The notes under the pieces were generated by a model that did no database searches, was not told the DNA's origin, and saw only the letters and a list, made by a program, of their open reading frames with translations. Positions 1 through 64,000 of a stretch of DNA of 64,000 bases are shown piece after piece (position 1 is the first letter of the stretch; every line of letters starts with the position of its first letter). The stretch spans positions 1,692,368-1,756,367 of the forward strand of contig NZ_LT800497.1 of assembly GCF_900166635.1 (NCBI RefSeq), read 5' to 3'. The position numbers were made by a program, and so were the translations under genes. Source of the stretch: Oceanobacillus timonensis (GTDB lineage: Bacteria > Bacillota > Bacilli > Bacillales > Amphibacillaceae).

Positions 1-1104
1 TTTTTTATTGCAGCAGGGGTTATTATGGGTGGAGGAGCAATTATCAAACGGTTATTAAATTTGTCAGATGAATTGTTAGGATTTTTACCTGGCGGTTTAG
101 CATTAGTAGCCATTATTACTTCGATGTTTTTTTCAGCAATAAGTGGTTCTGGACCCGCGACGGTAGCAGCTATCGGGACATTGCTCATACCTGCAATGGT
201 TAAACAAGGGTATAATCCAGGCTTTGCAACTGGAGTGGTGGCGACAGCTGGGACAATTGGAGTTATTATTCCTCCTAGTAACCCTTTGGTTATTTATGGT
301 GTTGTATCGCAAGAGTCTATCTCTCAATTATTTCTTGCTGGTATCCTTCCAGGCGTTTTTACCGGCATCATTTTATTAATTGTAACTTTTATCATTTCCA
401 AGAAAAATGGCTGGCAGGGTGAACGAACATCATTTAATCTCAAAAATTCCGCAAAGGCTGCTTGGGACGCTAAACTTGCGTTATTGGTTCCAGTGATCAT
501 TTTAGGCGGGATTTATGGCGGCTTTATGACTCCTACCGAAGCTGCAGCAGTAGCCGCTGCTTATGGTATTGTTGTCGGTATGTTTGTATATAAAGATTTA
601 GGCTTAAAAGGTGTTTATCAAAGCCTTGTTAAAGCAGGCATTACTTCTTCCATGATTATAATGTTAATGATTATGGCAAGCATATTTGGCCGGTTAATCA
701 CATTGGAACAAGTGGCAGAAATTGTGGCTGAATTTGTCTTATCATTAAGTGAAAATAAATACATCATCCTCTTATTCTTAAATCTATTCTTATTACTTAT
801 CGGTTTAGTATTAGAAGCATTGGCCGCAATCGTAATACTGACGCCGATACTATTACCAATGGCCATGGCAGTTGGCCTTGACCCAGTTCATTTTGGACTG
901 ATAATGATCTTTAACTTAGCAGTAGGTTTTATTACACCCCCAGTCGGAGTTAATTTATTTGTAGCAGCCAGTACTGCGAAAATCAAAATCGAAGAAATTA
1001 TTAAAGGAAATAAATATTTACTCTTAACGATGATTGTTCTTCTTATATTACTTACGTACATTCCAGAACTTAGTATGTGGCTGCCGGAGTTGGTGAGAAG
1101 TTAA
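1..1104 (+). CDS. TRAP transporter large permease, DctM type (3' part, start outside window)
   Basis: The reading frame is open from the first base, so only the last 367 residues are present. They contain several hydrophobic segments and Gly/Pro-rich turns such as ISGSGPATVAAIG and GVIIPPSNPLVIYG, which are typical of the large membrane subunit (DctM) of tripartite ATP-independent periplasmic transporters. These import small organic acids or sulfonates using an ion gradient and a binding protein (DctP), with a small membrane subunit (DctQ). DctP and DctQ would be expected just upstream, outside the window. The stop lies 31 bp before the alcohol dehydrogenase gene, so the two are probably co-transcribed. 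Clustering with Xsc suggests that the substrate is a C2 sulfonate, but that is inference. Confidence 0.92.
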   Translation, partial: FFIAAGVIMGGGAIIKRLLNLSDELLGFLPGGLALVAIITSMFFSAISGSGPATVAAIGTLLIPAMVKQGYNPGFATGVVATAGTIGVIIPPSNPLVIYGVVSQESISQLFLAGILPGVFTGIILLIVTFIISKKNGWQGERTSFNLKNSAKAAWDAKLALLVPVIILGGIYGGFMTPTEAAAVAAAYGIVVGMFVYKDLGLKGVYQSLVKAGITSSMIIMLMIMASIFGRLITLEQVAEIVAEFVLSLSENKYIILLFLNLFLLLIGLVLEALAAIVILTPILLPMAMAVGLDPVHFGLIMIFNLAVGFITPPVGVNLFVAASTAKIKIEEIIKGNKYLLLTMIVLLILLTYIPELSMWLPELVRS

Positions 1105-1135
1105 ATAACTATAAGTGGTAAAGGGAGGAAATTAT

Positions 1136-2326
1136 ATGGATTCAATATTTCAGCCAAAACAAATTACGATAGGTGAAAACAGCTTACAAGACATTGGGAA
1201 GTGTGCTAAAAAGCAAAAAATCACACGCTTGTTGGTTATAATAGATAAATTTTTAACAACAGAACCGTTAAATTATGATGATAAAGTGAATCAAATGATA
1301 AAAAAGGAAAATATTGTTGTAACTTTCTTTTCGGATTATCAAGGAGAACCAACTACTGACCATTTAAAAGCAGCTTTAAGCGTTGCGAAAAAAGAACGGA
1401 TTAATGGCGTAGCTGCTATTGGAGGAGGGAGTGCAATTGATATTGCGAAAGCAACAGCACTTTTTTATAGGGACCCTCAGATGGAATGGAGTGCAATAAC
1501 GAAGCAGGACAGTCTAAAAAGACTGCCTTTAATAGCTGTTCCGACTACTGCAGGAACAGGTTCTGAAGCAACGAAGGTTATGGTTATTACAGATAAAAAA
1601 AAAGGCATCAAAATGAATCCAGGGCATTCCGATTTAATTCCTGATATAGCTATACTTGATCCAGTTTTAACGAGTAGTTTGCCGAAACAATTTACTGCAT
1701 ATACCGGAGTGGATGCTTTAACGCATGCAATTGAAGCCTTTGTATCAACAAAAGCCAACTTAGCAACGGATCAATATGCGTTAACAGCGATTCAAATTGC
1801 AGGGAGATCTTTACCAGTTGTATACAATGATGGAAGGAATATTCCAGCCAGAGAAGAAATGTTGTTAGCCAGTACGTATGCGGGAATTGCATTTTCTAAT
1901 GCTTCTACAAATTTAGCTCATGCTGCTGGAAGAGCGTTAGGATCCAGATTCCATATTCCACATGGATTAAGTGTAGCAGTGTTATTGCCGCTAGTTATGC
2001 GCTTTGGTTTGCAGGAAGCTCCTGAAAGATATGCGCAAATTGCGATTGCTTTAGGAGAGAATGCAAATAAAGATATACATGAACTTGCTGAGCAATCGAT
2101 ACAAATTATTGAAAAGTATTGTGATGATTTTCAAATATGGAAGGATGCTTTGAACTATATTCACCTTCAGGATTTACAGGATAACATTGACTGCTTAGTA
2201 AAAGATGCTTTGAATGGGAATGGTATTTTAACTAATCGAATTGTCCCTTCAAGCTCTGATATAAGAAAATTATTTTTAAACTTGGTTGAAAAATTAAATA
2301 AAGTAAAAGCAATCAAACAAGTATAA
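1136..2326 (+). CDS. Iron-containing alcohol dehydrogenase, candidate sulfoacetaldehyde reductase/isethionate dehydrogenase
   Basis: 396-residue group III (iron-dependent) alcohol dehydrogenase. Visible features are the nucleotide-binding loop GGGSAIDIAKA near residue 100 and the four metal ligands of the family, at about D192 and H196 (DALTHAIEAF), H262 (NLAHAAG) and H276 (IPHGLS). The ATG at 1136 follows AAGGGAGGA; a GTG at 1115 in the same frame lacks a proper ribosome binding site. The gene sits between a TRAP permease and, after a LysR gene, Xsc. Some Fe-ADHs (SarD, TauF) interconvert sulfoacetaldehyde and isethionate, so that reaction is proposed from context. Other alcohol or aldehyde substrates remain possible; the family call is firm and the substrate is not. 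Confidence 0.85.
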   Translation: MDSIFQPKQITIGENSLQDIGKCAKKQKITRLLVIIDKFLTTEPLNYDDKVNQMIKKENIVVTFFSDYQGEPTTDHLKAALSVAKKERINGVAAIGGGSAIDIAKATALFYRDPQMEWSAITKQDSLKRLPLIAVPTTAGTGSEATKVMVITDKKKGIKMNPGHSDLIPDIAILDPVLTSSLPKQFTAYTGVDALTHAIEAFVSTKANLATDQYALTAIQIAGRSLPVVYNDGRNIPAREEMLLASTYAGIAFSNASTNLAHAAGRALGSRFHIPHGLSVAVLLPLVMRFGLQEAPERYAQIAIALGENANKDIHELAEQSIQIIEKYCDDFQIWKDALNYIHLQDLQDNIDCLVKDALNGNGILTNRIVPSSSDIRKLFLNLVEKLNKVKAIKQV

Positions 2327-2480
2327 TCATACAAAGATTCATCATACAATTAATTCTGGATAGAAAAGAAAGTATCTTATTATAAAATATTTATTGTTTA
2401 ACTGGTCGTGATGTCGGTATGTCTGTTAAAAATTATAAGTTCCTTCTATTAAAAATGACAGATTGATGGGATGGGAAAAT

Positions 2481-3407
2481 ATGAATTATGAAAAATTAAA
2501 AACTTTTATCGTGGTGGCTGAAAAGAAAAGCTTTTCTGAAGCTGCAAAACTATTATTTGTTACCCAGCCTGCCATTACAGCACAGATTAAAGCTTTAGAA
2601 GAGGAATTAAGCACGAAATTATTTGAACGGACTACCAAGAAAGTGAACTTAACTCAATCAGGAATAACTTTGATGAACCATGCAAAGGAAATTGTACGAT
2701 TAAATGATATTACCCGTAAAGAAATCATGGAAATAGAGAATACACTTCATGGAGAATTAAGCATTGGTTGCAGCTTCACAATTGGAGAATATATTGTGCC
2801 TGAATTTTTAAAGAAATTTAAAGATATGTACCCGCTAATCCAAATAAAAGTAGATATTACAAACTCTAATAATATCCTTTCGGAAATTAAAAATCAGCGT
2901 GTTGATGTCGGTTTAATTGAAAAACCGATCGATGACACAGACATAATTGTGGAATCCTTTTTAGAAGACGAATTGGTTCTTATTGCTTCTCCGTTATCTT
3001 TTTCATCAGAAAATCTTGTTATTTCAGTGGATGAATTGAAAGCGTTGCCTCTAATTGTTAGAGAAAAAGGTTCTGGTACAAGAGCAGTAGTAAATCAATA
3101 TTTAAATGAATCTGGTGTGAAAGAAGAAGAATTGAACATTGTGATGGAATTAGGAAGTACAGAAGCAGTTAAAGCAGCAGTAGAAGCAAAATTAGGAGTC
3201 TCTATTACTTCTAAAAGTGCCATAAAAAAAGAACAGAAACTGAATTTATTAACAGCTTATAAAGTAAAGGATATGTCTTTCTATCGTCTTTTTTATACTG
3301 CTTATGGAAAAAATCAAGTTTTGAAATCTACAGCAGAGTTATTTATTGAAGAATTATATAAGATGACCAAGAAAAGGAGGGAGTTAATTTTATCACAGAA
3401 TTTTTGA
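2481..3407 (+). CDS. LysR family transcriptional regulator
   Basis: 308 residues with an N-terminal winged helix-turn-helix (residues 1-60, SEAAKLLFVTQPAITAQIKALEEEL) followed by a periplasmic-binding-protein-like effector domain (from about residue 90). The start at 2481 (MNYEKLKTF) matches the normal LysR beginning; an in-frame TTG at 2463 would add six residues. It lies between the Fe-ADH gene and xsc, all on the same strand, and probably controls the sulfonate genes in response to the substrate or an intermediate. The 154-bp gap before it may hold its own promoter. LysR genes are often divergent from their targets; here it is collinear, which is slightly unusual. Confidence 0.9.
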   Translation: MNYEKLKTFIVVAEKKSFSEAAKLLFVTQPAITAQIKALEEELSTKLFERTTKKVNLTQSGITLMNHAKEIVRLNDITRKEIMEIENTLHGELSIGCSFTIGEYIVPEFLKKFKDMYPLIQIKVDITNSNNILSEIKNQRVDVGLIEKPIDDTDIIVESFLEDELVLIASPLSFSSENLVISVDELKALPLIVREKGSGTRAVVNQYLNESGVKEEELNIVMELGSTEAVKAAVEAKLGVSITSKSAIKKEQKLNLLTAYKVKDMSFYRLFYTAYGKNQVLKSTAELFIEELYKMTKKRRELILSQNF

Positions 3408-3531
3408 AATAAATCCTTAAGGAGGTGTTTGAAAAAAACACGATGCAGAAAGATTAATATGCCTTTTACCAATGTTTCAGGTTGATTATTCGAAGCAATT
3501 CTTAAATAAAAAATGTTTGGGAGGAATTACA

Positions 3532-5310
3532 ATGACAAAGCAATCTTTGGATATGGAACAGATGACAAATCAAAAAATGAAGATGACTCCAAGTGAAGCA
3601 ATTGTGGAAACATTAGTAGCAGAAGGGGTAAAAGAAGTTTATGGTATTGTAGGATCGGCGTTTATGGATATGCTTGATTTGTTCCCTACAGCAGGAATTC
3701 GATTTCTTCCAGTAAGACATGAACAAAGTGCAGCACATATGGCGGATGCTTATACACGTGTTTCAGGCACTGCTGGAGTTGTTATCGGTCAAAACGGTCC
3801 TGGAATTACAAATATGGTAACATCTGTTGCTGCTGCAAACCAGGCACATACACCAATGGTGATTATTTCTCCATCAGCGGGCACTCCGACAATTGGCTGG
3901 GATGGATTTCAAGAAGCGAATCAAGTCTCTATTTTCCAGGATATCACAAAAGAAACGGTAAGAGTTACGCATAAAAGTAGAGTTACAGATTGTTTACGTA
4001 CAGCATTTCGGATAGCTTATGCCGAGCGTGGACCAGTACTTTATGATATCCCACGTGATTTATTTTATGGAGAGTTGGAAGATCAGATATTACAGCCATA
4101 CCAATATCGGGTAGATTCTCGTGGGAGTGGAGATCCTGTATTATTAGATAAAGCAGCAGACTTATTAAAGAATGCAGAATACCCGGTGATTATTTCTGGC
4201 CGTGGAGTCGTTGATTCCGATGGAGTAAATGTTGTAAAACAGATTGCTGAACATTTAACAATCCCGACCGCTGTTTCTTATATGCATAATGATGCTTTTC
4301 CAGCGGAACACTCATTGGCTGTAGGCCCAATTGGATATATGGGCTCTAAGGCAGCAATGTATACTCTCCAGAAAGCAGATGTCGTATTAGCGATAGGAAC
4401 ACGGTTGTCTGTATTCGGTACGCTGCCTTGTTACGATATTGATTATTTTCCGAAAGATGCTAAAATCATTCAAATTGATATCAATCCAAGAAATATTGCC
4501 AGAACGCATCCAGTGGAAGTGGGGATTATAGGAGATGCAAATGCGGCAACAAAAGCATTATATGAAAAACTGACAGTGGAGTTACCAAATGCTGTAGAAA
4601 GTCAAGCCAGACTAGAAGAAATTGCAACAGTCAAAGAAGAATGGGAGCAAGAACTAATTGATTTGGCAATGGAGGACGGAAATCCGATTAATCCGCGCCG
4701 TGCTTTACTAGAATTAACAAAAGCAATACCTGAAAATACGATTATTTCTACAGATATTGGGAATGTTTCCTCGACAGCAAATGCATATTTAAAATTTAAT
4801 CAAACGAGACGTCATATTGCTGCCTTAACATTTGGAAATACAGGTTTTGCATATCCATCAGCACTTGGAGCGCAATTGGCAGAGCCTTATACGCCAGTAG
4901 TCGCAATCATTGGTGATGGAGCATGGGGAATGAGCCTGCATGAAGTAAGTACTGCAGTAGAGCAAAATATCCCAGTAATTGCTTGTGTATTTAATAATAA
5001 GTCGTGGGCAGCAGAGAAGAAAAATCAAGTGGATTATTATGATAACCGCTATGTTGGTTCCGATATCAAAGCTCCGGATTTTGCAGAAGTAGCTAAATCA
5101 ATGGGAGCTTTGGGATACACTATTGAAAATGCAACAGATATTGGACCGATAATAAAGGAAGCATTAAGCTTACGCAAACCTGCTGTTGTCAATATATATG
5201 TTGATGGAACTCAACTAGCACCTCCTTTTCGAAGAGATGCATTACAAATGCCAACACGCTACCTTAATAAATATAAACATTTAGATTATGAAGTGTGGGG
5301 AAAGAAATAA
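3532..5310 (+). CDS. xsc: Sulfoacetaldehyde acetyltransferase (Xsc)
   Basis: 592-residue thiamine-diphosphate enzyme that converts sulfoacetaldehyde and phosphate into acetyl phosphate and sulfite, in the cytoplasm. Domain order is Pyr (with the catalytic Glu in [16 protein letters not shown]), a central Rossmann-like domain ([10 protein letters not shown]) and the PP domain with the ThDP/Mg motif GDGAWGMS...NN. Segments typical of Xsc rather than acetolactate synthase include [28 protein letters not shown] and the C-terminal FRRDAL. The ATG at 3532 is preceded by GGGAGG; an upstream ATG at 3472 has no ribosome binding site. No phosphotransacetylase gene follows, unlike many xsc clusters. A terminator-like hairpin lies at 5321-5357. 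Confidence 0.95.
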
Positions 5311-5320
5311 ACGAATACCT

Positions 5321-5357
5321 AAAAATTCCGTACCGATATATTCGGTGCGGGATTTTT
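5321..5357 (+). terminator. Rho-independent terminator after xsc
   Basis: An inverted repeat with arms AAAAATTCCGTACCGA and TCGGTGCGGGATTTTT ends in a T-rich stretch 11 bp after the xsc stop. A second imperfect hairpin (13-bp arms, 11 pairs) follows at 5371-5406. Confidence 0.8.
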
Positions 5358-5450
5358 AGAAATATTTAAACAGCCTGGCACCGTTGGAATATCGGTACCA
5401 AGCTGTTGCATAGGATTTTTGTTTTTTACTGTCTACTTGACAGGGAGCAG

Positions 5451-5565
5451 TTCAGCGATCGCCTTACACTTCACCTTCTCATTTTTGGCAACAGCTGTAT
5501 AGAAGTAATGATCAACCCCTGTTCCAATGGAAAGGAAGTTACCTTTTAAAGGGCGAAAGTTTAGT
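5451..5565. repeat. Truncated copy of the 530-bp TIR element
   Basis: About 115 bp resemble the terminal part of the element at 37329-37861: a CGCCTTACACTT segment, a central tract with CCTGTTCC and GGAAGTT, then TTTTAAAGGGCGAAAGTTTAGT, which corresponds to the terminal inverted repeat with one change. The rest of the element is absent. It lies in the 365-bp gap between xsc and the coat genes, which holds nothing else except the hairpins after xsc. Confidence 0.65.
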
Positions 5566-5675
5566 AAGATAAGTAAAGGCAACAACAAATTTCTTTTTCA
5601 TTCTCTTATGAAAGCATATAAAATCATGGTTCGGGCATAATAACCTTGATTAATTTTTGGAAAGGGGTTTGTCTG

Positions 5676-5861
5676 ATGAGCCAATTAACGCAAACTGAAC
5701 TGGAAACGTTGCGCAAAGTTATTGGAGAGCACGGGATGATTGTGAATAAGCTGGAGGCTTATGCTGAGCAGGCACAAGATCCGGAATTTAAATCGATTCT
5801 ACAATTTGATGCACAGGATGCTCGTAATGCACAGCAACAACTAATGTCATTTTTACAATAG
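5676..5861 (+). CDS. Small spore coat-like protein (CotF-related)
   Basis: 61 residues beginning MSQLTQTELETLRKVIGEHG, a helical polypeptide rich in Gln and Ala that resembles the small N-terminal partner of CotF/YraG-type spore coat proteins. The ATG at 5676 lies after GGAAAGGGG with a suitable gap; an upstream in-frame start at 5646 is less likely. It is 14 bp from a larger protein of the same class, so the two probably form one sporulation-phase operon. The exact location in the spore coat cannot be read from the sequence. Confidence 0.75.
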   Translation: MSQLTQTELETLRKVIGEHGMIVNKLEAYAEQAQDPEFKSILQFDAQDARNAQQQLMSFLQ

Positions 5862-5875
5862 GAGGATGATTTGAA

Positions 5876-6130
5876 ATGTTTCAGGATAAAGAAATGGTGA
5901 ATGATTATTTAAACGGTCTTAATGCAAGTTTGAAAGGTTATGCTGGTTATATTTCCGAATCAAATAATCCCGAGTTGCGCCAAAAATTTGTAGAGCTGAG
6001 AAATAGGGATGAAGCACGCCAATTGAAAGTATATCAATATGCATTGCAACACGGTTATTACCAGCCGGGACAATCAGCAAGTCCGCAAGAAATACAACAA
6101 GTACAGACGGAATTATCTCAAGGCAGCTGA
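5876..6130 (+). CDS. Spore coat protein, CotF family
   Basis: 84 residues starting MFQDKEMVNDYLNGLNASLKGYAGY, which matches the coat F domain (ferritin-like helices). The tail YQPGQSASPQEIQQVQTELSQ is Gln-rich, as in CotF relatives. A GGAGG ribosome binding site lies just before the ATG. The gene follows the 61-residue partner directly and is closed by a bidirectional hairpin at 6204-6247. Coat F proteins are structural proteins of the endospore coat, made in the mother cell. Confidence 0.85.
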   Translation: MFQDKEMVNDYLNGLNASLKGYAGYISESNNPELRQKFVELRNRDEARQLKVYQYALQHGYYQPGQSASPQEIQQVQTELSQGS

Positions 6131-6203
6131 CGAGGGAAAACGTATGTAAAGCATGGAGCTTAACATGACATAACTCGAGTGATTTACAAGCCGTCCATGT
6201 ATT

Positions 6204-6247
6204 AAAAAAACGAGAAGTCTATTTCTTGCATAGGCTTCTCGTTTTTA
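6204..6247. terminator. Bidirectional terminator between the coat genes and the LuxR-type gene
   Basis: Long inverted repeat: AAAAACGAGAAGTCTAT, a 7-base loop, then ATAGGCTTCTCGTTTTT (one mismatch). A-rich and T-rich flanks allow termination on both strands between the convergent genes. Confidence 0.85.
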
Positions 6248-6261
6248 AATGACTGTATTTC

Positions 6262-6885
6262 CTATATCCAGCCTTTTCGATATGCTAAAAGCATTGCATT
6301 GGTCCGGTCATTAACATTAAGCTTCCGTAAAACAGTTGTTACATGGTTTTTCACCGTTTTATCCGAGATTTCTAAGTTGCTGGCGATAATTTCATTATTA
6401 TTTCCTCTGGATATTTCAAGTAAAACATCCCATTCCCGTTTAGTAAGAAGACCTTCCGGACGGGATTGTAACGTGGACGCCAGAGTTAAAAACTGATCGT
6501 GCAACGCTTTAGCCAATTCAGGATAAACGTAAATATATCCTTCATGAATGAAACGAATCCCTGAAATAATCTCGTTTAAGCTCATATTCTTAACAAAGAA
6601 TCCATCTATATTAAATTCATATAAGCGGATTGTATCTTTCATATGCAAATTAGGGAGGATAATTGCCGTTTTAACATCTTTTAATTGCTCTTGTTCCAAT
6701 ATACGGGTTACATCGTTGTATTGATAAATTGGAATCATAATTAAATCCGGTTTATTAGATGAATCAAGCTGAAAGTCATCTAATTCTCTTAAAGATAAGA
6801 TAGCAATATTTAAATTCGTTTTTTCAGATAACGTAAATGCATCAATAAAATTAAAAGTTGAGTTTGAAGTTGGCGTAATACTCAA
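6262..6885 (-). CDS. LuxR-type regulator with a degenerate receiver domain
   Basis: About 207 residues. The C-terminal third is a LuxR/GerE-type helix-turn-helix (LLTKREWDVLLEISRGNNN through SDKTVKNHVTTVLRKL). The N-terminal part has the shape of a response-regulator receiver (PDLIMIPIYQYND, then GFFVKNMSLNEII), but the phosphoacceptor Asp is replaced by Pro in IMIPIYQ and the acidic pair near the N-terminus is missing. It is therefore probably not phosphorylated. The start is uncertain: CAGGAG abuts the ATG at 6894 with no gap, while the TTG at 6885 lies 9 nt downstream of it and is preferred. No sensor kinase is adjacent. Confidence 0.8.
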   Translation of the reverse strand: MSITPTSNSTFNFIDAFTLSEKTNLNIAILSLRELDDFQLDSSNKPDLIMIPIYQYNDVTRILEQEQLKDVKTAIILPNLHMKDTIRLYEFNIDGFFVKNMSLNEIISGIRFIHEGYIYVYPELAKALHDQFLTLASTLQSRPEGLLTKREWDVLLEISRGNNNEIIASNLEISDKTVKNHVTTVLRKLNVNDRTNAMLLAYRKGWI

Positions 6886-7248
6886 TATTATCATCTCCTG
6901 TCGTTTAAGTAAGTAAGTTCGTGATGTCAATAAGAATGAAGAATCATGCGATCTTGAGTCTTGCTTCTAATTTGCTAATTTTGAAAAACGATTCTAAATA
7001 TTATATATTTAAGAATACAGGTATGGAGTGTCTTATCTTGCAGATAGCAATGTCCCATCATCAAATATAGCATACGATTGAAGATATTTAAATTTTGTAA
7101 CAGTTTCTTAATATAAAATGATATTTAAATCCTGGTTTAAAAAAGTCAAAGTACCTACTTAAGCATGAATAGCCGGGTAATATATCAATTAAAAAGTTTA
7201 AGTTACCTAAAACTTTTTAATTGATATTATCAGATAATCCTCCGAAAT
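6886..7248. other. AT-rich intergenic region with a long hairpin
   Basis: 363 bp without a gene. It contains the upstream region of the LuxR-type gene and, at 7182-7227, a perfect 18-bp inverted repeat (ATATCAATTAAAAAGTTT with its complement and a 10-base loop). The hairpin lies downstream of the SLAP-domain gene on the minus strand and may act as its terminator, although no clear T-run follows it. Nothing else is recognised. Confidence 0.6.
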
Positions 7249-7656
7249 TTATGGAAGTAAATGATCGTTGCTTGTTTTGGGGCAAACTAAACGGCCGTTT
7301 AAGTTAATGGAGTTATTGGTAAAGCTGGATTTTGGAAAGATAAAAGTCCAGGGCATACTGGAGTCAGGAGGAACTAAAACCCTGTCTAAAGTGAATTCTT
7401 CTCTCGCTTTAACCGTATCATTTTCTATATATTCCAGTGTAGAATGGTTAAATGAATATGCCTGCCTACTAAAATTATTAATCAAAACAGTAACCAATAG
7501 ATCGGATCGGTGATTTCTTGCTTGCCATAAAGGGGTGAAAGTAATTGGATTATCCGCTGACTCAGCTGGTACGTTATGATGGAAAGTTTGTTCAATTTTT
7601 TGCCGGTCTATATCTGGAAGGGCTTTATCCCATTTTGGCTCAAAAACAAGGTTCAT
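7249..7656 (-). CDS. SLAP-domain protein (S-layer associated)
   Basis: 135 residues starting MNLVFEPKWDKALPDIDRQ. Segments such as FTPLWQARNHRSDLLVTVLINNF and STLEYIEND...PPDSSMPWTFIFP match, from memory, the SLAP domain found in proteins associated with S-layer assembly and accessory Sec systems of Bacillaceae. No signal peptide is visible, so it may act in the cytoplasm. AGGAGG precedes the ATG. Larger family members carry two such domains; this one has a single copy. It is divergent from the DUF2187 gene. The function is inferred only from domain resemblance. Confidence 0.7.
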   Translation of the reverse strand: MNLVFEPKWDKALPDIDRQKIEQTFHHNVPAESADNPITFTPLWQARNHRSDLLVTVLINNFSRQAYSFNHSTLEYIENDTVKAREEFTLDRVLVPPDSSMPWTFIFPKSSFTNNSINLNGRLVCPKTSNDHLLP

Positions 7657-7814
7657 AACAAATCCTCCTAACTAGATACCTTGATTATATAAGATTCGGT
7701 CGCAGGAATAAATTTTTAGCGTTTCTTTTGAAAAAAAATATGATTCGTTTTAGACTTGTGGTACGATAAGTGGAGTGAATCACTCGTCCGCTATGAATGA
7801 AGGAGGTTATAAAC

Positions 7815-8108
7815 ATGGAAGAGGAAAATTTAGACCAGGAACAAGACCAAGAACAGAACCAAGAACAGGAGCAAGAACAGGAACAAGGGCAGATAATAGA
7901 GCCAATACAAGAACAAGAGCCTGTGAAGCAAGAGGACATGGCAGAAGTCGGAGAAACGATTAGTATTGTCCGGGGAGAGTATAAAGGAGAAAAAGCAGAG
8001 GTTCTTCTTATACGCGATAATTCCGTGATTGTCCGTATCGGAAATCATCCTTCTACAGGAGAACCGATTAAAACGGTCGTCAATCATAAAAATTATAAAA
8101 GAAAATAA
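7815..8108 (+). CDS. DUF2187 (KOW-like) protein with a Glu/Gln repeat N-terminus
   Basis: 97 residues. The first ~35 are a nearly perfect alternation of Glu/Asp and Gln, encoded by repeated GAACAA/CAGGAA-like hexamers at 7831-7890. The rest (EVGETISIVRGEYKGEKAEV...NSVIVRIG) is a small beta-barrel of the DUF2187 type, resembling a KOW motif. GGAGG precedes the ATG at 7815; an in-frame upstream ATG at 7797 overlaps this site. DUF2187 proteins are widespread in Bacilli and of unknown role. The Glu/Gln tract is probably a disordered tail of variable length. Confidence 0.75.
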   Translation: MEEENLDQEQDQEQNQEQEQEQEQGQIIEPIQEQEPVKQEDMAEVGETISIVRGEYKGEKAEVLLIRDNSVIVRIGNHPSTGEPIKTVVNHKNYKRK

Positions 8109-8152
8109 ATGAAAAGCTCCGGCATGGTTTGATATGCCGGAGCTTTTCATTT
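8107..8152. terminator. Bidirectional terminator
   Basis: A 19-bp perfect stem (AAATGAAAAGCTCCGGCAT and its complement) with an 8-base loop separates the convergent DUF2187 and fruA genes and can terminate both. Confidence 0.9.
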
Positions 8153-8196
8153 ATAGAAACAACATCAGTGCAACATTCCCTGAGTGTAAAAATCTT

Positions 8197-10083
8197 TTAT
8201 CTGGAAATAGGTTTTTTCCAGAAACCAAGTATTAATGCTGCAATAATAGTACCAATTATTAATGATAATATGAAGAATATTCGAGCATCACCTAGACCCA
8301 AAACAACAATAATACCGCCATGCGGTGCTGGGACGGAACTCTGGAAGAATTGCGTCAGTCCACCGGCAATGGCTGAACCAATAACAGATGAGGTAATCAC
8401 ACGTAATGGATCGGCTGCCGCGAATGGAATAGCACCTTCTGTAACAAAGAATAGCCCCATAATATAATTGGCTGTTCCAGATTTACGTTCATCTGACGTA
8501 AATTTATTTTTAAAGAATGTTGTTGCCAGAGCAATAGCTAATGGAGGCACCATGCCGCCAATCATGACAGCTGCCATAAAAGCGCCATCTCCTGTATCGG
8601 TGAAAATACCAATAGAGAATGCGTAGGCTGCTTTATTAAATGGTCCACCCATATCAATGGCCATCATCCCACCGAGGAGTACACCAAGTAAAACGATATT
8701 TCCCGTTCCAAGACCTTGTAAGAAATCTAAAATATAATTATTTAGTGTTGAAAATACAGGTCCGATGGCAAAGTACATGGCTGCTCCTGTTACAAGCAAT
8801 CCAAGTACCGGGAATAATAAAATCGGTTTAAGACTTGCTAAAGACTGTGGCAGGTCTTTTAATAAATGTTTTATTAATAAGACTAGGTAACCAGCTACAA
8901 AACCGCCAATCAGACCGCCGATAAATCCGGCATCACTTTCAACTGCCATCATACCAGCTACAATACCAGGCATCAGTCCAGGTCTGTCACTGATACTCAT
9001 AGCAATATAACCAGCAAGAATAGGGATTAAGAAGTTAAATGCTGTTTCTCCAATGGTATTGAAGAAAAGGAAAACTTCTGATTCATCCCCGTATATCCCT
9101 TCAAATAGAAAGGAAATAGCCATTAAAATACCGCCGCCAATAACAAATGGCAGCATATAGGAAATACCGTTCATTAAATCTTTATATATCTTTCCCCAAG
9201 CGGATTGTTTTTCATATTCTTCATCATCCCCGCTGCTTTCACCGGAGCTATGATAAACGGGAGCATCTTGATTAACTGCTTGCGTAATGAGTTCTTCTGC
9301 TTTTTTAATGCCATCGACAACAGGTCGTTCGACAACATGTTTACCGTCAAATCGTGCCATTTCTACTTTGGTGCTGGCGGCAATGACAACGCCGGTAGCT
9401 CGTTGGATCTCCTCGTCGGTTAAACGATGTTTGACACCGTCTGAACCGTTTGTTTCCACTTTGATATCAATATCCATTTCTGCTGCTTGTTTCTTTAAAG
9501 CATCTTCTGCCATATAGGTATGCGCAATACCGGTAGGACAGGCAGTTACAGCAACTAAATAAGGCTTATCGCCGCTGATTTCTGTGCTCTCAGATTCGGA
9601 AGTATCTGTTTCTTCCGATGTGTCCTCCTCTTTTGTTTCTTCTAAGAAAAGCTGCTGGACTTCATCCGGGGTAGATGCTTCTTTTAGTTTGGTTACAAAA
9701 GTCGGTTCCATCAACAGCTTAGATAAAGCAGCCAATGTCTGTAAGTGTGTATCATTTCCGCCTTCAGGGACAGCTATCATGAAGAAGAGATGGGCAGGCT
9801 GTCCATCCAAGGAATCATAATCCACACCCTGCTTACTTTTCGCAAACAGGACAGTAGGTTTTTTTACCGCTTTCGTTTTCGCGTGCGGCATTGCAATCCC
9901 ATCGCCTAATCCAGTAGAGGACTGTTCTTCGCGATTCATTATTGCTTCTTTAAAAGACGCTTGTTCTGTTAATACATTGTACTTATAAAGATTTGCAATC
10001 ATTTCGTCGATTGCTGCTTCTTTGGATGAAGCTTGTAGATTTAAAAGCATAACATCCTTTTTTAATAAGTCGGTTACTTGCAT
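8197..10083 (-). CDS. fruA: Fructose-specific PTS enzyme IIABC
   Basis: 628 residues. An N-terminal EIIA domain carries the phosphorylated His in GDGIAMPHAKT (about residue 60); a short acidic linker precedes the EIIB domain with the active Cys in VTACPTGIAHTYMAED (about residue 180); the C-terminal half is a polytopic EIIC channel. Together they import fructose and phosphorylate it to fructose 1-phosphate. The ATG at 10083 is chosen because GAAAGG lies 9 nt before it; an ATG at 10092 would have no spacing. It is the last gene of a fruR-fruK-fruA operon, with 25 bp between fruK and fruA. Confidence 0.95.
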   Translation of the reverse strand: MQVTDLLKKDVMLLNLQASSKEAAIDEMIANLYKYNVLTEQASFKEAIMNREEQSSTGLGDGIAMPHAKTKAVKKPTVLFAKSKQGVDYDSLDGQPAHLFFMIAVPEGGNDTHLQTLAALSKLLMEPTFVTKLKEASTPDEVQQLFLEETKEEDTSEETDTSESESTEISGDKPYLVAVTACPTGIAHTYMAEDALKKQAAEMDIDIKVETNGSDGVKHRLTDEEIQRATGVVIAASTKVEMARFDGKHVVERPVVDGIKKAEELITQAVNQDAPVYHSSGESSGDDEEYEKQSAWGKIYKDLMNGISYMLPFVIGGGILMAISFLFEGIYGDESEVFLFFNTIGETAFNFLIPILAGYIAMSISDRPGLMPGIVAGMMAVESDAGFIGGLIGGFVAGYLVLLIKHLLKDLPQSLASLKPILLFPVLGLLVTGAAMYFAIGPVFSTLNNYILDFLQGLGTGNIVLLGVLLGGMMAIDMGGPFNKAAYAFSIGIFTDTGDGAFMAAVMIGGMVPPLAIALATTFFKNKFTSDERKSGTANYIMGLFFVTEGAIPFAAADPLRVITSSVIGSAIAGGLTQFFQSSVPAPHGGIIVVLGLGDARIFFILSLIIGTIIAALILGFWKKPISR

Positions 10084-10108
10084 GTTTCTCATCCTTTCTG
10101 TAGTAAGA

Positions 10109-11020
10109 TTAAAGTTCTTTTATTTGGACTTGAGGTCGTAGCTTTTCAATGGCTTCTGTGGATGCTAGATCCTCCGAAAAAGCAGTTGCGCTGCCGGAAG
10201 CAACCGACGTTTTAAACGATTCAACGGGGTCTTTTGATTTTAAGAAGGAGCTGATGAATCCTGCGACCATAGAATCACCTGCACCAACAGAGTTAATAAG
10301 TTTTCCTTCAGGCGTTTTGGCTTTATAGTATCCTTGTTTGGTAACAAGTAATGCACCATCACCGCCCATGGAAATAATAACGTGTTCTGCTCCTTGTTCT
10401 AAAAGTTTTTTCCCGTAGGTGATTACGCCTGCATCTGTTTCCAGTTTTACATTAAATAACGCTTCCAATTCATGAATATTCGGTTTAACCAATAATGGTT
10501 TGTAACGTAAAGATGATTCCAGTGCAGCGCCTGTTGTATCAATTGCAAATGCAGCACCTTGGCGACTTGTTCTCTGAATTAACTGTTCATAAAAATCATC
10601 AGCAAGAGAAGGGGGCTTGCTTCCGGATAGAATAACCGTATCTCCTTCTTTTACCTGTTCTAATTGTTTCAACAGCTGGTTTATTTCTGCATCGGATAAA
10701 ACAGGACCGCGCCCGTTTATTTCTGTTTCCTGATCTGATTTAAGTTTGATATTGATGCGAGTGTCTTCCTTGATATGGACAAAGTTTGTATGAACATCTA
10801 ATTCATTTAAAGCATCTTCGATAAATTTTCCTGTAAAGCCGCCTGTGAAGCCAAGAGCCACAGAGTCTGTCCCGAGCGCTTTTAAAATCCGTGATACATT
10901 GATTCCCTTTCCGCCAGGGAGCTTATAATCATTGTCCATGTAACTCAACCCGCCTAATTCGATATGGTCTACTGGTACAATGAAGTCAATCGACGGGTTT
11001 AAGGTAATGGTATAAATCAT
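10109..11020 (-). CDS. fruK: 1-phosphofructokinase
   Basis: 303-residue PfkB-family kinase that converts fructose 1-phosphate to fructose 1,6-bisphosphate. It shows the substrate signature PGGKGINVSRILKALG near residue 36 and the C-terminal signature NSVGAGDSMVAGF, whose Asp is the catalytic base. The ATG directly follows the stop codon of fruR and has GGAGGT 7 nt upstream, inside the fruR end, so translation is coupled. It supplies the second step after import by the adjacent PTS. Confidence 0.95.
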   Translation of the reverse strand: MIYTITLNPSIDFIVPVDHIELGGLSYMDNDYKLPGGKGINVSRILKALGTDSVALGFTGGFTGKFIEDALNELDVHTNFVHIKEDTRINIKLKSDQETEINGRGPVLSDAEINQLLKQLEQVKEGDTVILSGSKPPSLADDFYEQLIQRTSRQGAAFAIDTTGAALESSLRYKPLLVKPNIHELEALFNVKLETDAGVITYGKKLLEQGAEHVIISMGGDGALLVTKQGYYKAKTPEGKLINSVGAGDSMVAGFISSFLKSKDPVESFKTSVASGSATAFSEDLASTEAIEKLRPQVQIKEL

Positions 11021-11767
11021 CTAATCTACCTCCAAAATGGTTGTGTGATTTAAATAAGGTTGATGGATAGTTGATAGCTTATCTGTAATAAACGTTACAT
11101 CGGAAAAATCACATATCTTTGCAAAGCTGACTTTATTCCATTTGCTGTCATCCGCAAGAAAATACGTGTCGGAAGCTCTTTCAATTGCCAATTGTTTCAT
11201 GGAAGCTTCTTCCGGATCCGGCGTTGTACAGCCGTATGTCATATCAATACTGTCTACGCCGAGAAAGGCTTTCGTGAATTGATAATTCATTAAAGAATGT
11301 TGGCTGGGAGCACCTACCATCGCTTTTGTAGAATGCTTTAATTTACCGCCGACAAGATAAGCTTCTATTTGCCTGTCTGCAAGCATGGAAGCATGAGCAA
11401 TACCATTAGTGACAACGGTAACAGATAAATTCGTGAGAAATGGAATCATTTCCAGTGTTGTTGTCCCTGCGTCTAAATAGATGACGTCATGCTCTTCCAA
11501 AAGTGAAACCGCATGCCTCCCTATATTCTTTTTTTGCTGACTGTTTTTGATTGTTTTTTCCTGGTATGTTAATTCTGTTCCAAAGGTAGCATTTAACTTT
11601 GCTCCGCCATGAATGCGCAGGAGGTGCCCTTTTTCTTCAAGATATGCAAGATCTCTGCGTATGGTGGATTCGGAGCAGTCAAGGCTCTCGATTAAATCAA
11701 CAGACTTAACTACACCGCTTTCATTTAAACGACGTAAAATATATTGATGGCGTTCATCTGTTAGCAT
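11021..11767 (-). CDS. fruR: DeoR-family repressor of the fructose operon
   Basis: 248 residues with an N-terminal DeoR helix-turn-helix (SVDLIESLDCSESTIRRDL, then HLLRIHGGA) and a C-terminal sugar-phosphate sensing domain (YLDAGTTTLEM, VVTNG, FLGVDSID). It is first in the fru operon and probably represses it until fructose 1-phosphate accumulates, as known for the family. The ATG at 11767 follows GAGGTG; a GTG at 11776 overlaps that site. Direct CAAAAAC repeats overlapping its own promoter are a candidate operator. Confidence 0.92.
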   Translation of the reverse strand: MLTDERHQYILRRLNESGVVKSVDLIESLDCSESTIRRDLAYLEEKGHLLRIHGGAKLNATFGTELTYQEKTIKNSQQKKNIGRHAVSLLEEHDVIYLDAGTTTLEMIPFLTNLSVTVVTNGIAHASMLADRQIEAYLVGGKLKHSTKAMVGAPSQHSLMNYQFTKAFLGVDSIDMTYGCTTPDPEEASMKQLAIERASDTYFLADDSKWNKVSFAKICDFSDVTFITDKLSTIHQPYLNHTTILEVD

Positions 11768-11787
11768 GACCTTCACCTCTTATTTTT

Positions 11788-11824
11788 AGTCTAGCACCAA
11801 AATCATTCAAAAACAACCAAAAAC
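11788..11824 (-). promoter_or_regulatory. fru operon promoter and candidate FruR operator
   Basis: On the minus strand a -35 TTGTTT (11811-11816) and a -10 TAGACT (11788-11793) are separated by 17 bp. Two direct repeats read CAAAAAC on the plus strand (11808-11814 and 11818-11824, 10-bp period) and overlap the -35, consistent with repression by a DeoR-type protein. The assignment is by position and repeat only. Confidence 0.6.
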
Positions 11825-11869
11825 ATTCTTTTTCGATTATTAGTTGTCTATTTAAAATAAAAATCATTA

Positions 11870-11898
11870 TTGACGCGATAAAGAATTCGGTTTATTAT
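11870..11898 (+). promoter_or_regulatory. Sigma-A-type promoter for the PTS IIC-like gene
   Basis: TTGACG, 17-bp spacer, TATTAT, lying 88 bp before the GTG start at 11986 and divergent from the fru promoter. Confidence 0.65.
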
Positions 11899-11985
11899 AA
11901 ATAGCACTTTCTATTTAGAATTAAATAACATTTCCCACTAATTGAAAGAAAAAGAATGAAAGAAAATTTTTAGGAGGTAAGGAAA

Positions 11986-13014
11986 GTGAAAGATACAACA
12001 AAGAAATACATCATTGACCGCATGTACAAAGCGTCACAAGGTTTGGCAAATGCTGTCTTAGTGACACTTGGTATTGGATTGTTAATTGAGACAATCGGAA
12101 CGTTTACAGGGTGGGAAGGTTTTTTATTAGTTGGTAATGCAGCTCAATTGATGCTTGCCCCGGCAATTGGTGCGGGAATAGCCTATCAGCTTGGGGGAAA
12201 TACATTAGTTATTTTTGGGGCTATGGCTTCCAGTACGGTTGGTGCGAATGCTTTATCGATGGCAGATGATGGAAGTTGGACGCTTATTACAGGACAGCCG
12301 ATTAGTGCGGTATTAGCGGCAGTTATTGCGATATGGGTCGGAAAGCGTGTCACAGGAAAAACATCGCTTGATATGATGGCAATTCCGTTTTGTTCTATAT
12401 TTGTAGGTGGGGTGGCTGGTGTTGGACTAGCCGCAATAACAACTCCGTTACTTGAGAAAATTAGTGATTATATTGCTGGCTCTACTTCAGGATCTCCGTT
12501 TATTTCAGCTATCGTCATTTCATTAGTTTGGAGTATCTTTTTAATGTCACCGGCATCTTCTGCAGCAATCGCAATTGCATTACAGCTGGACGAGATATCA
12601 AGTGCAGCGGCATTGATTGGCTGTACGGCTCAATTTGTAGGGTTTACCGCTATGTCTATCAAACAAAACAATTTAGGTGCGAATATTGCACAATTCTTTT
12701 TAACACCAAAAGTGCAGGTCCCCAATATTGTGAAGAATCCGCGCTTGGTTATCGGGCCGTTCATATCATCGATTATATGTGCACCAATAGCTATTTTATT
12801 ATTTGATTTTGAAGTTCCTTATGAACTGGCCGGCTTAGGTTTGAACTCCTTTATTGCGCCATTAAATATTTTAGCCAATCAAGGCGTGGGCGTTTTAATC
12901 ATGTATATTGTGGTTGGGGTGATTACGCCTGCCATTATTTCTGTGATGACTTACAAGTTACTGCAATTGAAAGGCTGGGCCAAAACAGGCGATTTGCATA
13001 TGGAAGTCCAATAA
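11986..13014 (+). CDS. PTS IIC-type membrane protein, PfoR-like
   Basis: 342 residues with about eight to ten hydrophobic segments, starting at GTG after TAGGAGGT. Sequences such as LAPAIGAGIAYQLGGNTLVIFGAM and FLMSPASSAAIAIALQL resemble the PTS_EIIC_2 family, which includes the PfoR proteins described as regulators of perfringolysin O in Clostridium. No EIIA or EIIB domain is fused to it, and the substrate is unknown. It is divergent from the fructose operon with a 218-bp shared control region, so it might respond to fructose. Confidence 0.8.
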   Translation: MKDTTKKYIIDRMYKASQGLANAVLVTLGIGLLIETIGTFTGWEGFLLVGNAAQLMLAPAIGAGIAYQLGGNTLVIFGAMASSTVGANALSMADDGSWTLITGQPISAVLAAVIAIWVGKRVTGKTSLDMMAIPFCSIFVGGVAGVGLAAITTPLLEKISDYIAGSTSGSPFISAIVISLVWSIFLMSPASSAAIAIALQLDEISSAAALIGCTAQFVGFTAMSIKQNNLGANIAQFFLTPKVQVPNIVKNPRLVIGPFISSIICAPIAILLFDFEVPYELAGLGLNSFIAPLNILANQGVGVLIMYIVVGVITPAIISVMTYKLLQLKGWAKTGDLHMEVQ

Positions 13015-13078
13015 CAGTTGTACATAGGTAGATTGGTCGGAAAATAAATATCAGAAAAATAGTATATTTTTTTATACA

Positions 13079-13110
13079 AAAGGGCAGCATTCTCAGCGAA
13101 TGCTGCCCTT
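13079..13110. terminator. Bidirectional terminator
   Basis: Perfect 13-bp stem (AAGGGCAGCATTC with its complement) between the PfoR-like gene and the convergent VWA gene. Confidence 0.85.
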
Positions 13111-13125
13111 CATAATAGATGTTGT

Positions 13126-15039
13126 TTAAATTACCTTTAATAATAAACGCTTAAGCAGAGGGGCGAAATGCTCTGGCAGGGCGGTTACATCAGGAACCAT
13201 AATGCGTTCTTTTCCATAAATATTCTGCATTAGGTTATCATCATTCTCTTCCACGTGACCGTTTGCCAAAAACATGCCGATGACATCAATTTGATGCTTG
13301 CGGGCTTCGGCTACAGCCTGGTACGTGTCCACGATGCCGTTTTGATCATAACCGGCAGCTGCCGGTTGCCCATCCGAAAAAATCAATAGAAACTTATTTT
13401 TCTCATTACGGGTAATGAGCTTTCTGGTAACATGACGGATGCTGAAGCCGTCACGATTATCCTCTTGTGCTTCGAGCTGCATGATTTTTGCGCCGTGTTC
13501 CTGGTATAAAGAATCCTCCAATGTTTGAATGTATTGGAGATAGTTTGGCTGATAGGTATTTGTTACATTGTTGGCATCTTCCCAAAAGCCGATAATTTCA
13601 TGCGGAATGCGTAATTCTTTCAATACTTCATGAAACAATGCTACGCCGCGTTTCGTTTCTTCCATCTTATTTTCCATGGAAGCCGAGCAGTCAATTAATA
13701 ACGTGAATACCGCATCAAATTCTTTGGACTCCTGTTCCTTTTTATAAAAGACACGTGGAGAATCATCCAAAAAGATGGGCAGCAGTTTTTTAGACAGCCG
13801 GCCAAACAATAAATTGGTTCTTGGTGCATTTTGCTTATGTTCCAACGTTAATTGAATGGTTTTGGCAAGTTTGATTTTAAAAGGGTTAATTTCTTCTGCC
13901 AATTGCCGGTACTGCAGTTCGTCTTCTTCCGTCGGTATCTCTGCATATTCTGTAAACATCTGCGCATGCTGATTTTCTTTTCCGAAACTGGAATCACTTC
14001 CCTCTTCGGAAGTATTTTCCTCTTTGGTCAACGTCTCCTGATCGGAATAGTCATTTTGCTGACTTTGACCGGACGTTCCTTGAATTGCTGCCATCGCCTG
14101 GTCGCCATCTTCTGTTTCTCGGGCTCCGCCGCCAAGCATCGAAGTCTTGGTTCCTTGTTCCAGCTCAAATTGCAGGAAATTTTGCTTGCGGTCATCATTT
14201 TTATTTTCACGATGCCAGGTGGAGAAAGTCTCATCAAAGTATTCATTTTCTTCGTTTGTTTCTTCCTGCTCATCGTCATTTACAAGGGGGTCTGTACGTG
14301 TTAATTCATCATACAATGTATTCTTTTCATAGGATTCTACATGACCGATTGGCAGTATAAAGTATTCATGAATCGAATCGGTATAGCCTGCTCCTTGCAT
14401 TTTTTGCACGATATTTTCCACTAAAGCAGTATTATCCCTGGTATGTTTTGTTTCAAAGACGCTGTATAAGTCCGGTTTTAAACGTTCGAGCATTTCCAGC
14501 TGTTCTTCTCCTGCACGCGGAAAATCCGGATCCGGTGTGTTGGCAAACAGTTGTAAATAAATCATGCAAAATATTTCATCCGTGGCATAACTGCGGGTAA
14601 TATTGGCTTGCAGCTGTGTTGTGAAATAATGGTGAAAGTAATTTTGCCGGTACGTAAAGTTTTGTTTTGTACCGGGACGCTGTTTGCGGATAGCGTCTTC
14701 TAAACGGATATCCTCTAATAATGTCAGCAGCTGAATGCCGAATTTAGGGAGCTGGGAGTCTTGGATGTTTTCTTTAAATTGCTGCACTGTTTTTACGTCT
14801 GTTTGCTGAAGTGTTCCCAATGTGCGCAGGATGACATCTGATTTTGCGCCGGCTTCTTGCGTTTCTGCCGGAAGCCGGTCCCAGAAGCGGGCGGCCGTAA
14901 CTTTGTTCTCTGTTAAATCAATAAAAGAACCGAAGCTGGACTCAAATTGCAGCTGTTCATTTTTTGCTAACACAGTCGTTAAATCCTGCAACTGCATAAA
15001 TAAATGGGTATCCACTTTGGTTTGATGAAATCGATACAT
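13126..15039 (-). CDS. VWA-domain protein partnered with a MoxR ATPase (CobT/NorD-like)
   Basis: 637 residues. The N-terminal ~230 residues are helical. Residues ~240-370 are a strongly acidic, low-complexity linker with Asn/Glu/Gln runs. The C-terminal ~200 residues form a von Willebrand A domain with the MIDAS motif LLIDCSASM near residue 450 and FSDGQPAAAG further on. GGAG lies 10 nt before the ATG. It is 30 bp downstream of a MoxR-type AAA+ gene. Such pairs act as chaperones inserting metals or activating enzyme complexes (CobS/CobT, NorQ/NorD); the client here is unknown and no candidate enzyme lies beside it. Confidence 0.85.
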   Translation of the reverse strand: MYRFHQTKVDTHLFMQLQDLTTVLAKNEQLQFESSFGSFIDLTENKVTAARFWDRLPAETQEAGAKSDVILRTLGTLQQTDVKTVQQFKENIQDSQLPKFGIQLLTLLEDIRLEDAIRKQRPGTKQNFTYRQNYFHHYFTTQLQANITRSYATDEIFCMIYLQLFANTPDPDFPRAGEEQLEMLERLKPDLYSVFETKHTRDNTALVENIVQKMQGAGYTDSIHEYFILPIGHVESYEKNTLYDELTRTDPLVNDDEQEETNEENEYFDETFSTWHRENKNDDRKQNFLQFELEQGTKTSMLGGGARETEDGDQAMAAIQGTSGQSQQNDYSDQETLTKEENTSEEGSDSSFGKENQHAQMFTEYAEIPTEEDELQYRQLAEEINPFKIKLAKTIQLTLEHKQNAPRTNLLFGRLSKKLLPIFLDDSPRVFYKKEQESKEFDAVFTLLIDCSASMENKMEETKRGVALFHEVLKELRIPHEIIGFWEDANNVTNTYQPNYLQYIQTLEDSLYQEHGAKIMQLEAQEDNRDGFSIRHVTRKLITRNEKNKFLLIFSDGQPAAAGYDQNGIVDTYQAVAEARKHQIDVIGMFLANGHVEENDDNLMQNIYGKERIMVPDVTALPEHFAPLLKRLLLKVI

Positions 15040-15069
15040 ATAGAAGTTACTCCTTTCAGAGGATGTTCA

Positions 15070-15939
15070 TCAAAAAAGCGTGTCTGCCAAATTCTCCACA
15101 AACGCTTTTTCACGTTCTTCATCCAATTTATCGACAATGCTGCGTAAAATAGCGCGTTTAGGCGGAAGATAAGCCGAGAGATCACAAGCATCGAGTAAAG
15201 CACGGACAGATGCTGCGTCCTCTGCCAGCTTTCCTTGGCTCACTGCTGTAATCAGGTCGTTGGATAACGTAACAAAACGCGTTATCAGCTGTTGATCGTT
15301 CAGGCTGGTTGTATCTGAAATTAGTTGCTCCAGCTGTTCGCCTTGAATATATGGTACATCAATGACAATAAAACGGTTTTTTAGCGCTTCGTTCAAAGGA
15401 ACGGTTCCGATATAACCTTCATTAATTGCTGCAATAACACCGAAACCTTCTGTGGCAGTAACGATTTCATTCGTGAAAGGATTGGTAATCGTCCGCCGAT
15501 AATCCAATACTCCATTAATCAATGGCAATGTTTCCGGCTTGGCCATATTAATTTCATCAATATAAAGAAAAGTGCCCTGCTTCATGGCGTTGGTTACTGG
15601 TCCCGGAATAAATTGGATGGTTTGCTTTTCTTCTTCATAAGCTAGTGTTTTAAAACCCATCAAACTTTCCGCATCCAAGTCGACGGAGCAGTTCACACTA
15701 TACATCGGGCGTTCAAATAAGGAAGAGAGTGTTTCTGCCAATTTTGTTTTCCCTGAGCCAGTCGGTCCTTTTAATAATATATTTTTACCCATGCTTAACG
15801 CGACAATCGCATCAATAAATAATTCTTGACTGGGAGGAAGATATCCGCCGGAACGAATGAGTTCTTTATGATCGGGCGACGTTTTTTTATTATTGTCAAG
15901 CAGTTTTTGTATTTCCTCTGGTAATTGAATGGCATTCAT
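15070..15939 (-). CDS. MoxR-type AAA+ ATPase
   Basis: 289 residues. Walker A is GPTGSGKTKLAE (about residue 60), Walker B FLYIDEINMA (about residue 125), and sensor and arginine-finger regions follow (FGVIAAINEG, LKNRFIVIDVPY). This is the organisation of MoxR/CbbQ/NorQ ATPases, which form hexamers and remodel partner complexes together with a VWA protein. A GGAG ribosome binding site precedes the ATG. It is first in a two-gene operon with the VWA gene. It could be confused with a McrB- or dynein-type AAA protein, but the length and the VWA partner favour MoxR. Confidence 0.88.
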   Translation of the reverse strand: MNAIQLPEEIQKLLDNNKKTSPDHKELIRSGGYLPPSQELFIDAIVALSMGKNILLKGPTGSGKTKLAETLSSLFERPMYSVNCSVDLDAESLMGFKTLAYEEEKQTIQFIPGPVTNAMKQGTFLYIDEINMAKPETLPLINGVLDYRRTITNPFTNEIVTATEGFGVIAAINEGYIGTVPLNEALKNRFIVIDVPYIQGEQLEQLISDTTSLNDQQLITRFVTLSNDLITAVSQGKLAEDAASVRALLDACDLSAYLPPKRAILRSIVDKLDEEREKAFVENLADTLF

Positions 15940-16088
15940 AGTTGGTTCTCCTTTCGAAATCAGATCAGAGTGATTCCGTTGCTCATAGCTTTTCAGTTCC
16001 GTTCACATTGTATTACTACTTGAGCAAAATTACAAAGAATGCGCAGTTGTTGCGCTATTGTTAAGCAATTGCTAAGATAAATATAATA

Positions 16089-16617
16089 ACTCAACTTTCA
16101 CCCTTTAAAAAGCAACTTCCATTGACAAAGAAAAGAAGGTAACGTGTAAGGCGACCGCTACGGCGGACCGTTTTGCTTTCCTAGGGGCACGCTCTTCAGC
16201 TAACTTTTGCCAAGAAGAGCACTTGGCAAAAGTGGATCTTCAGATGGTGCTGATCCCTCAGGAGTCAAAACGGTCCGCCTCCGCTAGTAGGGTATTCTAT
16301 ACGTTTGAAATAGCTGAACAAATAAAAATTAGATTAGACAGAACAGATTTTTCGTGGTGCGTGGTAAAAATATACAGCAATCATTCCTTGCTGTGCATGA
16401 AGCTATTCTCGATACAAACGATCCATGCTGTCATGCTTTGTAATGCTAAACCAACCATTGGAAACACCAGAATGATTGGCCGGAGCGGAAGCTATACACC
16501 ATATTCTGTTCTAAAAATAGAAGGTCGCTTTAACGAAAATCAGGCATGATAATAGAGAACCTGTTCATCCTGGAACAGCAAGGTTTATATGCCTATTCTT
16601 AGATGCGAAAGTTGAGT
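16089..16617. mobile_element. MITE-like element, copy 1 (about 529 bp, 11-bp TIR)
   Basis: The element is bounded by ACTCAACTTTC on the left and its exact complement GAAAGTTGAGT on the right, and flanked on both sides by AATA, consistent with a 4-bp target duplication. Inside there is a perfect 12-bp hairpin (16203-16214 and 16222-16233) nested in a 14-bp inverted repeat GGCGGACCGTTTTG / CAAAACGGTCCGCC. No transposase is encoded. The same sequence appears inverted at 37329-37861. It occupies most of the 741-bp gap between the MoxR gene (whose upstream region lies at 15940-16088) and the hydroxyacid dehydrogenase. Confidence 0.8.
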
Positions 16618-16680
16618 AATAATATAGAAGATGGTACTTTCTATTGTAAGAAAAAATGGTACCGATTACGAGGAGGGTGT

Positions 16681-17634
16681 ATGGTGGAACGGACGATGGC
16701 AATTCATTTGGATTTAAAGGAAAAGTATGTAGAGGAAATTCGGAAGATTGCGCCGGATTGGAATATTTATATAGGAGAAGATCTTTCGGATGATATTCTG
16801 AAAAAAGCAGAAATTCTGGTTCATTGGCGTAAAGAAAAAGAAAATACTTATCTGGAAAGTAACCAGCTTAAATGGGTGCAATCCTGGAGTGCAGGTGTGG
16901 ACTCCTTAAACCGAAATAAAATTGCAGAGAAAGGCATCATGCTGACAAGCGCAAATGGGGTACATAGTTATCCGATTTCCGAAACGATTTTTGCTTATAT
17001 TTTAGGATTAACACGGCTTATTCCTACCTATGTCAGACAACAGCAGGAAAAGGTATGGCATCACGCAAAACTTCGCGGCGAGATTCATAACAAGACGATG
17101 GCAGTACTTGGTGTTGGAAAAATTGGACAGGAGACCGCCAAAATCGCAAAAGCTTTTGGGATGAAGGTGCTTGGGGTACGTCATTCAGGAAAAGCGGCAG
17201 AATATGTAGATGAAATGTATCAACCACATCAGTTAGACCAGGTACTTCCACAAAGTGATTTTGTTGTTGTTACATTGCCGTTAACCGAGGAGACACACCA
17301 TCTTATGGGCGAGGAGCAATTCAAGCAGATGAAGGAAGAAGCCTTTTTTGTCAATATAGGACGTGGTTCAGTAGTGGATGAAGAAGCATTAATTCAGGCA
17401 CTTGAGAATAAGGATATCGCTGGTGCAGGTCTGGATGTGTTTGAAAAGGAACCATTAGAAAATACTAATCCGCTTTGGGAGATGGAAAATGTTATTGTGA
17501 CACCTCATACAGCTGGAGCAACGGAGTTTTATAATCAGCGTGTCATTGAAGATATCTTTATTCCGAATTTAAAAAGCTATGTTCATGGAGACACACCATC
17601 CATTAATCTGTACCGGCATGAACGCGGATATTAA
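16681..17634 (+). CDS. D-2-hydroxyacid dehydrogenase
   Basis: 317 residues of the D-isomer-specific 2-hydroxyacid dehydrogenase family. The NAD-binding loop GVGKIGQETAKIAKAFGMKV lies around residue 145; the catalytic Arg is in FVNIGRGSVVDEEALI, the Glu in GLDVFEKEPLE and the His in VIVTPHTAG. It reduces a 2-keto acid with NAD(P)H, but the substrate cannot be read from the sequence. The ATG at 16681 follows GAGGAGGG; a longer in-frame start at 16603 lies inside the repeat element and is rejected. It starts 64 bp after the element, so its promoter may have been altered by the insertion. Confidence 0.88.
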   Translation: MVERTMAIHLDLKEKYVEEIRKIAPDWNIYIGEDLSDDILKKAEILVHWRKEKENTYLESNQLKWVQSWSAGVDSLNRNKIAEKGIMLTSANGVHSYPISETIFAYILGLTRLIPTYVRQQQEKVWHHAKLRGEIHNKTMAVLGVGKIGQETAKIAKAFGMKVLGVRHSGKAAEYVDEMYQPHQLDQVLPQSDFVVVTLPLTEETHHLMGEEQFKQMKEEAFFVNIGRGSVVDEEALIQALENKDIAGAGLDVFEKEPLENTNPLWEMENVIVTPHTAGATEFYNQRVIEDIFIPNLKSYVHGDTPSINLYRHERGY

Positions 17635-17679
17635 GGAATAACGTGAAAAAAGAATAAGATGAAGGTAAGGATTTAGGAA

Positions 17680-18210
17680 ATGAAAAAGATACTTATTTTA
17701 CTCGTATCCCTGTTTGTTTTAACAGGATGCGGACTACTTGATTTATCAGAAGATGAGGAGCCCTCGGAAGGAAGAGAGCTGGTTACAGTAGAACGTGTCG
17801 TTGATGGCGACACGGTTATTGTTCATTTGGAAGATGGAACCAGAGAACGTGTCCGCCTGCTGTTAATTGATACTCCGGAAAGTGTCAAACCGGATACAGA
17901 AGTGCAGCCATTTGGAGAAGAGGCCAGTGAATTTGCCAAAGAATCCATGCCGGAAGGGGAAACGGTAGAATTAGAAAGAGGAAGTCCAGAAAGAGATGAT
18001 TATGACCGTCTGCTTGCCTACATTTGGGTGGATGATGAAAATATCAATCAGTTATTGGTAGAGGAAGGGTATGCAAGAGTAGCTTTTGTATATGAACCGA
18101 ATACAAAATACTTGGAAGAACTAGAAGAAGCGCAGAAAAAAGCGAAGGAAAAAGAGGATCACATTTGGTCTATTCCTGGTTACCCAGAGAGCAGGTTTCA
18201 TGAATATTAA
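17680..18210 (+). CDS. Staphylococcal nuclease-like lipoprotein
   Basis: 176 residues. A lipoprotein signal peptide ends with the lipobox LTGC at about residue 17, so the protein is probably anchored outside the membrane. The mature part is a thermonuclease (SNase) domain: VERVVDGDTVIVHLEDG, RVRLLLIDTPE with the catalytic Arg and Asp region, and VELERGSPERDDYDRLLAYIW with the second Arg. It would degrade extracellular DNA or RNA using calcium. The ribosome binding site is weak. A perfect 21-bp hairpin follows. Confidence 0.9.
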   Translation: MKKILILLVSLFVLTGCGLLDLSEDEEPSEGRELVTVERVVDGDTVIVHLEDGTRERVRLLLIDTPESVKPDTEVQPFGEEASEFAKESMPEGETVELERGSPERDDYDRLLAYIWVDDENINQLLVEEGYARVAFVYEPNTKYLEELEEAQKKAKEKEDHIWSIPGYPESRFHEY

Positions 18211-18221
18211 AGATTGAAAAG

Positions 18222-18273
18222 CAACAGCGCATTAATCAAGTATAGCCAAACATACTTGATTAATGCGCTGTTG
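18222..18273. terminator. Bidirectional terminator
   Basis: Perfect 21-bp stem starting CAACAGCGCATTAATCAAG with a 10-base loop between the nuclease gene and the convergent acetyltransferase gene. Confidence 0.85.
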
Positions 18274-18289
18274 TTCAAGCGTGATTGGA

Positions 18290-19150
18290 TCATATTTTCT
18301 TATCCATTCCATATAACACCCAAGGAGAATCTAATTCAAATGGATGGTTTTCAGGTAATTGATGGATGATAGAAGCGGGAATATCCATCCACACGTGGAT
18401 TTCTTCTTCTGGATATTGATCTTGTAAGTCTTTTTGTGCGTGATCAATGGTTTCCCATAAACCTCCCCGTTGAAATAAATCTTCATAAGGGTAAACAGCA
18501 TGAAGATACGTTTCTTTTTTAATATCTTTTTTTGTAATTAAAGGGGGAAGATCTTCCTCTTGAAAAAAACGCCAGTCTTTTATTTGTTCTTCTTGAAATA
18601 ACTTGGTGACACTTGGGAAAGGATAATAGCATTCAATTGGAAAAAATGTATGTTCTTTAACATGGTATGTATCTAATAGTTCCTGTTTTCTTTTCATTTG
18701 GGCCGTTTCCGGCCAAATATTTTCTGTATGCAGCAATCCATTTACCGTTTTTGCAGTACAGCCATACAGCAGTGTCTGTTTTTTGAAGCCGATACTGCAA
18801 AGAACTTTTTGGGCAGGAATATTATGTTTTTGTGTATTTGCGCCTAACCATTGCAAAGGATGTGCTTGAAAAGCCTGGTTACGGACATATTGTGTTAATT
18901 GCTTGGAATAACCTTGGCCTTGATAACGAATATCACTTCTTAATCTTCCGAGCATAGCGTATTCAGGTCCAAATGTAGTGTAACCAGCTGTACACACTAA
19001 TTGATTGTCTATAAAAAGTCCAAAAAGCGCATGGTTTCCTGTACATAATGTATCAAAAATACGTGTTATATAATCATCTGGTATTCCGGTATACATGTTC
19101 TCCATTGATTTTTTATCGGATGGTAATAATTGTCGGATAATCGTAGTCAT
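18290..19150 (-). CDS. GNAT-family N-acetyltransferase
   Basis: 286 residues. The N-terminal half is a GNAT fold with the acetyl-CoA loop region RSDIRYQGQGYSKQLTQYV; the arrangement LGANTQKHN...KVLCSIGFKK matches motif B. The C-terminal half (about residue 150 onward) has no motif I can name. The ATG at 19150 follows GAGGTG with 5-nt spacing; the TTG just before it is too close. The acceptor substrate is unknown. It is divergent from the small YjdJ-like gene. Confidence 0.8.
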   Translation of the reverse strand: MTTIIRQLLPSDKKSMENMYTGIPDDYITRIFDTLCTGNHALFGLFIDNQLVCTAGYTTFGPEYAMLGRLRSDIRYQGQGYSKQLTQYVRNQAFQAHPLQWLGANTQKHNIPAQKVLCSIGFKKQTLLYGCTAKTVNGLLHTENIWPETAQMKRKQELLDTYHVKEHTFFPIECYYPFPSVTKLFQEEQIKDWRFFQEEDLPPLITKKDIKKETYLHAVYPYEDLFQRGGLWETIDHAQKDLQDQYPEEEIHVWMDIPASIIHQLPENHPFELDSPWVLYGMDKKI

Positions 19151-19322
19151 CAAATCACCTCAAGTTCCATTGTAAAAAGAAGCATCTCATTTCGTCCAGT
19201 AATTCATTTGCGAAAAAAGTGTGTCATTTCTCAATATTTAAAACGCTTACAAAAATAATATCTTGTAGCAAGAAACTTGGAAGAGTATAATGAAGTAAAT
19301 GTAGATATTTAGGAGGGCTAAA

Positions 19323-19610
19323 ATGGCTACCATTCATAAAGGAGAAACAAAATTTTTTGTAGGGGAGGATATTCGTGACCCGGAAGCAGAAATTACTTTT
19401 GTACAATCAGGGTCGAATCGCTTAGTGATTGATCATACGTATGTGGCAAAAGAACTCCGAAGCCAGGGAATCGCTCAACAGCTGCTGGAGCAGGTTGTAC
19501 TGTATGCAAGAGAAAATGATAAATATATTATCCCTTTATGTCCGTTTGCAAAAAAACAAATGCAGAAAAATGAAGCGTATCATGACGTCCTTCAAAATCA
19601 ATTTATTTAA
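19323..19610 (+). CDS. YjdJ-like small GNAT acetyltransferase
   Basis: 95 residues, a minimal GNAT domain of the YjdJ/GTT1 type: IDHTYVAKELRSQGIAQQLLEQVV carries the acetyl-CoA binding loop (RSQGIA), and YIIPLCPFAKKQMQKN is typical of the C-terminal part. AGGAGG precedes the ATG. The stop codon is directly followed by the start of a helix-turn-helix gene, so both are co-translated. The substrate is unknown. Confidence 0.85.
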   Translation: MATIHKGETKFFVGEDIRDPEAEITFVQSGSNRLVIDHTYVAKELRSQGIAQQLLEQVVLYARENDKYIIPLCPFAKKQMQKNEAYHDVLQNQFI

Positions 19611-19841
19611 ATGTATTTAACAATCAAAGAGACAGCAGCATATTTATCAATAGACGAATCCATTGTGCGTACTTATGTTTTGCAAGGGAAGATACGTGCG
19701 GTTTATGATGGAGAAAATTATATTATTAATAAAGAACAATTTACAACATATTTCGAACAGGTTGAGAAGTATAGGAAGGTTATTCAAGCATACTTAGACG
19801 AGCCGATTCCGGAAGATATCGATGTGAAGGATGAGGATTAG
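19611..19841 (+). CDS. Excisionase-type helix-turn-helix protein
   Basis: 76 residues beginning MYLTIKETAAYLSIDESIVRTYVLQGKIRAV, a MerR/excisionase-like winged helix (HTH_17 type); the remaining part is acidic. Its ATG follows the stop of the acetyltransferase without a gap and has no separate ribosome binding site, so translation is probably coupled. Domains of this type bind DNA; here there is no phage context, so it is probably a small host regulator. Target unknown. Confidence 0.8.
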   Translation: MYLTIKETAAYLSIDESIVRTYVLQGKIRAVYDGENYIINKEQFTTYFEQVEKYRKVIQAYLDEPIPEDIDVKDED

Positions 19842-19925
19842 GCAGCTTTCGCAAGGTGGAATATTCTCAAAAATGTTTGAAGAAAATGAAATTCGATGCT
19901 GCGCAAAGAATAAAGGAGATTTTAA

Positions 19926-20837
19926 ATGAAAAACAATAAACGTCCCCGATCGAAAAAAACGGCCCCTTTTTTGAGCTATACGGTAACGGAAGGCAAAGAA
20001 TTACTTCCTTTTCTAAGAGAAGTATTAGAAAATCGCAGCCGTAATTCCGTGAAGTCTATTTTAACGAGAGGGCAGGTTTCTGTAAATGATCGTATTCAAA
20101 CACAGCATAATTACATGCTGGAACAGGGACAAGTTGTTAAAATATTAAAAAACAAAGAGGCTGTTAAACAAGAAGTCTTTGTTGGTATGTCTATTGTTTA
20201 TGAGGATGAAGACATCATTGTGATTGATAAGGAAGCAGGACTGCTTTCCATTGCTACAAAAGAAGAAAGACGACAAACGGCATTTCATCAGCTAATGGAT
20301 TATGTGAAACTGGATGATCCTGCAGGACGTATCTTCGTTGTTCATCGGCTCGATAAGGAAACGTCCGGGGTCATGGTTTTTGCCAAAAGCGAAGAAGTGA
20401 AACGGAAACTTCAGAACAATTGGAAAAACATTGTAAAGGAAAGAACTTATGTTGTTTTCGTAGAAGGAAAAGTCCAAAAGGATAAAGGATATATTGTGTC
20501 CTGGTTAAAAGAAAGCCCGACCCATAAGATGTACTCCAGCCGCGTTAAAAATGACGGACAGCGTGCAGCAACGCGTTATCGGGTCATTCAATCCAACCAG
20601 CAATTTTCACTACTGGAAGTGGAGCTGGAAACAGGAAGAAAAAATCAAATCCGGGTTCATATGCAAGAACTTGGCCATCCAGTAGTAGGCGATAAGAAAT
20701 ATGGCGGCGGAAATCGCCGGGTACTTGGCCGGCTGGGACTACATGCAAAAGCATTGGCACTTTACCATCCGAGTACAAATAAATTGATGTTTTTCCGTTC
20801 GGATGTTCCCAAATCTTTTTATCATAAATCGAAATAA
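19926..20837 (+). CDS. RluA-family pseudouridine synthase
   Basis: 303 residues. An N-terminal S4-like RNA-binding domain (SRNSVKSILTRGQVSVNDRIQ) precedes the catalytic domain, which has the motif RIFVVHRLDKETSGVMVFAK with the catalytic Asp (HRLDKETSG) near residue 142. It isomerises uridine in rRNA or tRNA. Several RluA paralogues exist in Bacilli, so the exact target site is uncertain. GGAG precedes the ATG. An A/T-flanked hairpin at 20842-20880 ends the unit. Confidence 0.9.
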   Translation: MKNNKRPRSKKTAPFLSYTVTEGKELLPFLREVLENRSRNSVKSILTRGQVSVNDRIQTQHNYMLEQGQVVKILKNKEAVKQEVFVGMSIVYEDEDIIVIDKEAGLLSIATKEERRQTAFHQLMDYVKLDDPAGRIFVVHRLDKETSGVMVFAKSEEVKRKLQNNWKNIVKERTYVVFVEGKVQKDKGYIVSWLKESPTHKMYSSRVKNDGQRAATRYRVIQSNQQFSLLEVELETGRKNQIRVHMQELGHPVVGDKKYGGGNRRVLGRLGLHAKALALYHPSTNKLMFFRSDVPKSFYHKSK

Positions 20838-20841
20838 GACA

Positions 20842-20880
20842 AAAGCCATTATCCTTTGTTCATAAAAGGGTAATGGCTTT
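20842..20880 (+). terminator. Terminator of the pseudouridine synthase gene
   Basis: Hairpin with arms AAAGCCATTATCCTTT and AAAGGGTAATGGCTTT (one G:U wobble), followed by CTTTGG. It may also serve the convergent P1 peptidase gene. Confidence 0.75.
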
Positions 20881-20929
20881 CTTTGGTCTGTCGGAAGGAT
20901 TACTGTTACAAGGCATTCCTAATAACAAG

Positions 20930-21916
20930 CTAGATGGGTGCTCGCTCTAATACTCTCCCTCCACGTCCTATGGTTGTTTCTGCCCGTTGTAAAGATTGAT
21001 AAATTGCTTCTTCAATTACTTCTGCGACAGCTTGGAAAAATTGATTCATGATTGGATGATCATCGCGCACCATTGTAAAAGAAGCTGTTACTTGGTTGGA
21101 ATGGTGATCGATTGTTGCGGCTGTGGAAAAAGCAATGGCGATATCGCCGCTCCCATTATCAATCGTACTTCCGGTTCTTCCAAGTCCAACCGCACAACGT
21201 TTGGCCAGCCGTTTTAGCTGACGGTCTGAAAAAGGAGCGTCGGTAGCAAGTATCATCATGATAGATCCGTCTGGAGTATCGGGGTTTTCTTTACCATTTG
21301 CAGGGAACGGTGCCTGCTCCCGTCTGCCGAAGTTACTTACAACAAGTGCCCCAAGCGTATATTTTTTGTCTTCAGCAGAGATGACTCTGGAGGAAGTGCC
21401 GATGCCGCCCTTATAGCCCAGACACTGCATCCCGGTTCCAGCGCCAACTGCTCCCTCGAGACTTTTTTCGGCTGTTGCATGTTGAATAGCACGCATAGCA
21501 TGCTCCGGTTTTACCGCTTGCAGGCGAATGCTGTTTAAATAACCATCATTGCATTCTCCGACAACGATGTTAATGGTTCCCGTTGTATCACCAATTTCTT
21601 CTGTTTCATCCAGCATATATGTTAAGGTACCTTGCATAACAGCTCCCACACCTAATGTATTGGTCAACATAATAGGGGATTCTAAAACACCAAGCTCATC
21701 CATTTGCACTAATCCCGTTGTTTTCCCAAAACCATTAATAACAGCATTGGATGCGACGACTTTTTTTCTGAATATATTTCCGGAGTGGGGCAAAATAGCT
21801 GTAACTCCCGTGCAAATGGTTTCTTGTTCATTAACGTGCTCATACAGTGTTACATGACCTACTTGAACACCAGAAACATCTGTAATACAATTTTTTGCTC
21901 CTTTTGGCAATGGCAT
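20930..21916 (-). CDS. P1 family (DmpA-like) aminopeptidase
   Basis: 328 residues. This N-terminal-nucleophile family cleaves itself before a Ser or Thr to form the active enzyme; the candidate site is the Gly-Ser in TPDGSIMMILATDAPF near residue 230. Other family segments are GVTAILPHSGN, GVGAVMQGTL and GCNDGYLN-like motifs. Relatives release N-terminal residues from short or D-amino acid peptides, or beta-peptides. The ATG at 21916 has AAGGG 11 nt upstream; a TTG at 21925 is the alternative. No signal peptide is present. Specificity is unknown. Confidence 0.85.
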   Translation of the reverse strand: MPLPKGAKNCITDVSGVQVGHVTLYEHVNEQETICTGVTAILPHSGNIFRKKVVASNAVINGFGKTTGLVQMDELGVLESPIMLTNTLGVGAVMQGTLTYMLDETEEIGDTTGTINIVVGECNDGYLNSIRLQAVKPEHAMRAIQHATAEKSLEGAVGAGTGMQCLGYKGGIGTSSRVISAEDKKYTLGALVVSNFGRREQAPFPANGKENPDTPDGSIMMILATDAPFSDRQLKRLAKRCAVGLGRTGSTIDNGSGDIAIAFSTAATIDHHSNQVTASFTMVRDDHPIMNQFFQAVAEVIEEAIYQSLQRAETTIGRGGRVLERAPI

Positions 21917-22014
21917 ACATGTCAAAACCCTTCTTTTTTGATTTCATTATAACAAATTGTATATCACTTGTATGGGATAGACTATATCGGAGAAATTAAG
22001 ACAGAGGTGATTGT

Positions 22015-22533
22015 ATGGGGAAGCGTATGATGAACATTTTCGTGCTCGGTCTGCTTTTTTTTCTGGTTACAATAAATGAAGTTCATGCAGCGGATGTACA
22101 GGAAGGTGTTGAGATTGGTGATAAGGCGCCTGATTTTACGTTGGAGACGCTGGATGGGGAATCAGTGCAATTATCTGATTTTCAAGGAGAAAGAGTCATG
22201 ATTAATTTTTGGGCAACCTGGTGTCCGCCTTGTAAGCAGGAAATGCCGGATATGGAGCAATTTTATCAGGAACATGACCCTGTTATTCTTTCTGTAAATT
22301 TAACGGATGGAGAGATGAATACAGAACAAGTGGGGCAATTTATGCAGGAACTCGAGCTGACCTTTCCTGTTTTATTAGATAAGGAAGGGGAAGTCAGTCA
22401 ATTATATCGTATTCAGCCGATTCCAATGACGTATATGGTTGATGCAGAAGGAATTATTCAATTTAAATCATTTGGGGCATTAAGCTATAAGCAAATGGTG
22501 AAGCAGTATGAGCAAATGAAGGAAGAAGAATAA
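22015..22533 (+). CDS. TlpA/ResA-like thiol-disulfide oxidoreductase
   Basis: 172 residues. An N-terminal hydrophobic signal or anchor (residues 5-25) is followed by a thioredoxin fold with the active site WCPPC in INFWATWCPPCKQEMP (about residue 75) and the cis-Pro region QPIPMTYMV. This is the organisation of ResA/TlpA-type extracytoplasmic reductases used in cytochrome c maturation, or of redox proteins in the spore envelope (StoA). Which of these applies is not clear, since no ccdA or resB gene is adjacent. GAGGTG precedes the ATG. A hairpin follows at 22554-22593. Confidence 0.88.
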   Translation: MGKRMMNIFVLGLLFFLVTINEVHAADVQEGVEIGDKAPDFTLETLDGESVQLSDFQGERVMINFWATWCPPCKQEMPDMEQFYQEHDPVILSVNLTDGEMNTEQVGQFMQELELTFPVLLDKEGEVSQLYRIQPIPMTYMVDAEGIIQFKSFGALSYKQMVKQYEQMKEEE

Positions 22534-22553
22534 GCTATCAAGCGGATTATTAA

Positions 22554-22593
22554 ACAAGCATGAAACCCTTTGATTACAAAGGAACATGCTTGT
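22554..22593 (+). terminator. Terminator of the TlpA-like gene
   Basis: Outer stem ACAAGCATG/CATGCTTGT with an inner stem (CCTTT/AAAGG), followed by TTTTCTTTG. Confidence 0.75.
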
Positions 22594-22761
22594 TTTCTTT
22601 GCTATGGAATAAATGGCGGCTATAAATGTTGGCGTGGAATCAAAAGAAAATGAATTATGATAGAAAAATACGTGCGTATACGATAAAATATACGTTAGGC
22701 GTTTTTTATCGGAGAATGAGCGAACAAATACATAGATAATTTAACCTTGGGAGGCGTTAGC

Positions 22762-22947
22762 ATGAAATTACTGCTGGGGCAATTTGTAGTTATTTTCATT
22801 ATATGGCTTGGATTACTCTCGTTTTATCAAGACATGAACCAGGCAAGCCAGTTTATTTTTTATTTGGTGACTTCATGGCTGCTATTGCTGGTTGTTTTAA
22901 TCATGAAGACTTGGTTTAAAGGAAAGAAGGAAACCAATCAAAAATAA
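22762..22947 (+). CDS. Small two-span membrane protein
   Basis: 61 residues with two hydrophobic segments (about residues 4-20 and 31-50) and a basic tail WFKGKKETNQK. GGGAGG precedes the ATG at 22762. It lies 33 bp before the ABC-F gene, on the same strand. I do not recognise a family; the basic C-terminus suggests that it faces the cytoplasm. Confidence 0.65.
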   Translation: MKLLLGQFVVIFIIWLGLLSFYQDMNQASQFIFYLVTSWLLLLVVLIMKTWFKGKKETNQK

Positions 22948-22980
22948 TCCATACTTAAAGAAATAAGGAAGGGATGCGTT

Positions 22981-24867
22981 ATGTTACGTATTGAAAATAT
23001 CAGCAAGTCCTATGGAGATAAAAATCTGTTTACCAATATCAATACAACCATTGGTGAGTATGAGCGGATTGGTTTAATCGGTGTGAATGGGACCGGGAAA
23101 TCAAGCTTCTTAAAAGTGATTGCAGGCATAGATGAACCGGATCAGGGAGAAATAAAACATGCAAAAGATTATCAGATTGAGTATATCGCACAGGAAATCG
23201 ATCTTTTGGAAGATTTAACGGTTATCGAACAGATTTATTATGGAGAATCGGAACAAATGAAGCTGATGCGTGCTTATGAGCAAGCTTTGCTTCATTTGGA
23301 AAAAGAACCGGAAAAAGAAACGTTTCAGCAGCAGTTATTACAGCTGCAGCAAAAGATGGATGAAGCAGAGGCTTGGGAAGCGAATGCAAATGCTAAAACA
23401 GTGTTAACGAAGCTCGGAATTACAGCATTTGATAAAAAAGTCCGCGAGTTATCAGGTGGGCAGCGAAAACGGGTTGCTATTGCTAAAGCATTGATTCAGC
23501 CTGCTGATCTGCTTATTTTGGATGAGCCTACCAACCATCTGGATCATGAAACAGTGGAATGGCTGGAAAAATATTTGCAAAACTATCGCGGTTCTATTTT
23601 ATTAGTTACCCATGATCGTTACTTCCTGAACAGGGTAACCAATCGGATATTTGAACTGGATAAAGGAAACCTTTATGTTTATGAAGGAAACTATGAGTTG
23701 TTTTTAGAGAAAAAAGCAGAACGGGAAGCACAGGAAATAAGTGATGAGCAAAAACATCGCAATACGTTAAAACGTGAACTGGCCTGGTTAAAACGCGGAG
23801 CAAAGGCAAGGTCAACGAAGCAGCGTGCCCGTGTGGAACGGGTAGAAGAAATGAAAGAGAAAAAATTTGATACGAAAAAAGAAAACCTAGCGATTCAAGC
23901 CGGGTCCAAACGGCTCGGGAATGACGTTATTGATTTAGAAAATATCTCAAAAGGTTTTGAACAGCAGACGCTTATTCATGACTTCACCTATCAAATTATT
24001 CCGGGAGACCGGGTTGGTATTATAGGCCCGAATGGTACTGGGAAAACAACATTACTCAATATCATGGCAGAGCGTATTTTTCCTGACAAAGGGAACGTGA
24101 AAATCGGAGAGACGGTTCGAATCGGCTATTATACACAGGATGATGAGGATCTAGATGGGAATTTGCGCATCATTGAGTATATTAAAGAAGTGGCTGAAGT
24201 TATGCATACGGCGAATGGGCAAGTGATTACAGCAGAACAGATGCTGGAACAATTTCTATTTCCCAGACCGCAGCAATGGGCTTATATACGTACGTTATCA
24301 GGTGGGGAAAAACGTCGCCTTTATTTGCTTAAAGTATTGATGCATGAACCGAATGTCTTGTTTTTAGACGAGCCGACGAATGATTTGGATACACAAACCT
24401 TAGGCGTGTTAGAAGCGTATCTGGAGACGTTTCCCGGGGTCGTTATTACAGTTTCGCATGATCGTTATTTTCTGGACCGGATTGTTGACAAGCTCCTTGT
24501 TTTTAAAGGAGAAGGAGAGGTTTCCCTTTATTACGGAAACTACAGCAATTTCTTGGAAACAAACACGATTCCAAAACAAAAGGAAGCAACTGCTGCAAAA
24601 GAATCAAGTCCTGCATCTGCTGCGAAAACGAAAAAGAAACTATCATACATGGAACAGCGTGAATGGGAAACAATAGAGGATGAAATCACACAGCTGGAAA
24701 CACGATTAACCGACATTGAGCAGGAAATTGCAGCAGCAGGAAGTGATATCGGCAAGGTACAGCCTTTATTTACAGAGCAGCAAGAGGTAGAAGATCAATT
24801 AGAAGAAAAAATGGAACGCTGGGAAGCATTATCATTGTTAAAAGAAAGCTTAGAATCAGATAAATAA
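22981..24867 (+). CDS. yfmR: ABC-F family ATPase, YfmR type
   Basis: 628 residues with two ABC domains and no membrane segments. Walker A motifs are GVNGTGKSS and GPNGTGKTT; signature motifs LSGGQRKRVAIAKA and LSGGEKRRLYLLK; Walker B LLILDEPTNHLD and VLFLDEPTNDLD. A basic linker (KRELAWLKRGAKARSTKQ) joins them and the C-terminal ~70 residues form a coiled coil. ABC-F proteins bind the ribosomal E site and relieve stalled translation. The length and the MLRIENISKSYGDKNLF start fit B. subtilis YfmR. Antibiotic-resistance ABC-Fs are similar, but a housekeeping role is more likely here. Confidence 0.88.
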   Translation: MLRIENISKSYGDKNLFTNINTTIGEYERIGLIGVNGTGKSSFLKVIAGIDEPDQGEIKHAKDYQIEYIAQEIDLLEDLTVIEQIYYGESEQMKLMRAYEQALLHLEKEPEKETFQQQLLQLQQKMDEAEAWEANANAKTVLTKLGITAFDKKVRELSGGQRKRVAIAKALIQPADLLILDEPTNHLDHETVEWLEKYLQNYRGSILLVTHDRYFLNRVTNRIFELDKGNLYVYEGNYELFLEKKAEREAQEISDEQKHRNTLKRELAWLKRGAKARSTKQRARVERVEEMKEKKFDTKKENLAIQAGSKRLGNDVIDLENISKGFEQQTLIHDFTYQIIPGDRVGIIGPNGTGKTTLLNIMAERIFPDKGNVKIGETVRIGYYTQDDEDLDGNLRIIEYIKEVAEVMHTANGQVITAEQMLEQFLFPRPQQWAYIRTLSGGEKRRLYLLKVLMHEPNVLFLDEPTNDLDTQTLGVLEAYLETFPGVVITVSHDRYFLDRIVDKLLVFKGEGEVSLYYGNYSNFLETNTIPKQKEATAAKESSPASAAKTKKKLSYMEQREWETIEDEITQLETRLTDIEQEIAAAGSDIGKVQPLFTEQQEVEDQLEEKMERWEALSLLKESLESDK

Positions 24868-25197
24868 TGAAACAGCAAGCATCATTTATTGTGATTTTTT
24901 CGCAGACGATAAAAAATCGGGTAGCATTCGGATGATTAGCGTGTTATACTTACGTTGGAAAATCACCAGATAGGTTACAAAAGTCTAGTGTCAAGGCGTT
25001 TGTCTGCACTTGAGACCCGATTAAACTTCTGTTTATGTCAAACGCAGATTCATATCAATCCTTGCTCCAAATGAAAATAATTTCGCTTCCTAAAATGAAA
25101 ACGAGAGCTTTAGAGGTTTCATTTTTACGAGTATGAGGGTATATAGAGAAGAAGAGCGTGCCTTATTTTGGAATTGATTAATCAAGGAGGTTATTAA
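24868..25197. other. 330-bp intergenic region, no gene recognised
   Basis: No ORF with a ribosome binding site is visible. A short imperfect inverted pair (GCGTTTGTCTGC near 25000 and TCAAACGCAGA near 25040) might form a stem. The last 15 bp hold the AAGGAGG site of the next gene. It probably contains that gene's promoter; I see no riboswitch pattern that I know. Confidence 0.5.
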
Positions 25198-25866
25198 ATG
25201 AAACTTTTTCAAGTAAGAAAAGGACAATTTGTATTTTATGAAAATGAATTGCATAAGGTATATTCTGTGAAACCGATGTTTAAAAAATCCGTTCATATGT
25301 ATCGGTTAAAGGATATGAAACAAGTATTAACAACGGCTAGAGAAATTAATTTTTATCGCCCAAAACATAATGATACATTTATTTTCTATGGGAAACGATA
25401 TACGGTTGATCAATATGCAAAACCGAAAGCCGGTGATTACATTTTGATTGTGAAACCTACGCCAGACTTCCTGGATCATTATTCATTGAATGAGATTGAG
25501 AAAGTGGAACGGGTGGAAGATGGAAATGTTATCACAACCCGTGATAATGGTGTAAAACATAGTGAATATGTTGTGATGGTTCCAGGGAAATCAGACGCGA
25601 GTCAAGAAATTGCTTATTTTGATAAGTCTCTTGTTCCGGAAGAAAAGCAGCTGCAAGATGAGTCTATTTCTTATTTAGCAGAAAATGATGATACACTGCA
25701 ACCTGCTGTCGGAGATATATATTTGGATATCCATAACAACACTCGTGCAATGATTATAGCCATGACAGATGATGAGATTGTATTCGGTCATGGGGTACGC
25801 GTACATGTTGCAGAACTATTAGATGAAACCAGATATGAATTAGTTTATCAATTTGAAGATAATTAA
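25198..25866 (+). CDS. Conserved hypothetical protein
   Basis: 222 residues beginning MKLFQVRKGQFVFYENELHKVYSV, with no membrane segment and no motif I can name. The first ~100 residues are basic and beta-rich (FIFYGKRYTVDQYAKPKAGDYILIV), resembling small beta-barrel repeats; the later part is acidic. A strong AAGGAGG precedes the ATG. It is followed by a clear terminator, so it is probably transcribed alone. Homologues may exist in other halotolerant Bacillaceae, but I cannot name a function. Confidence 0.75.
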   Translation: MKLFQVRKGQFVFYENELHKVYSVKPMFKKSVHMYRLKDMKQVLTTAREINFYRPKHNDTFIFYGKRYTVDQYAKPKAGDYILIVKPTPDFLDHYSLNEIEKVERVEDGNVITTRDNGVKHSEYVVMVPGKSDASQEIAYFDKSLVPEEKQLQDESISYLAENDDTLQPAVGDIYLDIHNNTRAMIIAMTDDEIVFGHGVRVHVAELLDETRYELVYQFEDN

Positions 25867-25871
25867 AAAAT

Positions 25872-25903
25872 AAGCCGGCTGAAGTCCAATTCAGTCGGCT
25901 TTG
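25872..25903. terminator. Bidirectional terminator
   Basis: AAGCCGGCTGAA / TTCAGTCGGCTT stem with a 6-base loop, between convergent genes. Confidence 0.8.
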
Positions 25904-25912
25904 CAGTGCATT

Positions 25913-27262
25913 TTATTTGGTTGCTTTTTTCCACTGTTCTCTCGCTTTATACCCTAGAATGTTGAGCGCGTCTTTTGAACCTGAATAAATCGGGTTATAG
26001 CCTAATTCCAAATCTGTCAAGTCCTCTACCGTAAGTTTTCCTTTAATTGCTGTTGCTAATACGGCCATTCGTTTATCAGCTCCTTTTGGTCCAATAACGC
26101 TGCCGCCTAATAATTGTCCGGATTCCGGGTCAAATACAATCTTCATCCACAACTTTTCTGAACCGGGATAGTATCCTGCATGAGAAAAACCTTTGGACAT
26201 AACCGCTTCGAATGGAATATCCAATGCTTCTAACGCTTTCCTATTCTGCCCTGTAATAGCTACGGTATAATCAAAGATACGGAAAATAGAGGAGCCTAAT
26301 ATCCCTTCACGCTGAATATTTTCCCCGTTTAAATGAGCTGCAATAACAAACGCCTGTCGATGTGCGGGCCATGCTAATGCGACATGAGCCGGTTTTTTTG
26401 TAATAAAATCAACTTCTTCTACAGCATCTCCCAGCGCATAAATAGAAGGATCACTCGTTTGCATGGCCTCGTTTACTTTAATCGCTCCGGTTTCACCCAG
26501 TTCCAGACCAGCATTTTCCGCAAGTTCAATGTTTGGTGTAATTCCGACAGCCATCAGTGTCATATCTGCCTGAATCGTTTTTCCACTTTGAAGATGCAGT
26601 GTAGTGCCATGATCAGAGTAGCTTTCCAATCTATCATTTAAATAAAGTGTTACGCCGTTTTCTTGGATATGATTATCAACGAGGCTTGCCATATCATCAT
26701 CTAATCGGGACATGACATGTTCTGAATGATCGACAAGAGAACATTGCAAGCCTCTTTGATGCAGGTTTTCGAGCATTTCCAAACCGACAAACCCGCCGCC
26801 GATAATAGCAGCTGATTCCGGTTTTTGATCCGTGATAAATGCTTCGATCTGATCCATATCCTCCACCGTCCGTAGTGTGAACGTATTGTACCCAATCCCG
26901 TCTAATTCCGGCATAACAGCTCGTGCTCCTGGTGAAAGAATTAATGTATCATAGTCCATTTCATATGGTTTGTTATTTTTTTCAAAAAACAGGGTTTTCT
27001 TCTCTGGTTCGATGTGCGTAACCCTTGCATAGGTTTCAATGGAAACATGATACTTCTCTCTAAAATCATTTTCTGAGTAAATTACCCGATCTCGGTCTGT
27101 AATAGTTCCTCCCAGATAATAAGGCATGCCACAATTTGCAAAAGAAATATAACCATTCCGTTCAATGATATAAATTTCCGAATCGGTATCATATCTCCGT
27201 ATTTGTGCAGCGACTGTGGCCCCGCCTCCAACACCGCCGACGATGACAATTTTATTAATCAT
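25913..27262 (-). CDS. cdr: CoA-disulfide reductase
   Basis: 449-residue FAD/NAD(P)H-dependent pyridine nucleotide-disulfide oxidoreductase. The N-terminal FAD loop is VIVGGVGGGATVAAQIRR; the single redox Cys lies in SFANCGMPYYLGG (about residue 44), the hallmark of CoA-disulfide reductase; the NAD loop is AAIIGGGFVGLEM; the second FAD motif is SIYALGDAVEE. It keeps coenzyme A reduced in organisms that use it as a major thiol. The ATG at 27262 follows AAAGGAG; a longer start at 27283 overlaps this site. It is a single-gene unit. Confidence 0.9.
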   Translation of the reverse strand: MINKIVIVGGVGGGATVAAQIRRYDTDSEIYIIERNGYISFANCGMPYYLGGTITDRDRVIYSENDFREKYHVSIETYARVTHIEPEKKTLFFEKNNKPYEMDYDTLILSPGARAVMPELDGIGYNTFTLRTVEDMDQIEAFITDQKPESAAIIGGGFVGLEMLENLHQRGLQCSLVDHSEHVMSRLDDDMASLVDNHIQENGVTLYLNDRLESYSDHGTTLHLQSGKTIQADMTLMAVGITPNIELAENAGLELGETGAIKVNEAMQTSDPSIYALGDAVEEVDFITKKPAHVALAWPAHRQAFVIAAHLNGENIQREGILGSSIFRIFDYTVAITGQNRKALEALDIPFEAVMSKGFSHAGYYPGSEKLWMKIVFDPESGQLLGGSVIGPKGADKRMAVLATAIKGKLTVEDLTDLELGYNPIYSGSKDALNILGYKAREQWKKATK

Positions 27263-27436
27263 GATAAAAGTTCTCCTTTCCAATTGACTGATTCATATAT
27301 TTTAGTATAAATGCATCCTGCTAGTATTATCGTTCCCGGTTTTGCACCATTTAAAAAGTGTTTATATGCTAAAAAATCTCCCTGCCTAAGAGCAGAGAGA
27401 TTTTCATTCGTTTGAAATACATTGTCCGTGCCGTTT

Positions 27437-28795
27437 TTAAAATGGAAAAACGCCAAGGGAATAAAGGAAAACAATAACGATGGTCACAGGCGCAATCCAT
27501 CTTAATAGTTGATACCACACCTGAAACATCCCGTTGCCAAGCGGATTTCTTGCCTGAAACTCTTGTTCAACTAATGTACGATTCATTGTAAAACCTACAA
27601 ATAAAGCAATAAACAAACAGCCAACAGGCAGCATAATATTGCTGACCAAGAAATCACTGGCATCAAATGCTGTTTTTCCGAAAATATGAAAATCTGCAAG
27701 AACATTCGATGATAAGGCAGCAGGGATACCAAAAATAAATACAGCCAGACCAGCTATCCAGGCAATTTGTTTGCGTGATCCTTTTGTTTTTTCATCTAGA
27801 GAAGACGTAATAATCTCCAGCATACTGAAAGAAGAAGTTAAAATCGCAAACAAGAATAACAGTAGAAATAAACTCAAGAATAATGAACCAAAAGGCATTT
27901 GTGAAAATGCTTCCGGAAGTACGACAAACAGCAGTCCCGGTCCTTCTGTCGGTTCCAGTCCAAATGCGAATACAATCGGAAATATTGCTAATCCCGCAAG
28001 TAAAGATACGAAAATATTCATAATAGAAACAGAAGCTGCTGAAGTGGTTAAACTGACATTCTTAGCAAGATAAGAACTGTAAGTAACCATAACGGATATA
28101 CCGACAGCTAGCGAGAAAAATGCCTGCCCTAATGCATATAGAATATTTTCTCCGTTTAACTGTGAAAAGTCCGGCTTGAGGAAGAAACGTACCCCTTCCA
28201 TAGCCCCTTCAAAGGTTAAAGAACGTACCACAATAATAAGGAAGAAGATAAACAATAATGGCATTAATACTTTACTATATTTTTCGATGCCATTTTGAAT
28301 GCCATGAGAGATAACAAAGGAATTAATAAATACAAACACAGCCAACCCTACAATCGTCAACAGCGGGTTCCCGGTGATTGTATCGAATAAAGCTCCGTAA
28401 TCGGCACCATCTGTGATGACCATACCGGATATGGACATCAAACTGTAAATCAATACCCAGCCGCCGACAACACTGTAAAAGGACATTAAAATAAAGGCTC
28501 CGACAACTCCCCAATGTCCGATAAAAGAAAAGATGCTCCGTTTTGATGCCAGCTTTTGGTATGCACTGACTGCTTCTTTTTGCGCTCCACGCCCAACCAC
28601 AAATTCAGCGATAAGCAGCGGCAGACCAATCAAAATGGTAAATAATATAAAAATAAAGAAAAACGCTCCTCCGCCATTCATCCCGGTCATATATGGGAAT
28701 TTCCAAATGGCACCCAATCCGACGGCAGCACCGGCAGAGGATAAAATAAATCCGAGTTTTGTCGACCATTGTTCTGTTTTCTTTTCCATATACAT
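27437..28795 (-). CDS. Sodium-dependent transporter, NSS (SNF) family
   Basis: 452 residues with about 11-12 membrane segments. The N-terminal WSTKLGFILSSAGAAVGLGAIWKFPY is the conserved sodium and substrate binding segment of neurotransmitter:sodium symporters (LeuT fold). Bacterial members import amino acids such as tryptophan, tyrosine or alanine; the substrate cannot be fixed here. GAGGAAGG lies before the ATG at 28795. A weak hairpin (27369-27404) follows the gene on its strand. Confidence 0.9.
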   Translation of the reverse strand: MYMEKKTEQWSTKLGFILSSAGAAVGLGAIWKFPYMTGMNGGGAFFFIFILFTILIGLPLLIAEFVVGRGAQKEAVSAYQKLASKRSIFSFIGHWGVVGAFILMSFYSVVGGWVLIYSLMSISGMVITDGADYGALFDTITGNPLLTIVGLAVFVFINSFVISHGIQNGIEKYSKVLMPLLFIFFLIIVVRSLTFEGAMEGVRFFLKPDFSQLNGENILYALGQAFFSLAVGISVMVTYSSYLAKNVSLTTSAASVSIMNIFVSLLAGLAIFPIVFAFGLEPTEGPGLLFVVLPEAFSQMPFGSLFLSLFLLLFLFAILTSSFSMLEIITSSLDEKTKGSRKQIAWIAGLAVFIFGIPAALSSNVLADFHIFGKTAFDASDFLVSNIMLPVGCLFIALFVGFTMNRTLVEQEFQARNPLGNGMFQVWYQLLRWIAPVTIVIVFLYSLGVFPF

Positions 28796-29068
28796 AAAAT
28801 CCTTCCTCTATAAAATCAATGTCCAGTATATCATAAAATGAAGCTTCCATCAGCGGGAGTCTTATTCCAAGCTAAACGTAATAGGATCGATTCCTTCATG
28901 TACAAGGAGTGTAAAAGTAGCCGTCACAGTCTTTCACAAAAAGAAGCCTTTTTAGTTTTTCCAATACAAAGAAAAAAATGACCGTAAATGAAGGAGAATA
29001 GATTTTGCTAAGCCGCTCATACTAAATCCGAGTACAACAAAGCGAAACAACAAAGGAGAGGACAGAAA

Positions 29069-30265
29069 TTGAATAACCCTTATTTAAAGACATCAATTGG
29101 CCTCTATTTAAACTTTTTCATGCTTGGCATGATCAATATTATCATTGCTTCTAACATGGGTAATTTATCTCGGCTGTATGATGTGACTCCTTCACAGGTC
29201 AGTTTTCTGGTTTCGGCTATCGGAATTGGAAAGTTAGTCGCTTTATTTTTTGCAGGCAGGCTTTCTGACAAAATCGGCCGTAAGCCAATTATCATTGCAG
29301 CAAGTTTTTTGTATTTACTGTTTTTACTCGGCATGCCGCTGACATCAAGCTATTATTTAGCATTTGCATTTGCAATTACTGCTGGTATTGCTAACTCCTT
29401 ATTGGATTCTGGGACATACCCGGCACTGATTGAGTCATTTCCAAAGAAATCCAGTACGGCAACGGTTTTAGTTAAAGCTTTTGTCTCCATTGGAGCTACC
29501 GTTTTACCGTTCTTAATTTCCTTTTTGGCAGCAAACGGTATTTTTTGGGGATGGTCATTCTTCATTCTTGGTGTTCTTTATGTCATTAGCGGCATTTATT
29601 TATTCTTTATGCCTTTCCCTGACGTAGATAATGGCGATTCTTCGGAAGAGGAAGCGTCAGATAAAGAACAAGATAAGAAAAAATTAAAAGCCAAACCATC
29701 CATGATGCGAGAAGGTCTAGCTATTATCTTAATTGGTTTTACGTCAACGGCATTATTTGTGGTATGGCAAACATGGTTACCTGAACTTGGTGAACAGTTT
29801 ATCGGTTTGAGCGAAAATGATGCTGTCCAGCTGCTTAGCTATTTCAGTATCGGTGCGCTTGCTTCTGTCATATTGCTTGCTGTCGTTCTTGACCGGTTTA
29901 TAAAGCCGATTACGGTTTTAATTGTTTATCCAATCATTGCATTTATTGCCATGCTGTTACTGTTCTTTATTGAATCCTATCCGGTCGTTCTTGTCAGCAC
30001 ATTCTTGTTAGGTTTATTTACTTCAGGATTATTCCAGCTGGCGTTAAGTATCATGACCGATTTTTTCCGGAAAAACAAAGGAACAACAACAGCTTACGTA
30101 AATATTGCATCAAGTGCAGCTTTTATTTTGGTTCCAATCATTACCGGTTCCCTTGTTGATTATATCGGAATCAGTATGACGCTTGTGTTTGATATGGTGA
30201 TTGCATTATTAAGCATTTTGTTAGCACTTTATATTGCTTCCCGAAGAAAGCGAATTTTTTCTTAA
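29069..30265 (+). CDS. MFS transporter, probably for quinate/shikimate or a related acid
   Basis: 398 residues with 12 hydrophobic segments and the MFS signature loop GRLSDKIGRKP between segments 2 and 3. A charged, acidic central loop (SSEEEASDKEQDKKK) separates the two halves. Translation starts at TTG after AAAGGAGAGG. The next gene, 30 bp downstream, is a shikimate/quinate dehydrogenase, so an aromatic precursor such as quinate or shikimate is the likely substrate; this is inference from the pairing. Confidence 0.85.
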   Translation: MNNPYLKTSIGLYLNFFMLGMINIIIASNMGNLSRLYDVTPSQVSFLVSAIGIGKLVALFFAGRLSDKIGRKPIIIAASFLYLLFLLGMPLTSSYYLAFAFAITAGIANSLLDSGTYPALIESFPKKSSTATVLVKAFVSIGATVLPFLISFLAANGIFWGWSFFILGVLYVISGIYLFFMPFPDVDNGDSSEEEASDKEQDKKKLKAKPSMMREGLAIILIGFTSTALFVVWQTWLPELGEQFIGLSENDAVQLLSYFSIGALASVILLAVVLDRFIKPITVLIVYPIIAFIAMLLLFFIESYPVVLVSTFLLGLFTSGLFQLALSIMTDFFRKNKGTTTAYVNIASSAAFILVPIITGSLVDYIGISMTLVFDMVIALLSILLALYIASRRKRIFS

Positions 30266-30295
30266 GATAAGAATAAAATAGAGGAGATGGATACG

Positions 30296-31192
30296 ATGAC
30301 AGCAGATTTTGAAAAAAACTTGGAAAAAATAGATGGTTACACGAAATTGGTCGGGCTTCTCGCTACACCAATCGGGCACAGCTTATCCCCGCGCATGCAC
30401 AACCTAGGCTACACGCTGAAAGATTTAAATTATGCATATCTTGCATTTGAAGTAGGCAACGATGAATTAGAGAAGGCTGTAGAGGGTATGAAAGCCATAG
30501 GAGCCATTGGATTTAACATATCGATGCCGAACAAAATGGAAGTGATTCAATACTTGGATGAGGTAGATGAAGGTGCAAAACATGCCGGTGCTGTCAATAC
30601 AGTCGTAAACAAAAACGGTAAGCTGAAAGGCTATAACACAGATGGGCTTGGTTATGTATCCAATTTGCTGGAACACGGCGTTGAACTTAAAGGACAAAAA
30701 GTGACTTTAGTTGGTTCTGGCGGGGTTGCTACACCAATTACCACGCAGCTTGTTCAATCAGGTATTCGCGAAATTAGTGTTTTCGCCCGTGATGATAAAT
30801 TTTTCAGCAACGCAGAAGAAAATGTGAAATATATCAATGAAGAGATGCAGGAATATCAAGTGAAAGCAAATATTTTACCGCTTGAAGATAAAGATGCATT
30901 TCGTCGTGAAGTTGCTGAAAGTCTCGTTCTTGCCAACGCTACAAGCCTTGGTATGAAACCCCATGATGATCTAAGCATTATCGACGATACGTTAGATGTG
31001 CTTCGTGATGATTTGGTTGTTACGGATGTCGTATACAACCCACAACGTTCCAAACTGCTGCAACAAGCAGAAGAAGGCGGCAGTACAGCGATTAATGGTC
31101 TTGGCATGATGCTTTGGCAGGGAGCGCTTGCGTTCGAAAAATTCACGGGAGAAGAAATGCCTCGTGAAAAAATTAAAAAAATCATGTTTTAA
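30296..31192 (+). CDS. Shikimate/quinate 5-dehydrogenase (AroE family)
   Basis: 298 residues. The N-terminal substrate domain has LLATPIGHSLSPRMHNLGY and FNISMPNKMEV with the catalytic Lys, and AGAVNTVV; the NADP/NAD domain begins near TLVGSGGVATPITT; LANATSLGMKP and NGLGMMLWQGALAFEKFTG follow. The ATG at 30296 has GAGGAG 9 nt upstream; an ATG at 30287 abuts it and is rejected. Pairing with an MFS transporter suggests catabolic use of quinate/shikimate (YdiB/QuiB-like) rather than the biosynthetic AroE. A long hairpin at 31218-31264 ends the operon. Confidence 0.88.
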   Translation: MTADFEKNLEKIDGYTKLVGLLATPIGHSLSPRMHNLGYTLKDLNYAYLAFEVGNDELEKAVEGMKAIGAIGFNISMPNKMEVIQYLDEVDEGAKHAGAVNTVVNKNGKLKGYNTDGLGYVSNLLEHGVELKGQKVTLVGSGGVATPITTQLVQSGIREISVFARDDKFFSNAEENVKYINEEMQEYQVKANILPLEDKDAFRREVAESLVLANATSLGMKPHDDLSIIDDTLDVLRDDLVVTDVVYNPQRSKLLQQAEEGGSTAINGLGMMLWQGALAFEKFTGEEMPREKIKKIMF

Positions 31193-31217
31193 TTGAAACA
31201 ACCTAAAAAAGCGTTTG

Positions 31218-31264
31218 ATTGGCTGGATGAAGTTTGGTTTTAACCGGACTTTATCCAGCCAAAT
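31218..31264 (+). terminator. Terminator of the MFS-dehydrogenase operon
   Basis: Long imperfect stem TTGGCTGGATGAAGT / ACTTTATCCAGCCAA with a central loop, then AATTTCTTT. Confidence 0.75.
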
Positions 31265-31594
31265 TTCTTTATCTAACTGAAAACGACAGATGATTATTCT
31301 CCATAAAAAATAAAACAAATCAATATACGTGTATATACCAATTTTTGAATATTTTTTAAAATTAGTTGTAAACATATTGATGATTCCATTATACTAAAGT
31401 TAGAAAGAGTGTATTATTTTGAGGGAAAGAAGAACGGAAGGCCAGATTCATCTTTTTTGTATCTTTCACTAAGTACGTAAATGGACGGGATATTTCATTC
31501 TATGTGTAGTATTTCATCTTCATCTCGAATCATTTCCTTGAATTCACTTACCTGAAAATGAGGTTGAACCATTTTATAAAAGGGAGGAAATTAA
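31265..31594. other. Upstream region of the lysine-degradation operon
   Basis: 330 bp. It holds a likely sigma-A promoter, TTGTAA (31366-31371), 18 bp, TATACT (31390-31395), and a leader of about 190 nt before the GGGAGG site. The leader has no recognised lysine riboswitch pattern. Lysine-responsive regulation would therefore need a protein, or another structure I cannot identify. Confidence 0.55.
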
Positions 31595-33094
31595 ATGATA
31601 ACGCTTTCAAATGAAGAGAAAGTCTTAAAAAACTTTATTAACGGAGAATGGATGGATGTTGCTGAAAGGGAAAATGTTTATAATCCAGCCGATGGCAAGG
31701 AGTTTTTGGAGGTCCCGAACTCTGATGCGGCAGCTATGGATCAGGCTGTGGAAGCTGCTCGAATTGCGCAGAAAGATTGGGCGCTTGTACCTGCACCTCA
31801 GCGTGCTGAAATACTGTATAAAATAGGAGCAATCATGAAGAAAAAGAAGGAGAGACTATCTCAATTATTAACTTTAGAGAACGGAAAAGTCATTGAAGAA
31901 GCGCGCGGTGAAGTTCAAGAAGGAATTGATATGGCATTTTATATGGCTGGGGAAGGGAGACGTTTATTTGGGCAAACAACCCCAGCTGAATTAAAAGATA
32001 AATTTGCAATGAGTCAACGGCATCCGGTTGGAGTAGTAGGGATTATTACTCCATGGAATTTTCCGATAGCGATAGCTACGTGGAAAACATTTCCTGCAAT
32101 GGTTGCGGGCAACACCGTTATCTGGAAACCTTCCTCCGAAACACCGATGATGGCATCGGAGTTGGCAAAGATATTTAAAGAAGCTGGATTGCCTAAAGGG
32201 GTAGTGAATGTCGTATATGGATCGGGAGCTACAATTGGGCAGGCAATGATTGAGCAGGAAGCAATTCGTGTGATCTCTTTTACTGGATCCAATGAAACCG
32301 GCAGAAAAGTAGCGACAGAATGCGGAAAACAATTGAAAAAGGTCTCTCTGGAAATGGGCGGGAAGAATGCTGTCATCGTCATGGAAGACGCAGATATTGA
32401 TTTGGCGGTGGAAGGTATTCTGTGGAGTGCTTTTGGAACAAGTGGACAGCGCTGTACAGCCTGCAGCCGTGTGATTGTCCATAAAGATGTACGGGAGATA
32501 TTGGAGAAACGTTTATTAGAGGAAATGAAAGGCTTGACGATAGGGGATGGATTGGACACCAAGAATAAAGTTGGTCCCATTATTAATCAGGCAGGTCTGG
32601 ATAAAATATTGAAATATATGGAAATCGGAAAAGAAGAGGGGGCGAAATTACTGGCGGGTGGTAAACAGCTCACCGTAAAGAATTATGAGAAGGGTTTTTA
32701 TTTTGAACCGACATTGTTTACGGATGTAACGATAGATATGCGGATTGCCCAAGAGGAGGTTTTCGGACCTGTTGTTTCGCTGATTGAGGTAAATGACTTT
32801 GAAGAAGCGATTGCTGTAAATAATAAAGTGAAGTACGGATTATCCAGCTCTATTTATACACAAAATGTGAACCGTGTGTTTAAAGCACAGCGCGACTTGG
32901 ATACAGGAATTGTTTATGTGAATGCAGGGACGACCGGTGCAGAAATTCATTTACCTTTTGGAGGAACGAAGGGTACCGGAAATGGACATCGTGATTCTGG
33001 CGTGCAGGCACTGGATGTATTCACGGAATGGAAAGCAGTTTATGTAGATTACAGCGGAAAGTTGCAGCGTGCCCAAATTGATACAGATGCATAG
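31595..33094 (+). CDS. Aldehyde dehydrogenase, probably L-aminoadipate-semialdehyde dehydrogenase
   Basis: 499 residues of the ALDH superfamily: [26 protein letters not shown], catalytic Glu in LEMGGKN (about residue 254), catalytic Cys in GQRCTA (about residue 288), and the C-terminal [10 protein letters not shown]. It is followed 52 bp later by lysine 6-dehydrogenase, which makes 2-aminoadipate 6-semialdehyde (in equilibrium with piperideine-6-carboxylate). This ALDH would oxidise that to 2-aminoadipate. The C-terminal region ([19 protein letters not shown]) is compatible with semialdehyde dehydrogenases. GGGAGG precedes the ATG. Confidence 0.82.
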
Positions 33095-33146
33095 ACTATC
33101 TGTGAAAGTTCCTTTCAAAGAAGTAAGAGAAAAAGGGGGAATTATC

Positions 33147-34319
33147 ATGAAAATAGGTGTATTAGGAACCGGGCTTATGGGAAAAGAAGTTGCAAGAGAC
33201 TTGGCCAATAGTGAGGGCATTCAAGAAATTGGTCTTGCCGACATTGATTTGCAGCGTGCCCAGGATATTTGTTATCAATTACAGTCGCCATTTATGACAG
33301 CCTATCAGGTAGATGCGCAGAATGAAAAGGAACTTGCTGACTATATGCGCCGTTTTGATGTTGTTGTCAACGCTCTGTTTTATACTTTTAATGAACTCGT
33401 TGCGAAAACAGGAATCAAGGTGAGGACTTCCGTTGTTGATTTAGGCGGTCATATTGATCATATTACTGATAAAGTATTGGAGTTGGAAGGGGAGGCAAGA
33501 GCTGCAGGTGTAACCGTGATTCCTGATTTAGGTGTAGCCCCTGGAATGATAAATATATTATCAGGTTATGGTGTGAGTAAACTGGAAGAAGCGGCATCCA
33601 TCCAATTATTTGTGGGAGGGATTCCTGTTCATCCGGAACCGCCATTACAGTATAATCATGTATTTTCGATGGAAGGTGTGCTGGATCATTATACCGATCC
33701 ATCCGAGATAATCCGTGATAGCACGTTGACCACTGTCCCATCTTTATCTGGAATTGAACCGATTAGTTTTGATGATTTCGGAGAATTAGAAGCATTTCAT
33801 ACGTCAGGGGGAACGTCCACATTAACAAAGTCTTTTCCTTATTTAGAAACGCTGGAGTATAAAACCATACGATATCCGGGACATGCTGAAAAATGTAAAC
33901 TGTTAGTTGATTTGAATCTGACAAAAAACCATTATGATGTCGTGGTAGACGGCGTCAAAATCAGTCCGCGTAAAGTTTTATTAAAGGTACTTGATCCCAT
34001 TGTTGCATTAAAGGATAAAAAAGATGCCGTTTTATTACGGGCTGTGATAAAAGGCCGTAATAAGCAGGTGAATACAACATTCACCTATGAAATGGTGACT
34101 TATAAAGAGGAACAGACAGGAGTTACAGCAATGGCACGGGCTACAGCAAATACAATATCAGTAGCTGCCCAAATGATAGCAGGCGGGAAAATTACCAAAA
34201 ACGGTGTATATCCGCCGGAAAAGATCATTCCTGGAGAAGCATATATCCAAGAAATGGCGAAAAGGGGAGTGATGATTAAAGAAAAAATCTCGATGGAAAG
34301 CTATTCGACAGTGTCTTGA
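33147..34319 (+). CDS. L-lysine 6-dehydrogenase (saccharopine dehydrogenase-like)
   Basis: 390 residues. The NAD-binding [19 protein letters not shown] is followed by [48 protein letters not shown] and [17 protein letters not shown]. These stretches match, from memory, the lysine 6-dehydrogenase (LysDH) of Geobacillus, which oxidatively deaminates the epsilon-amino group of lysine with NAD. The ATG at 33147 follows AAGGGGGA; longer in-frame starts extend back into the ALDH gene. With the preceding ALDH it makes a two-step route from lysine to 2-aminoadipate. Confidence 0.88.
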
Positions 34320-34684
34320 TAAACAAGGTGTAAAGGAAAAAATATCTTTGTGCATGACAAATAAGCTTCCTTATTCCATTTTTTAAAAAATGGGGAAGCA
34401 TTTTGACCCCTTATTAGAAGAATATTTCCTTTAATAAACGTGCCATATCGTTAAGAAGTAGACGTAGAAAGAAATCAAGTGAGCTCTATGCTTGATTTCT
34501 TTCAGGTCAACTTTTTAAACACAATGAATAAGCCCTTTAAAACTTCTATTTTTAAAAGGATAACCTATTTTATACAGGATGCGGAAAAGAAAAAATCCCG
34601 TACGCTGTATATTTAGATAAAAATACAAATAAATGCCGGCAATAGTACGATTTAAAGTATAATATCTCCAGAGAAAATGAAATT
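34320..34684. terminator. Convergent intergenic region with two hairpins
   Basis: 365 bp between the lysine dehydrogenase and mreBH. A hairpin at 34365-34399 (arms GCTTCC...CCATTTTTT and AAAAAATGGGGAAGC, bulged) probably terminates the lysine operon. A second stem at 34468-34503 (GAAAGAAATCAAG / CTTGATTTCTTTC) may serve mreBH on the minus strand or both. Nothing else is recognised. Confidence 0.65.
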
Positions 34685-35692
34685 TTATTTTGCTGCTTTT
34701 TGTAATTTATGGATCATTTTTAATGCACGGCCAGTTCCAATTGCTACTGATTCTAACGGGTTTGGAGCAATGTGAACAGGGACACTGAGTTCTTCCGCAA
34801 GCCAATCCTTCATACCGTTTAATTGAGAACCGCCACCTGTCAGGACAATCCCATTATCAACAATATCACCGCTTAATTCCGGCGGGCATTCCTCTAAAGT
34901 TGCGCGGATTGTTTCTAAAATTTGATCTAACGATTCTTTTAAAGAAGAATAAATCTCTGTAGAAGTAACTTCGATTGTTTTTGGAAGTCCGGTAACCATG
35001 TCACGACCGCGGATTTCCATTTTTTCTTCTTGATGATTTGGAAGTGCATAACCAATTTCCATTTTAATATTTTCGGCAGTACGTTCACCAATTAAAATAT
35101 TATATTGTTTACGGATATGCTGAATAATCTCTTCATCCATTTTATCTCCCGCTGTACGTACGGAATTGCAGGACACGATACCACCAAAAGAAATAATACC
35201 TACTTCTGATGTTCCGCCGCCAATATCTACAATAACATTGGCATAAGGTTCATCGACTGGAAGATCAGCCCCGATTGCTGCAGCAACAGGCTCTTCAATT
35301 AAATGAACTTGTTTTGCTCCGTAACTGGAGACAGCATTATGAATCGCTCTTCTTTCAACACTTGTACTGCCTGATGGTGTACATACGATGACATTTGGTT
35401 TACGCATAGACATTCCTAATGTTTTGCTTACCTTTTTAAGCAATTCTTTCAGTAGTTGAGCAGTCACGTCATAATCAGCGATAACGCCATCTTTTAGAGG
35501 ACGGATCGGGATGATGTTCTTTGGTGTCTTTCCGACCATTTCTTTTGCTTCTGTTCCGACAGCCATTACTTGCTTTGTATTCACATCAATAGCTACGACG
35601 CATGGTTCATTTAAAACAATTCCTTTTGTTTTTGAGTATACTAAGATATTTGCAGTTCCTAAGTCAATTCCAATTTCAGCGCTTGAAAACAT
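34685..35692 (-). CDS. mreBH: MreBH, actin-like cell shape protein
   Basis: 335 residues, the length of B. subtilis MreBH. Actin-fold motifs: phosphate 1 [13 protein letters not shown], connect 1 [17 protein letters not shown], phosphate 2 [19 protein letters not shown], adenosine [11 protein letters not shown]. MreBH forms membrane-attached filaments and directs cell-wall hydrolases and synthesis along the cylinder. The distinctive opening [21 protein letters not shown] favours MreBH over MreB or Mbl. It is a single-gene unit. A run ACCCCC on the minus strand (35977-35982) recalls a SigI -35, but no matching -10 was found. Confidence 0.92.
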
Positions 35693-36342
35693 ATATAAAA
35701 TCCTCCATTAAATAACGTTTTTATTTTGATTGCATGCAGAAAAGACAATATACGACACTTTTCTGTATGAGAGAATATACAATAAGCTTGATCCAAAATG
35801 AAAAATAACGTTCATTAAGCTTACCTTATTAAATATTCTCTTTATGTTTTAGTGTAATCCGGTAATTTACGTTTCATATATCATCTGATTGTTTACGGTT
35901 TATTCTTTGTTCTTTTGTTCGTATAACATAATTATTTCAGTCTTTAAATACTATTCTATCAAATAATTGCTTTTTTGGGGGTAATGAACTCCCTTATTTA
36001 TATAGACAGAACTAGTTTATAAAATAAAATAAAAGTGAAATGAAATCAAGTAACATTTCCGTTACAATTTTGCTTATGGTGTAACATTAGTCCTCCTGTT
36101 GAAACTTGTCAATATTCGTTTTATAGAAATGATTTCCTGTCGATTGATTAATTTCCAATACAGGAGAATTATACGCATTTTAGAATAGTAGATTTGACAG
36201 GGTTTTACAAGTTTAAAAGTAAAAAATAATGGGAGAAAAAAGTCCTTGGTAAACCTTGCCTCGATTATTTCAAATGTTACAGCCAAACCCGTGTTATGAT
36301 TTTTTTGCACAAAACAAAACAACAAAAAAGGAGTGTATGTGC
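35693..36342. other. 650-bp AT-rich divergent intergenic region
   Basis: It separates mreBH (minus) from the CAP-domain gene (plus). It holds a TATGAT box at 36295-36300 near the CAP gene and an ACCCCC/GGGGGT tract at 35977-35982. No gene with a ribosome binding site is visible in either direction, apart from the starts of the two flanking genes. Confidence 0.5.
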
Positions 36343-37068
36343 ATGTTTAAGAAAGTAGGCATTGCTACTGCATTGTCAGCAACCGTATTAATTGGAGGAG
36401 GATTCACTTCAAGTGTTGAAGCATCTGCAAATTCCGGAGCCTCTCCTCAAAGTTCCGAACAAGTCTATTATTCTGAGAATGGACAAGGCTGGAACAATAT
36501 AGATACAGAGCAATTAAATACCAGTGATTTCAATTGCTTTGATGCAATAAATGGAGAAGCAGCTCCAGGTAAAGAAGCAGAAGCTGAGACGCCTGCAGAT
36601 AACCAGTCAGCGGAGAAAGAAAATCAGGCTGATACTGGTAATCAGGAAGAAGCAGAGCAAAACACAGAAGACAACCAATCAGACGGTGAAGTAAGTCAAT
36701 TTGAACAAGAAGTAGTTGACTTAACAAATGAAGAAAGAGAAAAACAAGGTCTGGAGCCACTTGAAATAGACACAGAGTTAAGTGAAGTAGCCAGCGAAAA
36801 ATCAAAGGATATGCAAGAAAACAATTACTTTGATCATAATAGCCCGAACTACGGCTCTCCATTTGATATGATGGAAAGTTTCGATATTGATTACAACACT
36901 GCTGGTGAAAACATTGCGCAAGGACAGCAATCTCCAGAAGAAGTAGTAGATGCTTGGATGAACAGTGAAGGTCACCGTGAAAACATCATGAATGCTGATT
37001 TCACACATATCGGTATTGGTCATGTTGAAGATGGTAACTACTGGACACAAATGTTTATTGGAAAATAA
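36343..37068 (+). CDS. Secreted CAP/SCP-domain protein (YkwD-like)
   Basis: 241 residues. A signal peptide (KKVGIATALSATVLIGGG, cleavage likely after VEA) is followed by a long acidic Glu/Gln/Asn-rich linker (about residues 60-120) and a C-terminal CAP domain: VDLTNEEREKQGLEPLEID, YFDHNSP, TAGENIAQG, VVDAWMNSEGHRENIMN and THIGIGHVE. This resembles B. subtilis YkwD. CAP proteins are secreted and their biochemical role in bacteria is mostly unknown. The ATG at 36343 has GGAG 9 nt upstream; ATG at 36337 is too close to it. A strong hairpin at 37098-37150 follows. Confidence 0.88.
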   Translation: MFKKVGIATALSATVLIGGGFTSSVEASANSGASPQSSEQVYYSENGQGWNNIDTEQLNTSDFNCFDAINGEAAPGKEAEAETPADNQSAEKENQADTGNQEEAEQNTEDNQSDGEVSQFEQEVVDLTNEEREKQGLEPLEIDTELSEVASEKSKDMQENNYFDHNSPNYGSPFDMMESFDIDYNTAGENIAQGQQSPEEVVDAWMNSEGHRENIMNADFTHIGIGHVEDGNYWTQMFIGK

Positions 37069-37097
37069 GCAAATTCTTTTCATTAAATCATGCAAAT

Positions 37098-37150
37098 AAA
37101 ACCTTTCCGTTTGGATGGCTATTGAGACCATTCATTCGGAAAGGTTTTTT
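37098..37150 (+). terminator. Terminator of the CAP-domain gene
   Basis: AACCTTTCCG / CGGAAAGGTT stem around a 27-base loop, followed by a T-run. Confidence 0.75.
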
Positions 37151-37328
37151 GTTTTAATAAAGCATATTTCCGGTTATTGCGTTTATTTTGCTTAGGAAAA
37201 TAAACGAAGTTAAGATAAAAGTTGACGGCTAAATCTCTGCTTTATGGGGTATAGTTCATATAAGAAGATTTCATTGCTTCGTAAAAAGTAGTTCTTCTTT
37301 TTAAACGGAAACAACGGGATTTATAATG

Positions 37329-37861
37329 ACTCAACTTTCATACCAAAGAATAAACATATAACCCTTGCTGTTCCGGGATGACCATGATTGCTATTAGCAT
37401 GCTTGCTTTTCGTTAAATCATCCTTCTATTTTTTGAACAGAATATGGTGTATAGCTTTCATGTATAGAAAGGAATGATTGCTGAGCCTTTTTGCCATGCA
37501 CCACAAAAATTGGTTCTGTCTGATCGACCCTTTATTTATTCAGCTATTTCAACCGTAAGAGTATCCTACTAGCGGAGACGGACCGTTTTGACTCCTGAGG
37601 GATCAGCACCATCTGAAGATGCCCTTTTGCCAAGTGAACTTCTTGGCAAAAGTTAGCTGAAGAGCGTGCCCCCTAGGCAGACTAAGAACGCAACGTCCTG
37701 GGGTTGGGACTGGGGCTGCGCTTACTCGCCCCATTGAAAACATTTGTACGTCGGAAAGCAAAACGGTCCGCCGCAGCGGTCGCCTTACACTTTATCCTCT
37801 ATTCTTTATCAACCCTGTTCCTATGGAATGGAAGTTCCTTTTTAAAGGGCGAAAAGTGAGT
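37329..37861. mobile_element. MITE-like element, copy 2 (about 533 bp, inverted relative to copy 1)
   Basis: It starts ACTCAACTTTC and ends GAAAAGTGAGT, and is flanked by AATG on both sides. It is the reverse complement of the element at 16089-16617 over most of its length, including the hairpin CTTTTGCCAAG / CTTGGCAAAAG and the CGGTCCG inverted arms. About 75 bp (around 37674-37750, GGTTGGGACTGGGGCTG and CGCCCCATTGAAAACATTTG) are absent from copy 1 but shared with the mosaic copy at 61956-62257. No protein is encoded. It fills most of the 878-bp gap before glsA; nothing else is seen there apart from the terminator and the glsA ribosome binding site. Confidence 0.8.
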
Positions 37862-37946
37862 AATGCCGATTAATCCCTAGCAAAATAATCCTTATTAGAG
37901 TAAAAAATAAAGTAAAAAAGCTACTTTATCCTAAAGGAGTGATAAT

Positions 37947-38942
37947 ATGGTACAAGGATTTGTCAATTTAAACACAGAAAAAAATAAACAATGGCTGCAA
38001 GAATACGTCGATGGATGGGTAGAATTTTTTAAGAAACAGACAGATACAGGAAACGTAGCGGATTATATACCAAAATTAGAGGAAGCTGATCCTGACGCTT
38101 TAGGTATTACGATTATCGGAAAAAGCGGGATGCAAATCCAATCAGGCGACGTAAATTACTCCTTTTCGATTCAAAGTATATCGAAAGTTCTCAGCTTTAT
38201 TGTTGCATGTATGGACAGAGGGATAACGTATGTGTTGCAGCGGGTGGATGTAGAACCTACGGGAGAAGCATTCAATTCCATTGTTCATTTGGCGATTAAC
38301 TCGGCGAACAGGCCATTTAATCCAATGGTAAATGCTGGAGCTATTACGGTTTCTTCCTTATTAAGCGGCAATACATCGGATGAAAAGCTGGAACCGTTAT
38401 TTCAATTAATGGAAAAAATGATTGGGTATCGTCCAGAGTTAGATATTGATGTGTATGTATCAGAAAGAGATACTTCTATGCGAAATCGTGCCATCGGTTA
38501 TTATCTGTTAGAGGAAGGATATCTGGAATCGGATTTAGGGGTGACGTTAGAAACCTATTTTAAACAGTGTTCTATAAATATCACCACGGATGATTTGGCC
38601 CGCATAGGTCTGATTCTTTCCAATGACGGCGTTCATCCGGAGACGGAAGAAGTTATTATTCCCAAAAATGTAGCACGCATTGCGAAATCATTGATGTTAA
38701 CATGTGGTATGTATGACGCTTCAGGAAAATTTGCTTCCTATGTCGGAATTCCTGCCAAGAGTGGTGTTTCAGGCGGTATTTTAGCAGTAGTTCCGCCAAG
38801 AGTAAGGGAAAATGACTTGCCATTTTTAGACGGTTGTGGTATTGGTGTATTTGGACCAGCTTTGGATAAGCAGGGAAACAGTGTTTCAGGAATTAAATTA
38901 TTGCGTCATATTGCGAACAGCTGGGATATGAGTTTATTTTAG
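37947..38942 (+). CDS. glsA: Glutaminase
   Basis: 331 residues of the serine-dependent beta-lactamase-like glutaminase family, which hydrolyses glutamine to glutamate and ammonia. The catalytic Ser-x-x-Lys is in SFSIQSISKVLSF (about residue 75); INSANRPFNPMVNAGAI, NRAIGYYLLEEGYL and a C-terminal KSGVSGGI are family signatures. AAAGGAGTG precedes the ATG. The gene stands alone 85 bp after the repeat element. In B. subtilis one paralogue is glutamine-induced; regulation here is not visible. Confidence 0.95.
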   Translation: MVQGFVNLNTEKNKQWLQEYVDGWVEFFKKQTDTGNVADYIPKLEEADPDALGITIIGKSGMQIQSGDVNYSFSIQSISKVLSFIVACMDRGITYVLQRVDVEPTGEAFNSIVHLAINSANRPFNPMVNAGAITVSSLLSGNTSDEKLEPLFQLMEKMIGYRPELDIDVYVSERDTSMRNRAIGYYLLEEGYLESDLGVTLETYFKQCSINITTDDLARIGLILSNDGVHPETEEVIIPKNVARIAKSLMLTCGMYDASGKFASYVGIPAKSGVSGGILAVVPPRVRENDLPFLDGCGIGVFGPALDKQGNSVSGIKLLRHIANSWDMSLF

Positions 38943-38998
38943 TTTCGCATTTTCCGGCAAAAAATGATGCAGAATAACAATTTTCCACAATTAAGCCT

Positions 38999-39026
38999 TT
39001 GCTTATCGGGATAAGTTGCTTATAAT
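38999..39026 (+). promoter_or_regulatory. Sigma-A-type promoter of the yfkJ-like operon
   Basis: TTGCTT, 16-bp spacer, TATAAT, located about 105 bp before the yfkJ-like start. In B. subtilis this operon is part of the general stress regulon; no clear SigB motif was recognised here. Confidence 0.55.
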
Positions 39027-39129
39027 GGAAGTAATGTAGCATATCATGAAAATTTTTATCGGATATGCAGGATAGGAAGACAAGCGCTTCTACAAAGCGG
39101 ACGAAAAAGAGTAACGGGGTGTATAGTGA

Positions 39130-39600
39130 TTGGTGCGTGTATTATTTGTTTGTTTAGGTAATATTTGCCGTTCTCCGATGGCGGAAGCGATTTTCCGGGA
39201 TCTTGTGAAGCGTGAGCAGCTGGAAGATAAGATTCAGGTTGATTCTTGCGGAACGGGAAGCTGGCATCTTGGAGAAACTCCTCATTCCGGAACGAAGAAC
39301 ATCCTTGATCAGCAAGGGGTTCCCTATGATGGAATGATATCCAGGTTGCTGGAGGAAGAAGATTATAAGCAATTTGATTACATGGTTGCGATGGATCAGA
39401 ATAATTTTACTGCACTTCAAAGGTCCAACAATCATGACGAGACAGTTATTGTGAAATTAATGGAGTTTGTGGAAAACATAGAAGATGAGGATATCCCTGA
39501 TCCATACTATACGGGTGATTTTGATCAGACATATCAGTTAGTTTCAGAAGGCTGTCACGGACTGCTTCAATTTTTAAAAGAAAAGCATTATTTAGATTAA
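39130..39600 (+). CDS. yfkJ: Low-molecular-weight protein tyrosine phosphatase (YfkJ-like)
   Basis: 156 residues. The phosphate loop VCLGNICRSP with catalytic Cys (C-x5-R-S) is at residues 8-17, and the general acid Asp is in IPDPYYTGDF near the C-terminus. The start is TTG (39130) or the next-codon GTG, after GGGGTG. It is followed 13 bp later by a YtxH-like gene and then a YihY gene, the order yfkJ-yfkI-yfkH of B. subtilis. It is predicted to dephosphorylate tyrosine on unknown proteins. Confidence 0.9.
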   Translation: MVRVLFVCLGNICRSPMAEAIFRDLVKREQLEDKIQVDSCGTGSWHLGETPHSGTKNILDQQGVPYDGMISRLLEEEDYKQFDYMVAMDQNNFTALQRSNNHDETVIVKLMEFVENIEDEDIPDPYYTGDFDQTYQLVSEGCHGLLQFLKEKHYLD

Positions 39601-39613
39601 AGGAGAGATACTA

Positions 39614-39910
39614 ATGGGTAAACGTAAAATTATTATAGGTGTTGTTGCTGGAGCAGTAACAGGAGGAGCTGTAGCATTATTGGATAAGGAAGCACGCAGT
39701 TATGCCTGCGGAAAAGCAAAAGAAATGAAATCTGTTTCATCTTATTATATCAGTAACCCTTCTGAAGCGATTCAGGGATTACAAGGTACTGTGGATAAGG
39801 TAAACCAAGTTTTTGAAAGCGGATCTGCTAATGCAATGAATGCTTTAGAGCAGGTAGAACAGACTTTGGATAAAGTAACGAATAAATTTTCCAATAATGA
39901 AATAGAGTAG
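39614..39910 (+). CDS. yfkI: YtxH-like small stress protein (YfkI-like)
   Basis: 98 residues. An N-terminal Gly/Ala-rich hydrophobic segment (IIIGVVAGAVTGGAVALLD) is followed by an amphipathic helical tail rich in Gln and Asn (about residues 40-95). This is the YtxH-type pattern: a short membrane anchor with a coiled-coil tail, with no enzymatic motif. AAAGGAG precedes the ATG. It lies in the yfkJ-yfkI-yfkH order. Function unknown. Confidence 0.75.
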   Translation: MGKRKIIIGVVAGAVTGGAVALLDKEARSYACGKAKEMKSVSSYYISNPSEAIQGLQGTVDKVNQVFESGSANAMNALEQVEQTLDKVTNKFSNNEIE

Positions 39911-40048
39911 TACAGGATGTTCAAATAGAAGGATTATTAGAAGGATAAAAGTTAAATAAGAAATGTTTATTCTTTGCCAGCAGCTGCCTTCTCCTTTTTG
40001 AACAAGCCATTTTCAAAGGAGAAGGGGAGGTAGAAAAGCATTCGAAAT

Positions 40049-40852
40049 TTGAAAAGTGCAGGTAAAAAGTTTTGGGGACATTATAAAGAGGTAGATGTAT
40101 TTGGATTAGCAGCTCAGCTTGCCTATTTCTTTATTCTGTCTTTGTTTCCTTTTTTAATTTTCTTACTTAATTTGATTCCTTATTTGCCAATTGATATGGA
40201 TTTAATTTTAGAGACAATTGGTGATTTTGCTCCTGAGCAGGTGATGAGTCTGATTTCAACGAATTTGGACTCCTTGACTGTTCAAAACGGCGGGCTGCTT
40301 TCGATTGGGATAATCGGAACTTTGTGGGCTGCTTCAAATGGTGTTAATGCGATTACAAAAGCATTCAACTATGCTTATGGGATACACACTGACCGATCTT
40401 TTATCGTCGCTCGGATGGTAGCAATAGTGCTGACAATAGGTATGGTGTTAATTATTATTTTAGCTTTACTGTTACCGGTATTCGGGAGAATGATTGGTAC
40501 GTATCTGTTTTCATGGATTGGTTTTACGGAGTCTTTTCTATCTGCATGGGGAACCTTGAGATGGGTATTGTCATCTCTGATTTTCTTTATTGTATTGCTT
40601 TTCTTGTATAAGCTTGCACCTAATGGACGTCTGAAATTTTCTCAAGTTATATGGGGAACTGCATTCGCAACATTTGCATGGCAGCTGGTTTCTTGGGGAT
40701 TCTCCTTTTACGTCAATAATTTGGGGAATTTTTCTGCAACATATGGCAGTTTAGGAACCATTATTGTGCTGCTGATCTGGTTCTATTTGTTTGGAATTAT
40801 TATTATTACAGGCGGTATTTTAAATGCTGCCCTGCTGGATAAGAAGGAATGA
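40049..40852 (+). CDS. yfkH: YihY/BrkB-family membrane protein (YfkH-like)
   Basis: 267 residues with six to seven membrane segments. VFGLAAQLAYFFILSLFPFLIFL near the N-terminus and WGFSFYVNNLGNFSATYGSLG are typical of the YihY (formerly misnamed RNase BN) family; function unknown. The start is problematic: the TTG at 40049 lies 18 nt after the GGGGAGG site, while an in-frame ATT at 40040 is ideally placed 9 nt after it. TTG is given by convention; ATT initiation is a real alternative. A hairpin at 40858-40893 terminates the operon. Confidence 0.88.
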   Translation: MKSAGKKFWGHYKEVDVFGLAAQLAYFFILSLFPFLIFLLNLIPYLPIDMDLILETIGDFAPEQVMSLISTNLDSLTVQNGGLLSIGIIGTLWAASNGVNAITKAFNYAYGIHTDRSFIVARMVAIVLTIGMVLIIILALLLPVFGRMIGTYLFSWIGFTESFLSAWGTLRWVLSSLIFFIVLLFLYKLAPNGRLKFSQVIWGTAFATFAWQLVSWGFSFYVNNLGNFSATYGSLGTIIVLLIWFYLFGIIIITGGILNAALLDKKE

Positions 40853-40857
40853 TAAAA

Positions 40858-40893
40858 AATAAAGCCGGGAAATACATTCCGGCTTTATTTTTT
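40858..40893 (+). terminator. Terminator of the yfkJ-yfkH operon
   Basis: Hairpin AATAAAGCCGG / CCGGCTTTATT followed by a T-run. Confidence 0.9.
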
Positions 40894-40983
40894 ATATACA
40901 ATTTCCAAAAAGTCTCATGGCTTCAAGTGTATAGTTTTCTTCCTTTCTGAAAAAATAAAACAAAAAGAAAGGAAGGGACGGTA

Positions 40984-41784
40984 ATGAAAAAATGTAATTG
41001 GGCTTATTTTTTTACACTTTTCTTATGTTTAACAACCCTATGGATGCCAATCAGCAGCCTTGCAGAAGAAAAAGAAGAAAATAAAGAATCAGATATCCCC
41101 AGCCATGTGCTGGATATTTCTAAAGAAAATACATTTCCGAATTCAACGGAAGACCAGGAAATTATTGAACCAAGTAAGTTAACCGAGGAATTAATAAAAG
41201 AAGTGGACATTCCAATTGAAAATCCGGAGTTAATTAAAGTTCTGAATGAAAGCAGTATTAAACCTTCCCCTGTAGCGATTGGTTATCGAGGTATGGTCTA
41301 TTTAGGAAGATGGCCAATCAATTACCAATCCGCGGAATCAAATATTAATTGGGAATATCAGCCGATTAATAAAAATGAAATGAATAATGTCGGTGGGGAA
41401 GATGTACAAGAGATGAGTTATTATCAACAGGAAGAAAAAGAAATAAAAGGAGCGCTAACCAGTAAAATCAGTGATCCGGAACAAATAAAAACCATGATGT
41501 TATTAAAAGCGAGTGAAAATACAAATTTGCCTCTTTCGTATCAAACGGTCATCGGCCACAATACAAAGCTACCTAATTCGTATAACATTCCAGTACAAAA
41601 ACATGGGATTTTGGATGCTTATGCTCCTGCTGTCAATGAAAAAGGGCAAGTTACCTTTGGAGAAGTATATATTGAATTAAAAGGTTCCAAAAAAACAATT
41701 CAGATAAAAAACGTGACAAAACAGGGAATTGGCGCTTGGATACCTGTGCAGGATCATGTATCATTTTCCTTTAAAGTCAATTAA
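40984..41784 (+). CDS. yfkD: YfkD-like secreted protein
   Basis: 266 residues. A signal peptide (WAYFFTLFLCLTTLWMPI, likely cleaved near SSLAEE) leads a mature protein without a catalytic motif that I recognise; the segments PSPVAIGYRGMVYLGRWPINY and GAWIPVQDHVSFSF agree, from memory, with B. subtilis YfkD of nearly equal length. AAGGAAGGGACGG precedes the ATG. Its place next to the yfkJ-yfkH genes supports the identity. The role is unknown; an extracytoplasmic or spore-envelope function is possible. Confidence 0.75.
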   Translation: MKKCNWAYFFTLFLCLTTLWMPISSLAEEKEENKESDIPSHVLDISKENTFPNSTEDQEIIEPSKLTEELIKEVDIPIENPELIKVLNESSIKPSPVAIGYRGMVYLGRWPINYQSAESNINWEYQPINKNEMNNVGGEDVQEMSYYQQEEKEIKGALTSKISDPEQIKTMMLLKASENTNLPLSYQTVIGHNTKLPNSYNIPVQKHGILDAYAPAVNEKGQVTFGEVYIELKGSKKTIQIKNVTKQGIGAWIPVQDHVSFSFKVN

Positions 41785-41929
41785 AAATGTATATGCAAAA
41801 TAAGGGATTGTCGAATAGACAGTCCTTTTCCTATGTAAAAATATAAAAAATCCCTTGCAATTTATTCTTTAATGCTTTATTATGATAAAGTATTAAAGAG
41901 ATTTAGAGATGATTATTGGAGGAAGAGAA

Positions 41930-43237
41930 ATGGGTTGGGTTGTTATTGTCGCAGTCTTACTTATGACTGTACTGTGTTTATTAAAGGTTAATGTTATTTT
42001 ATCTATTATCATATCCGCGATTGCGGCAGGGCTGATGACAGGTCTTGGATTTGTTGATTCCGTGGAATTAATGGTGAGCGGAATGGGTGAGTCTGCTAAT
42101 ACAGCACTTAGCTATATCTTGTTAGGAGCTTTTGCAGCAGCAATCAGCTATACAGGAATTACAAAAATATTAGTGAACTTTATTATACGTATATTGACCG
42201 GTAAAAAGACCATGATGCTATTAGCGTTAGCCGGAGTTGCATCTTTATCACAAAATCTGGTGCCGGTGCACATTGCATTTATTCCAATTTTAATTCCGCC
42301 TTTATTAAAGTTATTTGATCAAATGAGAATGGACCGCCGGGCAGTGGCTGTTTCCTTAGCGTTTGGGTTAAAAGCACCTTATGTTATGATTCCGGCAGGC
42401 TTTGGACTGTTGTTCCAAAATTTGATTTTGGAAGGCTTAAGATCGAATGGTGCAGAGATCACATTAAGTCAAGTAACGTTATCCATGTTAATTCCCGGAT
42501 CTGGAATGATTCTTGGATTATTTATAGCGATATTTATTACGTATAGAAAAGATAAAGAGCCTAAAAAAGAGATGAAAGAATCGAACGCAGAGGCTAGAGA
42601 CTTAATCGAAAAAGTAACATTTAGTAAGAAACATGTTCTTACCCTTGTTGCGATTGTATTAGCATTGATTGTACAAATCATAACAGGTAATTTAATTTTA
42701 GGAGCATTAACAGGAATTATTGCACTGTTTGTATTAGTGGCAGTTCCGTATAGAGAGCTGGATCAAGTAATGACACAAGGGATTTCCATGATGGGTACGA
42801 TTTCTTTTGTTATTTTAGTAGCTGCCGGATTTGCTGAAGTTTTACAAGAAACCGGTGCGGTAGCAGAATTAGTAGAAGCTTCTGCGTCTGTCTTAGGAGA
42901 CAATAAGCCGTTAATCGCTTTTGTTTTATTGTTATTAGGCCTGGTTATAACCATTGGCATTGGAACATCGTTTGGAACGATCCCGATTATTGCTGCTTTG
43001 TTTGTGCCGATTTGTTTGACTGCCGGCTTTTCACCGCTGGCTACAGCCGCTTTAGTTGGAACGGCCGGCGCTTTAGGGGATGCAGGGTCTCCGGCATCTG
43101 ACAGTACACTTGGACCAACAGCCGGATTAAATGCAGATGGACAGCATAACCATATTTGGCAGACATGTGTTCCAACGTTTCTTCATTTTAATATTCCGTT
43201 GTTTATTTTCGGATGGATTGCAGCGATGGTCCTGTAA
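41930..43237 (+). CDS. Na+/H+ antiporter-like protein (YuiF type)
   Basis: 435 residues with about 12 membrane segments. The N-terminal half has LILGAFAAAISYTG-like and VPVHIAFIPILIPPLL segments; the C-terminal half includes GIGTSFGTIPIIAALFVPI and GALGDAGSPASDSTLGPT. This resembles the YuiF branch of the NhaC-type antiporter family; several members are annotated as amino acid permeases. The ATG at 41930 follows GGAGGA; the in-frame start at 41909 overlaps this site. Whether it moves sodium or an amino acid cannot be decided. Confidence 0.8.
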   Translation: MGWVVIVAVLLMTVLCLLKVNVILSIIISAIAAGLMTGLGFVDSVELMVSGMGESANTALSYILLGAFAAAISYTGITKILVNFIIRILTGKKTMMLLALAGVASLSQNLVPVHIAFIPILIPPLLKLFDQMRMDRRAVAVSLAFGLKAPYVMIPAGFGLLFQNLILEGLRSNGAEITLSQVTLSMLIPGSGMILGLFIAIFITYRKDKEPKKEMKESNAEARDLIEKVTFSKKHVLTLVAIVLALIVQIITGNLILGALTGIIALFVLVAVPYRELDQVMTQGISMMGTISFVILVAAGFAEVLQETGAVAELVEASASVLGDNKPLIAFVLLLLGLVITIGIGTSFGTIPIIAALFVPICLTAGFSPLATAALVGTAGALGDAGSPASDSTLGPTAGLNADGQHNHIWQTCVPTFLHFNIPLFIFGWIAAMVL

Positions 43238-43318
43238 GAGGGCGCTTAAAAATTAGATGAAAAGTGTATAATGTTCGCAGTATAAGGAAAAGGTAAGAAA
43301 AAACGAGGTGGGGTTCGC

Positions 43319-44101
43319 ATGAAACGATCAATCACTATCCTGTTATCACTTGCCTTTTTCTTTTGCATTTTTTCATGGAATACAGCTGCTGCATACGGCT
43401 GGGGCTATCAGAAAAAAGATGATCATACGCCGCCGGATATAGGCGCGTACCAAGAAGTGTTGGATCAATACAATGCATTCTATGTTGATGACAGCGGCGA
43501 AAAAAATATTTATCTCACCTTTGATAATGGCTATGAGCAGGGATATACGCAGGATATATTAGATGTGCTTGCACAAGAGGAAGTGCCTGCCGCTTTTTTT
43601 GTAACCGGACATTATGTGGAGAGTTCACCAGATTTGATCAAAAGAATGGTGGATGATGGACATATTATCGGTAACCATTCGTATCATCATCCTGACTTTA
43701 CCGTGATGGATAAAGAAGCGATTCAAAAAGAACTGACAGATTTAGAACAGTCTGTAGCAGAGGTGAGTGACCAGAAAGAATTAACCTATGTCAGGCCGCC
43801 CCGTGGAACATTCAGTTCAGATACACTAAAATGGTCCACAGAACTCGGCCTTGTGCATGTATTCTGGTCACTGGCATTTATCGATTGGGAAACAAACGCA
43901 CAAAAAGGTGCGGACTATGCTTATGATGAGATAATGAAACAAATACATCCCGGAGCCGTGATATTACTGCATGCTGTTTCCAGTGATAATGCAACAGCTT
44001 TGAAAAAAGTCATTCAAGATTTGAAACAAGAAGGGTACCAATTTAAAAGCCTTGATGATTTATGGATGCGTAAGCAATTGCCAAAGCAGTTTCCATATTA
44101 A
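43319..44101 (+). CDS. pdaA: Polysaccharide deacetylase PdaA (spore cortex muramic delta-lactam)
   Basis: 260 residues: signal peptide (ITILLSLAFFFCIF), then a NodB-type deacetylase domain. Metal ligands are in TFDNGYEQ (catalytic Asp pair) and GNHSYHHPD (HxxxH); RPPRGTF is motif 3 and HAVSSDNA motif 5. PdaA deacetylates muramic acid in the spore cortex, the step needed for delta-lactam formation and germination. The opening residues fit PdaA rather than vegetative deacetylases. GAGGTGGGG lies before the ATG. In B. subtilis pdaA (yfjS) lies near yfk genes, as here. Confidence 0.92.
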   Translation: MKRSITILLSLAFFFCIFSWNTAAAYGWGYQKKDDHTPPDIGAYQEVLDQYNAFYVDDSGEKNIYLTFDNGYEQGYTQDILDVLAQEEVPAAFFVTGHYVESSPDLIKRMVDDGHIIGNHSYHHPDFTVMDKEAIQKELTDLEQSVAEVSDQKELTYVRPPRGTFSSDTLKWSTELGLVHVFWSLAFIDWETNAQKGADYAYDEIMKQIHPGAVILLHAVSSDNATALKKVIQDLKQEGYQFKSLDDLWMRKQLPKQFPY

Positions 44102-44118
44102 ATAAACAGTAATGAAGC

Positions 44119-44164
44119 AAAGAGCAAACCGGAGATAGTAAATCCGGTAAGCTCTTTTTCTTTT
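44119..44164 (+). terminator. Terminator of pdaA
   Basis: AAAGAGC...ACCGG / CCGGT...GCTCTTT stem with internal AA bulges, followed by TTTCTTTTTT. Confidence 0.75.
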
Positions 44165-44325
44165 TTACAGCACATTTTTTTGATATACTTCTAAAAAATC
44201 TTATTTACGGCAGGTATTTAAGGTCTACAGATGAAAGGAAGAGCTATAAAAACCCTGTTAGAATAAGGTTTTCGTTATTAAAAATACAAAGGTCAAAAAA
44301 AAATAAAAAAATTTGACTAAAACAC

Positions 44326-44379
44326 TTGAAAGTCAAAGAAGGTCAGAGTATAATGAAATTATAGTCAAAGATAGTCAAA
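44326..44379 (+). promoter_or_regulatory. clpE promoter with two CtsR boxes
   Basis: A consensus-like promoter TTGAAA (44326-44331), 17 bp, TATAAT (44349-44354) is covered by the heptad pair AGTCAAA-GAA-GGTCAGA (44331-44347). A second pair AGTCAAA-GAT-AGTCAAA (44363-44379) follows at the start of the transcript. Direct heptads with a 3-bp gap match the known CtsR operator. The rest of the 330-bp gap after pdaA holds its terminator and a further TTGACT (44313-44318). Confidence 0.88.
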
Positions 44380-44431
44380 GTCAAAACAACGAAATATTAA
44401 CCTATCTGACTAAATCAAGGAGGAATGAGAA

Positions 44432-46579
44432 ATGAAATGTCAAAACTGTGGCCAAAACGATGCAACCATCAATGCACAAATGCAAATGAATGGACAACGT
44501 ATGGAAGTGCATCTTTGCCAAGAATGCTTACAAGAGATTCAAGGAAATATGATGAATAATGACTTTTTCTCTAATTCTCCATTTGGCAATATGGATCAAT
44601 CATTTGCCAACAACTTTTTCCAAGGTAATGGACAGCAAAGTGGTGCAAGTGCACGCACGAGAACACAACAAAAATCAAACAATGGAAATGGTCTGATTGA
44701 TCAGTTGGCAAAAAATATTACTGATCAGGCACGATCAGGAAAGATTGATCCTGTCATTGGCAGAGATAAAGAAATTAAACGCGTAATTGAAACATTAAAT
44801 AGAAGAAATAAAAACAATCCGGTCTTAATCGGTGAACCAGGTGTTGGTAAAACAGCCATTGCAGAAGGATTGGCTGTGAATATTATCGAAGGAAATGTTC
44901 CAACGAAATTATTGAACAAAGAGATTTATCTGTTGGACGTATCCTCTCTGGTTGCCAATACTGGTGTCCGCGGTCAGTTTGAAGAAAGAATGAATAAGTT
45001 GATTGCTGAACTGCAAGAACGTAATGACGTTATTGTGTTTATTGACGAAATTCATTTACTTGTCGGCGCCGGTACAGCAGAAAGTTCACAAATGGATGCC
45101 GGCAACATCTTAAAACCGGCTCTGGCACGTGGTGACCTGCAAGTTATCGGTGCAACTACCTTAAAAGAATATCGTCAAATTGAAAAAGATGCGGCTTTAG
45201 AAAGACGTCTGCAGCCGATTATCGTCAAAGAACCATCTCTGGAAGATACGGTGAAAATTCTGAACGGCATTAAAGACCGTTATGAAAAATTCCATGAAGT
45301 ACGTTATTCAGATGAAGTTGTTGAGGCGTTTGTTGGTTTATCCAACCGCTATATTCAAGACCGCTTCCTGCCGGATAAAGCGATTGACTTAATGGATGAA
45401 GTTGGTTCCCGCTTGAACTTGGCGAATGCACAAAAAGATTCTGAATCGCTGCAGCAACGTATCGATGAAATTGTTAAACAAAAACAGGAAGCAGCAGAGA
45501 AAGAAGATTATGAGCGTGCTGCCAACCTCCGTTATCAAGAAATTCAGTTGCAAAAACAACTGGATAAAGCAGAAGATGGCGAGAAGGTACTGGATATTGA
45601 TATTTCGGATATTCAATTAATTGTAGAAGAAAAAACAGGTATACCAGTAACCAAAATGCAAAAAGATGAAAAAGAAAAAATGAAAAACTTAGCTGATGAT
45701 CTTCGTGCCAAAGTTATTGGACAAGAAGAAGCAGTAAATAAAGTTGCTAAATCTATCCGCCGCAGCCGTGCCGGATTGAAAGCAAAAGAACGTCCTATTG
45801 GTTCCTTCCTGTTTGTCGGACCTACTGGTGTCGGTAAAACAGAATTAACCAAAGTACTGGCAGAAGAATTATTCGGTACGAGAGATGCGCTGCTACGTCT
45901 GGACATGAGTGAGTATATGGAAAAACACGCGGTGTCCAAAATTATCGGTTCACCACCAGGATATGTCGGACATGAAGAAGCTGGACAGCTGACCGAACGT
46001 GTCCGCAGAAACCCATATTCTATTCTGTTACTGGACGAAATTGAAAAAGCACATCCAGATGTACAGAATATGTTCTTGCAAATTATGGAGGACGGTCTTT
46101 TAACAGACTCTCATGGCAGAAAAGTAAGTTTTAAAGATACAGTTATCATTATGACAAGTAATGCTGGAACTGGTGAGAAAAAAGTAAGTGTCGGCTTTAA
46201 TGCAGAAACACATGAATCAGTCGCTACACTGGAAATGTTGAGTAACTATTTCAAACCAGAATTCCTGAACCGTTTTGATGCGATTGTGAACTTCAATGAG
46301 CTGAAAGAAAATGATTTACTACAAATTGTTTCCTTAATGCTGCATGATTTAGAAGCAACCATGAAAGAAAATCAGATTACGATTACGATTTCTGATGAAG
46401 CAAAAGAACGTCTGGTGGAACTCGGATATGATGCCCGCTTTGGTGCACGTCCATTGCGCCGTGTTATCCAAGATAAAGTAGAGGATCAATTAACCGACTT
46501 GATTCTTGAAGGAGAAGACGTTACAGCAGTTCATGTGGATGTAGATGAAGAAGACATTGTCGTTTCTAATGCATCTTAA
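44432..46579 (+). CDS. clpE: ATP-dependent Clp protease ATP-binding subunit ClpE
   Basis: 715 residues. An N-terminal treble-clef zinc finger (CQNCG ... CQECL, four Cys within residues 3-34) identifies ClpE. Two AAA+ domains follow: D1 with GEPGVGKTA and VIFVDE-like [12 protein letters not shown], and D2 with GPTGVGKTE and [13 protein letters not shown]; a UVR-like coiled coil (about residues 335-370, [15 protein letters not shown]) lies between them. ClpE unfolds proteins for ClpP after heat shock. GGAGG precedes the ATG. It is a monocistronic unit under two CtsR operators, ended by a hairpin at 46629-46668. Confidence 0.95.
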
Positions 46580-46628
46580 TAGAGAGTAAAGTCATTGCGT
46601 AAGGCATTTCAAATAAAGGTAAGCATAC

Positions 46629-46668
46629 AAAGATCAGTTGACCAATAAATGGTTAGCTGATCTTTTTT
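46629..46668 (+). terminator. Terminator of clpE
   Basis: AAAGATCAG...ACC / GGT...CTGATCTTT stem followed by a T-run. Confidence 0.85.
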
Positions 46669-46698
46669 TATGTCCAAATAAAGTAATAACCAAATTTT

Positions 46699-46754
46699 GT
46701 ATAGGAAAAGTATAGAATTTGAATGAATAGCTCTGATTTATAGGCGGGTATAAT
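46699..46754 (+). promoter_or_regulatory. Candidate regulator site and promoter upstream of kinase 1
   Basis: Direct repeat GTATAG-GAAAA-GTATAG (46699-46704 and 46710-46715, 11-bp period) lies 33 bp upstream of a TATAAT box (46749-46754) with no good -35. The same repeat occurs before the response regulator gene at 50156-50172. Confidence 0.6.
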
Positions 46755-46848
46755 CGGATTAGGTCTTCTGGGGAAAAGTGAATCTTTGTAACAAAATGAA
46801 ATTCCAGGATATGCAATTTAAAAAATGATGTTAGAAAAGATGATAGCG

Positions 46849-49800
46849 ATGAAAAATAATTACGTGAAGCTGGGACTGATTTTGCTGCTTGTTTTCGCCT
46901 GTTTATCAGCTTTTCGGCTTATTTGGATGGACGTTTTTCAGAGTAGTACTCCTTTGGATATTGAAGAGGGAGAGCTTGATTTACGAGATTGGGATACAGT
47001 TGAAAAAGAAACTTTGCTATTGGACGGGGAATGGAATTTCTATCCATTCGCTTTTTTAATGGATGAAAATGAAACAGCACCAGTACCTGAAGAAACTGTT
47101 AAAGTCCCCGATGGCTGGAATAATATCTTGGGTTCTTCTACTGGTTATGGAACTTACCGTCTACAAATCAACGTTCCTTCAGGTCAAGACAGGAATTATC
47201 AATTATACATACCGAGTATCCGCAGTGCTTCTGACATCTATATCAATGGGGAGCAGCTGTCTTCATCAGGAAAAATTGCTGCTGAGAAAGAAGGTTTTAT
47301 AGCTGAAAATTCTCCGCAAAGTGTTGTTTTTACAGCAAATGAAGAAGGCGTTATAGATATTGTGATTCAAGCTGCCAATTATAAAGATATACGAAGTTTT
47401 AACAGTGGTATTATTCGTTCCATTCGTTTTGGAACAGAAGAGGCGTTGACTAATGAAGTGCAGTTTTCTATTTATATGCAGATTGCGATGGTCATCGTTC
47501 TTCTTATTCATTCCAGATATGCGTTCATCCTGTATTTGATTGGAAATCAAGATAAGCGGTTACTCTTTTTTTCTTTATTAACTTTTATTTATGCGGTTCT
47601 ATTTCTTCTTAGTGGAAAAGAAAAATTATTGCATGCCTTTTTCTATACGCAAAATGACTGGGGAATCCGATTTTTTGTAGCATTGGTATTGATAGAGTGT
47701 TATATTTTTCTGCAATGTACCAATCATCAAAAACTTCCTTATTGGAATAAAATATTCCCATATTTTCAATGGGGCGTATTTGGACTAGCCGCGGTAACAT
47801 TGTTTCTGCCGCTGACCTTATCGCAAATGATTGTCTTGTTACCTGCCTATCTTATCGCAGGTTGTGGCCTTGTTGGTATCGGTGTGTTGACGATGATACG
47901 ATCGTATAAGCAATCAGGAAACAGGAGTTTATTTTTAATCATATCCTGTGCTGCTGTTATTCATCAATTGATATGGGCATTGATATGGAGAGGAACCGGA
48001 GAATATATGCCGCATTATCCATTTGATTTGATTGTTGCCATCGTGTGTTTTATGGTGGTTTGGTTCAAAGGTTACTTTCGCGTACATGAGGAGACGAAAG
48101 AACTGGCCGCGACATTACAGCGGATGAATCAGGAAAAAGATCAATTTTTAGCAAATACCTCTCATGAATTCCGTAATCCATTGAACAGTATTTTATTACT
48201 TTCCAAAGCTGTGCGAGACAGGGAAGAAACAGCGATAACGGAACAAAGCAGGAATGATTTAAACACGGTTTTGAATGTAGGCAATCGAATGAACCTCCTG
48301 CTGACGGATTTATTGGAAGAGCGGCAATTGCAACAGGGGCAGCCAAGACTTGATAAACAGGTTATCAAATTGGAACCGATTGTTACAGGGGTAATAGACT
48401 TACTGCAATTTTCATCTAACGTGAAGAAGGTGCAAATTATCAATCGTATTTCTAAAACATTTCCTCCTGTATATGCTGATGAGAATCGGCTCACGCAAAT
48501 TTTATTTAATTTAATTAAGAATGCTATCAAATTTACGGATCAAGGGAATATTACTATTTCTGCAACAGTAAACGGCGATATAGCGGAAATTCATGTTACT
48601 GACACAGGGATTGGTATTAGCCGGGAAATGCAGAAACGGTTATTTCTTCCCTATGAACAAGAAGAAACGCCAGAAGGGATGACGCGGGAAGGCGGTTTTG
48701 GATTGGGATTAAGTATTACAAAACAGCTGGTAGAACTTCATGGCGGAACCATCCGGGTTGCCTCTGTAAAAGGAGAGAAAACAACTTTTACTTTTACGTT
48801 GGAATTAGCATTCACGCAAGAAGAATCAATACCCCTCTCTGGAGAGAATAAACGAACTATCAAAGTGAATGAGGAAACAGAACAAATGGAAACGCCGCCT
48901 CCTTTGCAACATGATGAAAAACCATCTATTTTGGCAGTAGATGATGATCCTGCCAGTTTATTGGCTTTACAAGCGGTTCTGCCGGATGATCTATATCATC
49001 TGGTGCTTGTATCCAGTCCTGATCAGGCATTGAAAGAATTGGAAAAGGGAGAATGGGATATGGTCATTTCGGATATAATGATGCCAAAAATATCCGGATA
49101 CAAGCTAACCAGAACGATTCGGGAAAGTTATTCTCTAACAGAACTTCCTATCCTGCTGCTGACAGGTGGGAATTCGGATATCCAAGCTGCTTTTGCAGCA
49201 GGCGCAAATGATTATATAACCAAACCGGTAGAGGCAACAGAGCTGAAAACCCGTCTGAATTCGTTGATTACGCTGAAACGGGTTGCTGAGCAGCAGCTAC
49301 AATTGGAAACAATGTGGCTGCAAGCACAAATACAGCCGCACTTCTTATTTAATACATTAAATGCAATTAGAGCATTGAGCGAATGGGATCTGGAGGAGAT
49401 GAGAAAGTTGCTGGATGAATTCGGAAATTTATTACGCAGTAAATTTCAGTTCCAGCAAATGCATTTGTTGATTCCTTTAGAAGAAGAATTACGTCTCGTT
49501 CACTCCTATCTATATATTGAACAAGTTCGTTTTGGAGAAGCGCTGCAGGTGAAATGGGATTTGGAAAATGCAGTGCAACACGGTATTAGGCAAGGAAAAG
49601 GGAAAGGGACAGTAAGCATCCGTTTGAAAAGAGAAGCAGCTAACCACAAAGCAATGATTACGGTAGAAGATGATGGAACAGGAATGGAAGAAGAAGAGAT
49701 CACAGCCATTTTTAAAGGGGAATCGAACAGTGAATCAGGTGTAGGCATTATAAACTTGGAAAAAAGGTTGCACCGGCATTATGGAAAAGGGTTAACAATA

Positions 49801-49857
49801 GACAGTGCACCTGGACAGGGGACAAAGGTATCTTTTGAAATCGATACAGCTGATTAG
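46849..49857 (+). CDS. Hybrid sensor kinase 1 (7TMR-DISM, HisKA, receiver, LytS-like module)
   Basis: 1002 residues. Order: one N-terminal membrane segment; an extracellular beta-sandwich domain (about 45-195); seven membrane segments (7TMR-DISM type, about 205-400); a HisKA domain with His near 439 (SHEFRNPLNS) and an ATPase domain (N-box NLIKNAIKF, DTGIGIS, GFGLGLS); a receiver with Asp near 741 (VISDIMMPK); then a LytS-type module (QIQPHFLFNTLN, His near 830) and a second ATPase domain. The second ATPase domain lacks 17 residues before NAVQHG that the paralogue has, so it may be inactive. The ATG at 46849 is chosen by alignment with the paralogue; 46825 is possible. Confidence 0.88.
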   Translation: MKNNYVKLGLILLLVFACLSAFRLIWMDVFQSSTPLDIEEGELDLRDWDTVEKETLLLDGEWNFYPFAFLMDENETAPVPEETVKVPDGWNNILGSSTGYGTYRLQINVPSGQDRNYQLYIPSIRSASDIYINGEQLSSSGKIAAEKEGFIAENSPQSVVFTANEEGVIDIVIQAANYKDIRSFNSGIIRSIRFGTEEALTNEVQFSIYMQIAMVIVLLIHSRYAFILYLIGNQDKRLLFFSLLTFIYAVLFLLSGKEKLLHAFFYTQNDWGIRFFVALVLIECYIFLQCTNHQKLPYWNKIFPYFQWGVFGLAAVTLFLPLTLSQMIVLLPAYLIAGCGLVGIGVLTMIRSYKQSGNRSLFLIISCAAVIHQLIWALIWRGTGEYMPHYPFDLIVAIVCFMVVWFKGYFRVHEETKELAATLQRMNQEKDQFLANTSHEFRNPLNSILLLSKAVRDREETAITEQSRNDLNTVLNVGNRMNLLLTDLLEERQLQQGQPRLDKQVIKLEPIVTGVIDLLQFSSNVKKVQIINRISKTFPPVYADENRLTQILFNLIKNAIKFTDQGNITISATVNGDIAEIHVTDTGIGISREMQKRLFLPYEQEETPEGMTREGGFGLGLSITKQLVELHGGTIRVASVKGEKTTFTFTLELAFTQEESIPLSGENKRTIKVNEETEQMETPPPLQHDEKPSILAVDDDPASLLALQAVLPDDLYHLVLVSSPDQALKELEKGEWDMVISDIMMPKISGYKLTRTIRESYSLTELPILLLTGGNSDIQAAFAAGANDYITKPVEATELKTRLNSLITLKRVAEQQLQLETMWLQAQIQPHFLFNTLNAIRALSEWDLEEMRKLLDEFGNLLRSKFQFQQMHLLIPLEEELRLVHSYLYIEQVRFGEALQVKWDLENAVQHGIRQGKGKGTVSIRLKREAANHKAMITVEDDGTGMEEEEITAIFKGESNSESGVGIINLEKRLHRHYGKGLTIDSAPGQGTKVSFEIDTAD

Positions 49858-49891
49858 TAAATAATTGATTATATGAGAAAAACCAAATAAA

Positions 49892-49935
49892 ACTTCATTC
49901 TGCAGGGAGATGATCTTTTTTCTGTAGAATGAAGT
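49892..49935 (+). terminator. Terminator of kinase 1
   Basis: ACTTCATTCTGCAG / CTGTAGAATGAAGT stem, 16-base loop, followed by GTTATTTTT. It separates kinase 1 from the regulator-kinase 2 unit. Confidence 0.85.
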
Positions 49936-50264
49936 GTTATTTTTAAGTCATTTTTTCCGGTTTTGAAAGAGATGAGAGCAGGAATAAAAAGAGCATTTAT
50001 TCCATTAAAAACCAATAAAAAAGTTCTATAGATGACAGTTATTTTTAATATAGTATGATATGATTAAAAAAACAGAAAATTTTATCATGGATAATAAATT
50101 AGGCGATGTGTGTGAAAAGTAACTGGAAATGTGAATTGTAAAGCTGCTGTTTCATGTATAGAAATTGTATAGAAAAAGAGGAATAGATGTTATTTTGTAG
50201 CATGTATCTTTGGATTATAATAAAAGTTTGGAACACAGACAAGAGATAATCAGGAGGAGATTCA
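49936..50264 (+). promoter_or_regulatory. Control region of the response regulator-kinase 2 operon
   Basis: The direct repeat GTATAG-AAATT-GTATAG (50156-50161 and 50167-50172) lies 43 bp upstream of TATAAT (50216-50221); the -35 region is weak (TTTTGT at 50193). This suggests an activator-dependent promoter. GGAGGAG lies before the ATG at 50265. No ORF with a ribosome binding site is seen in the rest of the 407-bp gap between kinase 1 and the regulator gene. Confidence 0.6.
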
Positions 50265-51266
50265 ATGCTTCGTATAGCAATTATAGACGATGAACATTTA
50301 GCATTACAATATTTGAATTTACTGTTACGTAAACTAGAAGGTGTACATGTCACCGGGAAATATGTAGAGGCTGATGATTTAATCCACCATATCCAGGCCG
50401 AACACGTAGATGCTGTATTTATAGATATACATATGCCTGCAATTAAAGGAACAGATCTGGCGGAACAGCTGTTAAATATTCAACCTTCTTTACAAATTGG
50501 TTTTATTACGGCCTATGATGAATATGCGGTGAAAGCTTTTGAATTAAATGCAGTGGATTATATTCTGAAGCCTGTAAAACAGGAGCGTTTAGCTGTAACG
50601 GTACAGCGGATAATGGAAAGAAAGACGATGGATCAGCACACTGCAACAGGGGAATCGACCACCGTTATTAAGGACTTGGGAGCTTTACAGATATATCAGG
50701 ATAATAAGCGGGCAGATGTGAAATGGCGTACGTCCAAAGCAAAAGAATTATTTGCCTACTTTATTTACAACCATGAAAATACCATTTTAAAAAGCGATTT
50801 GATCGAATTGCTGTGGAGCAATCTCTCGTGGGAAAAGGCAAATGCCCAGTTGTATACAGCTGTTTACCAAATTAGAAAGGTTATGGAGCAACAAGATATT
50901 CCTATTAAAATCGTCAGCCAAAAAGAATTTTACCAAATTGATATGGATCGTAGTATACATATTCAATCGCGCGAGTTTAAACTTGCCGCTTATGATTTAT
51001 TAAAAAGAAAAACGATACATGCAGAACAGTATTTCACTGTACTGGAGGCGTATCAAGACGAGTACTTAGCCGGATTAGATTACTTTTGGGCTGTTAATGA
51101 GAGAAAAATCCTGAAAGATGTATGGCTGGAGCTTATCATTCGATTGGCAGATTATTTGCATCGTTATGAGAAAACATCATCCTATAATATATCAAAATTA
51201 GAAAGTTTAACTGATTTTGATACCGAAGCGGCAGAAATCGTGAAAGAAAAAAACTGGATTCACTGA
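50265..51266 (+). CDS. Response regulator with OmpR-type DNA-binding and SARP-like (BTAD) output
   Basis: 333 residues. The receiver domain (about 1-120) has the acidic pair IIDDEH, the phosphoacceptor Asp near 53 (VFIDIHMP), Thr in FITAYDE and Lys in YILKPVK. A winged-helix domain follows (about 145-230: TSKAKELFAYFIYNHENTI, LYTAVYQIRKVME) and then a helical bacterial transcriptional activation domain. This is the architecture of SARP-type regulators fused to a receiver (COG3947). It is flanked by the two kinases; kinase 2 starts 27 bp downstream, so they are co-transcribed. It probably binds the GTATAG direct repeats. Confidence 0.88.
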   Translation: MLRIAIIDDEHLALQYLNLLLRKLEGVHVTGKYVEADDLIHHIQAEHVDAVFIDIHMPAIKGTDLAEQLLNIQPSLQIGFITAYDEYAVKAFELNAVDYILKPVKQERLAVTVQRIMERKTMDQHTATGESTTVIKDLGALQIYQDNKRADVKWRTSKAKELFAYFIYNHENTILKSDLIELLWSNLSWEKANAQLYTAVYQIRKVMEQQDIPIKIVSQKEFYQIDMDRSIHIQSREFKLAAYDLLKRKTIHAEQYFTVLEAYQDEYLAGLDYFWAVNERKILKDVWLELIIRLADYLHRYEKTSSYNISKLESLTDFDTEAAEIVKEKNWIH

Positions 51267-51293
51267 TGTCTTTTAAAAGAAGAGTTGATATAA

Positions 51294-54200
51294 ATGAAGC
51301 GAGATTATATCCGAACGGGAATTTTTGTGATTCTCTGTATTATCAGTTTGTCTGTTTTGCGATTGATCTGGGTAGGTATATTTCAAGAAAATATAACTCC
51401 TGCTATTGAAGATGGAAAGCTTGATTTAAGTTCACGGGAAATAAAAGATAGAAAAACGCTGGTACTGGATGGAGAATGGGATTTTTACCCGTCGAGGTTT
51501 TTAATGCGGGAAGATGAATTACCTGCAGAAACACCAGAAGCGATCCAAGTTCCACATGGATGGGAGAATAATCTTGGTTCTCCTTTTGGTTACGGTACTT
51601 ATCGACTGCAAATGAAGGTGAATCCGGATGATAATCAGAACTTTAAATTATATATACCAAATATCCGTACATCTTCTGAAGTCTATGTGAATGGCCGCAA
51701 AGTAGCAGAGACTGGCCGGCCTGCTGAAACAGAAATGGCCTATGTTGCGGATATTATGCCTAAGACAGTAACTTTTACAGCCGATGAAGAAGGAAACATC
51801 GATCTGATGATTCAAGTTGCAAATTATATAGATAGCAGAGATGGAGGTATTTATCTCTCGCTTCGGTTAGGAACAGATGCAGCAATTACAAGAGAAGTTC
51901 AGCTTACCAATTATTCTCAAGTTGTCATTGCGGCTATTCTGTTGATGCATACTTTATACACATTGATTATTTATTTTATAGGGGGAAGAGATAAAAAGGT
52001 TCTTTCTTTCTCGTTGTTAACCTTCAGTTTATTTTCCGGTTTTTTGTTTTATACTGGTGAAAAGTTACTGCAGCAATTTATTAATATAGGTTATGAATTA
52101 GAATTTTGGATGATACATACGGTGTATTTAGTCATTTTTTATGCACTGATTCAATGTATCGATCATCAAAAACTGCCTTATTGGAATAAAATCTTTCCAT
52201 TTTTTAAATGGGCAATGGCTGCATTAGCTGTGTTAACTATCTTTTTATCGATGCCGCAAATTTTGGCACTTCGTCCTGTATATAATATATTTGCTCTTAT
52301 TACGGTGGTTGTTACCAGTGTGTCGATTATTCTGATGTATAAAGATAAACCGAAAGCGAGAAACCTTATGCTGCTTGGCTTTATTGCCATTTCCAACCAT
52401 GGAATATGGAATTTTATATGGTCAGGAAAAAGTGTTTATCTTACTTTTTACCCTTTCGATATGATAATTGCTGTTACTTGTTATACGATTGTCTGGTTCC
52501 AGGGATATTTTCAAAAGTATAGAGAAACAAAGGCACTAGCGGAAAGATTGAAAAAAGTGAATGAAGAAAAAGACCAGTTTTTAGCAAATACATCTCATGA
52601 ATTCCGTAATCCGTTAAATAGTATATTGTTGCTGTCGGAGGCGGTACGAGACAGAGAAGAAACAACATTATCTAAACAGAGTATGGCGGAATTAAACACT
52701 GTCTTAAATGTAGGACAGCAGATGAACCTGTTGTTGACAGACTTATTGGAGACCAGAAACTTACAGATTAATAAACCGAGATTAAATAAACAGGTGGTTA
52801 CATTGGAGCCGATTGTCACAGGGATTATCGATGCATTGCGTTTTTCATCTGACGTAAAGAATCTGTCCATTGTCCAGCTGATTCCCGGAGATTTTCCACC
52901 TGTGTATGCTGATGAAAATCGAGTGAAACAGATTATGTTTAATCTCATAGAAAACGCGATTAAGTATACCATGCAAGGATCCATTACCATCTTGGCTTCT
53001 GTTAAAGAACAGAACGCAGAAATTCATGTGACCGATACAGGCATTGGGATTAGCAGGGATTTGCAGAAGAGGATATTTCAGCCTTATGAACAAGGACATC
53101 CGGAAAATGAAATGTCTGAAGGTGGTTTAGGATTAGGATTAAATATAACCAAAAAGTTAGTAGAACTGCATGGCGGAACCATTTGGGTTTTTTCTGAAAA
53201 AGGAGAAAGGACAACCTTTACATTCACGTTAGCATTGGCATCACAAGAAGCGATGGAATCGTCTTCTGAAACCCAAATTGAAAAGGCTGCCAAGAAGAAA
53301 GACAGGGAACCCATAGAACAGCCAGCCTGGAAAAATGAGCAGGCACCATCTATCTTAATCGTCGATGATAGCCCAGCGAGTTTATTGGCGTTAAAGGCTA
53401 TTATTTCCAATGATATGTATAACCTGGTCTTTCTTTCTTGTTCCAAACAAGCGGTAGAGGAACTGAAGAAACGGGATTGGGGTATGGTTATCTCGGATAT
53501 TATGATGCCGGAAATATCAGGATATGAACTTACCAGGATTATTCGGGAACGTTATTCCCTGACAGAATTGCCTGTGCTACTTCTTACTGGTGGAACGACG
53601 GATATACAGGCAGCTTTTTTAGCTGGCGCAAATGACTATATTGCCAAACCTGTTGAGCCGGTGGAGTTGAAAGCACGGATGGATTCTTTGATAACACTGA
53701 AGCGTGTTTCCGAACAACAGGTGCAGCTGGAGACTTCCTGGCTGCAGGCACAGATTCAGCCGCATTTTTTATTTAATACATTAAATTCCATCATGGCATT
53801 AAGTGAATTGGATGTAGAAAGAATGAGAAAGCTTCTGAATGAATTCAGTAATTTGCTAAGAAGTAAATTTCAATTTCAGCATATGAAAGAACTGATCCCT
53901 CTGGAAGAAGAATTAAATATTGTCCGTTCGTATCTGTATATTGAGCAGGTCCGTTTTGGAGAAGCTTTACAGGTAGCGTGGAACCTGGAGGAAGAACGAG
54001 GTATATATGTCCCGTTTTTATCCATTCAGCCGCTGGTAGAAAATGCGGTACAGCATGGGATCCGGAATAATAAAGGGAGAGGAACAGTTACCATTACCTG
54101 TAAAAAAGATATTACCCGTTCTAGAGCAATTATCACGGTGGAAGATGATGGAACAGGAATAGAAGAAACAGACATTCCAGCTATTTTAAAAGGAGAATCA

Positions 54201-54338
54201 AATAGCAAATCGGGAGTCGGCATTTTGAATGTGGATAAACGATTACAACAGCATTTTGGAAGAGGATTACAGATTGTCCGTTCGCCGGGCCAGGGAACAA
54301 AAGTGTTTTTTGAGGTGGATTTGCCTTCAACGGAATAA
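51294..54338 (+). CDS. Hybrid sensor kinase 2 (paralogue of kinase 1)
   Basis: 1014 residues with the same domain order as kinase 1: N-terminal membrane segment; extracellular sandwich (LDGEWDFYPS, GYGTYRLQMKV, LYIPNIRTSSEVYVNG); seven membrane segments; HisKA with His near 435 (SHEFRNPLNS); ATPase domain; receiver with Asp near 735 (VISDIMMPE); LytS-type module with His near 822 (QIQPHFLFNTLN); and an intact second ATPase domain (IQPLVENAVQHG, VEDDGTG, GVGILNVDKRL). The extracellular domain resembles carbohydrate-binding folds; the ligand is unknown. The ribosome binding site is weak (AGAAGAG). A terminator follows at 54376-54417. Confidence 0.9.
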   Translation: MKRDYIRTGIFVILCIISLSVLRLIWVGIFQENITPAIEDGKLDLSSREIKDRKTLVLDGEWDFYPSRFLMREDELPAETPEAIQVPHGWENNLGSPFGYGTYRLQMKVNPDDNQNFKLYIPNIRTSSEVYVNGRKVAETGRPAETEMAYVADIMPKTVTFTADEEGNIDLMIQVANYIDSRDGGIYLSLRLGTDAAITREVQLTNYSQVVIAAILLMHTLYTLIIYFIGGRDKKVLSFSLLTFSLFSGFLFYTGEKLLQQFINIGYELEFWMIHTVYLVIFYALIQCIDHQKLPYWNKIFPFFKWAMAALAVLTIFLSMPQILALRPVYNIFALITVVVTSVSIILMYKDKPKARNLMLLGFIAISNHGIWNFIWSGKSVYLTFYPFDMIIAVTCYTIVWFQGYFQKYRETKALAERLKKVNEEKDQFLANTSHEFRNPLNSILLLSEAVRDREETTLSKQSMAELNTVLNVGQQMNLLLTDLLETRNLQINKPRLNKQVVTLEPIVTGIIDALRFSSDVKNLSIVQLIPGDFPPVYADENRVKQIMFNLIENAIKYTMQGSITILASVKEQNAEIHVTDTGIGISRDLQKRIFQPYEQGHPENEMSEGGLGLGLNITKKLVELHGGTIWVFSEKGERTTFTFTLALASQEAMESSSETQIEKAAKKKDREPIEQPAWKNEQAPSILIVDDSPASLLALKAIISNDMYNLVFLSCSKQAVEELKKRDWGMVISDIMMPEISGYELTRIIRERYSLTELPVLLLTGGTTDIQAAFLAGANDYIAKPVEPVELKARMDSLITLKRVSEQQVQLETSWLQAQIQPHFLFNTLNSIMALSELDVERMRKLLNEFSNLLRSKFQFQHMKELIPLEEELNIVRSYLYIEQVRFGEALQVAWNLEEERGIYVPFLSIQPLVENAVQHGIRNNKGRGTVTITCKKDITRSRAIITVEDDGTGIEETDIPAILKGESNSKSGVGILNVDKRLQQHFGRGLQIVRSPGQGTKVFFEVDLPSTE

Positions 54339-54375
54339 GATATACATCCAATCTTTAGATAGAACAGATGTGATG

Positions 54376-54417
54376 AAAAAGAGGTTATTACCGAATCAAG
54401 GTAATAGCCTCTTTTTA
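54376..54417 (+). terminator. Terminator of the regulator-kinase 2 operon
   Basis: Perfect stem AAAAAGAGGTTATTACC / GGTAATAGCCTCTTTTT (one mismatch) with a short loop and T-run. Confidence 0.9.
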
Positions 54418-54523
54418 CGTTTGAAAAGATAAACCACTTTTCAACAATTACCAATCACCTTTTCTCATATCGTATTGCCTTTTCGCTCACACTAATGAAA
54501 AAAGAAGGGAAGGACATTGAAAT

Positions 54524-55402
54524 ATGCGAAAATGTGGTTTTATTTTCTTACTAATACTGATAATCATACCATTTCATATCCCTTCATCCATTCATGCAGA
54601 GCAGGAATTGCCTGCAATGAAGGTCCATTTTATTAATGTTGGCCAGGGAGACAGTATTTTAATTGAAACGCCTTTGGACCGAACTATTTTAATTGATGGC
54701 GGCCCTCCGGAAGCTGGTGATACGGTCGTTAATTATATAAAGGAACAACGGATTAATGAAATTGATTTAATGGTTGCTACCCACCCGGATGTTGATCATA
54801 TTGGCGGGTTAGTACAGGTGTTGGATGAAGTAGATGTAGGCGGTGTACTTGATATCGGGAAGCTTCATCCAACAAAGACATTTGCTTCTTATATGAACCG
54901 GATTCGTGATCTGCAAATACCAATGACCATTGCTGAAAAAGATACACCCATTGAAATTGATCCAATGATTTCAATGGACATTTGGAATGCTGCACAACCC
55001 TTAACCTCTCCTAATGCATCCTCTCTTGTCATCAAATTAAATTATGGTGAAACCGATATGCTATTCATGGGCGATGTTGGAAAAAAGGAGGAAAAAGAGA
55101 TGTTGAAAAAACATGATGTAGATGCAGAAGTAGTTAAAATAGGGCACCATGGCTCGAATACGAGCTCGTCTATGGCGTTTTTAAAAGCAGTAGACCCGGA
55201 AATGGCTATCTTAACCTATAGCAAAGATAATAACTATGGCCATCCTGTTCCTCGAGTTATTGACCATCTAAACGAAATCAATGCGTTGATTTATTCTACA
55301 GCGGCCCTTGACAGTATTACTGTGGAAACGGATGGAGAGACACTAATGGTCAATCCTAAAATGAATCCAATCCAAAAATTTGTGGACGAACAAGCAAGCT
55401 GA
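54524..55402 (+). CDS. Secreted metallo-beta-lactamase-fold protein (ComEC C-domain-like)
   Basis: 292 residues. A signal peptide (FIFLLILIIIPF, cleaved near IHAEQE) is followed by a metallo-beta-lactamase fold: VHFINVGQGDSILIE, DGGP, THPDVDHIGG (metal ligands Asp and His), FMGDVG, IGHHGSNTS and an Asn/Gly-His NYGHP near the end. It lacks the membrane channel of ComEC but resembles its C-terminal nuclease-like domain. Related secreted proteins are proposed to be nucleases or phosphoesterases. It starts 186 bp after kinase 2 and has its own terminator-separated unit. Confidence 0.85.
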   Translation: MRKCGFIFLLILIIIPFHIPSSIHAEQELPAMKVHFINVGQGDSILIETPLDRTILIDGGPPEAGDTVVNYIKEQRINEIDLMVATHPDVDHIGGLVQVLDEVDVGGVLDIGKLHPTKTFASYMNRIRDLQIPMTIAEKDTPIEIDPMISMDIWNAAQPLTSPNASSLVIKLNYGETDMLFMGDVGKKEEKEMLKKHDVDAEVVKIGHHGSNTSSSMAFLKAVDPEMAILTYSKDNNYGHPVPRVIDHLNEINALIYSTAALDSITVETDGETLMVNPKMNPIQKFVDEQAS

Positions 55403-55476
55403 TGGAATATCGTTTTACAAATTAATACAAAAGTGATATCATAATAGTATGATTAAGATATAAAGGAGAGGGTTTC

Positions 55477-56322
55477 ATGCAGGAACGCAAAGCTTGGAGT
55501 ATCAATGGTGCGCTCGGAATAGGTTTCATTATTATATTACTGGCAGCAGCAGTATTTAGTTTTTTTCAGTCGTATTTTATTTTAGGAGCCGTATTATTTA
55601 TTATTGCTGTGGTTTTAATCAGTGGTATAACGATTGTGCAGCCTAATCAATCCATCGTTGTTATTTTCTTAGGGAAATACATGGGAACTGTACGCCGGGA
55701 AGGAATTTTGGTAACCATTCCATTTTCTGTACGCAAAACGATTTCTTTAAGAGTCCGGAACTTTAATAGCAATCGGTTAAAAGTAAATGACGTGAACGGG
55801 AATCCGATTGAAATTGCCGCAGTGGTTGTTTTTAAAGTAGTTGATGCAGCAAAAGCCGTTTTTGATGTCGATCAATATGAGGACTTTGTTGAAATTCAAA
55901 GTGAAACAGCTATCCGTGCAGTAGCGACAACATATCCGTATGATTCATTTACAAACGAAGAGTTAACCTTACGTGGAAATGCAGATGAAGTATCAAGCCA
56001 ATTAACAAACGAATTGCAAGATCGTCTCCAGGTTGCTGGTGTGGAAGTGATTGAGGCCCGGTTAACACACTTAGCTTATTCCACAGAAATTGCTCAAGCG
56101 ATGTTGCAGCGTCAGCAGGCAAGCGCTATTATCTCTGCCCGGGAACAAATTGTTCAAGGTGCTGTCGGAATGGCACAGGATGCTATTGCCCGTTTAGAAG
56201 CAGATAATGTCGTGGATTTAGATGATGAGCGAAGAGTAGCAATGATTAATAACCTGCTGGTTGCTATTGTTTCTGATCAAGGGACCCAGCCGGTAATCAA
56301 TACAGGGACACTTTATCAATAA
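55477..56322 (+). CDS. SPFH/Band 7 domain membrane protein
   Basis: 281 residues. Two hydrophobic segments near the N-terminus (about 10-50) are followed by an SPFH domain: TIVQPNQSIVVIFLGKYMG, REGILVTIPF, VRNFNSNRLKVND and a long helical region rich in Ala, Gln and Arg (QAMLQRQQASAIISAREQIVQGAVGM). SPFH proteins (stomatin, flotillin, HflK types) build ring or cage assemblies on membranes and organise proteases or lipid domains. AAAGGAGAGG precedes the ATG. A 59-residue ribbon-helix-helix protein starts 12 bp after its stop. Confidence 0.88.
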   Translation: MQERKAWSINGALGIGFIIILLAAAVFSFFQSYFILGAVLFIIAVVLISGITIVQPNQSIVVIFLGKYMGTVRREGILVTIPFSVRKTISLRVRNFNSNRLKVNDVNGNPIEIAAVVVFKVVDAAKAVFDVDQYEDFVEIQSETAIRAVATTYPYDSFTNEELTLRGNADEVSSQLTNELQDRLQVAGVEVIEARLTHLAYSTEIAQAMLQRQQASAIISAREQIVQGAVGMAQDAIARLEADNVVDLDDERRVAMINNLLVAIVSDQGTQPVINTGTLYQ

Positions 56323-56334
56323 GCGGGACTTATT

Positions 56335-56514
56335 ATGGCGAAGAAGAAAAACTTTCCATTACGCATAGACCCTGAACTCTACGAGATATTGCAGCGATGG
56401 GCAAAGGATGAATTTCGCAGTGTCAACAGCCACGTTGAATTCCTGCTGCGGGAATCTGCCAAACGGGCGGGGAGACTTCCGAAAAAACAGGATAAGAAAA
56501 CAGGGGAAGATTGA
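56335..56514 (+). CDS. Small ribbon-helix-helix (Arc-like) protein
   Basis: 59 residues, MAKKKNFPLRIDPELYEIL at the start: a short beta strand (FPLRID) followed by two helices (PELYEILQRWAKDEF and SVNSHVEFLLRESAKRAG), the Arc/MetJ pattern, with a lysine-rich tail. It begins 12 bp after the SPFH gene and is probably in the same transcript. It could bind DNA as a dimer, or modify the assembly of the SPFH protein; neither can be shown here. A bidirectional-type hairpin at 56541-56587 follows. Confidence 0.8.
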   Translation: MAKKKNFPLRIDPELYEILQRWAKDEFRSVNSHVEFLLRESAKRAGRLPKKQDKKTGED

Positions 56515-56540
56515 TTATGTCTTTTCGAGCTCCCCTAGTA

Positions 56541-56587
56541 TAATAAGCCTTGAAGAAATCGCTGATTGATTTCTTCAAGGCTTATTA
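56541..56587 (+). terminator. Terminator of the SPFH operon
   Basis: Perfect 20-bp stem (TAATAAGCCTTGAAGAAATC and its complement) with a 7-base loop. Confidence 0.9.
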
Positions 56588-56679
56588 TTTAGAGTAATTC
56601 CTTCTTGACAATGGAACGTTTGTTCGTTAATCTAGAATCAGATAATCGGTTCAGAGTCATTATTTTAAGTTTCTTGTTT

Positions 56680-57573
56680 TTAATGATTGGCTATGTCTAA
56701 TAAAGCTCGGTCAAGTAACGGAAAATCAAAAGTGAAACCGTGTTCAAGCGCCTTCTGTGGATACACAAACTGTCCTTTGGCGAGAAGCTGCGTCATTTCA
56801 CCCAATGCCAGATAAAAAAATGCAGTTGGCAGATGCAGCCAGTTCGGGCGTTTATACACCTGTGCAGCTTTTTTTATAAAGTCTTTATTCCTTTTTGGTG
56901 TAGGAGCTGTGACATTAACTGCTCCCTTTACGGTGGAATTTTCTAAACAAAAGGTAATGATTTTCACAGCATCTTTAACGTGAATCCAGGAGAGCCATTG
57001 TTCCCCATCACCAATATGCCCGCCGGTATATAATTTGATGGGCAGTGACATAAGCGGAAATGCACCACCATCTTTGCCAAGCATCACACCAAATCGTGTA
57101 TAAACTGTCCGGATTCCTATTTCTTCAGCGTAACTTGCTTCTGTTTCCCATTGTCTTACTACAGATGCAAGAAAGTCATTGCCCGGCTGTGTCGTTGCTT
57201 CTGTGAAAATAACGTCTTCTGACATGCCATAATAGCCTACTGCGGAACCGCTGATAAATACACGTGGTTTCTCCTTCATATCTTTCATTAACTGGACAAG
57301 GTATTTAGTGACGCGAATCCGGCTGGTAAGAATCATTTCCTTCTTTTTCTTCGTCCAATATCCAAACAGTGATTCACCAGCCAAGTTAATGACAGCATCT
57401 ATTCCCGGCAGATCATTTGCAGTCGTATCATAATTCAAAAAAGTCATATGCGATGTATTCGATCTTTTCTCGGCGGAACGGGATAAAATATATAGTTTAT
57501 GATTGAGATTAGTAAGATGAACAGCTAATTTACTTCCTAAAAATCCTGTAGCACCGGTTATGAGTATGTTCAT
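56680..57573 (-). CDS. yfhF: TIGR01777-type NAD(P)-dependent epimerase (YfhF)
   Basis: 297 residues. An N-terminal Rossmann fold (ILITGATGFLGSKLAVHL), INLAGES, FISGSAVGYYG with the catalytic Tyr and RFGVMLGKDGGAFP place it in the atypical SDR family TIGR01777; the C-terminal segment WLHLPTAFFYLALGE is typical. The substrate is unknown; E. coli YfcH and plant relatives are similar. The ATG at 57573 follows GGAGGTTTTT; a longer start at 57660 overlaps recX. It is divergent from recX, the order seen in B. subtilis. Confidence 0.9.
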   Translation of the reverse strand: MNILITGATGFLGSKLAVHLTNLNHKLYILSRSAEKRSNTSHMTFLNYDTTANDLPGIDAVINLAGESLFGYWTKKKKEMILTSRIRVTKYLVQLMKDMKEKPRVFISGSAVGYYGMSEDVIFTEATTQPGNDFLASVVRQWETEASYAEEIGIRTVYTRFGVMLGKDGGAFPLMSLPIKLYTGGHIGDGEQWLSWIHVKDAVKIITFCLENSTVKGAVNVTAPTPKRNKDFIKKAAQVYKRPNWLHLPTAFFYLALGEMTQLLAKGQFVYPQKALEHGFTFDFPLLDRALLDIANH

Positions 57574-57659
57574 ACGAAAAACCTCCTTCAGGTGATAGAT
57601 ATTCTTATGATATCTCCTCGCATTATTTTTTGCTATGATAAAAGGAGAGGTGAATAACA

Positions 57660-58478
57660 TTGCAAAAAATCAGCCGGATAACAACACAAAAAAAGCAGAA
57701 GCATCGTTATAATATATTTTTAAATACCCCAGCTGGTGATAAATATGGGTTTAGTGTTGATGAAGAAATTCTTATTAAATTCCGATTGGAAAAAGGAATG
57801 GAATTGAATGATGAACTCATGGAAACACTTCAGGAACAAGATAACCTTCATAAGATATATACCCTTACTATACACTTTTTAAGCTATCGAATACGTTCCG
57901 AAAAAGAAGTTATCACCTATTTGCAGAAAAAAGAAGTGGAAGATGAGCAAATTTCTGTTATTATGCAGCGATTGAAGAAAGAGAATCTTCTGGACGACCA
58001 GCAATTTGCAGATATGTTTGTGCGTTCCCGTATGAATACCAGCTCCAAAGGACCGAAAGTCATTGAACAAGAGTTATTTGAAAAGGGGATTAGTGGCCCA
58101 ATTGCTGCGAGTGCTTTGGAACAATACACGCCTGCGCTTCAAAAGGAAAAGATTCAAAAGCTGCTCGGCAAAAAAATAAAGCAAAGTTCCAAAGATTCTT
58201 TTCAGAAACAAATGAATCAGGCTAAAAATACAATCCTGCAAAAAGGGTTTGATCAGCAGTTTATTTTCAATGCTGTTCAGAATATGAAGCAGGAAGAAAA
58301 TACAGATCAGGAATGGGAAGCTTTAACATTTCAAGGAGAAAAGCTGTACCAGAAGCATATGAAAAAATATGAAGGTTTTCCATTAAAGCAAAAAGTTATG
58401 GAAGGACTATACCGGAAAGGATTTCATTTTGATATGATTCAACAATTTGTCGAGGAATATATAGGGAATCAAGAATAA
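57660..58478 (+). CDS. recX: RecX, regulator of RecA
   Basis: 272 residues. It is helical, with repeated three-helix units: LTIHFLSYRIRSEKEVITYL, IMQRLKKENLLDDQQFADMFVRSRM, GPKVIEQELFEKGIS and, at the end, KVMEGLYRKGFHFDMIQQFVEE. The N-terminal extension (about residues 1-60) is typical of Bacillus RecX (yfhG), which is longer than in proteobacteria. RecX modulates RecA filament formation during recombination. It starts at TTG after AAGGAGAGG, with 86 bp to the divergent yfhF gene. Confidence 0.92.
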   Translation: MQKISRITTQKKQKHRYNIFLNTPAGDKYGFSVDEEILIKFRLEKGMELNDELMETLQEQDNLHKIYTLTIHFLSYRIRSEKEVITYLQKKEVEDEQISVIMQRLKKENLLDDQQFADMFVRSRMNTSSKGPKVIEQELFEKGISGPIAASALEQYTPALQKEKIQKLLGKKIKQSSKDSFQKQMNQAKNTILQKGFDQQFIFNAVQNMKQEENTDQEWEALTFQGEKLYQKHMKKYEGFPLKQKVMEGLYRKGFHFDMIQQFVEEYIGNQE

Positions 58479-58539
58479 ATGAAAGTCAGTGTTTCATTAT
58501 TTTGATACAATAGGAATGGAAAGACAGGGGGAGAGAAAA

Positions 58540-58872
58540 ATGAACTATCGTTATAGTGATTATTCCATAGAACAACTGCATCAGGAAATCGGTAAGTTAA
58601 AAGAACAGGCTCAAAAAGCTGAACAGCTTGGGAATGTTTCGGAGGTACAGGTTAATGAACGGAAAATGCAAGTAGCTCTTGCTTATACAATGAGTCCGGA
58701 TGATTTTGAAAAAGAAGCCATTTATCAGTTGAAAATGGAAGCGGGCTATAAGTTTAAAATATCCTATATTAATGGGGTATTTGCATGGGGCTACCGCATT
58801 GATTTATTGAATAAAGAAAGTGAAAATATTGAAGCTTTACCTATTTCTTTATTAGGGAAGAAAGTAAGCTGA
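58540..58872 (+). CDS. yfhH: YfhH family protein
   Basis: 110 residues starting MNYRYSDYSIEQLHQEIGKLKEQAQKAEQ, an N-terminal helical (coiled-coil-like) segment followed by a small beta-rich part (YKFKISYINGVFAWGYRIDL). The length and the position after recX fit B. subtilis YfhH, a small barrel-fold protein of unknown role. The ATG at 58540 follows GGGGGAG; the longer in-frame GTG at 58489 lacks a site. A hairpin at 58881-58917 follows. Confidence 0.85.
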   Translation: MNYRYSDYSIEQLHQEIGKLKEQAQKAEQLGNVSEVQVNERKMQVALAYTMSPDDFEKEAIYQLKMEAGYKFKISYINGVFAWGYRIDLLNKESENIEALPISLLGKKVS

Positions 58873-58880
58873 ACCAAAAA

Positions 58881-58917
58881 AACAACTCAGGGAGCTTATC
58901 GCTTCACCTGAGTTGTT
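58881..58917 (+). terminator. Terminator after yfhH
   Basis: AACAACTCAGG / CCTGAGTTGTT stem followed by GCTTTTTCTTT. Confidence 0.85.
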
Positions 58918-59068
58918 GCTTTTTCTTTAAAGGTTTAAGGAACTTTTAAAAGCGTGCCTATCGCATGGGGCTGCGCTGTTGCCTGCGAAAATATGCGGAA
59001 TTGCAGTTGCCCATTTCATTGAAGCGATTTGCAGCAGCGATAAAAGGCACCATGTTAAACTGTAAGTG

Positions 59069-60058
59069 TTACGGGCTTGAATCACTTGGAATTAACTTAC
59101 TCTGCAATTTTTGTTCCGAGAAGATCCAGCCTGTATAAGAAGTAATCACTTCCAGGTTTTCATCCATCTTCACCACAGCAACAAATGGATAATATCCTTT
59201 GCTGCGGTAACGTAAATCAATAAAACGTACTTCTGTTACATCATCTTCTTCTGTATTTATTTCCCAGCGGTATACTGGTGAAAAATTAAGAAAGGAAGAT
59301 ATATTTTTATCTTTTTTAGCGGCTTTTATGACATCCGTATCGGGCAATGGGACACGATAAAATTCATCAACAATTTCAATATGCCGATTTTCAACGTTGC
59401 CTACATAATAGCGGTCGTTTGTTGTGATAGCGACACGCCAGTAATTTTGTTTGAGAGTAGGGGACGTAGCGACAAATTCTGTGTCAGGGAGGTATTCTTT
59501 AATTTTCTGAACAATTTCCCTTTTGTCCATATAGCGTTTGATGTAATATAATACAATAACTGTATAAATAATCAGCCATGTATATCCAGGATTGGCACCT
59601 AACGCCCATGCTACGATACCGGCAACATTCAAGAAAAAAATGTAGGGATCAAAGGTATTAATAAACCCTTTTGCAATCCATTTTTTTGTGAACGGCCGGA
59701 AAGCCTGTGTGCCATATGCATTAAATAAATCGACAAAAACATGAATAGACACAGCTAACAGTGTCCACAGCCATAGAGTCAAATAGCTTACTTCCGGAAC
59801 GAATAAATAAATTGCTCCAGACACAAGCAGACTCCACATAAGAATAGCAGGGAGGGAATGAGACGCTCCACGGTGCTGTCTTATATACGTTGCGTTACTT
59901 TTTAATTTAAAAATCGTATCAAAATCAGGAGCATGTGATCCGACGACTGTTCCAACCAATACGGCATGAAATAGAGCAGGATTACTTTGTACAGCAGGGT
60001 CTAAAGTTGCTAAGCCACCGAGCGCAACACCCATAACTATATGTGTACCAGTATCCAT
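59069..60058 (-). CDS. yfhP: YfhP, YdjM-type metal-dependent membrane hydrolase
   Basis: 329 residues. Four or five N-terminal membrane segments carry the metal-binding pattern of the DUF457/YdjM family: DTGTHIVMG, GSHAPDFDT, HRGASHSLPA and IHVFVDLFNAYGT with several His and Asp. The C-terminal ~150 residues are soluble. The B. subtilis YfhP homologue has been linked to phospholipid or lipid-linked hydrolysis and to regulation of yfh genes; the exact substrate is unknown. GAGGA precedes the ATG. It is divergent from mutY. Confidence 0.88.
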   Translation of the reverse strand: MDTGTHIVMGVALGGLATLDPAVQSNPALFHAVLVGTVVGSHAPDFDTIFKLKSNATYIRQHRGASHSLPAILMWSLLVSGAIYLFVPEVSYLTLWLWTLLAVSIHVFVDLFNAYGTQAFRPFTKKWIAKGFINTFDPYIFFLNVAGIVAWALGANPGYTWLIIYTVIVLYYIKRYMDKREIVQKIKEYLPDTEFVATSPTLKQNYWRVAITTNDRYYVGNVENRHIEIVDEFYRVPLPDTDVIKAAKKDKNISSFLNFSPVYRWEINTEEDDVTEVRFIDLRYRSKGYYPFVAVVKMDENLEVITSYTGWIFSEQKLQSKLIPSDSSP

Positions 60059-60130
60059 AGTTACGTATCCTCCTTAAATTGCTTCCATCAAAGCACTCCA
60101 ATATTATTTTAACACATAGGAAGTGAAAAC

Positions 60131-61207
60131 ATGAAAGATAAAAGATTAGAACATATAAATATTTCCGCGTTCCAAGAGGATTTAATCAATTGGTATTTGA
60201 AAAATAAACGACATTTGCCTTGGCGTGAAAATAATGATGCTTACCGTGTCTGGGTGTCTGAAATCATGCTTCAGCAAACCAAAGTAGATACGGTTATCCC
60301 TTATTTTAATCAGTTTATGGAGAAATATCCGACCGTATATGACTTGGCCGAAGCAGAACAACAAGATGTATTAAAACAATGGGAAGGTTTAGGTTATTAT
60401 TCCCGCGCAAGAAATTTACAAACAGCTGTACGAGAAGTTGTAGAAAATTATGATGGAAAAATACCTGATGATCCAAAACAACTTGGTAATTTAAAGGGAA
60501 TCGGACCTTATACGAAGGGAGCTATTCTCTCGATTGCTTATAATCAGCCGATTCCAGCAGTAGACGGGAATGTGATGCGTGTTTTTTCCCGGGTGTTGCT
60601 TATTGATGAAGACATCGCACAAGCTTCAACCAAAAAATTATTTGAATCTTATGTAGGAGAAATGATTTCCGAGGAAGACCCATCTTCTTTTAATCAGGCC
60701 ATCATGGATTTGGGTGCGACCATTTGTACACCGAAACAACCTTTATGTATGTTTTGCCCTGTAATGGAGCATTGCCAGGCATATGCTGAAAGTGTTCAAG
60801 AAAACCTTCCTGTTAAAAAGAAAGCGAAGAAACAGCGCAAGGAAAAATATATTGCACTCCTTATCCAAAATCAGGAAGGGAAATATATGATTGAAAAAAG
60901 GCCTGATACTGGATTGTTGGCAGGATTATGGCAATTCCCAATGATTCCGGCAGATGACATTGTACCAAAAGATTGGCAAATGTGGATAAAAGATTATTAT
61001 GGTGTAGATGTGGAAATCAAAGAATCCTGTACTTCCATCAAACATGTTTTTTCTCATATTATTTGGAATGTAGATGTACGCAAAGCGATAACAAATCAGG
61101 AAACCGTACAAGACAGCCGATTAAAATTTGTATCCTTGGAAGAGTTGAAAAAATATCCGTTTCCGGTTTCGCATCAAAAAATGATTCCTTTTTTAGAGGA
61201 TAATTAA
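60131..61207 (+). CDS. mutY: A/G-specific adenine glycosylase MutY
   Basis: 358 residues. A helix-hairpin-helix GPD domain with KGIGPYTKGAILS and the catalytic Asp in IPAVDGNVMRVFSR (near residue 147), the general acid Glu in WVSEIMLQQTKV, and a [4Fe-4S] cluster with Cys spacing 6-2-5 (CTPKQPLCMFCPVMEHC). The C-terminal ~120 residues form the NUDIX-like 8-oxoG recognition domain (GLWQFPM). It removes adenine paired with 8-oxoguanine. GGAAGTG precedes the ATG. In B. subtilis it is yfhQ, next to yfhP. Confidence 0.95.
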   Translation: MKDKRLEHINISAFQEDLINWYLKNKRHLPWRENNDAYRVWVSEIMLQQTKVDTVIPYFNQFMEKYPTVYDLAEAEQQDVLKQWEGLGYYSRARNLQTAVREVVENYDGKIPDDPKQLGNLKGIGPYTKGAILSIAYNQPIPAVDGNVMRVFSRVLLIDEDIAQASTKKLFESYVGEMISEEDPSSFNQAIMDLGATICTPKQPLCMFCPVMEHCQAYAESVQENLPVKKKAKKQRKEKYIALLIQNQEGKYMIEKRPDTGLLAGLWQFPMIPADDIVPKDWQMWIKDYYGVDVEIKESCTSIKHVFSHIIWNVDVRKAITNQETVQDSRLKFVSLEELKKYPFPVSHQKMIPFLEDN

Positions 61208-61342
61208 TCCGTCAAAATACATCCCGTAAAAACTGTTAACCCTGCTGTAACGCGATTAAGCAGCTGTGAAAAATATTTCTTGAAAAAGTTTGGATAAAGA
61301 AATGCATTTCGGGACAGATTAATTATTGCGGAGGTGATATTG

Positions 61343-61519
61343 ATGGCTAAAAAACAAAATCAACAAAACCAGCAAAATCCTGCAAAAACAAACGCAGCTC
61401 AAGTGAAGAAGCAAAACCAACAAGCAGCCCAAGGACAATATGGTACTGAGTTTGCTCAAGAAACAGATGCACAAGAAGTGAAAAAGCAAAACCAACAATC
61501 TCAACAAAACAAGCAATAA
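61343..61519 (+). CDS. sspE: Gamma-type small acid-soluble spore protein (short form)
   Basis: 58 residues, very rich in Gln, Asn and Lys: QVKKQNQQAAQGQYGTEFAQ, followed by a second KKQNQQ. The motif TEFA within GTEFAQET is the germination-protease (GPR) cleavage site. Gamma-type SASPs do not bind DNA; they store amino acids for germination. The B. subtilis SspE has two TEFASET sites in about 84 residues, whereas this one has one. The ATG at 61343 follows GAGGTG. It is followed by repeats, not by another gene. Confidence 0.88.
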   Translation: MAKKQNQQNQQNPAKTNAAQVKKQNQQAAQGQYGTEFAQETDAQEVKKQNQQSQQNKQ

Positions 61520-61540
61520 CATCTGTTTTAAGCACAAAAG

Positions 61541-61790
61541 CGTAAAGCGCCGTTTAAAAACGTAGAGACTGCGCCCCCGGTTTTTGGGGGTGGTTCGACC
61601 TTGGTCGAACTTCCTTAATTACCTGAGATAAAGGAATCACGGTGAGGTAACGAACCGATGATGACTTTCACCCGCAGGGCATAAGTGCGACTTTACTTCT
61701 GTCTGCGCCTGTCGGCTTGTCAATCAGTAAGTCTTCTTTATCGTAGGGCACGACGTGAAGTCTCCTAGTTTTTGGCGCTTGGAGCTGGAC
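61541..61790. repeat. Structured intergenic element bounded by AAGCGCC / GGCGCTT
   Basis: About 250 bp bounded by AAGCGCC (61545-61551) and GGCGCTT (61774-61780). It contains perfect stems GTTCGACC / GGTCGAAC and CCCCC / GGGGG, and a terminal TTTTTGGCGCTTGGAGCTGG. From memory, similar ends are common in Bacillaceae intergenic repeats. No coding potential; only one copy is seen in this window. Confidence 0.5.
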
Positions 61791-61860
61791 ATGGCTATTC
61801 TTGAATAAGAATTAAAGTATGTAAAATTTTATATTTTCTTATTCAACCAATAAAAGGGTT

Positions 61861-61890
61861 TCCGTGTATGGAAACCCTTTTAATTATTTA
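61861..61890 (+). terminator. Hairpin, possible terminator
   Basis: Perfect 12-bp stem AAAAGGGTTTCC / GGAAACCCTTTT with a 6-base loop, in the gap after sspE. The 341-bp distance from sspE suggests that it ends the sspE transcript or a transcript of the preceding element. Confidence 0.6.
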
Positions 61891-61955
61891 TACATAATGG
61901 AAACTGTAACTATTCAAAATGTCCTTCATGCGCTGTAGAATCCTATTAGAGCGCA

Positions 61956-62257
61956 GGCCAACCACGTAGACTCCTAAGTGGTTTACAGGCTAAAACCGTG
62001 GTTCTTGGGGTTGGGACTGGGGCTGGGGCTGCGCTTACTCGCCCCATCGAAAACATTTGTCACAACGCCTGCACTTGCACGTCGTGTGCATCGCAGGGCG
62101 AGCTGAAGATCCACTTGAAAAGCGGTTTTCTTTTATAGTTAGCTGAAGCTGTCCCCATGGAAAGCGGAGTGGTTGGCCGGAGCGGTTATTATACACCATA
62201 TCTTGTTCATCCTGAAACACAAGGTTTATATGCTTATCTTAGGTGCGAAAGTTGAGT
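61956..62257. repeat. Mosaic copy of the TIR element with a G-rich tract
   Basis: The right end matches copy 1 (GGCCGGAGCGG, TATACACCATAT, TTCATCCTG, GTTTATATGC, GAAAGTTGAGT). The interior carries the G-rich insert shared with copy 2 (TTGGGACTGGGGCTG and CGCTTACTCGCCCCAT) plus segments inverted relative to the right end (GCTGAAGATCCACTT, AGTTAGCTGAAG). The left terminal repeat is missing. Four G-runs (62007-62028) could form a G-quadruplex. Confidence 0.65.
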
Positions 62258-62417
62258 TAATACAAATAAAACCATTCTGACATGAAATGAGTCCGCTTTC
62301 CATTTACTATTTACGATGCTAAATAAAAAAGACTTATTCTTTAATTTTTATTGCTGAAGGCTTATAATGAAAGATAACTTAAAAACACTGTATGAAAAAT
62401 GGAGAGGGAGATTTTGA

Positions 62418-62951
62418 ATGGTTTCTCCAAACGCTGGTGCAAAAATGATGATTCAAAGTTATAAACATAATGGACAATTTCATAGAGTCTGGAAAAATAG
62501 TGTCGTACTAAAAGGAACAGAAAGTATTATAATTGGAGCGAATGATCGAACAAAGGTGGTGGAAAGTGACGGACATTCCTGGATGACGAGAGAACCTGCC
62601 ATATGTTATTTCGATGCCAAGCATTGGTTTAATATTATCGGCATGCTTCGGGATGATGGTATTCATTATTACTGTAATCTCAGTTCGCCATTTGTTTACG
62701 ACGAGGAGGTCAAATCATTGAAGTACATTGACTATGATTTAGATGTAAAGGTATTTCCGGATATGACTTTTAACTTACTTGATGAAGACGAATATGAAGA
62801 AAATAAAGTTTTAATGCATTATCCGGAAGAAATTCATCACATACTTTATCAGCAGCTCGATGTGTTGATTCATTGGATTCGTCAAGGAAAGGGGCCGTTT
62901 TCCCCGGGCTTTGTTGATGATTGGTATGAAATGTATTTAACGTATCATTAA
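62418..62951 (+). CDS. ntdP: Nucleoside tri-/diphosphate phosphatase (YgaC/Ntdp, DUF402)
   Basis: 177 residues of the DUF402 family: [70 protein letters not shown] and [13 protein letters not shown] with metal-binding acidic residues and [17 protein letters not shown]. Homologues from Staphylococcus hydrolyse NTPs and NDPs and affect virulence and exopolysaccharide. GGAGAGGGAG precedes the ATG. In B. subtilis ygaC lies between ygaB and the ABC transporter gene ygaD, matching the next gene here. Confidence 0.88.
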
Positions 62952-63028
62952 GCGGGATGCAAGAAGAATGATGAAAAGCGGAAATCCTTGAAAGACTTCA
63001 AAGCGATTTGATTGCAATCAGAATAGAT

Positions 63029-63074
63029 AAAGGGGTATCCTTATTACTGGGTATAGTAATAAGGATACCCCTTT
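63029..63074 (+). terminator. Strong hairpin between ntdP and the ABC transporter
   Basis: Perfect 19-bp stem AAAGGGGTATCCTTATTAC with its complement and an 8-base loop, followed by TATATTATTG. It lies 78 bp after the ntdP stop and 35 bp before the ABC transporter start. Confidence 0.85.
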
Positions 63075-63108
63075 TATATTATTGTATTGAAGTAGAGGAA
63101 GTTGATAA

Positions 63109-64000
63109 ATGAGCAGTATCAGACAGTATATGAAATTTGTAAAACCGTACACATGGAAAATCATATGGACATTACTCATCGGTGTTGTTAAATTTGGTAT
63201 TCCATTGTTAATGCCATTAATTTTAAGATACGTTATCGATAATATTGTTACGGTAGAAGAAATGACCCAATCCGAGAGAATCACACGGTTATTCTGGATA
63301 ATGGGAATCTCTTTTGTTGTCTTTTTAATTATCCGTCCGCCAGTTGAATATATACGTCAATATTTGGCACAGTGGGTAGGAAATAAAATCCTCTTTGACA
63401 TTAGAGGAAAGTTATTCGATCATCTGCAAAAATTAAGTTTAAAATTTTATTCACAGACGAAGACAGGAGAAATCATTTCCAGGGTCATCCATGATGTGGA
63501 GCAGACGAAAAATTTTGTGATGACTGGGCTGATGAATATTTGGCTGGATGTCACAACCATTTTAATTGCCATTATTATTATGTTTACCATGGATGTGCCG
63601 CTCACCTTTGTATCGATTATTTTATTCCCGTTATTCGGGATTTCTGTCAAATACTTTTTCGGCCGTTTGCGCCGTTTGACAAGAGAAAGGTCACAAGCCC
63701 TGGCTGAAGTGCAGGGGCATCTGCATGAACGGATTCAAGGTGTTCCGGTAACGAGAAGTTTCGCACTGGAAGATTATGAAGATGAGCAGTTTGATAAGAG
63801 AAACAGACATTTTCTGGACCGTGCATTGAAACACACGGATTGGAATGCCAGGACTTTTGCAGTAACAAACACCATTACAGACTTAGCACCGTTGCTAGTT
63901 ATTGCTTTTGCAGGTTATCAGGTTATTATGGGCAATACAACGCTCGGTACCATGGTGGCTTTTGTCGGATATATGGAACGCGTCTACAGTCCGCTACGCA
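63109..64000 (+). CDS. ygaD: ABC transporter, YgaD/MsbA-like (3' end outside window)
   Basis: The first 297 residues are present: an ABC type I exporter transmembrane domain with about five hydrophobic segments (TWKIIWTLLIGVVKFGIPLL, FVVFLIIRPPVEYI) and the intracellular loop pattern FYSQTKTGEIISRVIHDVEQ. The ATPase domain lies beyond the window. The ATG at 63109 follows GAGGAAG. Position after ntdP equals ygaD of B. subtilis, a half-size multidrug or lipid exporter. The strong hairpin just upstream leaves little space for a promoter, so readthrough or a promoter within the 35 bp must be considered. Confidence 0.88.
   Translation, partial: MSSIRQYMKFVKPYTWKIIWTLLIGVVKFGIPLLMPLILRYVIDNIVTVEEMTQSERITRLFWIMGISFVVFLIIRPPVEYIRQYLAQWVGNKILFDIRGKLFDHLQKLSLKFYSQTKTGEIISRVIHDVEQTKNFVMTGLMNIWLDVTTILIAIIIMFTMDVPLTFVSIILFPLFGISVKYFFGRLRRLTRERSQALAEVQGHLHERIQGVPVTRSFALEDYEDEQFDKRNRHFLDRALKHTDWNARTFAVTNTITDLAPLLVIAFAGYQVIMGNTTLGTMVAFVGYMERVYSPLR

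Follow-up and report, generated by a model that had tools for sequence, protein, structure and literature searches.

A conserved direct repeat as candidate operator of a SARP-like response regulator and of surface and biofilm genes in Oceanobacillus timonensis

The direct repeat GTATAG-N5-GTATAG, which precedes both transcription units of a two-component locus in Oceanobacillus timonensis, quite probably serves as operator for the locus's own response regulator, whose gene lies between those of the two kinases and which would use the repeat to activate a surface/biofilm regulon. This reading is built on comparative sequence analysis and on a structural model of the regulator's C-terminal half.

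Materials and methods

The window is the whole stretch of DNA that was analysed, 64,000 nt from Oceanobacillus timonensis (GCF_900166635.1, NZ_LT800497.1 positions 1,692,368 to 1,756,367, forward strand). The strain's own 4.49-Mb genome is designated G000. The family set comprises 159 genomes, in which presence was scored at E<=1e-20 for the regulator and at E<=1e-15 for the giant adhesin. Of 44 exact family matches to the repeat, 42 were examined, one being without a locus and one being dropped as identical context. The 33 distant adhesins stem from fetched distant loci only and form a subset of the 63 genomes with adhesin matches. The site matrix for the distant scans was built from 17 subfamily sites only and the -10 offset plays no part in it. 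It was applied to the stretches upstream of distant adhesin and regulator genes and then to the whole fetched distant loci (943 kb, both strands counted), some of which had been fetched for containing an exact GTATAG-N5-GTATAG match. The sites of G140, G145 and G141 were taken from the whole-locus scan (that of G141 also from the exact-match set) and assigned to adhesins by coordinates. Exopolysaccharide (EPS) operons were scanned with a matrix of 27 sites. A scan of genome contigs yielded distant relatives only and did not enter the later analysis.

Results

The repeat in the window and in its genome

The two transcription units comprise the following features:

46699..46715, + strand: direct repeat GTATAG-GAAAA-GTATAG before HK1, 33 bp before TATAAT
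46749..46754, + strand: probable -10 box of HK1, TATAAT, assigned by eye
46825..49857, + strand: HK1, hybrid kinase with HisKA, HATPase, receiver, His_kinase and second HATPase domains, from a domain search
50156..50172, + strand: direct repeat GTATAG-AAATT-GTATAG before the regulator gene, operator candidate, kept in 9 of 13 other subfamily regulator promoters
50201..50221, + strand: conserved promoter block CATGTAT...TATAAT from an alignment of nine promoters, with the probable -10 at 50216-50221
50265..51266, + strand: response regulator with receiver, winged helix, shortened BTAD and SARP-like fold
51294..54338, + strand: HK2, hybrid kinase with a 7TM sensor region (7TMR-DISM_7TM below its cut-off)

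The sequence-only reading had placed the repeat at 46699-46715 and 50156-50172, and both half-sites are indeed exact at either position. The TATAAT boxes at 46749-46754 and 50216-50221 lie 33 and 43 bp 3' of the repeats, again as it had claimed, and a good -35 at 16-18 bp spacing is absent from both promoters when judged by eye. Assuming that these -10 boxes are right, the repeats occupy positions of about -63 to -46 or -73 to -56. A possible third, degenerate half-site, GAATGA, is located 11 bp beyond the HK1 repeat.

With up to two mismatches the repeat has eight matches in the window, as compared to a mean of 2.4 in 100 shuffles. The genome search that had been suggested as a way to the regulon gave a divided answer. 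The exact repeat occurs twice in the 4.49-Mb genome, before HK1 and before the regulator-HK2 pair; the loosened pattern, in contrast, stays at chance level, with 11 matches at up to one mismatch versus 18 and 18 for reversed-pattern controls. A wider regulon defined by one mismatch was rejected, its 11 matches in the strain's own genome not exceeding the controls. Because the one-mismatch count is at background, information resides only in the exact repeat and in its place.

The 159 family genomes contain 44 exact matches, and reversed-pattern controls give similar numbers genome by genome, so that the bare count equals background as well. Background-level counts, exact and with one mismatch, would suit a shared word that has arisen by coincidence. 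Such a coincidence is nevertheless extremely improbable: the sole two exact sites of the genome fall into one locus, the repeat is conserved at orthologous places, and 12 of the 42 family sites examined precede this gene set. These 12 comprise six regulator genes, the HK1 gene of the window, three giant adhesins (G138, G139, G141), a GH8/exopolysaccharide operon in G026 and, in G020, an LPXTG adhesin operon containing such a regulator. The site of the G085 regulator lies within an upstream-extended reading frame, yet 98 bp before the homologous start. The other 30 sites fall within coding sequence, upstream of other genes or in places devoid of a recognised reading frame.

Conservation in the regulator promoters

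The regulator belongs to a subfamily of 45-79% identity that is present in eight other genomes of the 159, and it has a 68% paralogue in its own genome. Conservation of the repeat across orthologous loci, a check named in the sequence-only reading, was confirmed for the regulator promoter. Nine of 13 other subfamily regulator genes carry the repeat within 320 bp and with 0-2 mismatches, at 79-99 bp (seven genes), 141 bp (one) or 293 bp (one) before the start codon. The box is absent from the other four, namely the second copies in G078 and G073, the gene in G004 and the paralogue in G000, which is the last gene of an EPS operon whose start carries the box. An alignment of nine regulator promoters, that of the window included, revealed two well-conserved blocks, TGTATAGAATTTGTATAG and the -10 block CATGTAT...TTATA; a -10 offset of 43 bp is without statistical significance in these promoters, its score being attained by 226 of 2000 permutations.

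The pattern TTGTNNAG-N3-TTGTNNAG occurs four times in the strain's own genome versus 0 and 0 in controls, and one of these matches is the EPS operon. The other three, for which gene names were assigned by eye, are situated within a dehydrogenase-like gene (L278), close to a lysyl-tRNA-synthetase-like gene (L275) and in a stretch without clear gene (L277), and were not taken as targets. Across eight subfamily genomes the same pattern has 11 matches versus four in the control, with seven at regulator or adhesin promoters and four elsewhere or unchecked.

The response regulator

The regulator is 333 residues long, and its named close relatives among the matches listed stem from Oceanobacillus. 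Its receiver is matched by PF00072, with D8, D9, D54, T82 and K102 invariant in 61 aligned relatives, and its winged helix reaches 21.6 bits, below the Pfam Trans_reg_C cut-off of 26.2. A comparison with VIA-align returned receiver-domain matches only and addressed nothing in the C-terminal half, which was therefore modelled separately (residues 130-333, pLDDT 92.9). Six PDB chains were retrieved by Foldseek at E<=1e-3, all of them AfsR or EmbR (8k60, 8hvr; 2ff4, 2fez) with TMq values of 0.61-0.71. The SARP character that had been proposed for the regulator thus agrees with the predicted fold of this half.

The Pfam BTAD domain (PF03704) is not matched in the window regulator or in its paralogue and is found in distant relatives, so we call the window protein SARP-like rather than a canonical SARP. 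Among the 120 proteins listed, the domain is absent in the nearest 34 and present in 83 of the 86 others, and the alignment indicates that the BTAD is shortened internally and at its C-terminus in the window subfamily. In this subfamily the box stands 33-43 bp from the -10, while relatives with full-length BTAD have it at 10 bp. A causal link between BTAD shortening and box shift is only a suggestion, because the contrast is a single evolutionary one.

The two kinases

The two kinases are paralogous to each other. In the second HATPase domain of HK1, a stretch of 17 residues kept by HK2 and seven other aligned kinases is missing immediately ahead of ENAVQHG, and HK1 looks degenerate. A box directly before HK1 was found in no other genome examined; the HK1 orthologue of G085 is separated from its box, some 450 bp upstream, by decayed remnants of a regulator. 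The earlier proposal that the regulator activates both kinases therefore appears weak as to HK1, whose box is confined to this genome and whose kinase domain is incomplete, and the HK1 box may be a leftover of a lost unit.

These same observations, together with the paralogy of the kinases, favour the explanation that the window boxes are alike merely through copying of a promoter along with tandem-duplicated genes, which would leave the HK1 box as a functionless relic. We give this explanation a little under an even chance. It fails for the regulator promoter, where the box is kept down to 50% protein identity, and even at HK1 both half-sites are intact though the spacer departs from the consensus, and a TATAAT follows 33 bp past the box as in adhesin promoters.

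A giant adhesin present in relatives and lost in the window

A search with a wider site revealed additional copies just behind the kinases. In G078, G073, G077, G085, G086, G154 and G004 the two-component genes are followed by a gene for a surface protein of 2134-3128 residues. Two of these adhesins were scanned and feature a Big_8 domain, six collagen-binding stretches and 11 or six Cna-B domains; an LPxTATN sorting signal is present in the one adhesin scanned against NCBIfam. The repeat stands upstream of all seven neighbouring adhesins with 0-2 mismatches and also upstream of an adhesin gene on another contig of G003. By eye, TTCTCT or a relative of it follows the repeat at 10 bp, and TAYNAT at 33-34 bp, in all eight promoters. 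The best single hexamer identified by program resides at 33-34 bp in six of the eight, and the summed score peaks at offset 5 because the spacing varies by one.

In the strain's own genome, neither an adhesin match at E<=1e-15 nor a Cna-B domain was detected. A remnant is present behind HK2:

54356..54427, + strand: deletion scar, 82% identity to the stretch from adhesin stop codon through terminator in G073 and G078

Positions 54437-54526 are 84-86% identical to the sequence that leads up to the next gene. As the scar corresponds to the adhesin's stop-codon-to-terminator stretch and the region upstream of the next gene is matched too, the adhesin was lost by a deletion that spared its terminator.

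Across the 159 genomes, 59 contain both regulator and adhesin, 15 the regulator only, 4 the adhesin only and 81 neither (Fisher p 2.6e-24, kinship of genomes ignored). Four of the 15 regulator-only genomes are receiver-alone matches (G012, G017, G024, G079). In the fetched loci the two genes are often neighbours, several of them divergent.

Distant adhesins and a 10-bp register

Distant adhesins linked to SARP-type response regulators mostly feature TGTNNAG-N4-TGTNNAG upstream, with a -10-like hexamer at a distance of exactly 10 bp. Twenty-six of the 33 distant adhesins combine a site score of 9 or more with such a hexamer at exactly 10 bp; in seven of these 26 the hexamer is only TAATGT, a weak -10, and in several of the distant adhesins the hexamer with the top score is at another place. 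At offset 10 the -10 score averages 4.2 over 25 sites, one of which (G030) was added by eye after its offset was known, and none of 2000 permutations exceeds -1.25; after thinning to 17 sites the average is 4.9 and the permutation best -0.29. Seven of the 33 lack the combination: no site was detected in G019, G036, G031 and G113, the G030 adhesin has a low-scoring near-site with TATAAT at offset 10, the repeat of G130 contains one extra T, and the start region of G129 was not found. If the -10 is set at -12 to -7, the first bases of the half-sites fall at -40 and -29 and the box covers about -40 to -23. The SARP arrangement, with the 3' repeat about 8 bp from the -10 and over the -35 region, is thus seen in 26 of the 33 distant adhesins (10 bp after the heptamer), and is not seen in the window (33 and 43 bp) or at the subfamily adhesins (33-34 bp). 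A matrix scan of upstream stretches found distant regulator promoters mostly without a site; in G128, G131, G132 and G135 the shared divergent site can be read as its reverse complement (p<=0.01).

The exopolysaccharide operon and further candidate targets

The paralogous regulator of G000 ends a row of genes for DUF2334, glycosyltransferase 2, UDP-GlcNAc 2-epimerase and GH8 proteins (L119) that looks like a synthase-type exopolysaccharide operon. Upstream of it (G000:C3:200226), TTGTACAGATTTTGTACAG is located 34 bp before TATTAT. The tripartite pattern TGTNNAG-N4-TGT-N14-TTCTCT has exact matches at five places in nine genomes, the adhesin promoters of G073, G077, G085 and G086 and this EPS operon; with one mismatch there are 28 matches versus 25 in controls, and only the five exact ones are informative. 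The EPS operon is the strongest remaining predicted target in the strain's genome.

A related EPS operon beside regulator and adhesin in G026 has TGTATAGTTTTTGTATAG with TATAAT at 10 bp, and one beside two regulators in G036 has a weaker site, also with TATAAT at 10 bp. Two genes adjacent to regulators, an MHYT-GGDEF-EAL gene in G030 and a GGDEF gene in G036, are likewise preceded by sites with a -10 at 10 bp. The exact repeat of G020 lacks a -10 at 10 bp; it precedes a gene whose LPXTG protein product has a putative adhesive domain, and the last gene of that row encodes the regulator. The EPS operons of G093 and G102, also neighbours of regulators, lack a site, and the operon start is free of sites scoring 12 or more in 12 fetched loci that contain a GH8 gene but no such regulator within the stretch. 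Since adhesin, EPS and c-di-GMP-type genes carry sites, the sequence data point to a surface/biofilm programme as the regulon.

The scarcity of boxes before distant SARP-type regulator genes would also agree with a box belonging to another DNA-binding protein, e.g. of the OmpR/PhoB type, that controls surface genes and counts the SARP-like regulator as a fellow member of its regulon; other winged-helix regulators also bind 11-bp direct repeats. We consider this unlikely. The box tracks this type of regulator, adhesin and regulator occurring together in 59 of 159 genomes with few singles, the 12 fetched GH8 loci without such a regulator are devoid of high-scoring sites at the operon start, the -10 register is the same as that of AfsR, and the regulator has a predicted AfsR fold.

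Discussion

Taking the repeat as operator of the SARP-like regulator, we propose that a signal would reach the hybrid kinases and phosphate would be passed to D54 of the regulator's receiver. Two regulator molecules would then bind side by side to two TGTNNAG half-sites, 11 bp apart, and probably bring RNA polymerase to promoters that have no good -35. The predicted regulon would consist of the regulator-HK2 operon, the neighbouring giant cell-wall adhesin in relatives and the exopolysaccharide operon, with biofilm formation as presumed outcome. That the regulator activates the operon it forms with HK2 is the reading we favour, and a well-supported one by inference; the present role that the HK1 box may have in this scheme is more conjectural.

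Auto-repression is common among regulators, and the regulator might accordingly repress through the box instead of activating. We regard repression as very unlikely, given that the box positions and the poor -35 boxes suit an activator. SARPs are described as activators (PMC10972967, PMC10936776).

In a broader and more tentative reading, which we hold to be possible though clearly short of an even chance, a phosphorylation-controlled SARP module, widespread in the family, would run a surface/biofilm regulon via TGTNNAG-N4-TGTNNAG and would have switched its mode in the window lineage. The regulon would then include giant Cna adhesins, synthase-type exopolysaccharide operons and, in some genomes, c-di-GMP enzymes. 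The switch would entail loss of part of the BTAD and a shift of the box from -40/-29 to a place upstream of a weak -35 (about -63 to -46 or -73 to -56), i.e. a change from sigma-adaptation-like to upstream, class I-like activation.

The largely open-access literature searched, in the parts available, yielded no description of a SARP-type response regulator over adhesin or polysaccharide genes in Bacillota, and the names given to this regulator class in the sources are only 'SAPR family', 'LytTR family' or plain 'response regulator'. With the present analysis, a large class of Bacillota response regulators gains a proposed operator and a first proposed regulon, and the SARP mechanism of antibiotic clusters would be extended to genes for surface adhesion and matrix. 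It also offers a natural comparison of two activator positions alongside a shortened activation domain.

The window regulator shares features with several known systems. OmpR/PhoB-type regulators likewise combine a receiver with a winged helix and have head-to-tail 11-bp repeats, whereas the window protein has a winged helix below the Trans_reg_C cut-off and a BTAD-like helical part after it. Its receiver resembles that of LytR/BtsR-type regulators and the kinases of the window end in a LytS-type His_kinase domain, but the output domain is SARP-like and not LytTR. EmbR from Mycobacterium shares the predicted fold of the C-terminal half (2ff4, 2fez) and is not known to have a receiver. It differs further in its C-terminal FHA domain (PMC10936776). 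AfsR, foremost among the Streptomyces SARP activators, is similar to the window regulator in the predicted C-terminal fold and in direct repeats of 11-bp period, a feature of SARP targets that is present here as sequence. In the afs box (PMC10936776), the repeat starts match the half-sites of the distant relatives at about -40 and -29. Unlike AfsR, the window subfamily has its box 33-43 bp from the -10 and a shortened BTAD. In further contrast to Streptomyces AfsR, the window regulator has a phosphoryl receiver fused in front and is linked to hybrid kinases, and its predicted targets are adhesin and polysaccharide genes instead of antibiotic clusters.

Candidate operator sites at other loci

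Sites related to the GTATAG-N5-GTATAG repeat, the predicted operator of the SARP-like response regulator, also occur outside the two-component locus, one of them before an operon in the window strain's own genome that is closed by a paralogue (68%) of the window regulator. Offsets are in bp from site to -10 hexamer.

Own genome, C3:200226-206777 (L119 2227-8778): exopolysaccharide-type operon, repeat of the window kind upstream
G030, L247 3809, plus strand: site with -10 at offset 10, upstream of an MHYT-GGDEF-EAL gene
G036, L323 3061, minus strand: site with -10 at offset 10, upstream of a GGDEF gene
G102, L266 1377, reverse strand: TGTATAGATTTTGTATAG, TATGAT at offset 10
G037, L250 803, plus strand: weaker site, TATGAT at offset 10, upstream of an AbrB/MazE-like gene
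G031, L253 3430, plus strand: strong site, TACAAT at offset 10
G036, L323 1017, minus strand: strong site, TACAAT at offset 10

Both c-di-GMP genes (G030, G036) are adjoined by SARP-type regulators, a 464-aa membrane-protein-like reading frame starts 213 bp past TGTATAGATTTTGTATAG, and the AbrB/MazE-like gene adjoins the adhesin gene. The two strong sites are oriented away from the regulator gene and lie antisense towards the adjoining kinase gene.

The two-component locus and its remnants

Window 46825-49857: hybrid kinase HK1, 17-residue in-frame gap in the second HATPase, before ENAVQHG
Window 50201-50221: CATGTAT shortly 5' of the -10, conserved among subfamily regulator promoters
Window 54356-54427: deletion scar, adhesin stop codon and terminator left behind
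G085, L122 11400-11961: decayed regulator remnants between kinase genes
G077, L125 11431-12030, read in reverse: likewise

In the kinase alignment, the 17 residues missing from HK1 are kept by HK2 and seven other kinases, and the LytS-type half of HK1 may be inactive. The conserved CATGTAT would represent either a promoter element or an additional half-site. Window 54356-54427 is the remnant of a giant adhesin gene since lost. An adhesin-type repeat precedes the decayed regulator remnants in G085 and G077 alike.
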